Positions 1-34,123 of a stretch of 34,123 nucleotides of DNA are shown one piece after another. The notes under the pieces were generated by a model. It saw nothing but the letters and a program-made list of their open reading frames with translations, searched no databases and was not told where the DNA came from. The stretch's first letter is position 1. Every line of letters starts with the position of its first letter. The position numbers were made by a program, and so were the translations under genes. The DNA comes from Bacillota bacterium (lineage in GTDB: Bacteria; Bacillota; Sulfobacillia; Sulfobacillales; Sulfobacillaceae). Where the stretch lies: assembly GCA_021797675.1 (NCBI GenBank), contig JAJZZH010000220.1, positions 1 through 34,123 on the forward strand, in the 5' to 3' direction.

Positions 1-433
1 CTATAAAGCCCTGCGTCAGGGAAAGTTGGTCATCACGGTTCCGCCCCAACACAGTTCGCAGGAATGCGCCGAGTGCGCCTTCACTTCCCCGGACAACCGC
101 CGGTAGAAGGGAATCCCCAGGTTCACCTCAAAGCATGGGGACAACCGGCCCAGTCAAGCCGAGTTCGTCTGTCAACGCTGCGGACATCGGGACAACGCGG
201 ACCACAATGCCGCCGTGGTTATCGCCCAACGCGGCATCCGGAAACTGCTCGCGGGCGATCCGCTGACCAAGCCTCACCGATCCACGCGGATTTTTCGGAA
301 AATAGGGCCGGAACGGTCCGAATCTACGCCTGGCGAGATCGCACAAGACGCGGGAGGCCCTAGGCTTTCCACGCAGCGGTCGGCGAACCAGGAAGCGAAG
401 GGGCTCACCCCGGAAACCCCCGCCTCGGCGTAG
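1..433 (+). pseudogene. tnpB: TnpB (IS200/605-IS607 type RNA-guided nuclease), C-terminal end, interrupted
   Basis: Frame 2 from the window edge encodes the end of TnpB. The first half of the zinc ribbon (HSSQECAECAF) is followed by a DNR, then the second half (EFVCQRCGH) and the RuvC-III-like segment RDNADHNAAVVIAQRG. The CxxC...CxxC ribbon and the DNADHNAA motif are diagnostic of TnpB/OrfB. An in-frame TAG stands at 104-106, inside about 48 extra bases lying between two copies of GGACAACCG (91-99 and 139-147), so the ribbon is split and the protein would stop early. After the ribbon the frame stays open to a TAG at 431-433, in the loop of the right-end hairpin. The N-terminal part lies outside the window. 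The gene is probably inactive, although a shorter protein could still be made. The reading of the stop as real assumes no sequencing error. Confidence 0.85.
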
Positions 434-455
434 CCAGGCGGGGGGAGAGTTCATG
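283..455 (+). ncRNA. TnpB omega RNA (reRNA) and element right end
   Basis: In TnpB elements the guide RNA scaffold overlaps the 3' end of tnpB and runs to the right end of the element, with the guide taken from the flank just beyond. Here the stretch holds a GC-rich hairpin (417-424 paired with 437-444) followed by GGAGAGTTCATG, ending near 455. The same order of motifs, including a GGCGGATTTTTCGG core and the GGAGAGTTCATG end, recurs on the minus strand at 14729-14908, where the protein is destroyed. That independent conservation supports an RNA role. The guide would be about 456-475. The exact boundary at 454/455 is set by where the two copies diverge. The 5' edge of the RNA is not visible. 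Confidence 0.6.
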
Positions 456-802
456 CCTCCCTCTGCGGTCATCGGGACCCAGGTTGAAATAGCCACTCTG
501 TGCGCAATCGTTTTCACACATGATCGGTTAAGTCAGGTGGTGGGTTTCGGGCTCTGAAATCACGAGGACTATTGCCGATGAGACGGGTCGTGGCTGTCGA
601 AAATAACCTCAGGATGGTCGTTTCCCTCCCTCCCCTGATGCCATACCTGACTTATCTGCGGATGTAGTATCGTTTTACATGCCTCGTGGGTTGGAACGCA
701 AGCGGACTGCGATGGGTTGAGGCCGGTGCTAGTGCGCTAATGCCCCAAGAGCACCCTACGCAAGGAGCCGTGGAAAGCAATGCTGTTGACCCAGCGGGTC
801 TA
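456..802. other. Gene-free stretch with a spaced inverted repeat
   Basis: No convincing gene is seen. TAAGTCAGGT at 529-538 and its reverse complement at 645-654 form a 10-base inverted repeat about 106 bases apart. It could be the ends of a small decayed insertion, but nothing inside is recognisable. Confidence 0.3.
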
Positions 803-1498
803 TCAACTCCATCGAGACTTTTCCTCGGGCGAAAGCCGATTGACGACGTCAGAATCGACCGTGAGTCCTTGGTCAAGGTCCACCGGAACGACCTCCAGAT
901 CCGCACAACTCAGGATTGCCTGGATGCAACGCTGGGTGCCGCCTACGTAGGTCCAGTAAAGGTCTACATCAGTGGCCACGCACCAGGCATGATCCTGCGG
1001 AAACCAATAGTCGGCGGGGTACCGCGTCCAATCGTAAAAGTGCTTGAGGTCGCCGAGATCCCCACGATACACGACATATCTCCGGTGCGGCCTTTCGGCC
1101 AGCCACCGGCCGCATTCTCCATGCCCTTCCCATACCAAATACCATACCTGGTCGGACCCCAGCGTGAAGCGTTTGAGAATGTTGGCCAGGGCGATTACCT
1201 GACTCAGGGGTAGGTTCCACGGAACCTGGCCATCCCACGGTGCCGGAAGCTCGCCAAAGTTCGGGCGTGGTGTCGCGATTGCCTCAAATTGCATCGCCCG
1301 GTGGTAGACACGCCCAGCCCACGTGGCAATGGTGGCCCAAGTGACCGGTCTCCCGCTATCATCTGCGGCTGGATGCAAGATCCGGCAATAGGACTCAAAC
1401 CCCGGCGGGACCACCGAACCGGCGCAATACGTCTCGAAAGGATGAAGGCGAGCCAAAAGTCGGTTCGCCCTGTCGACGTCGCTCGATCGCACAACCAT
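803..1498 (-). CDS. Conserved hypothetical protein
   Basis: A 231-residue acidic, Trp/Tyr-rich soluble protein with no signal peptide or membrane segment. The start at 1498 is chosen over the ORF extension to 1576 because a GGGGGG ribosome-binding tract sits 6-7 bases upstream. Segments such as RLHPFETYCAGSVVPPGFE, LVWEGHG, YVVYRGDL and WCVATDVDLYWTYVGG look like a family of uncharacterised proteins I associate mainly with actinobacteria, from memory and without a database check. No catalytic motif is recognised. It stands alone between the TnpB relic and a toxin-antitoxin pair, which suggests an accessory, laterally acquired gene. The coding call is supported by the consistent family-like sequence. 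Function is unknown. Confidence 0.65.
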   Translation of the reverse strand: MVVRSSDVDRANRLLARLHPFETYCAGSVVPPGFESYCRILHPAADDSGRPVTWATIATWAGRVYHRAMQFEAIATPRPNFGELPAPWDGQVPWNLPLSQVIALANILKRFTLGSDQVWYLVWEGHGECGRWLAERPHRRYVVYRGDLGDLKHFYDWTRYPADYWFPQDHAWCVATDVDLYWTYVGGTQRCIQAILSCADLEVVPVDLDQGLTVDSDVVNRLSPEEKSRWS

Positions 1499-1643
1499 GC
1501 GATTCCCCCCGAATGGTCGCTTGACGGTTGGCACGGCACCGGAGCAGATTCTTCGCTTCGTGGCGGTGGATATCATCCCATTCGACGCGTTGAGGCGGAA
1601 ATTCTTCTGGGATACTCGGCCCCCAAGGGACCGCTAGGGCGGA

Positions 1644-1941
1644 TTAGCCAAAGCCGGTATGGGGGCTCACGGGACCGCCACGGCTGCGTTGCAAACGGCG
1701 GTAGATGTCCCCACGATTCCCGATGGCGATATTCAGGATGAGCAACTCCTCCTGCTCAACGGAAATCACCGACACGCAATCGCAGGAGCGCGTCCGTACC
1801 CGCCAAACGCTTGACCTGCCGTTTGGCGACAGAGTCCTTCGCCAACTCCAACAAAGCCGTCCGTATCCGGGTCCGCACGTCCGGAGGTTCTTTTTCACGA
1901 AACTTGTGAGCCTGGCGACTGAACCGCAGCGTAAACATCAC
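1644..1941 (-). pseudogene. RelE/ParE-type toxin, frameshifted
   Basis: The first frame (from 1941) reads MMFTLRFSRQAHKFREK and later KRLAGTDALLRLRVGDFR, the usual core of RelE/ParE mRNA-interferase-like toxins, then hits a TGA. The expected continuation (VISVEQEELLILNIA, then NRGDIYRR) lies in another frame that overlaps the last six codons and runs to a TAA at 1644. The break fits loss of one copy of an 11-base tandem repeat, GTGATTTCCGT. Restoring it would give RVGDFRVISVEQ, the normal RelE pattern. The start overlaps the stop of the upstream antitoxin (GTGATG with TGA inside), the usual coupled arrangement. The toxin is very likely inactive, so the antitoxin is now orphaned. Confidence 0.7.
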
Positions 1942-2153
1942 TGCTCGGGAAACACGTCGTTGAAGGAGAGGTTCTTGCCGCGCCGCATCTCATCGCGAAT
2001 CCGTCGGGTCTCGGCCAGCTCTTCCGCACCAACGAGCTCATCACCTTCATCAATTAAAGCGTTGATGAGGTCGGCCAGGGTCGGCAACTTATCAGCGGGC
2101 AGATTGTCAATCACCCGATGCAATTGTTCCCGAGGCACAGCCTCGTGTATCAC
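1938..2153 (-). CDS. Antitoxin of the RelE-type pair
   Basis: A 71-residue, charged protein starting with GTG at 2153. It has an N-terminal helix-rich part (HRVIDNLPADKLPTLADLINAL) and an acidic/basic C-terminal tail ending in LSFNDVFPEQ, a tail commonly seen in small antitoxins that precede RelE toxins. Its stop overlaps the toxin start, so the pair would be translated together, antitoxin first. Antitoxins of this kind normally bind and block the toxin and repress their own promoter. No clear DNA-binding fold can be assigned from the sequence alone, so the family name is left open. Because the toxin is broken, this gene is probably drifting or serves as an anti-addiction remnant. Confidence 0.6.
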   Translation of the reverse strand: MIHEAVPREQLHRVIDNLPADKLPTLADLINALIDEGDELVGAEELAETRRIRDEMRRGKNLSFNDVFPEQ

Positions 2154-2665
2154 CTCTGCCCATATTTTATCACGTCATGGTGCTCCCACCCTCGACCAAC
2201 GTGGACGTTAGACGAATTCTCTGGACCGCTAACTCAGGCAGCTGGTTCAACCACGTTTTGCGCAAGACGGGCCGAACCACTCGCAGGGCGAACAACGTTG
2301 GAGAAAGCGACGCTTTTTCGCCAGGTGGCGCAACCAATGCGATTGCCAGGGCAGGGCGGGGCTGGCCACCTTTCGCACGGGCGAACGGCTGACGACTTGG
2401 AGACTTGGGCAAAACACCTCTGCCAACCGTTTCCGGTTCTGGCCCGTGGGGCTTAGCCGGTCAGAAGCTCCCTGACCCGGCCGTGCGTTGCCCGTCGCTG
2501 CCGTGCGCACGGTTTGGCCGTCCGGCCCACGGGGCAGATCATGCTGTGACGCGTTTCAAGGTCCGGGGCATTGGCGTAATCCCCACCGAATAGGCGATTC
2601 GGTGGGGACGTTGACGGCTAAATATTGCGTCCGCCGCGTGAGTCCTGGTCAGGGCAGAACGCGGA
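2154..2665. other. Gene-free, GC-rich structured stretch
   Basis: About 500 bases without a credible gene between the antitoxin and the MurNAc operon. Several short inverted repeats occur, for example around GTCAGAAGCTCCCTGAC near 2460, plus the strong hairpin at 2580-2608. It resembles worn transposon-end or non-coding RNA sequence, but I cannot name it. Confidence 0.3.
2580..2608. repeat. Perfect 12-bp hairpin
   Basis: TCCCCACCGAAT (2580-2591) pairs perfectly with 2597-2608 across a 5-base loop. It lies 58 bases beyond the stop of the minus-strand operon that ends at 2666, so it may end that transcript, but no T-run follows on either strand. A transposon-end palindrome is the alternative. 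Confidence 0.5.
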
Positions 2666-2977
2666 TCATGACTCGAAATGGAACACCTCCGGAATCTGGT
2701 GCATGCTCTTGCCCGTTTGGTCGAGGACTAGCAAATCCGACATGAAAGCTTGCCACCGCTGATTGGCCGGGTCCTCGGCGAGATGCGCCATGGCGTCATC
2801 GAAATCTTCAACCTCCATGTACGCAAACAAAGTGGTTTCGTGCATAAAAATGCTGTAGGTATGGATTCCGTAACGCTTGAAGGCCTCCAAGAGATCCTCG
2901 TAGACCGATGCGTGACGGCGGCGATATTCGTCCATGGTCCCGGGACGGATCCGTAAAATAAACCCCATGCGCTGCAT
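2666..2977 (-). CDS. rhaM: L-rhamnose mutarotase family protein
   Basis: 103 residues, the normal length of RhaM/RhaU mutarotases, cytosolic enzymes that interconvert alpha and beta anomers of L-rhamnose or related sugars. The N-terminal FILRIRPGTMDEYRRRH block, the IHTYSIF segment and QRWQAFMSDLL near the C terminus follow the family; the His of YRRRH is the expected catalytic position. A strong AGGAGG stands about 6 bases before the ATG at 2977. It is the last gene of the minus-strand MurNAc operon, about 93 bases after the GH3 gene. The rhamnose oxidation locus in the same window lies 13 kb away on the other strand. So either this enzyme serves that pathway, or it acts on sugars released by its own operon. 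Family call is firm; the substrate is open. Confidence 0.85.
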   Translation of the reverse strand: MQRMGFILRIRPGTMDEYRRRHASVYEDLLEAFKRYGIHTYSIFMHETTLFAYMEVEDFDDAMAHLAEDPANQRWQAFMSDLLVLDQTGKSMHQIPEVFHFES

Positions 2978-3070
2978 GCGTATCCTCCTTTGCCGGTATC
3001 GGCGTAGCTTGAGTCTGCCAAGGTTTTATTCCTCAATCACGTCACCCGCATCATCTCCCGATCCCTCGCG

Positions 3071-4522
3071 TTATCCGGGAGCAAGACAGCGGCCAGCCAC
3101 CCGGCGGGCTCGGGCCCGGTTGCCGTAAAGTTGGATACAGGGCACGTCAAACAAGGTCTGGTCAACGGGGTCCGAGACCGCCACCACGGTATGCAGGCGA
3201 TGGCCCAAGCGCTCGCGAATCCCATCCACCAATCCCGGATGCTTCCACAGGTTATCCGCATAGAGAACAATGGGCCCCGGCAACGCAGCGATTCGGCCTA
3301 ACGATTCCGACCACGCTCCACGCTCGGCCACGTTAATCCACACGGGTTCCAAGGGAACGGCCTCCGCCTCCTCGACTGCGGTCGGGGGAGCCCCTGACGC
3401 CCACACCTCCACCCACCGCGCTCGAGGGGCAGGCGGCTTCAGACCCCGCACATGGCTCTCGGTCTTGGCGTCAAGGCGGGCAAACAGGGATTCCACGGCC
3501 TGGCCGTCCGGCCAATCCGGCCAGTGGTCGGGAGGGATCAAACGGGATTTTGCCGCTAAAATTCTCACGGCTGCCGCCCGCGCAACCGACCAAGCTCGGG
3601 GATCCCTCGCCCATTCCCACAGGGCATCAAAAATCGCCAAGGCTAGGGGAAAGGTGCCGCCGCAGTCCAGCACGTCCGCACCCGCCATGATCGCTCGCGG
3701 GGCGGCTTGGGCCGGGTCGGTGTGCCCGGCGATGCCCCGCATGTTGAGTGCATCGGTGACGATGAGGCCTTGAAACCCGAGCTCAGCGCGCAAAACCCGA
3801 TTTAACCAGTGCGCGGATAGGGTGGCAGGTTGATCGTCGTATTCCGGATACACGATGTGGGCGGTCATTACCGCCGCGGTACCGGCCCGAATGGCCCATC
3901 GGTACGGCAGCAAGTGTGCGGCCAAGCCTGCGCGCGCAATGTGCACCACGGGCCGCTCCACATGAGAGTCGGCCGCGGCCATGCCGTGACCGGGAAAATG
4001 CTTGACCGTAGCCAGGACGCCTTGGCTTTGCTGACCCTGTAGCCAGGCAGTAGCGTGCCTGGCAACCCGCTCTCCGGTACCGCCGAACGATCGCGTGCCG
4101 ATGACATAACTGCGAGCCTCGGTGCGCACGTCTGCGACGGGCGCGAAATTCCAGTTGATCCCCGACGCCAATAGAAACTGCCCCGTCAAGGCACCGGTGC
4201 GATAGGTCCAATCCGGGTCATCCAGTTCGCCCAATGACAGGGCGGAGGGGATCTCCCACCAACGGCGAAAACGTTGAACGGTGCCCCCTTCTTCGGTCAC
4301 CGCGAGCCACGGTGGTGCCCAGCCATGGTCAGCATAGAGGGCCCACAGCTCTTCGGCTAGAGACCGTAAGGATTCCGGCGACGCGATATCCTGAGCATGA
4401 AACACATACCCGCCCAACGGGCGCTGGCGAATGGTGTTCGCTACCGTTCGTATCCCGCCCTCGGGCCAGTCGGCCACCACCAGCTGGCCGATGGTGTAAA
4501 GCCGCTGGGCGTCACTTCCCAT
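3071..4522 (-). CDS. nagZ: GH3 beta-N-acetylglucosaminidase (NagZ-like)
   Basis: A 483-residue family 3 glycoside hydrolase. In NagZ-type enzymes this TIM barrel releases terminal GlcNAc from muropeptide fragments by a retaining mechanism. Visible signature residues are EEGG near 77-80 (usually DQEGG), NFAPVADV near 125-132, KHFPGHG at 174-180, the acid/base Asp-His dyad in ADSH at 184-187, and the nucleophile Asp in IVTDALNM at 257. The region after about 360 forms a short second domain. No signal peptide is seen, so it probably acts in the cytosol. An AGGAGGCGAGGAAG tract precedes the ATG at 4522. It follows mupG by 39 bases, which ties it to cell-wall sugar recycling. This is the intact GH3 of the operon, in contrast to the degenerate copy fused to MurQ. 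Confidence 0.88.
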   Translation of the reverse strand: MGSDAQRLYTIGQLVVADWPEGGIRTVANTIRQRPLGGYVFHAQDIASPESLRSLAEELWALYADHGWAPPWLAVTEEGGTVQRFRRWWEIPSALSLGELDDPDWTYRTGALTGQFLLASGINWNFAPVADVRTEARSYVIGTRSFGGTGERVARHATAWLQGQQSQGVLATVKHFPGHGMAAADSHVERPVVHIARAGLAAHLLPYRWAIRAGTAAVMTAHIVYPEYDDQPATLSAHWLNRVLRAELGFQGLIVTDALNMRGIAGHTDPAQAAPRAIMAGADVLDCGGTFPLALAIFDALWEWARDPRAWSVARAAAVRILAAKSRLIPPDHWPDWPDGQAVESLFARLDAKTESHVRGLKPPAPRARWVEVWASGAPPTAVEEAEAVPLEPVWINVAERGAWSESLGRIAALPGPIVLYADNLWKHPGLVDGIRERLGHRLHTVVAVSDPVDQTLFDVPCIQLYGNRARARRVAGRCLAPG

Positions 4523-4561
4523 CTTCCTCGCCTCCTGGCATATTTCCGTTCCTCGCAGCGA

Positions 4562-5686
4562 TTACGGTTCGGGCAAGGCGTAAAACCGAAAGCGCACGCG
4601 CGGCCCCAAGCTTTCCAGCAAGGGCAGGTCCTCGGCGGCCACCCATCCTACGACATTGACCCGAGGGTCGGCCGGCAGGTCCACGCGGGCAATCTGCAAT
4701 TCCCCGGCATAGCGAGCGTACAGAACGTTGTCGACGGTGACCGTCCCCCGGGGTCTCGGCAGCGGCACGGGCTGCGGAAGGATGCGCGGGAGATCCGGCT
4801 TTTGCCGTGCCCCGCGGGCGCGATAGACGAGTTCGAAGGCTTGCGGCAGATGATCATGGGCCTGGCCCAGGGCGATGACACGTTCGGCCGCTTGGGCCGC
4901 GGGATTGAGCCGAATGCGCAGGATCAATGCAGGATCATGGCGTGCAGCCAGCAAACGCTTGAGTTCTTCGGGATCGTCGGTCTGATCACCAATGTAGACC
5001 TGATCGCACCAGCCCATGGCCAAGAGTTCCTGGGCAGCCGCCCCCGGCTCCACGGCGCGATGGCACTCGAGCGTCGGCAATCCTTCATAGGTCATGGAAC
5101 GGCGATTCTTCTGGGACGGCACGAATCCCATTACGATTACGCGGTGAGCATGAAGGAGGTCAGCCTGCCGACTGACGAAGGAGCGGGCTAAGCCGCTTTG
5201 CGCGCGGGGGTAGTAGTTATGGCAGGCCACGGTACCGTCCAGACGAACACCGAGCCGATCCAGGCGATCCAGCTGCAACGGGTTCGCCGCGCTGGCATTC
5301 AACACGACCTGCATGTGAAATTGGTTCGCCGTCGCCAAGAGCTCGTGCGTCTCCTCGTCAGAAAATCCCGCATCCAGGCGCACGCTCGTCACGCCCAAAT
5401 CCCGAAGTGGGGCGAAATCTGCGATACTCCCCCCGATGCGCTGAAAGACGACGGGATGCACGTCGGCCATGATCGCGAGGTCCATGCGGCCGGCCAAAAC
5501 GGCAATTCGTCGAAATTCGTCCAAGTTGCCAGGAATATCGGCCTCCGGCATTTGCAACGACGTGAAGAAATGCCGCACGCCGAGATCGGCCGCCAGGGAT
5601 ACGGTGTCATAAGCCGACGACCGGCATCCGGAGGGAATTCCCAAATAAAAGGACGTGCCTACGACGCGAGGGGATGTTCCGCGCAT
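4562..5686 (-). CDS. mupG: MupG-family (DUF871) 6-phospho-N-acetylmuramidase
   Basis: 374 residues, the normal length for the MupG/DUF871 family. Characterised members split MurNAc-6P-GlcNAc to MurNAc 6-phosphate and GlcNAc in the cytosol. The N terminus carries SFYLGIPSG, then HFFTSLQMPEAD, a LAIMADVHP strand, SVRLDAGFSDEE, VVLNASAANP, ACHNYYPR and YEGLPTLECHR, all typical blocks of this TIM barrel with a C-terminal cyclophilin-like domain after about residue 260. It stands 51 bases downstream of the ROK gene and just upstream of the GH3 enzyme. Its usual substrate is made by a MurNAc-importing PTS, and no PTS gene is seen in the window, so the source of the phosphate is unclear here. The family assignment is strong; the exact substrate is inferred. 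Confidence 0.85.
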   Translation of the reverse strand: MRGTSPRVVGTSFYLGIPSGCRSSAYDTVSLAADLGVRHFFTSLQMPEADIPGNLDEFRRIAVLAGRMDLAIMADVHPVVFQRIGGSIADFAPLRDLGVTSVRLDAGFSDEETHELLATANQFHMQVVLNASAANPLQLDRLDRLGVRLDGTVACHNYYPRAQSGLARSFVSRQADLLHAHRVIVMGFVPSQKNRRSMTYEGLPTLECHRAVEPGAAAQELLAMGWCDQVYIGDQTDDPEELKRLLAARHDPALILRIRLNPAAQAAERVIALGQAHDHLPQAFELVYRARGARQKPDLPRILPQPVPLPRPRGTVTVDNVLYARYAGELQIARVDLPADPRVNVVGWVAAEDLPLLESLGPRVRFRFYALPEP

Positions 5687-5737
5687 GCTTCAACCTCCTG
5701 TCTAACCTCGTTCCATAGCGGGGTAGGCCCGCTGAGG

Positions 5738-6943
5738 CTAGTCGACCGTTTCCGGCTGTTCCTTCCTAATCATCCGGGGCGACGCCAGCGGCTGCCAATC
5801 TTCCTCGCCCATGCCATAGACCAGCTGTCCCAATCCAATCGCCGCCGAGCCAATCAATCCGATGTCGTCGCCAAACGAAGACGGTACCACCCGAACGGGG
5901 GGATAGGGCCAGTGCGCCGTCCTCGCAGCAAACTTGTCCATGACGTGATCGCGCACCATGGGCCAGACTTTGTCCACCCACCCGCCCAGCACGATCACGT
6001 CGGGGTCATACGTGTTTTCCAAATTGGTCAGGGCGATGGCCAACAGATGGGCGGTTTGCTCTTGCACGCGCGCAGGGGCCGCCGCCAGCATCTCGTCAAT
6101 TGGCGTCGACCACTCCGATCCGCATTGCCGGCGCAAGGCTTCCTCGCTGAGATAGCGTTCCAGGCAACCGCGATTTTCGCACCAACACGGTTCGCCGTCG
6201 GGTACCACCGTGGTATGGCCGATTTCCCCGGCGATACCGCGAGCGCCCCGATAGACGCGGCCGTCCGCCCAGATCCCGGCGGCGATGCCCTGGCCTACGT
6301 ACAAAAACGCCAGCCACCACGCGTCACGGTGGGATCCCATCAAGTGTTCGGCCAGCGCCATGCCCCGGACATTGTTATCCATCACCACGGGAAGCCCGAC
6401 CGCTTCGGCCAACCACGCGCCGAACGGAACATTGGCCCATCCGTAATGGGGCGAGACCCGAATGGTCGCACGGGCATAGTCGACAATCCCTGAGGCCCCG
6501 ATGCCCACGCCAAGCACGTGGGGAGGACGAACCCGGCGTACGATCTCGGCCAGCAGTTGCTTCACCTGCCCCACGCTCCGCCGTGGGTCAGGCCGTTCCT
6601 CCAAGGCGTCTTGCTCGGTAACCACCAGGGTTCCGTCCAGTTCGGCCAAGCCCACCGTGACCAGCCTGCGCTGCAGATGGACCGCAGCCATCAAATGGGT
6701 GCCCGACGCCACCTTGAGACCAATCGAAGGCCGCCCTACCGAGCGCGGGCCGCTGCCAGGACCTTCTTCGACAATCCAGTGATCCTTGAGCAAAACCCCG
6801 GTGATATTCGTGATGGAGGCCGGGGTGAGTCCGGTGAGTTCGGCCAGCGTTTGACGGGCGATTCCCGGTCGTAACATGATATGGCGCAAGACCAACTGCC
6901 GATTGGTCCGGCGGGCCGACATCATGTTCTGCCCCCGTTTCAT
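5738..6943 (-). CDS. ROK-family transcriptional regulator
   Basis: About 401 residues from the ATG at 6943. An N-terminal winged helix-turn-helix (TNRQLVLRHI, LAELTGLTPASITNIT) is followed by a ROK sugar-sensing domain with GIGASGIVD, VVMDNNVRGMALAE, GIAGEIGH and the zinc knuckle CWCENRGCLE. The N-terminal phosphate-binding DxGGT loop of ROK kinases is not present (the position reads AAVHLQRR), so it should be a regulator and not a kinase. The start at 6943 is preferred because its ATG overlaps the TGA of the upstream murQ fusion (ATGA), which suggests translational coupling; starts at 6922 or 6919 are possible. It most likely represses the operon until a cell-wall amino sugar binds. Confidence 0.85.
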   Translation of the reverse strand: MKRGQNMMSARRTNRQLVLRHIMLRPGIARQTLAELTGLTPASITNITGVLLKDHWIVEEGPGSGPRSVGRPSIGLKVASGTHLMAAVHLQRRLVTVGLAELDGTLVVTEQDALEERPDPRRSVGQVKQLLAEIVRRVRPPHVLGVGIGASGIVDYARATIRVSPHYGWANVPFGAWLAEAVGLPVVMDNNVRGMALAEHLMGSHRDAWWLAFLYVGQGIAAGIWADGRVYRGARGIAGEIGHTTVVPDGEPCWCENRGCLERYLSEEALRRQCGSEWSTPIDEMLAAAPARVQEQTAHLLAIALTNLENTYDPDVIVLGGWVDKVWPMVRDHVMDKFAARTAHWPYPPVRVVPSSFGDDIGLIGSAAIGLGQLVYGMGEEDWQPLASPRMIRKEQPETVD

Positions 6944-8730
6944 GGGCGGTGTTGCCCAGCGGCGATGGCGTCGATAATCTTCTGCACAGAGCCGAACTCG
7001 TGCAGCAGATCGCGCGCGGCATGGACCGGACACCCTACCCGTGCCGCCACGATGGCGGTTTTCAACTCTCCCCCCGCCTGAGCCAGGTAGTCCCTAGCCA
7101 CCTGGCGGGGGAGGCCGGTCGCCATCATGAACACGCGGACAGCCCGTTCACGCAGTTTCAGATTGGTGGCCATAAAATCCACCATCAGATTGTCATAGGT
7201 TCTGCCCAATCCAACCATCGCCAGGGTCGAAATGGTGTTGAGGATCACCTTCTCCGCGGTTCCGGCCTTCAGCCGTGTCGATCCCACCAGCACCTCCGGT
7301 CCGGAAGGAATCTCTATCACCTGCTCCACCATCGCTGCCAGCTGGCTCCCGCGATTGTTGACGATGCCCACCACCACGGCGCCCCGCTCGCCGGCCCGTC
7401 GCGCCGCCCCCAGCACGTAGGGGGTGTTCCCGTGCGCAGTGATTGCCAACAACACGTCGCCCTGCCCCACCGCGTACCGTTCCACGTCCTCGGCCCCTTG
7501 CCCCTCGTCGTCCTCGGCGCCTTCCTGCGCCCGGTGCACCGCATCCGGACCTCCTGCGAGGATCGCCTGGGCCATTTCCGGGGCAACCCCAAATGTCGGC
7601 GGCTGTTCCGCCGCATCCATCGTGCCCGCTCGTCCCGCCGATCCTGCGCCCAGGTAAAATAACCGGCCGCCACGGGCCCAGCAATCGCGCACCATGTCCA
7701 CCACCTCGGCCAGCTTGGGCACCACGGATTGCAGAGCGGCCAATGCCCGCGTTTCTTCGGCCAATATGGCCGAGGCGGCGCGAGCAACGTCCTGGTTCTC
7801 CAGCCAGCGCAGCGCGAAATGCGGATGCGGATGCTCGGTGGAAAAATGCGCGGCATGCGGGGCTGGCGAATCCGTGGAGGCCACTTCCACCGGCAGGCGG
7901 CCCTTCCAGGGCTCTGCGCCAATCAGCTTTTGAGCCAGCGCCGAAAACGTCTCCTTGCGGTCGGAATAGACGGCCACCTTGACGGCTGCCGGGAGCACGC
8001 CCGCCAGAAAGCCGAGTCGTCGGCAGGCCACCGCGACAACCGTATCCCCTGTCCTCGGCGCCGGAGGACAGGCATCGACCCACACTTCAGCGGTGGCCGC
8101 TTCGCGGTTTTCTTCTCCGACCACAGCGAACGTCGATCGAAGTCCTGCCGCCGCTCCGCATTGACCGGGATCATAAATATACAGCACCGCATCGGGCGCC
8201 AGCGGCAGTTGCCCGGGGTCGTCCACCAGGGTGATCGCATCCGCTTCGATGGTGGCCAATAGCGTTTCTAACGTCTTCCCTGCCGAAGGCAAGGGCGGAC
8301 GCGCCGGCAACGGCTCAAAAAGCTCTGTCCGGGGCACAAATCCACGCTTCTCGTCAATCCACCAGCCGTCGGCAGCGGCGGCGAATTGAGCGACCCTGAG
8401 ACCAACTCGGCGAAAGCCGATTACCGCGGCCGAAGCCACGGCCGCGCCCAACCAAGGCACCGGGGCATCCGACAGCATCCCCGCCGGATCCCCCCAAATT
8501 CCTGCGTAGCCGGCGTCCCGCACCCGCATCCCGCTGACCTCGGCGAACCGCCGCACCAAGTCGGGGTTGCCGGCGGCGGCTAGCCCCGTGGCGGTCGGCC
8601 AGCCGGGAAAGGGCCCGTTTTTTTCCTTTAGCGCGGTTTCAGCGATGAATAAGCCTGGTTCCGGTGCGACATCCGACCACTTCGTAGCCACGCCGCGAAC
8701 TACGTCGCCGCTCAAGGGTCGCCAGATCAT
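6940..8730 (-). CDS. murQ: Degenerate GH3 domain fused to MurQ (N-acetylmuramic acid 6-phosphate etherase)
   Basis: 596 residues from the ATG at 8730, which has GGAG 8 bases upstream; a longer start at 8790 has weaker support. Residues about 296-596 form MurQ, a SIS-domain etherase that cleaves the D-lactyl ether of MurNAc 6-phosphate to GlcNAc 6-phosphate. Landmarks are LGAGSAGRAG at 360-369, the catalytic Glu in DAAEQPPTFG at 375, and QEGAEDDEG with the second Glu. Residues 1-290 are an extra part that reads like a shrunken family 3 glycoside hydrolase: FPGWPTATGLAAAGNPDL near 41, AITLVDDPGQLPL near 165, and SALAQKLIGAEPWKGRLPV near 263, the last two typical of the GH3 C-terminal lobe. The KHFPGHG and nucleophile motifs are missing, so this part is probably non-catalytic, perhaps for binding or scaffolding. 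It is the first gene of the operon. Confidence 0.85.
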   Translation of the reverse strand: MIWRPLSGDVVRGVATKWSDVAPEPGLFIAETALKEKNGPFPGWPTATGLAAAGNPDLVRRFAEVSGMRVRDAGYAGIWGDPAGMLSDAPVPWLGAAVASAAVIGFRRVGLRVAQFAAAADGWWIDEKRGFVPRTELFEPLPARPPLPSAGKTLETLLATIEADAITLVDDPGQLPLAPDAVLYIYDPGQCGAAAGLRSTFAVVGEENREAATAEVWVDACPPAPRTGDTVVAVACRRLGFLAGVLPAAVKVAVYSDRKETFSALAQKLIGAEPWKGRLPVEVASTDSPAPHAAHFSTEHPHPHFALRWLENQDVARAASAILAEETRALAALQSVVPKLAEVVDMVRDCWARGGRLFYLGAGSAGRAGTMDAAEQPPTFGVAPEMAQAILAGGPDAVHRAQEGAEDDEGQGAEDVERYAVGQGDVLLAITAHGNTPYVLGAARRAGERGAVVVGIVNNRGSQLAAMVEQVIEIPSGPEVLVGSTRLKAGTAEKVILNTISTLAMVGLGRTYDNLMVDFMATNLKLRERAVRVFMMATGLPRQVARDYLAQAGGELKTAIVAARVGCPVHAARDLLHEFGSVQKIIDAIAAGQHRP

Positions 8731-8837
8731 GGTGAAGACTCCACGCCGAAGCTTCCCGCGATCGCAGCCCGACTGTCGCTCCGCCGGCATCCGGCATCAA
8801 AGTCCTGAGGCACTGGTCTGCCCTCCTCCGTCATCGC

Positions 8838-8850
8838 AGCGTACCACGCT
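8838..8850. promoter_or_regulatory. Possible operator upstream of the MurNAc operon
   Basis: AGCGT-ACC-ACGCT is a small perfect dyad about 108 bases upstream of the murQ-fusion start. A ROK regulator is encoded in the operon and would need such a site, but a 5-base arm is weak evidence. The rest of 8731-9018 shows no gene. Confidence 0.2.
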
Positions 8851-9018
8851 ACGTCTTTTTTCCCCATGACAGCTCGCTGGGTTTGGACGCGACGCCCTTT
8901 TCCATCAAGCGTTGGGCTGTCGTACCTATTCGCTTTGGGCCACCGACTTTCCTACGTTTCCCGAAAGTTTTCTCTCGGCCACGGTATTGGCCAACGTGCT
9001 CACGCCCAGTGGGTAGGC

Positions 9019-9804
9019 TCAGCCATCGGCCTTCCGCTTTCGGTTCAAGAAGGTGGCGAGGGCTATCCGATGCGCTTCACTGGCTGCCGCCTCGGCCTGC
9101 AGGCGGGCCTCCAAGGTCAGCATTTCGTCGAGATTCTTGCCTTCAGCCTTGCGAAATTCCTCTTTAATCAGGCGCAGAGCAACGGGCGACGCCGCGGCCA
9201 GCCGTTGTGCCCAGGAACGCACCAAGGGGTCGAGCATGCCCGTCTCCGCCACCCGGTTGATCAGTCCGCGGCGCAGCGCCTCTTCGGCGGTCCAGCCATC
9301 GTCCGCAAGCACCATCTCCAGCGCACCGCTCTGGCCTAGCGTGCGTGTCAAAAAATACGACGCGCCGGAATCGGGGACGAGGCCGATTTGCAGGAAGGCC
9401 ATGTGGATTTTGGTCCTGGCGTCGGCAAACTTCAAATCGCACGCCAACATGAGCGAGGCGCCTGCCCCCGCCGCCACGCCGTTGACTCTGGCTATCGTGA
9501 GCTTCGGATACTCAGCCAGGCGTCGAATCACCGGATGATAATACCGTCGCAAATGTTTCTCTATATCGAAATCGGGGTCGCCGGAGACTTCGACCAGGTC
9601 CTGACCCGAGGAAAATCCGCGGCCAGCCCCCGTTAACACCACCACGCGGACGTGATCGTCGGCGGCCGCCTGATCTAAAGCCTCGCGCAGGGATTCCAAC
9701 AGTTCCCGATTAAGCGCATTCAACGAGTGCGGCCGGTTCATGGTCAGAGTTAGCACGCCCTGGGTCTGATCTTGCACCAATACCGGATGCTCGCGGGAAT
9801 CCAC
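9019..9804 (-). CDS. Enoyl-CoA hydratase/isomerase family protein (PaaG-like)
   Basis: 261 residues with a GTG start at 9804 preceded by GGAGGAGGG. It is a crotonase-fold enzyme of CoA-ester metabolism. The oxyanion-hole segments are AGRGFSSGQDL and NGVAAGAGASLMLACDL, followed by FLQIGLVPDSGASYFLTRTLG; the Asp in LVPDSG matches the acid position of ring-1,2-epoxyphenylacetyl-CoA isomerases (PaaG) and of Delta3,Delta2-enoyl-CoA isomerases, and the FSSGQDL form resembles phenylacetate-pathway members. The second hydratase Glu is absent at the usual place, so isomerase chemistry is more likely than simple hydration. No other paa or beta-oxidation gene is nearby, so the pathway stays open. It stands alone, upstream of but separate from the MurNAc operon. 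Confidence 0.85.
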   Translation of the reverse strand: MDSREHPVLVQDQTQGVLTLTMNRPHSLNALNRELLESLREALDQAAADDHVRVVVLTGAGRGFSSGQDLVEVSGDPDFDIEKHLRRYYHPVIRRLAEYPKLTIARVNGVAAGAGASLMLACDLKFADARTKIHMAFLQIGLVPDSGASYFLTRTLGQSGALEMVLADDGWTAEEALRRGLINRVAETGMLDPLVRSWAQRLAAASPVALRLIKEEFRKAEGKNLDEMLTLEARLQAEAAASEAHRIALATFLNRKRKADG

Positions 9805-9971
9805 CCCATCCCTCCTCCGTGGTTGTGGTCAGGCCTTGGGCTTACTGTACCACGTCCGTGCCCTTCAGCGAGAGCGCGGCCCAGAACGTGCCGGCACCGC
9901 CCGTGGAGCGACTTTCCCGAACACGCATAAATTCATCGGCTTGGGTCATCCTCTGAATGGAGGTGGACATC

Positions 9972-10439
9972 ATGGGCAAAGTCATTGCCACCTTTCGCAA
10001 TATCGACGCGGCCGAACGGGCCGCGGATGATTTGCGACGGGCGGGGTTTTCCGAAAAAGAAATTTCGTTGGTGGCCAAAGAGCACAAAGATCGGCCCACG
10101 GGCCGTATGGAAGGCCAAGGTCATAACCTGACCAGCGGCACGACCGTCGGGGCAGGCATCGGCGCCGGTGTAGGACTCCTGGCCAGCGCGGGTCTGCTGG
10201 CAATTCCCGGCATCGGGCCCATCTTGGCCGCCGGCCCCTTGGCGGCTACGTTGAGCGGGGCGGCGATGGGTGGACTGACCGGCGCCTTCGTCGACTGGGG
10301 CATTCCCAAACGCGAAAGCGAACACTTGCAGCGCGAAGTACAGGAGGGCAAGGCGGTGATTTTGGTCGAATCTCCGAAGGCGGATAAAGCCAAGGACATC
10401 CTCGACCGGCACGCCGAAGACGTGAAGATGCTGGCCTAA
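9972..10439 (+). CDS. General stress protein 17M-like/YflT-type protein
   Basis: 155 residues from the ATG at 9972, chosen because GGAGGTGG stands 5 bases upstream; an ATG at 9957 is inside the leader. The N-terminal 40 residues (KVIATFRNIDAAERAADDLRRAGF) form the small alpha/beta domain of heat- or stress-induced YflT/GSP17M proteins. A central Gly/Ala-rich stretch of about 50 residues (TVGAGIGAGVGLLASAG, then IPGIGPILAAGPLAA) looks like a hydrophobic hairpin that could insert in or touch the membrane. The C terminus repeats a small-domain strand (KAVILVESPKADKAKDIL). Such proteins are often part of the general stress response; a precise function is not known. Confidence 0.8.
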   Translation: MGKVIATFRNIDAAERAADDLRRAGFSEKEISLVAKEHKDRPTGRMEGQGHNLTSGTTVGAGIGAGVGLLASAGLLAIPGIGPILAAGPLAATLSGAAMGGLTGAFVDWGIPKRESEHLQREVQEGKAVILVESPKADKAKDILDRHAEDVKMLA

Positions 10440-10510
10440 CCGCCTTGCTGCGGGTTCTTAGAGATGGGGCAAGCCTCGACATGGAGCAAAATGCCAGGGA
10501 GGGATGCGCT

Positions 10511-10732
10511 GTGGCAACAATTCGCTGTACGGTGGATAACTGCTTTTATTGGGCCAAGAACAATTACTGCGGGGCAGATTCCATTTTGGTCACCAGTGAC
10601 CGGGCGGCTAACCGTTACCCTGAAGGGGTCGACGCACCGCAGGCCAGTGTGATTGCTCAAGATATCGGCCAGACTCCGGCGAATTCGTGTGAAGACACCG
10701 CATGCAAGACGTTTCGCCAGAAAGATGGCTAA
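10511..10732 (+). CDS. DUF1540 small cysteine-rich protein
   Basis: 73 residues from a GTG at 10511, with GGGAGG 6-7 bases upstream; an upstream ATG at 10481 lacks such a site. The N-terminal CTVDNCFYWAKNNYC and the later CEDTACKTF give the five-cysteine pattern of DUF1540 proteins, small probable metal-binding proteins frequent in spore-forming Firmicutes. No membrane segment or signal peptide. It follows the stress protein by about 70 bases on the same strand and could share its transcript, which would end at the hairpin at 10772-10804. The biochemical role of the family is unknown to me. Confidence 0.8.
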   Translation: MATIRCTVDNCFYWAKNNYCGADSILVTSDRAANRYPEGVDAPQASVIAQDIGQTPANSCEDTACKTFRQKDG

Positions 10733-10771
10733 CCGACCAATGACCCGGCCTTAGAACCGAGATTCGTCCGC

Positions 10772-10804
10772 AGCCAAGACCGCCCGCTTGAGGCCGTCTT
10801 GGCT
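10772..10804 (+). terminator. Candidate terminator after the DUF1540 gene
   Basis: AGCCAAGAC (10772-10780) pairs with GTCTTGGCT (10796-10804), followed by the T-rich CTTCTTCT. It lies 40 bases after the stop of the DUF1540 gene. The T-tract is broken, so strength is uncertain. Confidence 0.5.
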
Positions 10805-10984
10805 CTTCTTCTGGGGCCGGGCAGGCATCGGGGCGTTTGTCGCTGCACCAACGGAAATGCGTGGGCGATCGTTGCCACCGAATCGTTCAAGCCCATCGGA
10901 ACTATCGCGTCGGCGGAGGGAGGGCAACCCCGTTGCCGAACTGAACTTTGCTCAATGAACACGCATTATGCGGTGTTTTGGATA

Positions 10985-11512
10985 AGTTACTGAACCTCGA
11001 AGAAACGGCCAAAGGAACAAGCCCAGGACGACTCAAACCCGAACGAACGCCAGACGGTCATCGGCGATGTCGTTCCGAAGCGTTCATGCTCATGGCCAAT
11101 CATCCCCTGCCCCACGATTGCCTATGCCCGAGTGTCCCGTCATGATCAGAAGGCTCCTTGGCACGCCAGGCGATGTTCTTATCCGAGGTTTTCCACCAAG
11201 AACGGTTGGACGCACGCGGTGACGCGCGATTTAGGACCGGGCCTCCATGACCACAAAAAAGGCTGAGGACCCTATTAGAACGCGTTTGCGCGCGATGACG
11301 AGACGGCTCGTTGTCCCCCATAAAGATCGCGGGTGCGATTCGGCGCAGACCACGTCTGTGCCCCGGGTCAGGCGTTTCAAACCGAAGTGGTCATCGTCAA
11401 CAAGTCGGATGCGACCCGCTACCAAGAAGCACTGACGCAGGACGTGCTCGAAATCATCACGAGGTTTTTCGCAAGGTGGTATGGCCCACCGAGTCCAAGA
11501 GTCAGCACTGGA
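10985..11512 (+). pseudogene. tnpA: IS607-type serine recombinase (TnpA), decayed
   Basis: Pieces of an IS607 TnpA can be followed in order through several frames. A MerR-like helix-turn-helix start (LLNLEETAKGTSP, then GRLKPERTPDGHRR), the resolvase motif IAYARVSRHDQK near 11120, GWTHAVTRDLGPGLHDHKKG near 11205, and RFGADHVC...QAFQTEVVIVNKSDAT leading to LTQDVLEIITRFFARWYG near 11450. The serine nucleophile position in ARVS is still readable. At least two stops and several frame changes separate the pieces, and part of the HTH has been lost, so no active enzyme is possible. Further downstream (11513-11700) LNPAAQDA resembles the start of a TnpB, but too little remains to be sure. IS607 elements carry TnpB, so this relic may be kin of the TnpB remnants elsewhere in the window. 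Confidence 0.75.
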
Positions 11513-11685
11513 TTGAACGCCTGAACCCCGCAGCGCAAGATGCTGGGACCAGGCCGAGACTGACCCGACAACCGAATAAGCGTGTTTGCACATCGACCCG
11601 CACGCGCGCCCACCAGATGCGCACCTCGTGGAACGCGCTAAGCGGAAGCATTGGGCACCTCGCAAGATCACGCGCCTCTTTGCCG

Positions 11686-11823
11686 TTAGGAGGATAGGAT
11701 AGTCCCCTCACAGTGCCGGTTCACCTCGACGAGCAAGGTTTCCTTGCTGCCGTCGCGGCGATAGCCCCTGTCCCCGCCGTCGAACTCCGCACGGAAGGTG
11801 CGCGCCCAGCGATCCGGGGTCAT
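11686..11823 (-). CDS. Possible 45-residue small ORF
   Basis: ATG at 11823, TAA at 11686, antisense to the leader of the VIT-family gene. The product is charged (MTPDRWARTFRAEFDGGDRG, then SKETLLVEVNRHCEG) and has no recognised family. Only a weak GGGG tract lies upstream. It may be a fragment of a decayed gene. Confidence 0.15.
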   Translation of the reverse strand: MTPDRWARTFRAEFDGGDRGYRRDGSKETLLVEVNRHCEGTILSS

Positions 11824-11865
11824 AGTTCCCCGGTGCTCGGAAACACTACCCGCGGAGGTTATGTC

Positions 11866-12597
11866 ATGCCGACTGCGGATTTCCTACAAACCCCACACCC
11901 GCCGAAACGGTTTCGGTGGCGGTTGCGCAGCGGGATCATCCATGAAGCCATCTTTGGCATTAACGACGGATTGGTGGCGACCGTGGGCCTGGTTTCTGGC
12001 GAAGCGCTGGCGCACCAATCCCACCGCTCGGTCCTCATTGCCGCGCTGTCGGCGCTGGGGGCCAATGTGGTATCGATGGCGGTGGGATCGTATTTGGCCA
12101 CAACATCGGAAAACGACTTCAACCAGCGGGAAATCCGCGAACAAAAAACCCAGATCGAACGGCGCCCGGAGCATGAGCGGCGGCGGATGCGCCGGCTGCT
12201 CAACGAAATCGGCATTCCCGCGGCCAGCCTCCCTCCCGTCGAAGCCAACATCGTGCGAAGCCACAGCCGATGGTTGAACTTTATGGTCCGCGAACACCTC
12301 GGCATCCACCAGGAGAAGATGGAACGCCCGTTGGAAAATGCGGTGACGATGGGGGTTGCCGTCATGTTGGGATCCGCGCCGCCCATTATTCCTTATCTGC
12401 TGCCTTTTTCGGTGGTGATCTCGCGGAACCTGAGCTGGATCTTCGCCTTGGTCGCGGCCTTGGGATTAGGGGCCTTCAAGGGCCGGATCACGGGGAGCTC
12501 GATGGTTCGGAGCGCGGCATGGTTCGGTTTTCTGGTTTCCCTGTCCTCGCTAGTGGGTTCGTTGATAGGGTTTGCTGCGGGGGCGGTGACCGGCTAA
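11866..12597 (+). CDS. VIT1/CCC1-family iron or manganese transporter
   Basis: 243 residues from the ATG at 11866, which has GGAGG 8 bases upstream; the longer ORF to 11713 lacks this. The N-terminal IIHEAIFGINDGLVATVGLVSG is the typical first membrane segment of VIT/CCC1 proteins, followed by a second helix ending VSMAVGSYLATTSENDF. A cytoplasmic charged stretch of about 90 residues (QREIREQKTQIERRPEHERRR onwards) corresponds to the metal-binding helical domain, and three more hydrophobic segments close the protein. Homologues export Fe2+ or Mn2+ from the cytosol, or load it into a vacuole in eukaryotes. That would suit an iron-rich acidic niche, but this is inference. The stop lies in the stem of a downstream hairpin. 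Confidence 0.85.
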   Translation: MPTADFLQTPHPPKRFRWRLRSGIIHEAIFGINDGLVATVGLVSGEALAHQSHRSVLIAALSALGANVVSMAVGSYLATTSENDFNQREIREQKTQIERRPEHERRRMRRLLNEIGIPAASLPPVEANIVRSHSRWLNFMVREHLGIHQEKMERPLENAVTMGVAVMLGSAPPIIPYLLPFSVVISRNLSWIFALVAALGLGAFKGRITGSSMVRSAAWFGFLVSLSSLVGSLIGFAAGAVTG

Positions 12598-12619
12598 GGG
12601 CGTGTCCAGCCCTTAGCCG
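12591..12619 (+). terminator. Hairpin at the end of the VIT-family gene
   Basis: CGGCTAAGGGC (12591-12601) pairs perfectly with 12609-12619 over a 7-base loop. The TAA stop of the transporter is inside the stem. It lies between two convergent genes and may serve both, though no long T-run follows. Confidence 0.5.
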
Positions 12620-12630
12620 CGTGTCCTCAT

Positions 12631-13635
12631 CTAAAAATGATCGAGCGGCCAAAGGAATCCGGATTCCGCATTGGCAAACCGTCGGGCTATCAACCGCGAG
12701 GCCGTCGCTGGGGAGTCGATCTCCTTCCAGGCGGGGTCGTCCTCGAATTGGCGCGGGTTCAATATAGCCGCCATGGTGCCTGGATACGGATGGGGTTCGA
12801 CGCCGGCGGCGACGAGCGGATGGGTGTCCGGGAGCAGGGCGACCATTTCATCGCCGGCTTCGGCGACCGCCCAAAGCTTGTGCAGCAGCACGCCCAGAGG
12901 CCCCGCCAACGAGGCATCGTATCCCGGCCGCACGCCGCATTCGACCAGGGTCGCCGGCCTGCTTGGGGGCCGGCCAACAATGAGGTAGGCGACGATCTCG
13001 GATTGTCGCATAGCCAGCCAAATTTTCAGCCGCTCTTTGCGGGTCCATCGTTGCAGGTCGGTCCAGTAGCCGCGATCGCGGATACGCGTCCACGGCCGGT
13101 CGGCATTTTCGCGCTGGTAGAGGTCGAGCAGCGCGGCGAGATCCTTGCCGCTGGGGTCGGCAGCGCGGACGTGGATGGCGGGATCGAGGGTCGATGCGGC
13201 CGCAAACACTCGGGCGCGGGGAAGTTTCAGTTCCGTTCCCAGAGGCACCGACTGCCAACCCAGCTGACGGTAGAAGTCTGGAATGCCGGTGAACAGCAAT
13301 CCCAGGCCAAAACCGTGTTCGCGCATCCACATCATTTGTCTGCCCAGCAACGCCTGCGCCAGCCCGCGATGGCGAAACGAGGGCAGCGTGGCGACATTGC
13401 CAATACCGCCGACGGTGATGGCGGCGCCGTGATAACGGGCTCGATATGGAAAGATTTGCTGGGCCGCTGCTAACGCGTCATCCACCCGGGCAACCCAAGT
13501 GGTTTCCAGGCGATAGGTGCGGTCATACGCTAAGCGCTCTTGGAAAAACGCCCGACCGTCGGGAAATACCGCGTCCCACAAATCATAGCAGCGTTCCAAT
13601 TCTTCATCACTGGCCACGGGGCGAATTTCTAGCAT
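12631..13635 (-). CDS. GNAT-family N-acetyltransferase (Eis-like two-domain)
   Basis: 334 residues. The N-terminal GNAT domain carries the acetyl-CoA binding signature GGIGNVATLPSFRHRGLAQALL (about residues 75-97, motif A with R-x-x-G-x-A) and the following GLGLLFTGIPDFYRQLGW. A second, weaker GNAT-like half follows from about residue 170, as in Eis-type enhanced-intracellular-survival acetyltransferases. The acceptor substrate cannot be read. An AGGAGG stands 4 bases before the ATG at 13635 and overlaps the stop of the upstream isomerase gene, 8 bases away, so the two are surely co-transcribed. Pairing with a sugar isomerase-like protein hints at a sugar or amino-sugar substrate, but this is only context. 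Confidence 0.8.
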   Translation of the reverse strand: MLEIRPVASDEELERCYDLWDAVFPDGRAFFQERLAYDRTYRLETTWVARVDDALAAAQQIFPYRARYHGAAITVGGIGNVATLPSFRHRGLAQALLGRQMMWMREHGFGLGLLFTGIPDFYRQLGWQSVPLGTELKLPRARVFAAASTLDPAIHVRAADPSGKDLAALLDLYQRENADRPWTRIRDRGYWTDLQRWTRKERLKIWLAMRQSEIVAYLIVGRPPSRPATLVECGVRPGYDASLAGPLGVLLHKLWAVAEAGDEMVALLPDTHPLVAAGVEPHPYPGTMAAILNPRQFEDDPAWKEIDSPATASRLIARRFANAESGFLWPLDHF

Positions 13636-13643
13636 GGTTCCTC

Positions 13644-14495
13644 CTAAGGCCCATCGGCGTCGAGGTGTCGGATAAGGCTAGACAACGCCTCCAAGGCTCG
13701 ACGGGCAACCACTTCGGGCGGCTCCGCGGGCGGGGATTTTCGCAAAATCTCCAGGGATAGAGGGCCCTGGTAGCCTGCCGTATGAAGCCAGCCGAGAAAG
13801 GTTCGGAGATCGATGCGACCTTCTCCCGGAAGCAGGCGCTCTTGGTCGTGGGCCTCTTTCGGAGGCAAAGCGGTGTCGTTGACATGGACTTCAACCACCC
13901 TCCACGCCGGCAGCTGCCCGAGTTCGACGGTCGGCGTCTCGGCGGTGTACCAGTGATAGCTGTCCAAGAGCACGCCCGCATTGGGACGATCTACGACGTC
14001 GATCAACCGCAACAGGTCATTGAGCGAATAGATGAAGGGATAGCGTTGATGCCGAAGGTGGTGCGGCCCGACAAACTCCAAGCCCAGGCGGATGGGATAG
14101 CGGGCCAACAGGTCGCAAACCGTGCGGGTTCGCTGAGCGACGCGAAGCAGCCAGGGGGCCGGATCGCCATCCATCGAGGGTGGAAGCCAGGTAACCGTCC
14201 GGGTAACGCCAAATGCCGCCGCTGTCTCGCAGTAGGCTGGCAACTGCGCCAACGCTCGCTCAAACACCGCGTCTTCGGCCAATAAATTCAGCGGCAAGCC
14301 AAACCCGGCCCAGGTTACTCCTGCGGCTTGGAAGCGTCGTTGCACACCGTTGATTCCTTCCTTATCCACCCACCGTTTGACCTCGGCCACGTCGCAGTCG
14401 GCCATGGTAAAACCGGTTTGACGGGCGAGCATGAGATATTGCGGAAGGTCCAGCGGCCGGCCGGCTGTGCTGGGGTGTAAGCACGGAACCATCAT
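13644..14495 (-). CDS. Sugar phosphate isomerase/epimerase-like TIM barrel
   Basis: 283 residues from the ATG at 14495, preceded by GAGGAGG; an ATG at 14522 lies upstream of that site, and one at 14492 is equally possible. It belongs to the xylose isomerase-like TIM barrel superfamily (IolE/hydroxypyruvate isomerase relatives). Metal-site residues appear in the usual order: Glu in RLGLEFVGPHH near 146, Asp and His in GVLLDSYHWY near 184, His in VVEVHVNDTA near 206, and Glu in GPLSLEILRK near 257. No signal peptide. It may interconvert keto and aldo forms, or act as a dehydratase, of an inositol- or sugar-related intermediate. First gene of a two-gene unit with the GNAT gene. Confidence 0.8.
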   Translation of the reverse strand: MMVPCLHPSTAGRPLDLPQYLMLARQTGFTMADCDVAEVKRWVDKEGINGVQRRFQAAGVTWAGFGLPLNLLAEDAVFERALAQLPAYCETAAAFGVTRTVTWLPPSMDGDPAPWLLRVAQRTRTVCDLLARYPIRLGLEFVGPHHLRHQRYPFIYSLNDLLRLIDVVDRPNAGVLLDSYHWYTAETPTVELGQLPAWRVVEVHVNDTALPPKEAHDQERLLPGEGRIDLRTFLGWLHTAGYQGPLSLEILRKSPPAEPPEVVARRALEALSSLIRHLDADGP

Positions 14496-14728
14496 CGTCA
14501 ATCCCTCCTCGCGGGTCTCCAAAGGAACGGCTGGCAGCGACGATCATCAGCGCCGTCCCCATTCGATGGTATCACGTGGTGTGCGCGATCGGGCGTCAAG
14601 GGGGAAAATTCGAGGCGTTTCCCAGGGTGAGCCAAAGCTTACCGGTGTGCCAGCCCCCAAAGTCCGCCCGTCAGCTAATGGGGCGGGAATGACGGGCGAC
14701 CCGTAATCCGAGGACCCCTGAGCATGTC

Positions 14729-14908
14729 CATGAACTCTCCTTCCGCCTGACCTCAACCAAGCCAAGGTGGGGGCTTCCGGGATCGCTCCAAAGGTTCCCG
14801 GCGCATGGATCGCTGCGCGGGAAGCCGTGGGGCTTCGGCGTCTTGCGCAATCTCCCCCAGGCGTACCTTCGGACCGCTCCGGCCCCACCTGCCGAAAAAT
14901 CCGCCTCG
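14729..14908 (-). ncRNA. Isolated TnpB omega RNA/right end, second copy
   Basis: Read on the minus strand this stretch follows 283-455 block by block: GGCGGATTTTTCGG, GGTCCGAA, TACGCCTGG, GATTGCGCAAGACGC, and the terminal GGAGAGTTCATG at 14729-14740. By eye roughly three quarters of positions agree, and agreement stops at the same end. The TnpB protein upstream is destroyed, so this is a solo guide-RNA scaffold with a different flank, and the guide would be about 14709-14728. Whether it is still transcribed is unknown. Confidence 0.55.
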
Positions 14909-15070
14909 TTTGGTGTATCGTGTTCAGCGGAATTCCCGACCGACGCTGGGTGGTGCCGGTCCGGGTTGATGTGCCCGCCGACGGCGCATTCCTGCCGAAC
15001 GATACGCGGGCGGAACCACGATGATCAAGGGCGACTTCAAGGATAATGCCCACCGGCTGCCTGCGTGGTG
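14909..15070 (-). pseudogene. TnpB C-terminal remnant
   Basis: On the minus strand, LIIVVPPAYRSAGMRRR aligns with LVITVPPQHSSQECAEC of the TnpB end at 1-100. The cysteines of the zinc ribbon have been lost, the ribbon's second half and the DNADHNAA motif are deleted, and the sequence then runs straight into the omega RNA at 14908. Nothing N-terminal of it is recognisable. Confidence 0.6.
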
Positions 15071-15242
15071 AAGATGATAGGATCCGATTTTCGCCGTAGC
15101 TTCGTCGGCTTGCGGGATGAGCGAAACCGCTCGGCGGTTAGCCAAACGGCCTGCCCCCCGGTTTTCCGGATGGCACCTCGGGGAGAAAGGCCGTGCGATC
15201 CGCAATGCACTGCGCGATGGCCTGACCCGGCGGGAAACTGCT

Positions 15243-15279
15243 TGGGGTTTGCCCTCTTACATGGAGAGGGCAAACCCCA
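15243..15279. repeat. Perfect 14-bp hairpin after the IclR gene
   Basis: TGGGGTTTGCCCTC (15243-15256) pairs with 15266-15279 across a 9-base loop. It lies about 32 bases past the stop of the minus-strand IclR gene and may end its transcript, though the following AAGCAGTTT is a poor T-tract. A transposon-derived palindrome is an alternative. Confidence 0.5.
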
Positions 15280-15311
15280 GCGGATTGCATCCCATCGGCA
15301 CATCCATGTGA

Positions 15312-16136
15312 TCACTCAGCCGCGGCGCGACTCTCCGGAATTGAGAGGTCCGCCAAGTCGCGCCAAGCGTCGGGCTGGCTGGCCCCCAGTTGCAGGCTCA
15401 GCGATGCCGACAACCTGCGTAGGCACTGAACGGCTTTGGTTCGACGTTCGTCATCAAAACGCGAAGCAGGCACCGAGACGCTGAGCGCCGCCAGACCGGT
15501 ATGTTCCGACCCGATCACCGGCACCGCGACACAGCATACGTCTGCCGAATACTCGCCCCAGTCCACCGCATAGCCCTCGGTTTTGGCTTGCCGCAGGCGT
15601 TCGGTCAGGTCACTTAAGGAGGCCGCCGTGCGATCGGTAAATTGGATGAACGGATTCGGATAGAGAACGCGCAGTTGGGCCTCAGGCAGAGTGGCCAAGA
15701 GCGCCTTGCCGATACCGGTGGCATACGCCGGCAACCGACTTCCCACCGAGGACGCCAATTGCAGCGGATAGCTGGATTCCACTTTGGCCACATAGATCAC
15801 CATCGGCCCGTCGAGGACAGCCAGTTGGACGGTTTCGTCCAACTCATCCCGAATCGCCTGCATGAACGGCCACGCCGCGGGAACAATTTGCAGTTGTCGC
15901 GAGTAAGCGGCTGCCATTTCGAACAGACGCCCGCCCAGGCCATATTGTCGGCTAATCGGTTCGTAGCGAAGCATTTGTTCGGCGACCAGCGTCGTCAACA
16001 GGCTGTGCAAACTGCTCTTGGGCAGGTCGCTGGCTCCCAACAGTTCGGAAAAGGTCAGACCCGGCGGATGCTGGGCGATGATTTGCAACAAGTCCGCTAC
16101 CCGTTTGGCCGACTTAACTTCCGGCACGGCGACCAC
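15312..16136 (-). CDS. IclR-family transcriptional regulator
   Basis: 274 residues with a GTG start at 16136. The N-terminal winged helix (VADLLQIIAQHPPGLTFSELL, then LPKSSLHSLLTTL) binds DNA, and the C-terminal effector domain shows VGSRLPAYATGIGKALLA near 130-150 and YAVDWGEYSADVCCVAVPV, both IclR landmarks. It is transcribed away from the rhamnose operon, sharing the 16137-16381 intergenic region, so it is the likely local regulator of those genes, probably responding to rhamnose or one of its acid intermediates. In this family repressors and activators are both common. An imperfect operator-like dyad lies at 16238-16251. Confidence 0.85.
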   Translation of the reverse strand: MVAVPEVKSAKRVADLLQIIAQHPPGLTFSELLGASDLPKSSLHSLLTTLVAEQMLRYEPISRQYGLGGRLFEMAAAYSRQLQIVPAAWPFMQAIRDELDETVQLAVLDGPMVIYVAKVESSYPLQLASSVGSRLPAYATGIGKALLATLPEAQLRVLYPNPFIQFTDRTAASLSDLTERLRQAKTEGYAVDWGEYSADVCCVAVPVIGSEHTGLAALSVSVPASRFDDERRTKAVQCLRRLSASLSLQLGASQPDAWRDLADLSIPESRAAAE

Positions 16137-16237
16137 CCCTGACGTGCATTTGCTTTCGATCCTACCATATTTCGCACAAAAAAGACTTTCATCTTTAGCA
16201 GGAATGCATCCACCTGGCGGCGAAAACCCTATAGGTT

Positions 16238-16251
16238 AGAACCACAGTTCT
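16238..16251. promoter_or_regulatory. Possible IclR operator
   Basis: AGAAC-CACA-GTTCT is a perfect short dyad between the divergent IclR and rhamnose genes, just after a TATAGG that could be part of a -10 box for the plus-strand operon. Length and symmetry fit IclR sites, but the match is by position, not by known consensus. Confidence 0.3.
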
Positions 16252-16381
16252 GAAGGGAGAAATCACGGGGGTGGCGGATAGAGATGCCGGGCCGTCCGGC
16301 GTATGTCAGACGCTCAAGTCGCCTGGGCGCTCGGCAGAGATTATCCCATCGGAGCAACGTTCATCACAAAGGAGCGATGAC

Positions 16382-17161
16382 GTGTATCAAGTATGGGTCG
16401 AAAAAGCAGCCCGATTGGGTCAAGTGCCCGGTCCGGAAGTTTTTTGGATGGACCGGTTCGGGGAATGGCTGGACCTGGATATTCATCTGCTGGTGATTCG
16501 CGGCCAAGGTCGGACGGTTTTGGTCAACACCGGACCGCCGCTTGGATATCTCGACCACATGAATGCCATCTGGCGCGAAGAGTTGGGCGACCGTGCCCAG
16601 ATCCGAGTGGCCCCCGAGCAGCGTATTGACGCGATTTTGGCCCGCCACGGAATTCGGGCAGACAGTGTCGATGCGGTGATCATCACGCCGCTGCAGGCGT
16701 ACGCGCTGGGGAACCTGGACCACTTTCCCAAGGCCCAAATCGCCATCTCGCGCACGGGATGGATCGACCTGTTCGCGCCGGAGTTCTATGATCCTCGGCG
16801 TCATATGGCGGTTCCCGACCATCTGTTGGAATACCTGCTGTTCACCGCTTGGCCGGAACGTCGTGTGCGTTTGCTCGCAGATGAAGACGAGGTGTTTCCC
16901 GGCATCCGCACCTGGTGGGCAGGGTGTCATCACAGAAGCTCGATCTGCGTGACTGTCGATACCGCCGACGGCGTGGTGGGATTCAGTGACACCGTGTTTT
17001 ATTATCAGAATCTGGAGGAAGATCGCCCCTTGGGAATTCAGGAAAGCATGGCGGAATGCCGACACGCGTACGCCCGCATTCGCCAAGAGGTTGATCGATT
17101 CGTATCGCCATACGATCCTACGACCCTTACCCGCTATGCGGGAGGACACGTCGGCGGCTGA
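16382..17161 (+). CDS. MBL-fold protein with a degenerate metal-binding motif
   Basis: 259 residues from the GTG at 16382, which has AGGAG 9 bases upstream; the ORF extends to 16271 without such a site. The frame is that of metallo-beta-lactamase-fold hydrolases related to acyl-homoserine lactonases: LVIRGQGRTVLVNTGPP near 40, then the usual first metal motif, and WWAGCHHRSSICVTVDTADGVVGFSDTVF near 180-208, with His and Asp where GHTPGS and gDa are expected. The HxHxDH motif itself reads TPLQAYALGN near residue 100, so four expected ligands are gone. It is first in the rhamnose operon, 180 bases ahead of the MDR gene. It may be a repurposed lactone or diketo-acid hydrolase, or a non-catalytic partner. 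The fold is fairly sure, the function not. Confidence 0.75.
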   Translation: MYQVWVEKAARLGQVPGPEVFWMDRFGEWLDLDIHLLVIRGQGRTVLVNTGPPLGYLDHMNAIWREELGDRAQIRVAPEQRIDAILARHGIRADSVDAVIITPLQAYALGNLDHFPKAQIAISRTGWIDLFAPEFYDPRRHMAVPDHLLEYLLFTAWPERRVRLLADEDEVFPGIRTWWAGCHHRSSICVTVDTADGVVGFSDTVFYYQNLEEDRPLGIQESMAECRHAYARIRQEVDRFVSPYDPTTLTRYAGGHVGG

Positions 17162-17340
17162 CGGCCGCCGGGGGATCGCAAGGACGAGGCCGACGGCCGG
17201 GTGCTCATTCGATAGCTTGGGTGGCGGACTGAGGGTGGAGCCCTCCATCTGAAGTCATTCCATCGAGGCCGCGAGCACACTTTGGAAAGGGGGAGGATGG
17301 CGGCGATGGCTCGTACGACTCCGCGCCGCCACAATTCTCG

Positions 17341-18333
17341 ATGAAAACATTGACTTGGACTGCGCCAGAAGTGATGACGATTAAGGAGGCAGCCAAACCC
17401 ACCCTCGCTGCGGGATGGGTCTTGCTGCAGGTCGAGGCCGTTGGCATTTGCGGGTCGGAAATTTCAGGGTACTTGGGTGAAAACGATCTCCGCCGGCCAC
17501 CATTGGTGATGGGCCATGAATTTTCCGGCACCGTGGCCGAGTGCGAAGCTGCCACCGATCTGGCGGTGGGCACCCGCGTAACGGCCAATCCGCTCATCAG
17601 CTGCGGAGTTTGCCGGGATTGCCGGGCTGGTCAGCGCCAGCGCTGTCTCCAGCGCAAGATTATTGGCATTGACTTCCCCGGTGGATATGCAGAGTGGGTG
17701 GCGGTTCCCGCCGCGCAGTGCTATCCCGTCGACGACATCGAGGACGGCGCGATGGTCGAGCCGCTCGCCTGCGCGCTGCGGGCGGTGGAATTGACGCACG
17801 TTGAGACGGGTGACGACTGCGTGGTGATCGGTGCGGGTATTATTGGGCTGATGGCCGCAGGCTTGCTGGCACGGGCGGGGGCACGCCGCATTGCGGTGGT
17901 CGATCCCAACCCCAGCCGGCGCCAAGCGGCGAGCCCATGGGGTGCCACCGCCGTGTTTGCCTCGACCGATGAGCTCGCCGCCAACTTCCCCGAGGGCGTC
18001 GACCGAGTCGTGGACGCGGTCGGGCTCAGTGCCACCCGCCGGCAAAGCCTCGACGTATTGCGGCGGGGCGGTCGGGCGGTTTGGATCGGGTTGCACCAAA
18101 ATCAGACCGAGGTGGCAGGCAACGCCATCGTCCGCGATGAAACGAGCGTAGTCGGCAGTTTTTGCTATACGGACCACAATTTTTCGCGGGCGGTGCAACT
18201 CGTGAACGACGGCCAGGCGTTCCCCAGCAACCGGGGATGGCTTGACGTGCGCCCACTCGAAGCCGGCGATGCGGCCTTCCGCGAGCAAGCCCGCGGACCG
18301 GCTCCCTATGCCAAGATCCTGTTGAGATTGTAA
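17341..18333 (+). CDS. Zinc-dependent MDR dehydrogenase, probable 2-keto-3-deoxy-L-rhamnonate dehydrogenase
   Basis: 330 residues of the medium-chain dehydrogenase superfamily. Catalytic zinc ligands are Cys in VGICGSEISG near 38, GHE near 59, and Glu in MVEPLACAL near 139; the structural zinc loop CGVCRDCRAGQRQRC lies at 83-97. The Rossmann motif is VVIGAGIIGLMAAG near 161, with Asp in VVDPNPS pointing to NAD(H). Its operon holds an SDR dehydrogenase and L-rhamnonate dehydratase, so the natural role is oxidation of 2-keto-3-deoxy-L-rhamnonate to the 2,4-diketo compound. From memory, an MDR-family enzyme with this activity was characterised from Sulfobacillus thermosulfidooxidans; I have not verified identity. 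No clear ribosome site precedes the ATG, the weakest start in the operon. Confidence 0.8.
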   Translation: MKTLTWTAPEVMTIKEAAKPTLAAGWVLLQVEAVGICGSEISGYLGENDLRRPPLVMGHEFSGTVAECEAATDLAVGTRVTANPLISCGVCRDCRAGQRQRCLQRKIIGIDFPGGYAEWVAVPAAQCYPVDDIEDGAMVEPLACALRAVELTHVETGDDCVVIGAGIIGLMAAGLLARAGARRIAVVDPNPSRRQAASPWGATAVFASTDELAANFPEGVDRVVDAVGLSATRRQSLDVLRRGGRAVWIGLHQNQTEVAGNAIVRDETSVVGSFCYTDHNFSRAVQLVNDGQAFPSNRGWLDVRPLEAGDAAFREQARGPAPYAKILLRL

Positions 18334-18408
18334 CCAGAATCCGGGCTGACCGTGACAGCCGGTCGGCGGGACCCGGCTGTCCCCACAAGGAGAAAGAGGG
18401 GCACAACA

Positions 18409-19209
18409 ATGCAGGAACAACCAGATGCGGCCAGTGCCGGGATAAATCGGCGACTGGTCCACAAAACCGCGCTGGTGACCGGCGCATCGCGGGGCATCGG
18501 GCGTGCCATCGCGCTCCGTCTGGCCGCCGAAGGCGCCCGGGTGGCGGTGAATCATCCGGCCGAGGATGAAGCGGCCCGGGCCGTCGTCGCCGCGATCCGC
18601 GATCAGGGCGGAGAGGCGCTGGCCGTCAGTGCCGACGTCTCTGACGCCAACCAAGTGGCTGCCATGTTTGCAACCATCGCCGAAACGTATGGCGGGATAG
18701 ACATCTTGGTCAACAATGCGGGCATTTGCCCATTCGTCGAATGGTTTGACCTTACCGAGGCCATCTGGGATCGGGTGCACGGGGTGAATTTGAAGGGCAC
18801 TTTCCTGTGTTCGCAGCACGCCTCGCGCTTGATGCGCGCTCAAGGGCACGGCGGGCGAATCATCAGTATTAGCTCCATTTCGGCCCTGGTCGGCGGGAGC
18901 TTTCAGACCCATTACACCCCCACCAAAGCAGGCATCCGCTCGCTGATGCAATCCCTCGCCATTGTCCTCGGCCCCTATGGCATCACCTGCAATTCGATTT
19001 TGCCCGGGACCATCCTGACGGATATCAACCGAGCCCATTATGAAGATCCGGCCACGATGACCCGGGACGTCGGGCGCGTCCCGCTGGGACGCCTGGGAGA
19101 ACCCGACGACATCGCTGGGGTGGCCGCCTTTCTCGCCTCGGATGACGCGCGCTACGTCAACGGAGCGGAAATTCTTGTCGACGGGGGACTGTTTGTCAAC
19201 CTGCAATAA
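18409..19209 (+). CDS. SDR-family dehydrogenase, probable L-rhamnose 1-dehydrogenase
   Basis: About 266 residues from the ATG at 18409, preceded by AAGGAG and AGAGGGG; the ORF opens at 18352 without one. It is a classical short-chain dehydrogenase: cofactor motif TGASRGIGRAIA near 25-36, NNAGICPF near 102, catalytic Ser in ISSISALVGG near 150, and YTPTK with Tyr/Lys near 166-170, plus the C-terminal VDGGLF. Position in the operon, 75 bases after the MDR gene and 46 before rhmD, suggests the first oxidation step, rhamnose to rhamnono-lactone. An alternative is the downstream dehydrogenation, since SDR enzymes do that in other bacteria. The coenzyme could be NAD or NADP; no acidic residue decides it here. 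Confidence 0.8.
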   Translation: MQEQPDAASAGINRRLVHKTALVTGASRGIGRAIALRLAAEGARVAVNHPAEDEAARAVVAAIRDQGGEALAVSADVSDANQVAAMFATIAETYGGIDILVNNAGICPFVEWFDLTEAIWDRVHGVNLKGTFLCSQHASRLMRAQGHGGRIISISSISALVGGSFQTHYTPTKAGIRSLMQSLAIVLGPYGITCNSILPGTILTDINRAHYEDPATMTRDVGRVPLGRLGEPDDIAGVAAFLASDDARYVNGAEILVDGGLFVNLQ

Positions 19210-19255
19210 CCGCGTCGGCGTAGTAGCCGACAGCTTGAATGAAGGGAAATGGGAA

Positions 19256-20440
19256 ATGGGCAGTCAACAAACGATTGTCGCCGTCCGCGCCTACACCGTG
19301 GCCTCCGGCGGCGGCGACTATCACTCACAGGCGCAAGATCATTGGATTGTCGGCGAAATCGCTACCCCCATGTCGCGATATCCCGCCTATCGGGCCACGC
19401 GCAGCTCTTGGGGGCTGAACGCCCTGGGAACGGTGGTGGTCGAGGTGGAAGCCGAAAACGGCACGGTGGGTTTTGGAGTGAGCACAGGCGGTCCTCCCGC
19501 GGCTTGGTTGGTTACCCATCATTTGAGCCGATTCTTGATCGGGCAAAAAGCGACCGATGTCGAATTGATTTGGGACCAGCTCTACCGGTCTAGCCTTTAC
19601 TATGGCCGCAAGGGTCTAGCCATGAACGCTATCTCGGCCATCGACCTCGCCCTGTGGGATTTGCTCGGCAAGCTTCGCCAGGAACCCGTCTATGCCCTCA
19701 TCGGAGGGGCCGTGCGCGATGAAATCACGTTTTACGCCACCGGTCCCCGTCCTGACTTAGCCAAGTCTATGGGGTTCATCGGCGGCAAGCTGCCCCTGCA
19801 ATTTGGCCCGGCCTCGGGTGAGGAGGGCTTGGCCGCCAACGTCGATCGTCTGCGCACCATGCGCGAACGTGTTGGAGACGACTTCTGGCTGATGTACGAT
19901 TGTTGGATGGCGCTCGATGTGCCGTACGCCGTCCGCCTGGCCGGAGCCCTGGAGCCCTACGGGCTCAAATGGATTGAAGAGTGCTTCCCGCCCGACGATA
20001 TTTGGGCGTATCGCGCCCTGCGCGATGCCGCTGATCGGCGGATTCTCGTCAGTACGGGCGAACACGAAGCCACCCGTTGGGGATTTCGCCTGCTCCTGGA
20101 GTCGGGCGGAGTGGACTTCATTCAGCCCGATGTCAACTGGTGCGGCGGACTGACCGAATTACTGAAAATCTCCGCGCTCGCCGACGCCCACGGGGCCTGG
20201 ACCATTCCCCACGGGTCCAGCGTCTACAGTTACCACTTTGTGATTACGCGCACCATGAGCCCGTTTGCGGAATTTCTCATGATGGCCCCGCAAGCCGATC
20301 AGGTGGTCCCCATGTTCTCCCCGCTGTTAACCGATGAACCGGTCCCCGAAAACGGACGGCTGCGCTTACCCGACCGGCCGGGGTTCGGCGTCAGGCTCAA
20401 CCGCTCGCTCTTGGTGGCCGCCGGAGAGGTAACCCGCTAG
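19256..20440 (+). CDS. rhmD: L-rhamnonate dehydratase
   Basis: 394 residues from the ATG at 19256, with AAGGGAAATGGGAA upstream; the ORF begins at 19142 inside the SDR gene. It belongs to the enolase superfamily, mandelate racemase subgroup, and removes water from L-rhamnonate to give 2-keto-3-deoxy-L-rhamnonate with Mg2+. Long stretches match the characterised E. coli enzyme from memory: DHWIVGEIATPMSRY, FYATGPRPDLAKSMGFIGGK, FWLMYDCWM (metal Asp), LKWIEECFPP (Glu), VSTGEHEAT (Glu), DFIQPDVNWCGGLTEL and the catalytic His in IPHGSSVYSYH. All key residues are present and the length is normal. It is last in the operon. This is the strongest functional call in the rhamnose locus. Confidence 0.93.
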   Translation: MGSQQTIVAVRAYTVASGGGDYHSQAQDHWIVGEIATPMSRYPAYRATRSSWGLNALGTVVVEVEAENGTVGFGVSTGGPPAAWLVTHHLSRFLIGQKATDVELIWDQLYRSSLYYGRKGLAMNAISAIDLALWDLLGKLRQEPVYALIGGAVRDEITFYATGPRPDLAKSMGFIGGKLPLQFGPASGEEGLAANVDRLRTMRERVGDDFWLMYDCWMALDVPYAVRLAGALEPYGLKWIEECFPPDDIWAYRALRDAADRRILVSTGEHEATRWGFRLLLESGGVDFIQPDVNWCGGLTELLKISALADAHGAWTIPHGSSVYSYHFVITRTMSPFAEFLMMAPQADQVVPMFSPLLTDEPVPENGRLRLPDRPGFGVRLNRSLLVAAGEVTR

Positions 20441-20465
20441 CCCGAGCCGACCTTTCCCGGTGAGC

Positions 20466-20510
20466 AAAAAGAAACCGCCCGGAACGGTCCATTCCGCTCG
20501 GGGCGGTTTC
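20466..20510 (-). terminator. Rho-independent terminator of the secreted-protein gene
   Basis: On the minus strand GAAACCGCCC (20510-20501) pairs with its complement (20480-20471), followed directly by TTTTT (20470-20466). Inner bases GGAA/TTCC extend the hairpin. It sits 15 bases past the stop at 20525 and could also shield against read-through from rhmD. Confidence 0.8.
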
Positions 20511-20524
20511 TCACGCGACGATGC

Positions 20525-21487
20525 TTACGGTTTGACGCGTTTCATCGACGCATGCAGGGCGACGTGGACCACGGCCGCCAGATCCATGGTCGATGATTTC
20601 CCTGAGCTGGTCGTGGTCGGGAGCTTGCCCGTCATCGCGATGTGCATGTGACCGCCAGCCTGCTCACTTTGCACAAGTCCACCCATTTGGCCATTCAATA
20701 AGTAGCGGCTGTAAAGATTGGACATCATCTGCTCTTTGATGACCACTTGGCCGGAGCCCTGGGAAGCCGGGGAGGTTATCGTCAGATCGATGGGATGCAC
20801 CGTCTTCATCGTCACGCCGATATGCCAATGATGGTTCCCCACCGTCGGCATCACCCATTCGCCGAGGCCCTGGGTGGACACCTTAATGGACGGACCGGAG
20901 CTGGTGGCTCCGACCAAGGCGGATTGATGAAACTTATACGGCGCGAGAAATCCCTTGCCTGCGGTCCACCCGGCCTTGGGCACCGGCGGCATGAAGGGCA
21001 TGGCTCCCATCGGCATCAACGTCTTCAGGCTCACTCCGGGCAACATCGGGGCTCCGGCCGGCATCGAGATGTTGGTTACCTTCAGGCGCCCATCGGCCTG
21101 CAGGACACCGGTCATCTGCACGCCTCCCAAGGTCATGTGCTGGGAATGGGTGCCGAGTCCGGGCATGTCGGTCGCCACGGTCAGCGGTGCCTTGCCAAAG
21201 TTCAAGGTGATCGGCATTCCGCCAGCGCCCGCCTGACCCGTGGTCAGCTTAGCGACAGGATTCCAGGTAATCGTGGAGGTGGCCTGTGACTTGCGTGGCG
21301 CCGTCATATCAAACCCCACCGTCGCCTTGATCTGTACCTGGAAGGCGAGATGCTTGCCCGCCGGCCAGCGGTAACCCGGGAACGTGGGATGTCCGGCCGC
21401 GAATGCCGCCGGCCCCACCGTCAGACCGCCCACCAAGAGCGCTAGCCCGCTCCCGCTTACCAGTCGACCAATGTGTTTTCGTGACAT
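20525..21487 (-). CDS. Secreted protein of unknown function
   Basis: 320 residues with a clear signal peptide: two basic residues, a hydrophobic core (LALLVGGLTVG) and a cleavage site after AFA near residue 30. The mature part is rich in Met, Gly, Thr and Ser, lacks Cys, and contains repeated beta-like stretches. No catalytic motif or known domain is recognised. It has its own extended -10 promoter at 21576-21584, an AAAGGAAG ribosome site, and a terminator, so it is a single-gene unit. The strong isolated promoter suggests an abundant or surface-exposed product. The high Met and His content (about ten HMH or MxxM type clusters) might bind metals, but that is speculation. Confidence 0.75.
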   Translation of the reverse strand: MSRKHIGRLVSGSGLALLVGGLTVGPAAFAAGHPTFPGYRWPAGKHLAFQVQIKATVGFDMTAPRKSQATSTITWNPVAKLTTGQAGAGGMPITLNFGKAPLTVATDMPGLGTHSQHMTLGGVQMTGVLQADGRLKVTNISMPAGAPMLPGVSLKTLMPMGAMPFMPPVPKAGWTAGKGFLAPYKFHQSALVGATSSGPSIKVSTQGLGEWVMPTVGNHHWHIGVTMKTVHPIDLTITSPASQGSGQVVIKEQMMSNLYSRYLLNGQMGGLVQSEQAGGHMHIAMTGKLPTTTSSGKSSTMDLAAVVHVALHASMKRVKP

Positions 21488-21575
21488 TGTGGAATCTTCC
21501 TTTCGTTTGCAGCGTCAAGGCGTCCGGAAATGCCCTGCCAAGCCTAACCAATCGTTCACAAGATGTTGGCAACTC

Positions 21576-21584
21576 ATTATAGCA
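21576..21584 (-). promoter_or_regulatory. Extended -10 promoter for the secreted-protein gene
   Basis: On the minus strand TGCTATAAT lies about 89 bases before the start of the gene at 21487: a perfect TATAAT with an upstream TG, as used by sigma-A without a strong -35. No good -35 box is seen at 17 bases. Confidence 0.55.
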
Positions 21585-21694
21585 AACTTTGCGGAGCGTC
21601 CCGCATGGGCCCCGCGCGGCCGTTAAGACACCTCATCGGGTCCCCGCCGAGGGAAACCGGCAAGGGACCAACCCAGCACTGACCAAGAGCAACC

Positions 21695-21734
21695 GCCAAG
21701 GATGCTTGCACGCTGCCGGACACTCATCCTTGGC
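21695..21734. repeat. 10-bp inverted repeat after the oxidoreductase operon
   Basis: GCCAAGGATG (21695-21704) pairs with CATCCTTGGC (21725-21734). It lies 60-100 bases beyond the stop at 21796 and may be its transcript end, but without a T-tract; the rest of 21585-21795 shows no gene. Confidence 0.4.
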
Positions 21735-21795
21735 TCAGGGTTGCGCAATCCGCGCGCGGGGGCGGCTGGTCACGGAGTTCCCCGCTGCCCCCGCG

Positions 21796-22806
21796 TCATC
21801 GGGCGGGAACGACGGTAACCGGCTGCCTACGGATCCCCGATCGCGTCACCGCGTCACTCACGCGGAGATTCCACAATGCGTCCTCCGGGGTCATCCACAG
21901 CTTGTCCGCATGGCCCGCGACGGCGGCCATCACAGCCCGAATTTCCCGTCGCAGTTCGAATACTTCGCCCGCTTGCGGCGAGGGCACCGGGACGGATTCC
22001 GTGCTCCCCTGACCGCTCCACGTTACCGAAAACTGGGGATGTTCGGTGCGATCGGTCACCCCATGCCATTGTGCCCGAATAGATCCTGCCGGACCATAGG
22101 CAGCGAAGAGCAGATGATGCCCCTCGGCATTGAGGCTGGAGCGATAGGTCGCGAGTCCTCCCTCCGCATAGTGCATCCGTACCGCCAGCAGGTCGGCCAA
22201 GGGGGGCGGATTTCCCGGGAACAGCGCGTCCACGCTGACCGCGCTCTGCTCGCGCTCTCCCAGCCATCCCAACAGGTCCAGGTGGTGCACTGCCTCTTCA
22301 ATGATCCAGTTCCCCACTTGGGCCGGGTCTTGCCGCCATTGGCGCTTGCCCGACCGAAACGGATGCCGTTCCAGGGACAGATCCAGCCACTGCCACGTGG
22401 GCAGCCGCGTCCGAATCAATTCGCGCACCGTGGTCCACAGGGGAGAAAAACGCATTTCGTATCCCACCGCAAGCATACGCCCCGACGCTCGCCACGCCGC
22501 CAGGAGCGCGTTGGCGTCCTCCATCGAAGTCGCCATGGGTTTTTCCACCAAAACGTGCCGGCCATGGCGCAAGGCCATCACGGCGTAGGCGGCGTGCAAG
22601 TGGTTGGGCACCACCACATCGACGATGTCCACCGTGGGCAGACGAGCCAAATCGAACTGATCATAATAGGGCACTCCCCACGCCGCGACCGACGGACTCG
22701 GCCCCGGCGAAGCCCCCACCACCCAGGCAATTTCACCACCCTCAGCTTGTATGGCGCGTCCGTGTTGCATTCCCCAGCTACCCTGTCCGACCAGACCAAA
22801 TCGCAT
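21796..22806 (-). CDS. Gfo/Idh/MocA-family oxidoreductase
   Basis: 336 residues from the ATG at 22806 with GGGAGGG 8 bases upstream; the ORF start at 22926 lies in the preceding gene. The Rossmann motif GLVGQGSWGMQH is at residues 4-15, and EKPMATSMEDA near 87 is the family's catalytic-lysine segment. A second domain of beta sheet with HHLDLLGWLG (active-site His) near 180 follows. Such NAD(P)-dependent enzymes oxidise sugars, inositols or glycosides. It begins 19 bases after the next oxidoreductase, so both are one transcript. Having two or three paralogues near a sugar importer suggests successive steps on one substrate, possibly an oxidative glycosidase-like pathway, but no substrate can be named. 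Confidence 0.85.
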   Translation of the reverse strand: MRFGLVGQGSWGMQHGRAIQAEGGEIAWVVGASPGPSPSVAAWGVPYYDQFDLARLPTVDIVDVVVPNHLHAAYAVMALRHGRHVLVEKPMATSMEDANALLAAWRASGRMLAVGYEMRFSPLWTTVRELIRTRLPTWQWLDLSLERHPFRSGKRQWRQDPAQVGNWIIEEAVHHLDLLGWLGEREQSAVSVDALFPGNPPPLADLLAVRMHYAEGGLATYRSSLNAEGHHLLFAAYGPAGSIRAQWHGVTDRTEHPQFSVTWSGQGSTESVPVPSPQAGEVFELRREIRAVMAAVAGHADKLWMTPEDALWNLRVSDAVTRSGIRRQPVTVVPAR

Positions 22807-22825
22807 GCGGTTGTCCCTCCCACGG

Positions 22826-23821
22826 TCAGTGCGCGTTATTCCGGGCGATCTCGATCCACCGCTGGACGTTGAGCGCGGTGGCAAAGTCGGGTTCGATCGG
22901 CGTCCTGGTTGCCACGGCTTCGACAAAGCGAGCCATTTGAATCACCAAGGGATCTTCGAATTCTCGCGGCGGCAAAGCGGGCGCGGCGATCTTCTCCCCG
23001 CCGTAGCTGACCAGGGTCAGGACGTCTGGTTGCGTCATGTCCACCAGGGCCCTCCCCTTGAGGCCGTACACTTCCACGTGGTACAGACCTGGGCCAACTC
23101 GTCCGTTGAGAACGCTGAACAGGGCGCCGCCCGCGAAGCGACCGTTTAGCAACGCCATGTCGTCGTTGGATGGATAGCTGTCGCCGCGGGCAATAAAGGT
23201 TGCGAGCCGGCTGTCCAGACTGACCAACGGTCCGGTGTGGGCGGTAAGCAACCAAAGCGCCATGTCAATGGAATGCGATCCGAAATCCGCCACGGCTCCT
23301 CCGCCGGCGACCGCTTCGACCATCCGCCATTCCATGCCAATATGGGGATTGGCCAGGCGGGCTCCCGAACAGACCTCGCGGTACGCGAAAACCGGTCCCA
23401 ACAACTGGTGGTCCAAGACTTGGCGCAAAGTGGCGATCGCGCGAAAATAGCGGTTCTTAAATCCCACCAAGTTTACCACCGATGCCCGCTCGACCGCCGC
23501 CGCCATCGCGGTGGCGTCGGCCACGTTGACGCCGAGTGGTTTCTCGCAGAAGATGGCAAGGCCCCGGCGAGCCGCGTCTTCGCTGTAAGCCGCATGGTAG
23601 CGGTTGGGGACGGTGATCAACACCGCGTCCAAACTGGCATCCCATAACGCATCGACCTGGTCCGTCACCATCACGTCTTTTCGGCTTCCTGCCAGATCGG
23701 CGGCCTGAGCTCGGTTCCCATCGAAAAAAGCCACCACCGCAGCGCGATCCCGTAAACGATCGAGAGCGGCCAGATGCGCATGGGCGATACCCCCGCAGCC
23801 GATGAATCCCAGTCTAACCAT
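22826..23821 (-). CDS. Gfo/Idh/MocA-family oxidoreductase, second copy
   Basis: 331 residues with GAGGAGGA before the ATG at 23821. Rossmann motif GFIGCGGIAHAH at residues 5-16, catalytic EKPLGVNVADA near 90-100, and DFGSHSIDMALWLL near 180 with the expected His. Length is normal. It starts 158 bases after the DUF4855-gene stop, so it may be part of the same transcript. Only distant resemblance to the 336-residue neighbour is visible, so they have diverged in substrate use. Confidence 0.85.
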   Translation of the reverse strand: MVRLGFIGCGGIAHAHLAALDRLRDRAAVVAFFDGNRAQAADLAGSRKDVMVTDQVDALWDASLDAVLITVPNRYHAAYSEDAARRGLAIFCEKPLGVNVADATAMAAAVERASVVNLVGFKNRYFRAIATLRQVLDHQLLGPVFAYREVCSGARLANPHIGMEWRMVEAVAGGGAVADFGSHSIDMALWLLTAHTGPLVSLDSRLATFIARGDSYPSNDDMALLNGRFAGGALFSVLNGRVGPGLYHVEVYGLKGRALVDMTQPDVLTLVSYGGEKIAAPALPPREFEDPLVIQMARFVEAVATRTPIEPDFATALNVQRWIEIARNNAH

Positions 23822-23979
23822 GGGTCAGTCCTCCTCGTCGTGCGTATACCCCGCCGTACCCAGCGGGCAAATCGATAATCCGTGATCGAGACGGGGGCGA
23901 TATCCGTCACCGCCCGCCTCGATCATCCCACTGCCTTACGGGAATCAGCCGGTCGCCGCGTCCCCCGGGGGGGAAGACA

Positions 23980-25767
23980 TCATTGGGCTGGGGCGGTCAC
24001 TCCGGCCAGTGAATTTATCCCCCGCGGAATCGTGACCGGCTGGACCGCCGGAAAGACCTCGCTGACTGGCTTCAAGACGTACTGCCCGCTGCCGTCGGGC
24101 ACGTATGCCTGAGGCGTATAGGTACCTTGCAGAAAATCATACACCAGGTTATACAAAATCCGCTGATCCTGGTAATCCACCAGCAGACTTTGCGTGTTTT
24201 GATACCAGGCCAGGGGGACATTTTTCGCGTAACCGTAGGCCAGTGCCGCGTCTTGATACATCAAATAACGATTGCTACCCAGCGGCGAAGCCGGGTTCAA
24301 CGCAGCATAGGGAAATTCCATTTCGACGCCCATCCCATAGTGCTGCGCGGTCTCCGCCACGCCTTGAAAACGCTGGCGGGTAATCGCGCCGTTAAAGGCA
24401 TAGTTGGGTTGCAACATCGCCACGTCAAAACCCAGTTTGCGCCACAGATTATAGCCGGCCGCCCCGTAAAAGGGAATCCAGTAGAATTTCCCATGGACCG
24501 CGTGAACCAGGCGGGCGGTGGCCTGGACCAACTGGACTTCTCCGGGATTACGCACGTACACCGATTCATTGGTCCAGTAAAACCCGGCCAGACGGAGGTG
24601 GGTCAGGTTAGCCTGTTGCCAAGCCTGTTCGACCGCCCGGATGAACCACGTCACGGCCTTGATGCGATCCCGCGTACTCGCGAAATCCATCGTCTGACCA
24701 TCCAGCCTCCCCCAGTTTGTCTCCGACGGTGCGGGATAGGGAATCGCGATGACGACGTTGACGCGATGCGATGGATCGTGCAAAGCCGCTTGACCCGTCG
24801 CCACCGCCTGGTTGAGGGCGGGTAATTCCGTCGATTGGCCGGAACGGTTGGCATACGGACCCAGCGTGAACAGGTGTTGAATCCAGGTTTCCCAGCCGAC
24901 TTGGCTGGTCGCGTTGGATCCGGCACCGAGGGCCGCCAAAACGGAGGGAAAGTACCAATTCAGGATTTTGCCGCTGGGCGAATCGTAGGTAATGAGCGGC
25001 AGCCACTGTTGCGGAGTCAAGTTCCACGGATAGATCTGTTGATTGAAGTTTGCGCCCAGCCATAGCGGCGTCAGCAAGAGATCGCTGACGCCATGGGTCT
25101 GGGCCAGCGATGCGTAGCCCAAATTGGGCGACGTTTGCCGCGGCGTGTTGATCGGAGCGGGCACTCCACCGCCGATGCCGGTCTGGCCGAAGACTTGGAT
25201 TTCATCGGTGAAGACATCGACGGTGACGGGGAACTGAATCCGTACGTACCGAGCCTGAATATTGAGCCCGGAATCTTTCCACTGCACAGAGGTTGTGGTC
25301 GACGACGAAACCGGTACCGGCGAAGGCAGATTGCCGACTTGCTGCCAGTCCTGCCCGTTATTGGACACCGAAAACATGACGCGCAGCGGCAAGAATACCC
25401 CGTATTGGGGCGCATTCAAATAGTCTGCGGTAATGGCATGGACGGTGTCGATCTGGCCGAGGTCCACGGTAATCGTCCGCGAGTCCTGATATGCATATCC
25501 CACCCACTGATGATTGAATCCCCCGTAGAAAATGTTGGGGTTCGCATATTGTCCGTTGGTCAACACCCCTCCGGTATCGTGCCAGGTGGCGTTCCGGTTA
25601 TGAAAGAAGGTGTCGGGAATACCGTAGGAGACGCTGTAGGGTTTGCCGAGGGCTAAATTCGTCTCGGTTGGAGCCGTCGCCGCCGGCCAGCGAAAGGCCA
25701 CCACGGGAAGGGTGATCAGCGCCGACGCGCCCAGGGCCCCGAGTAACGCGGCAGTACCCTTTATCAC
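23980..25767 (-). CDS. Exported DUF4855 protein with discoidin-like (F5/8C) domain
   Basis: 595 residues from a GTG at 25767 with AAAGGAGGG 10 bases upstream; the ORF extends to 25851 without a site. An N-terminal hydrophobic segment (GTAALLGALGASALITLPVVA) acts as signal or anchor. Residues about 35-200 look like a coagulation-factor 5/8 type C carbohydrate-binding domain (NLALGKPYSVSY, TITVDLGQIDTVHAI, YVRIQFPVTVDVFTDEIQVFG). The remaining 380 residues are a DUF4855 domain, with LLLTPLWLGANF, FYWTNESVYVRNP, FYWIPFYGAAGY and DVAMLQPNYAF. The domain is probably a TIM-barrel-like surface glycan hydrolase, as the Glu of FYWTNES and context suggest. It may bind and process polysaccharide whose products the importer and oxidoreductases handle. 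The DUF4855 call is from memory. Confidence 0.8.
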   Translation of the reverse strand: MIKGTAALLGALGASALITLPVVAFRWPAATAPTETNLALGKPYSVSYGIPDTFFHNRNATWHDTGGVLTNGQYANPNIFYGGFNHQWVGYAYQDSRTITVDLGQIDTVHAITADYLNAPQYGVFLPLRVMFSVSNNGQDWQQVGNLPSPVPVSSSTTTSVQWKDSGLNIQARYVRIQFPVTVDVFTDEIQVFGQTGIGGGVPAPINTPRQTSPNLGYASLAQTHGVSDLLLTPLWLGANFNQQIYPWNLTPQQWLPLITYDSPSGKILNWYFPSVLAALGAGSNATSQVGWETWIQHLFTLGPYANRSGQSTELPALNQAVATGQAALHDPSHRVNVVIAIPYPAPSETNWGRLDGQTMDFASTRDRIKAVTWFIRAVEQAWQQANLTHLRLAGFYWTNESVYVRNPGEVQLVQATARLVHAVHGKFYWIPFYGAAGYNLWRKLGFDVAMLQPNYAFNGAITRQRFQGVAETAQHYGMGVEMEFPYAALNPASPLGSNRYLMYQDAALAYGYAKNVPLAWYQNTQSLLVDYQDQRILYNLVYDFLQGTYTPQAYVPDGSGQYVLKPVSEVFPAVQPVTIPRGINSLAGVTAPAQ

Positions 25768-26145
25768 GAGTTCTTCTCCCTCCTTTGGGATCGTGAATAT
25801 CCATGAGGTCACCAAAGTACTTCTTCGGTATGTATCTCCGTTTTCCTTCAACTAGCAGAAAGGATTTTTTCTTTTTTGTGAAGCCGTTGGTGTTCCGTCA
25901 GGGACCGCGCTCTGCCTTCGGTGGCGGGCAAAATTGCAGCCCCTAGGACGCAAACCATCCTGCCAGGCTGATTTTTCGTCCCTGGTGAAGTTGGAGCTTT
26001 TTTCCGAATGATGCCGTATGCTTAGCGGGATGCTGAGCGGTTCGGCTGAAGGGGGGCGTCGCGCTTGCGGATTCTAAGCCATAACGTTCATGACGGAGGT
26101 CGGACTGGATCAGACATTCCGGCTTGATCGCGTGGCCGATGTCAT
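25768..26145. other. Gene-free stretch before the IscB element
   Basis: Upstream region of the DUF4855 gene, with an A/T-rich run near 25862-25880. A 92-codon minus-strand ORF (25943-26221) runs into the IscB left end but has no recognised family. It may contain the DUF4855 promoter; none is clear. Confidence 0.4.
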
Positions 26146-26453
26146 AGACCCCACGGCTAAAGCCGGGGGCTTGTCGGGATGCATTTCCGAGAGTCTCTAA
26201 CTTTCGCCGGAAAGCCCGCAAGGGCGCTATGACCAGCCTTGGCCGCCGGGATCTCGGGAGCGAGCGGCTCCGTTCCTTTGGTGCAGACCTTGGGATGCTT
26301 CTCCAGTCTCAAGCGCTCTGGTCCTCCGTTAAAAGCGAGCTGGGGTGTTGCGAGCGGTGCGGAGGGATGATGCAACCCGAGGGAACCTTGGCGAGGAGAG
26401 CGATTCCCAGGAATCCGTTACCAGCCCCTTACGGGGCAGAAAGCAGGACCGTC
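26146..26453 (+). ncRNA. IscB omega RNA scaffold
   Basis: IscB uses an RNA of about 200-300 bases encoded just upstream of its gene, with the guide at its 5' end read from the flank outside the element. The stretch from the left end to the iscB start contains several paired segments, and its 261 bases to 26406 recur at 33863-34123 with five substitutions. It has an ATG-initiated ORF on the plus strand (from 26229) that fuses in frame to iscB, but the conserved ends and lack of a ribosome site argue that the stretch is RNA. The expected guide is about 26133-26148 (TGGCCGATGTCATAGA). Guide length and 3' boundary are inferred from characterised IscB systems. Confidence 0.75.
26149..26172 (+). 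repeat. Left-end hairpin of the IscB element
   Basis: Imperfect palindrome around GGCT-AA-AGCC with flanking CCCC/GGGG. The identical 24-mer lies at the right end (27762-27785) and at 33866-33889. Confidence 0.8.
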
Positions 26454-27773
26454 ATGGTTTTTGTCTTAGATAAGCATCAGAAACCGTTGATGCCGTGTAC
26501 CGAGAAACGCGCGCGGTTGCTCCTCGAACGCGGTCGCGCGGTCATTCACACCCAGGCTCCGTTTACGATTCGCCTGAACGATCGCGCGACGCAGGACTCG
26601 GCCTTCCAGCCCTTGCGGATCAAGTTCGACCCTGGCAGCAAGACAACCGGGGTGGCGATCATCCTGGAGGGGGCCAAAGGCTCGAAGGCCATTTTTTTCG
26701 GGGAAATCGTCCATAAAGCGGGCATCAAGGCTCGCTTGGATGCCCGGCGAGCTTTGCGCCAAAGTCGTCGGCATCGGAAGACCCGGTATCGGAAGCCTCG
26801 GTTCCAAAACCGCAAGCGGAAAGCGGGATGGTTGCCGCCCTCATTGGAAGCCCGGGTGGATCAGACCCTCCACGCGTTGGCCCAGATCCAAAAACGCACC
26901 CCGATTACGCACCTGAGTATGGAACACGTCAAGTTCGACACCCAAAAGCTGGAGAAGCCTGAAATCTCGGGGGTGGAGTACCAGCAAGGCACACTCCTGG
27001 GCTATGAAATCCGGGAATACCTGCTGGAAAAGTGGGGGCGCCGTTGCGCCTATTGCGACAAGACCGATGTGCCCCTACAAGTCGAGCACATCGTGCCCAA
27101 GACCTGGGGTGGAAGCAACCGGGTCAGCAACCTCACCCTGGCGTGCGAACCGTGCAACCTCCGAAAGAACAAGCAAACGGCGGCAGAGTTCGGCTATCCG
27201 GACATCCAAGCGCAAGCCCGAAAGCCCCTGAAGGATGCCGCCATGATGAATGCCACCCGGTGGCGGTTGTATGTATCGTTGAAGGCCACCGGACTACCCG
27301 TCGAGGGGGGATCGGGCGGACGTACCAAATGGCAACGCATTGAGCGCGGTTTTCCCAAGGAGCACTACTTCGACGCGCTCTGCGTCGGGGAAAGCACGCC
27401 GGAGCACTTCATTCATCTCTCGGCTTATGTGCAGATCTGGACCGCGAAGGGACGGGGCAACCGGCAAATGTGCGGCACGAACCAGTACGGATTTCCAATC
27501 CGGCATCGGTCCCGCCAAAAGGTCCACTTCGGCTTTCAGACGGGCGATAGGGTTAAGGCGGTGGTCCCCCGGGGCAAGTACACCGGAACCCATACGGGGC
27601 GTGTCTTGGTGCGAGCATCCGGCTCGTTTGACCTTTCCGCCGATGGACAGCGGATTGCTCAGGGCATCTCGTACAAACATTGTCGCATTCTGCAACGCAA
27701 CGGAGGATGGCACCATGCACAAAAAACCCATTTCCGCCTAACGGCGGAAACCCGCTTTCCTCCCCACGGCTAA
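26454..27773 (+). CDS. iscB: IscB, RNA-guided HNH/RuvC nuclease
   Basis: 439 residues from the ATG at 26454. The earlier ATG at 26229 would translate the omega RNA and is rejected. IscB is the ancestor-like relative of Cas9. Visible parts in order: the PLMP motif (11-14); RuvC-I FDPGSKTTG with catalytic Asp59; an Arg-rich bridge helix about 93-122; RuvC-II SMEHVKFD with Glu157; an HNH domain with zinc cysteines CAYC (198-201) and CEPC (231-234) and EHI with His212; RuvC-III HYFDAL with His304/Asp307; and a C-terminal domain that probably reads the TAM (NQYGFP, VKAVVPRGKYTG). All nuclease residues I can place are intact, so both strands could be cut. The TAA is inside the right-end hairpin. 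No close ribosome site is evident. No transposase gene accompanies it. Confidence 0.93.
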   Translation: MVFVLDKHQKPLMPCTEKRARLLLERGRAVIHTQAPFTIRLNDRATQDSAFQPLRIKFDPGSKTTGVAIILEGAKGSKAIFFGEIVHKAGIKARLDARRALRQSRRHRKTRYRKPRFQNRKRKAGWLPPSLEARVDQTLHALAQIQKRTPITHLSMEHVKFDTQKLEKPEISGVEYQQGTLLGYEIREYLLEKWGRRCAYCDKTDVPLQVEHIVPKTWGGSNRVSNLTLACEPCNLRKNKQTAAEFGYPDIQAQARKPLKDAAMMNATRWRLYVSLKATGLPVEGGSGGRTKWQRIERGFPKEHYFDALCVGESTPEHFIHLSAYVQIWTAKGRGNRQMCGTNQYGFPIRHRSRQKVHFGFQTGDRVKAVVPRGKYTGTHTGRVLVRASGSFDLSADGQRIAQGISYKHCRILQRNGGWHHAQKTHFRLTAETRFPPHG

Positions 27774-27785
27774 AGCCGGGGGCTT
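27762..27785 (+). repeat. Right-end hairpin of the IscB element
   Basis: Identical to the left-end 24-mer. The iscB stop codon (27771-27773) is in the loop. A second small hairpin (TTTCCGCC/GGCGGAAA) precedes it at 27731-27750. Confidence 0.75.
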
Positions 27786-28100
27786 CTCGCGGGCATTCGG
27801 TGATTCGCGCCGCGGAGGCCGACGTGGACTCCTTGCGGGTCTGAGTTGAAGCGACCGGATTAAGCGGAGTCTATGGCCCCAGCTACACGCTTGGCGACGC
27901 CGGTCTGTCGTTGATCGGTCCGCCGAACCGGCCCGACCGGCAGTTCGACACCCTCGATGGGCGTGGGGTTGAGCCGGCGGAACCCATCAACGTCGTCGTC
28001 GCCAAAGCCTCCGCCCATCGGCCCGTGCGGGCTGATGGGCGATCAGAGAAGGGGACCTTGCCACCGCTTAGGCATATCTGGAACAGGAGGGACTAATACC
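27786..28100. other. Gene-free stretch with a strong hairpin
   Basis: No gene is supported. A 13-step hairpin (28012-28024 with 28029-28041, one G-T pair, 4-base loop) lies 60 bases before the next gene and might be a transcript end or leader structure. The remainder is unexplained flank of the IscB element. Confidence 0.4.
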
Positions 28101-28985
28101 ATGAAACGACTCGCGCTGGTTGGCATCGACATTATTCACAAGTTCATTTACCCGGGGTTCATCAATGGATTCGATCGGCAGGCGATGGAACGCGACGGGG
28201 AATGGATGGCCGATCTCTTTCGGGGCCAGCCGTCGACTTCCCTCAACGACGAGGTGCGGGTGGTGGCCATCGCGAGTCCCGATCGCGAGACGGCCCGCCG
28301 CATCGCCGGGGCAACCCACATCGACACCGTGGTCGACCGGATCGACGACCTCCCCGGGGATTTGGACGGGGCGCTGGTGATGGAACGGCAGGGGAGCCGG
28401 CATTTGGAGCTGGCGCAGAGGTTTCTAGAAGCAGGTCAATACGTTTTCTTTGACAAGCCGGTGGTGGAAAGCCGCCGGGAATGGGACACGATCAAAGCCA
28501 TGGCTCGCCGTTCGGGAAGCCGAGTTTTCGGGGGATCCGCACTCCGCTATAGCCCCCAGGTGGCTAGAGTGCGCACAGCGTTGGCCGAACGGCCGGCGGT
28601 GAGCCTGGTAGTAACCGGACCAGGCCCCTGGTACGAATATGCCTGTCATACGGTGGAACTGCTGGAACTGTTCCATGGCCCCGCCGTCCAAGGGGTGGTC
28701 GGTGTCGGCGAAAATCGGGCGGGCGTGGCCGTCATCCGCTGGGTCGGCGGAGCCGAGGGCACGGTACAATGGGGAAATTACCGGGGAGAATTTCGGATTG
28801 ATGCCTACGACCGCGAGGACACGGGACATCGTGCATGGATCATCAATGATGCCCGCGCGTATTACCAAGGCTTAGCCCAAGCGATGGTGGACGGCGTACT
28901 GGGCAAACTCGACCCGGACTGGGAGGCCATCGACGCCGTCGTGGGCGTGCTCGATGATGTGGGTCGCTCATTGAGCTTGACCTAG
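28101..28985 (+). CDS. Gfo/Idh/MocA-family oxidoreductase, third copy
   Basis: 294 residues from the ATG at 28101, which has AGGAGG 10 bases upstream. The N terminus (RLALVGIDIIHKFIYPGF) is a variant: the usual GxGxxG loop is GIDIIH, without the glycine pattern. FDKPVVESRREW near 118 matches the EKP motif with Asp in place of Glu, and YEYACHTVELLELFHG near 178 keeps the His. Shorter than the family's usual 330-380 residues. It may have altered cofactor binding or be a non-oxidoreductase relative. It lies next to the importer operon on the same strand, separated by a hairpin and a promoter. Confidence 0.75.
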   Translation: MKRLALVGIDIIHKFIYPGFINGFDRQAMERDGEWMADLFRGQPSTSLNDEVRVVAIASPDRETARRIAGATHIDTVVDRIDDLPGDLDGALVMERQGSRHLELAQRFLEAGQYVFFDKPVVESRREWDTIKAMARRSGSRVFGGSALRYSPQVARVRTALAERPAVSLVVTGPGPWYEYACHTVELLELFHGPAVQGVVGVGENRAGVAVIRWVGGAEGTVQWGNYRGEFRIDAYDREDTGHRAWIINDARAYYQGLAQAMVDGVLGKLDPDWEAIDAVVGVLDDVGRSLSLT

Positions 28986-29000
28986 CCGCTATTTCGGTCG

Positions 29001-29031
29001 GCCTCCCCGGCAGCAGGGATGCCGGGGAGGC
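29001..29031. repeat. 12-bp hairpin between the oxidoreductase and the importer
   Basis: GCCTCCCCGGCA (29001-29012) pairs perfectly with 29020-29031 over 7 bases, 16 bases after the upstream gene's stop. It is followed by an A-rich run, not a T-run, on the plus strand, so it is a transcript-end candidate of uncertain type. Confidence 0.5.
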
Positions 29032-29068
29032 AATAATAAAAAAATATCTCTTTTTTGCAAGACATCTA

Positions 29069-29098
29069 TTGAAGAAATATGCCAAATCGGTGTACGAT
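29069..29098 (+). promoter_or_regulatory. Sigma-A-like promoter of the importer operon
   Basis: TTGAAG (29069-29074) and TACGAT (29093-29098) are 18 bases apart, about 70 bases before the binding-protein start, in an unusually A/T-rich stretch. Confidence 0.45.
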
Positions 29099-29168
29099 GA
29101 ACAGGTGTCAGGATCGGCGTTACAGGACGAGTTTTTTCAAGGAAAATAGCTAAGGAGAGTGACCCCCA

Positions 29169-30920
29169 TTGCCAAAGCAATTGCATGCGCGTCGGGTGTT
29201 CAGTCTGCTCGCGGCCTCCGGAATGCTGGCTGCCGGCGGGACGTCTATGGCGGCCGCGCCGGCGCCGCATCTTCAGGCGGCGGGCAAAGGCACGGCGGCA
29301 TTTTATATTATTGACGACGGAATCGGCTTTGACCCTGCACTCTGGTCGTGGGATGCCCATCAAGCCCAAATCGGAATTTTTGAAGGGTTGGTGCACTTCG
29401 GTCCAGGCGGCAAACCCGTCGCGGGCATCGCCACCTCCTGGTCCACCAGCCCGAACGGTTTGGTGTGGACCTTCCATTTACGCCACAATGCCAAGTTCTC
29501 CAACGGTGATCCGGTAACCGCCCAAGACTTCGTATATGCCATCGAACGGGCCGTCAACCCAGCCACCGCGGCAGCGGCCAAGCACGGCTCGAGTTGGTTC
29601 GGGGACGTGCCGTTAAAGAATGCCCCCGCGATCGTGAGCGGTGCCCTGTCGCCGACAGCGCTCGGGGTACACGCCCCCAACAACTATACGGTGCAATTCA
29701 CGCTCACCCGGCACGACCCGACCCTGTTGCAGCAATTGTGCCTCGACCCCTGGTCGCTCCCGGTAGACCCGCGGGTCGTCGCCCAGATGTCTCCGACCGA
29801 CTGGACCAACCCGGCGAAAATCGTCTCCGACGGCCCCTACATGCTCAAAACGTACCGGACCGGGATCGAGGCGACGCTGGTGCCCAACCCGTACTACTAT
29901 CAAAAAGTCCCCCTCAAGCAGATCAACCTGATTTACACCACGTCGACCGACAGCCTGCTGGCCTATAAGAACGGGGTCGAAAGCATCGCCCTGTTGTCCT
30001 CGACCGACGTCCCCGCCGTGCTGCACAATGCTACCCTGCACAAACAGTTGCACTGGGAGTCGGCCGCGATTCAGTACACCTTTCGGGTGTCACCTTCCAA
30101 GAACCCGATCTTGCAAAACAATCAAAAGGTTCGCGAAGCGTTTGCGATGGCCATCAATCGCCAGCTCATCACCAAACGGATCATGAACGGCACCGGTTAT
30201 CCCGCGTATTACAGCCACATTCCCAGCACCATTGCCCCCTGGGTGCGCAAGGCAGGTTACTTCTATAACCCGCGGCAAGCACAAAAGCTCATGGCCCAGG
30301 CTGGCTATCCCCACGGCAAGGGCTTTCCCACCGTTGTCTTGCTCGATCCCAACGCTAATGACGTGGTTGCCCAGGCCGTCGCTCAGATGTGGAAACAGAC
30401 CCTGAACGTCAACGTCCACTTGGTGACCGAGGAATGGGGCACCTTCTTGACCGATCTATATAAGCAGCTGCCGGCCAACGAAGTGGGGTTCTATCAATGG
30501 GGGGATAACGGGACTTACCCGTTCCTGGCTTTGCCCCAGAGCATGTCCACGATCGCCAGTGTGACCTGGAGTTGGATGCCCGTTGACGCCTTGCCACCGG
30601 CTGCCTACGCCAAGTACTATGCGCTCAACCACAACGAAAGCCTAAAGTCGACCGTGAAGCTAGCCGAGGAAAATCGGCTGATTTTGAGCAGCATCCCCAA
30701 GTCCGATGTCAACCTGCTAAACTTGGGAGTCAAGGCGCTCGAGACGGACAACGCCGCGCTGATGAAGCGCTATTTCATCGGCGTCGGCCGCCTCGGCTAC
30801 AACATTCCCGTCTATACCGTGCGCAACGCGGTGATGGTGAGTCCTAAGCTTAAGGGCTATTCTCCCGTCATTTGGTGGGATACCGACTCGCCGGTCTGGA
30901 TGGGCTACCTGCACTTCTAG
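29169..30920 (+). CDS. ABC importer binding protein, family 5 (OppA-like)
   Basis: 583 residues. The start is TTG at 29169, with AAGGAG 11 bases upstream; no ATG fits as well. A signal peptide follows (ARRVFSLLAASGMLAAGG, cleavage near AAA at 27-30); no lipobox cysteine is seen, so attachment is unclear. The mature part follows SBP family 5: IFEGLVHFGPGGKPVAGIATSW, FHLRHNAKFSNGDPVTAQDF, then VREAFAMAINRQLI and the C-terminal lobe. Family members bind oligopeptides, nickel or, often in thermophiles, oligosaccharides. The sugar-degrading genes beside it favour a saccharide ligand, but that is context only. It is first in the operon, followed by a stem-loop and both permeases. Confidence 0.88.
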   Translation: MPKQLHARRVFSLLAASGMLAAGGTSMAAAPAPHLQAAGKGTAAFYIIDDGIGFDPALWSWDAHQAQIGIFEGLVHFGPGGKPVAGIATSWSTSPNGLVWTFHLRHNAKFSNGDPVTAQDFVYAIERAVNPATAAAAKHGSSWFGDVPLKNAPAIVSGALSPTALGVHAPNNYTVQFTLTRHDPTLLQQLCLDPWSLPVDPRVVAQMSPTDWTNPAKIVSDGPYMLKTYRTGIEATLVPNPYYYQKVPLKQINLIYTTSTDSLLAYKNGVESIALLSSTDVPAVLHNATLHKQLHWESAAIQYTFRVSPSKNPILQNNQKVREAFAMAINRQLITKRIMNGTGYPAYYSHIPSTIAPWVRKAGYFYNPRQAQKLMAQAGYPHGKGFPTVVLLDPNANDVVAQAVAQMWKQTLNVNVHLVTEEWGTFLTDLYKQLPANEVGFYQWGDNGTYPFLALPQSMSTIASVTWSWMPVDALPPAAYAKYYALNHNESLKSTVKLAEENRLILSSIPKSDVNLLNLGVKALETDNAALMKRYFIGVGRLGYNIPVYTVRNAVMVSPKLKGYSPVIWWDTDSPVWMGYLHF

Positions 30921-30959
30921 CATTGGGTGCTCCAAACGCACGCGGCACCAGGCACAAAT

Positions 30960-30989
30960 CGGGGTGGCTTCTCGGTGCGGGCCACCCCG
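30960..30989 (+). repeat. Stem-loop between binding protein and permease genes
   Basis: CGGGGTGGC (30960-30968) pairs with 30981-30989. Stem-loops at this position often protect the upstream message so that the binding protein is made in excess. No T-tract follows, so full termination is unlikely. Confidence 0.5.
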
Positions 30990-31011
30990 GTGATTTGAGG
31001 GGAGGGCGCCC

Positions 31012-31977
31012 ATGGTCAGATTTGTCGTCCGTCGGTTATTTTTCATGGCCCTCACCTTCCTGGTGATCAGCCTGGTCACCTTCTTTTTGATGAAGGCCGC
31101 TCCCGGCAGTTTCTTGGCGATGAATGTCGGGGTCAACGGGGCATCGTTCGGCGCTGACCAGTATCAAGTCTCGCCGCAGGTCATGCAGGCCATCATCCGC
31201 CACTACCATTTAAATCAGCCTTGGTATTTTCAATGGTGGGGATTCGTCCAAGGATTCATTACCCTCCATATGGGCACCTCATTTGAATACCCCACCACGC
31301 CGACGATGACCCTGATTCGCCAAACCTTCCCTGTTTCGTTGAGTTTGGGGCTGATTTCCGTGGCCGTTGGGCTGTCGGTCGCCATTCCCTTCGGCATCAT
31401 CGCTGCCGTTCGCACCGACACGTGGGTTGACTCGGCCGCCATGCTGGCGGCCATGACGGGCACCGCGATTCCATCGTATGTTATCGCCGTGTTTTTGATA
31501 TTATTGTTTGGCGTGTGGTTCCACATTTTCCCCATCTTGGGCTATCAGGGACCCCAATATTATGTCCTGCCCGTACTGTCCCTGTCGATTCCGATGATTG
31601 GGGCGTCCTCCCGCTACCTGCGGAACAGTCTGATTGAAAACCTGCATTCGGAGTATGTCATCGCCATCTACGCCCGCGGAGGCAGTCTCCGCCAGGCTAT
31701 TTTTGGCAACGCCCTGCGCAACTCCTTGCTGCCATTGATTACCACGGTGGGCCCCCAACTCGCCGCCTTAATGATGGGCACCGTGTTCATTGAGGAGATG
31801 TTCGGGCTGCCGGGCATGGGGCATATCTTCGTCAACGCCGCGGGCCGGCGGGACTACCCGCTCATCATGGACTCGGCACTCTTGTACGCGGTTGTGATTA
31901 TGCTGATGAATTTCCTGGTGGACATCGTCTATGGCGTGCTCGACCCCAGAATTCGCAAGTCGGGCCGCATGGGATAG
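31012..31977 (+). CDS. ABC importer permease (OppB-like)
   Basis: 321 residues, six hydrophobic segments: RLFFMALTFLVISLVTFFLM at the start is the typical OppB/DppB first helix, a large outside loop follows (31120-31300), then helices ending in the cytoplasmic EAA-like loop NSLIENLHSEYVIAIYARGGS with RNSLLPLITTVG. GAGGGGAGGG lies just before the ATG at 31012. It pairs with the next gene to make the membrane channel. Confidence 0.88.
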   Translation: MVRFVVRRLFFMALTFLVISLVTFFLMKAAPGSFLAMNVGVNGASFGADQYQVSPQVMQAIIRHYHLNQPWYFQWWGFVQGFITLHMGTSFEYPTTPTMTLIRQTFPVSLSLGLISVAVGLSVAIPFGIIAAVRTDTWVDSAAMLAAMTGTAIPSYVIAVFLILLFGVWFHIFPILGYQGPQYYVLPVLSLSIPMIGASSRYLRNSLIENLHSEYVIAIYARGGSLRQAIFGNALRNSLLPLITTVGPQLAALMMGTVFIEEMFGLPGMGHIFVNAAGRRDYPLIMDSALLYAVVIMLMNFLVDIVYGVLDPRIRKSGRMG

Positions 31978-31988
31978 GGGGGTCTAAG

Positions 31989-32882
31989 GTGCAAGCACCG
32001 TCGTGGACAACCGCAGAGGCCCGACCAAGCCCAGGGTCGGCGAGGCTACGACGCTCAAGAACCTGGCGCAGGTTTAGCAAGAATCGCCTCTCGGTGATTG
32101 GCCTCGCATTCATCGTCGCGCTGGTCCTAAGCGCCCTGCTGGCCAATCAGCTGACGCCTTATCCCCCGCTTGCGCCCAACTTCCTAGCCATCTACCAGCC
32201 ACCCAGTTGGCAGCATTGGTTGGGTACCGACGCGCTGGGACGGGATATGCTGAGCCGCGTCATCTATAGCTTGCGCAACGCCTGCATCGTGGGCTTCGGC
32301 GCGGAAGTGGTGGAACTGACGGTTGGCCTCTTGTTGGGATCCACCGCCGGGTTGATCGGCGGGACCGTGGACACGATTTTGATGCGCGTGGTCGACGTGG
32401 TCTATGGGTTTCCCAGCTTTCTATTCAGCATTATCTTGGTGGTGATGATCGGGCACACCATCCTGGCCATTTTGATCGCGGTCTCGGCGACCAGTTGGGT
32501 GGGCATGGCGCGGATCGTCCGCAGTCAGGTGATTCAGGTGCGACAAAGCGCGTACATCGAACACGCGCGCCAGATGGGCGCCTCGACCTGGCAGACGTTG
32601 GTGCGCTACGTGCTGCCGAATTCGATGGGGCCGGTATTGGTGGCGGTAACCTTCGGTATCCCGGCCAACATGATGAGCGAGGCGGCGCTGAGCGTGGTGG
32701 GGCTCGGCATTCAGCCACCCACGCCAGACCTTGGAGAACTCATTATCATCGGCCAAGGTTCCGTCCTGTCCTATCCCTATCTCTTGATTTGGCCGGCACT
32801 GCTGTTTGCCCTGACGTTACTCAGCTTTTCGTTTGTGGGCGACGGGTTGCGCAACGTATTTGACACCAAGTCCGGCCGGTAA
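31989..32882 (+). CDS. ABC importer permease (OppC-like)
   Basis: 297 residues from a GTG at 31989, 11 bases after the preceding stop. The first helix is NRLSVIGLAFIVALVLSALLA; HWLGTDALGRDMLSRVIYSLR is the family hallmark, and the EAA loop is RSAYIEHARQMGAS and RYVLPNSMGPVLV in altered wording. Six membrane segments overall. The stop TAA touches the ribosome site of oppD, typical of a tight operon. Confidence 0.88.
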   Translation: MQAPSWTTAEARPSPGSARLRRSRTWRRFSKNRLSVIGLAFIVALVLSALLANQLTPYPPLAPNFLAIYQPPSWQHWLGTDALGRDMLSRVIYSLRNACIVGFGAEVVELTVGLLLGSTAGLIGGTVDTILMRVVDVVYGFPSFLFSIILVVMIGHTILAILIAVSATSWVGMARIVRSQVIQVRQSAYIEHARQMGASTWQTLVRYVLPNSMGPVLVAVTFGIPANMMSEAALSVVGLGIQPPTPDLGELIIIGQGSVLSYPYLLIWPALLFALTLLSFSFVGDGLRNVFDTKSGR

Positions 32883-32894
32883 GGAGGTGACACG

Positions 32895-33917
32895 ATGGAC
32901 CTCGTAGAGATTGAAGGGCTCCGCATCCGCTTCGACGCCGACGGCCAGGTGGTGTACGCCGTCAATGGCATCGACCTGACCGTCGCCGAAGGACAGGTCG
33001 TCGGCGTCGTGGGCGAAAGCGGCAGCGGAAAATCCGTCACGGTCACCAGCATTCCGCGGCTGTTGCCGAAAACCGCGCGCTGCGAAGGACGGGTCCGATT
33101 TGATGGCATCGACGTGCTCAACGCGTCGGCGGCGCAAATGCGCGCCATCCGCGGGCGATCCGTGGGGATGATTTTTCAAAATCCGCTCGCGTATTTGAAT
33201 CCAACGCGGACCATCGGGAGCCAGTTGATGGAGCCGCTCTTGTTTCACCATCTGGCCGGCTATCAGGAGGCCCGACGCAGAGGCCTCGAAATGCTGGAGC
33301 GGGTCGGTATTCAAAACCCTGCCGCCCGGTTCGACAACTATCCTTTTGAATTCAGCGGTGGCATGTTGCAACGGGTGCTCATCGCCACCGCGCTGATTGC
33401 GGCACCCAAGCTGGTGATTGCCGACGAACCCACGACGTCGCTGGATGTTACCGTGCAGGCGCAGATTCTGCGTTTGTTGAAGACGATGCAGCGCGATCTC
33501 AAGATGTCGATGATTTTTGTGACGCACGATCTCGCCGTGGCAGCCCAGGTGTCCGATACCATCTATGTCATGTATGGAGGCACGGTGGTGGAGCAGTTGA
33601 ACGCCGCGGATTTGATTCGTGCCCACCGGCACCCGTATCTAGCCGGCCTGCTCGACTCCTTGCCTCGGCTGGACCGGCCTGTAGGACGACTTCCCTTCAT
33701 CCCCGGATTACCGGTCGACACCCGCCAGCCTCTCGCCGGGTGCCCTTTTTTTGACCGCTGCGGGGTGCATACCGATGACTGCCACACGCTGCCCGCCCTG
33801 ACCACCGTGGGACCCAGTCATCGCGTGGCCTGCTGGCGGGTTGCCGGCGAACTGGTCGTCACAGACCCCACGGCTAAAGCCGGGGGCTTGTCGGGATGCA
33901 TTCCCGAGAGTCTCTAG
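32895..33917 (+). CDS. oppD: ABC importer ATPase (OppD-like) with a transposon-derived tail
   Basis: 340 residues as it stands. AAGGAGGTGA precedes the ATG at 32895. Walker A GESGSGKS (40-47), signature FSGGMLQRV, Walker B LVIADEPTTSLD and switch VTHDLAV are all present. The C-terminal cysteine cluster (CPFFDRC, DDC and VACW), a frequent oligopeptide/dipeptide-ATPase feature, is complete. After GELVVTD the coding runs into the second IscB left end at 33866; the last 16 residues (PTAKAGGLSGCIPESL) are translated from the element. The native end was probably only a few residues away, so the ATPase domain should be intact. The partner OppF-type gene, if any, is beyond the window, past the element. 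Confidence 0.88.
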   Translation: MDLVEIEGLRIRFDADGQVVYAVNGIDLTVAEGQVVGVVGESGSGKSVTVTSIPRLLPKTARCEGRVRFDGIDVLNASAAQMRAIRGRSVGMIFQNPLAYLNPTRTIGSQLMEPLLFHHLAGYQEARRRGLEMLERVGIQNPAARFDNYPFEFSGGMLQRVLIATALIAAPKLVIADEPTTSLDVTVQAQILRLLKTMQRDLKMSMIFVTHDLAVAAQVSDTIYVMYGGTVVEQLNAADLIRAHRHPYLAGLLDSLPRLDRPVGRLPFIPGLPVDTRQPLAGCPFFDRCGVHTDDCHTLPALTTVGPSHRVACWRVAGELVVTDPTAKAGGLSGCIPESL

Positions 33918-34123
33918 CTTTCGCCGGAAAGCCCGCAAGGGCGCTATGACCAGCCTTAGCCGCCGGGATCTCGGGAGCGAGCGGCTCCGTTCCTTCGGTG
34001 CAGACCTTGGGATGCTTCTCCAGTCTCAAGCGCTCTGGTCCTCCGTTAAAAGCCAGCTGGGGTGTTGCGAGCGGTGCGGAGGGATGATGCAACCCGAGGG
34101 AACCTTGGCGAGGAGAGCGATTC
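33863..34123 (+). ncRNA. Second IscB omega RNA (left part), cut by window end
   Basis: 261 bases match 26146-26406 with five substitutions (about 98 percent). The guide would be about 33850-33865 (AACTGGTCGTCACAGA), from the end of oppD. An iscB gene should follow outside the window. Confidence 0.75.
33866..34123 (+). mobile_element. Left part of a second IscB element in oppD
   Basis: Starts with the same 24-base end hairpin (33866-33889) as the first element. It lies at the 3' end of the importer ATPase gene. Only the left end and omega RNA are visible. Confidence 0.75.

Follow-up and report, generated by a model that had tools for sequence, protein, structure and literature searches.

We found in the window (the whole 34,123-nucleotide stretch of DNA analysed) a gene for a 596-residue protein in which a degenerate GH3-derived domain is fused to a MurQ-type domain (6940-8730, minus strand); it is read as one open frame with MurQ family matches. 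Ordinary MurQ is the MurNAc-6-phosphate etherase, which removes lactate from recycled wall sugar. We predict, with a probability of roughly 0.55, that the fusion serves a peptidoglycan-sugar salvage operon as a second, specialised etherase, in which the dead GH3 domain is a non-catalytic part. Since it is conserved in one family and accompanied there by altered wall-sugar enzymes of its own, the protein probably acts on a sugar somewhat unlike the ordinary MurQ substrate. The stop codon lies at 6940-6942 and the likely start is the ATG at 8730, with GGAG upstream, an alternative in-frame ATG being present at 8790. The fusion is the first gene of a tight minus-strand run, followed by genes for an HTH-ROK protein, MupG, a GH3 enzyme and a RhaM-type mutarotase. 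MurQ, NagZ, MupG and fusions of MurQ to serine hydrolases are already known; the sequence-only reading knew of no description of a GH3-MurQ fusion, and we likewise found no account of a GH3 remnant joined to a MurQ with a remade pocket in the open-licence PMC literature.

The GH3-derived N-terminal domain

Neither the N-terminal domain of the window's protein (residues 1-290; 7861-8730, minus strand) nor the set of nine N-domains matched any significant Pfam family, GH3 included, at permissive E-values, so that the assignment to GH3 required profiles. When a profile made from nine N-domain sequences was run against 177,635 PDB sequences, the top four matches were GH3 enzymes, individually weak (E 0.011-0.16), the best being a GH3 N-acetylglucosaminidase (6k5j) aligned in three collinear blocks. 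These blocks place profile positions 60-102, 131-239 and 270-333 on GH3 positions 89-135, 315-427 and 450-512. Run against GH3 proteins, the profile scores 36.6 bits, whereas the highest score among 992 shuffled or reversed controls is 7.1. In the reverse test a GH3 profile scores the N-domains at 19.3 bits at most, the best shuffle giving 4.9, and two of the nine, taken singly, stay at or below that shuffle. In the window's protein the recognisable pieces, all on the minus strand, are a first-lobe remnant comprising a barrel strand/helix block (residues 35-76; 8503-8628; hhalign to GH3 90-135, 26% identity), the start of the second lobe with the ITLVDDPGQLPL block found by hmmsearch (residues 163-190; 8161-8244) and the end of that lobe (residues 217-290; 7861-8082; hhalign E=5e-5, 25% identity). 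Descent of the domain from a two-lobed GH3 of the NagZ type is thereby established at the level of sequence comparison, and the earlier recognition of GH3 blocks from both lobes is borne out by the profile, PDB and shuffle-control tests.

The three-block alignment implies that the barrel segment carrying KHFPGHG..DSH and the nucleophile Asp is absent. The KH[FI]PGHG..DSH loop and the nucleophile segment are thus deleted, as the sequence-only reading had held in stating that the catalytic motifs were lost, and catalysis by this domain is not expected. By alignment it also seems too short for a complete (beta/alpha)8 barrel. The two-lobed NagZ of Bacillus subtilis (YbbD) shares the three collinear blocks with the domain; unlike that enzyme, the domain has a shortened second lobe and no barrel segment to carry KHFPGHG and the nucleophile. 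Two AlphaFold2 predictions from only seven sequences were of low confidence; the model of the N-domain alone, built with no GH3 sequence in the input, has a pLDDT of 48 overall and about 60-80 over residues 11-120. GH3-type enzymes nevertheless make up the top Foldseek rows for this model and every one of the 50 VIA-align rows, with B. subtilis NagZ (4gyk; Z 8.8, rmsd 5.0 over 156 residues) among the best structural matches. The proposed structural comparison with NagZ returned GH3-type matches but from a weak model, for which reason the fold matches serve only as support for GH3 descent.

A scan of 398 genomes of the phylum with the N-domain profile gave three matches outside the own genome, all of them catalytically complete NagZ-type proteins. 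Derivation from the GH3 encoded in the same operon is unsupported, as most members of that enzyme's clade score no better than chance, whereas full-length NagZ types score above it.

The domain evolves under purifying selection, with dN/dS of 0.23-0.31 against 0.13-0.17 for the MurQ half in the three pairs estimable for both halves, and displays invariant motifs of its own (WP, GxLS..PW and IxLxDDPxxLP). It is a clear-cut example of a glycosidase domain retained after the loss of catalysis. W93 and W123 are invariant, as is W44 in a seven-row alignment, all three within or close to what was the active-site face. Together with the co-occurrence of the fusion and a divergent GH3 (see below), these residues could point to a lectin-like module that binds sugar or docks to the intact GH3 and hands the product of that enzyme to MurQ, an idea that goes back to the sequence-only reading. 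Such a module is quite unlikely, as the sugar-binding residues of GH3 are replaced or deleted in the domain and the invariant tryptophans may be structural.

The MurQ half and its phosphate pocket

The C-terminal half (residues 296-587; 6970-7845, minus strand) is a MurQ-type SIS domain, which matches NCBIfam NF003915 with E=1e-92 and 310 bits (cut-off 168) and scores 262.6 bits, below the cut-off of 302, against the equivalog TIGR00274. In the PDB its sequence matches MurQ 4lzj (E=4e-58), and its structure matches 4s12 and 4lzj with Z about 20. The catalytic Glu pair of the MurQ etherases is retained and invariant in the fusions. Its second member, E406 (7513-7515, minus strand), is presumably E114 of E. 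coli MurQ. The first, E375 (7606-7608, minus strand), we take to be E83 of that enzyme (Hadi 2008).

The phosphate pocket is changed. MurQ holds the phosphate with three Ser (PMC12680351), and from this statement and the general SIS motif we mapped S79 and S147 of the Haemophilus influenzae enzyme to the pocket. In the fusion, A365 (7636-7638, minus strand) stands in place of S79, turning GAGTSGR into GAGSAGR, and H433 (7432-7434, minus strand) in place of S147, turning ASGRTP into AHG[ND]TP, so that the pocket Ser motifs of SIS domains (GxG[TS]S and ASG) are both broken. Both replacements are found in 10/10 fusions and 0/17 unfused MurQ of the family, and no other MurQ that was compared from the phylum sample carries the pair. 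Seven columns in all are fixed differently between the fused MurQ and the 17 unfused ones, three of which fall in the phosphate-pocket motifs (T78S, S79A and S147H in H. influenzae numbering). With the pocket Ser replaced, substrate recognition of the fused MurQ has probably shifted, though phosphate might still be held by the retained T/S at 145, by Ser 78 and by the new His. The sequence-only reading called this half MurQ but missed the altered pocket, in view of which the label 'MurQ' overstates what is known of the fused half.

The retained fold and catalytic Glu also suit a plain MurNAc-6-phosphate etherase to which the decayed remains of a NagZ are attached as a passenger, the protein having once been a bifunctional NagZ-MurQ whose glycosidase half became redundant. 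NagZ and MurQ genes adjoin in other Bacillota, and the pseudo-domain best matches full-length NagZ types and not the co-encoded GH3. We consider this unlikely, because the N-domain is constrained, with its own invariant motifs, and two phosphate-pocket Ser are gone in all fusions.

GKRP is a relative of MurQ with a sensing function that has two tandem SIS domains and has lost the catalytic Glu pair. GKRP chains were matched in the PDB search, and these matches, the altered phosphate pocket and the ROK gene adjacent in loci extending past the fusion are features that a phosphosugar-sensing regulator of this kind would share, controlling, for example, the ROK repressor or the intact GH3 instead of catalysing. 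The fusion, however, has a single SIS domain and keeps both catalytic Glu invariant, and HTH-ROK repressors of nearby sugar genes commonly act without a partner, which makes a GKRP-like role improbable. GKRP and NagS, the latter described as a dehydratase limited to Streptomycetaceae, are likewise MurQ-related SIS proteins with new roles (PMC12680351). MurQ of E. coli, H. influenzae and Bacillus shares with the fusion the SIS fold, the Glu pair and the siting beside peptidoglycan-sugar genes; unlike these, the fusion has the GH3 remnant, Ala and His for the pocket Ser and an altered N-terminal motif (TEQPHP....LRWL). We know of no GH3 part in either GKRP or NagS.

Distribution and companion genes

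Across the 34 genomes of the family, we found 10 copies of the fusion in nine genomes belonging to three genera. Besides a canonical MurQ (C192), the own genome encodes another copy of the fusion (C205), whose MurQ part is 58% identical; eight of the nine fusion genomes carry a canonical MurQ elsewhere, and most encode an ordinary set of MurQ, NagZ and NamZ. The fusion was found outside the family neither in the 398-genome phylum sample nor in a linker-motif scan of genome_contigs, which gave only six loci, all matching genomes already in the set and recorded as metagenome-assembled 'Bacillota bacterium' genomes; plasmid records yielded MurQ halves only. Misassembly with confinement to one genome, which the sequence-only reading had named as a way in which the fusion might prove unreal, is ruled out by the second copy in the own genome and the 10 copies in nine genomes. 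The search in other Firmicutes that the same reading proposed extends the fusion to three genera of one family, but not to Firmicutes at large. All 10 fused MurQ domains group in a single, fully supported clade (100/100) on a long stem (1.23), which suggests a single origin of the GH3-remnant/MurQ fusion.

The gene next to the fusion (5738-6925, minus strand; start ATG 6925) encodes an HTH-ROK protein, and its counterpart adjoins the fusion in those relatives' loci that reach past it. Sugar kinases of the ROK type carry an ENDAN motif; here it reads DNN[AV]R, making the protein a probable repressor. It is followed by a MupG-like 6-phospho-N-acetylmuramidase (DUF871; PF19200 and PF05913; 4562-5686, minus strand), a GH3 (3071-4522, minus strand) and, as the last gene of the wall-sugar run, a RhaM-type (L-rhamnose mutarotase-like) mutarotase (PF05336; 2666-2977, minus strand). 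The intact GH3 that the sequence-only reading placed in the operon is indeed catalytically complete, with KHFPGHG..DSH and TDALNM present, but it is a divergent paralogue whose occurrence follows that of the fusion. Its group in the tree has eight members (100/100, stem 1.45), each encoded in a genome that bears the fusion. The enzyme keeps the catalytic loop, and all eight have TEEGG for DQEGG. In GH3 enzymes the Asp of DQEGG, at the -1 site, contacts O4/O6.

The divergent GH3 is present in 8/9 fusion genomes against 0/25 other family genomes (Fisher p 5e-7, kinship ignored) and MupG in 7/9 against 0/25 (Fisher p 7e-6, kinship ignored). Of the two fusion genomes that lack MupG, one is 63% complete and the other has the fusion on a 4-kb contig. 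In two of the three genera, other species are without the MupG/divergent-GH3 set. Further neighbours of the fusion loci include ABC importers, type I phosphodiesterases, GNAT and beta-lactamase-type proteins, and in one genome (G001) the divergent GH3 adjoins NagB, NagA and AnmK.

In relatives, a conserved gene of about 320-326 codons lies directly upstream of the fusion and touches or overlaps its start (L024:4886-5863, L023:4907-5863, L022:693-1658); it belongs to no Pfam or NCBIfam family and has one weak PDB match, a beta-galactosidase (5mt2). No gene of this type stands beside the window's copy. Genes like type I phosphodiesterase/nucleotide pyrophosphatase occur in clusters with the fusion, MupG and GH3 (L114:10954-12774, L117:5287-7110, L116:5782-7572), and one may speculate that such an enzyme opens a MurNAc 6-phosphodiester, the linkage of teichoic acid, to give MurNAc-6P without a kinase. 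The own genome also has a third MupG gene, which adjoins one for NamZ, an exo-muramidase (L118:9381-11731).

The proposed salvage route and related systems

For the specialised second etherase that we favour, we envisage that the linked ABC importers would bring in muropeptide-derived sugars, from which the GH3 and MupG would release a muramyl sugar; the fused MurQ domain would then remove the D-lactyl ether, yielding a GlcNAc-type sugar phosphate for NagA/NagB, with the operon presumably repressed by the ROK protein. Least certain are the suggestions that the pseudo-GH3 domain might shape MurQ dimer assembly or access to the active site, and that the sugar might differ from ordinary MurNAc-6-phosphate in how it is recognised at C6/O4. 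The sharpest tension is between the changed phosphate pocket and the presence of MupG and AnmK, from which ordinary 6-phosphate chemistry would be expected.

Etherase-based peptidoglycan salvage is described as a set of routes converging on MurNAc-6-phosphate and MurQ. The conserved MurQ-like clade, whose pocket is remade and which comes with a dead glycosidase domain and with a GH3 and a MupG of its own, points to an additional salvage route in this family. Etherase and GH3 are both changed at positions thought to read the C6/O4 side, and we tentatively entertain a stronger version, in which they would belong to a complete second pathway parallel to NamZ/NagZ/MurQ, dedicated to a muramyl sugar modified at C6 or O4, with the dead GH3 essential to the etherase.

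A related operon already described differs in composition: the mupG-murQ-murP-murR operon of Staphylococcus aureus (PMC6262408) likewise encodes MupG and MurQ with a regulator, whereas the loci here have a GH3, ABC importers and HTH-ROK instead of MurR, and no PTS gene was noticed in the loci read. In other Bacillota, MurQ is fused to another partner from wall salvage, a PBP4B/beta-lactamase-like serine hydrolase (L152:3347-5497, L153:3297-5501 and L154:5813-7879, all minus strand); these fusions differ in that the partner is C-terminal and unrelated and the MurQ pocket canonical, and they adjoin genes for NagZ, AnmK-like and BadF-type kinase-like proteins.

Elsewhere in the window, an IscB-type RRXRR/HNH nuclease gene (26229-27773) overlaps a match to the HEARO (omega) RNA (26141-26406). 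A second HEARO match (33858-34123) reaches the window end, so a second copy probably follows beyond it.
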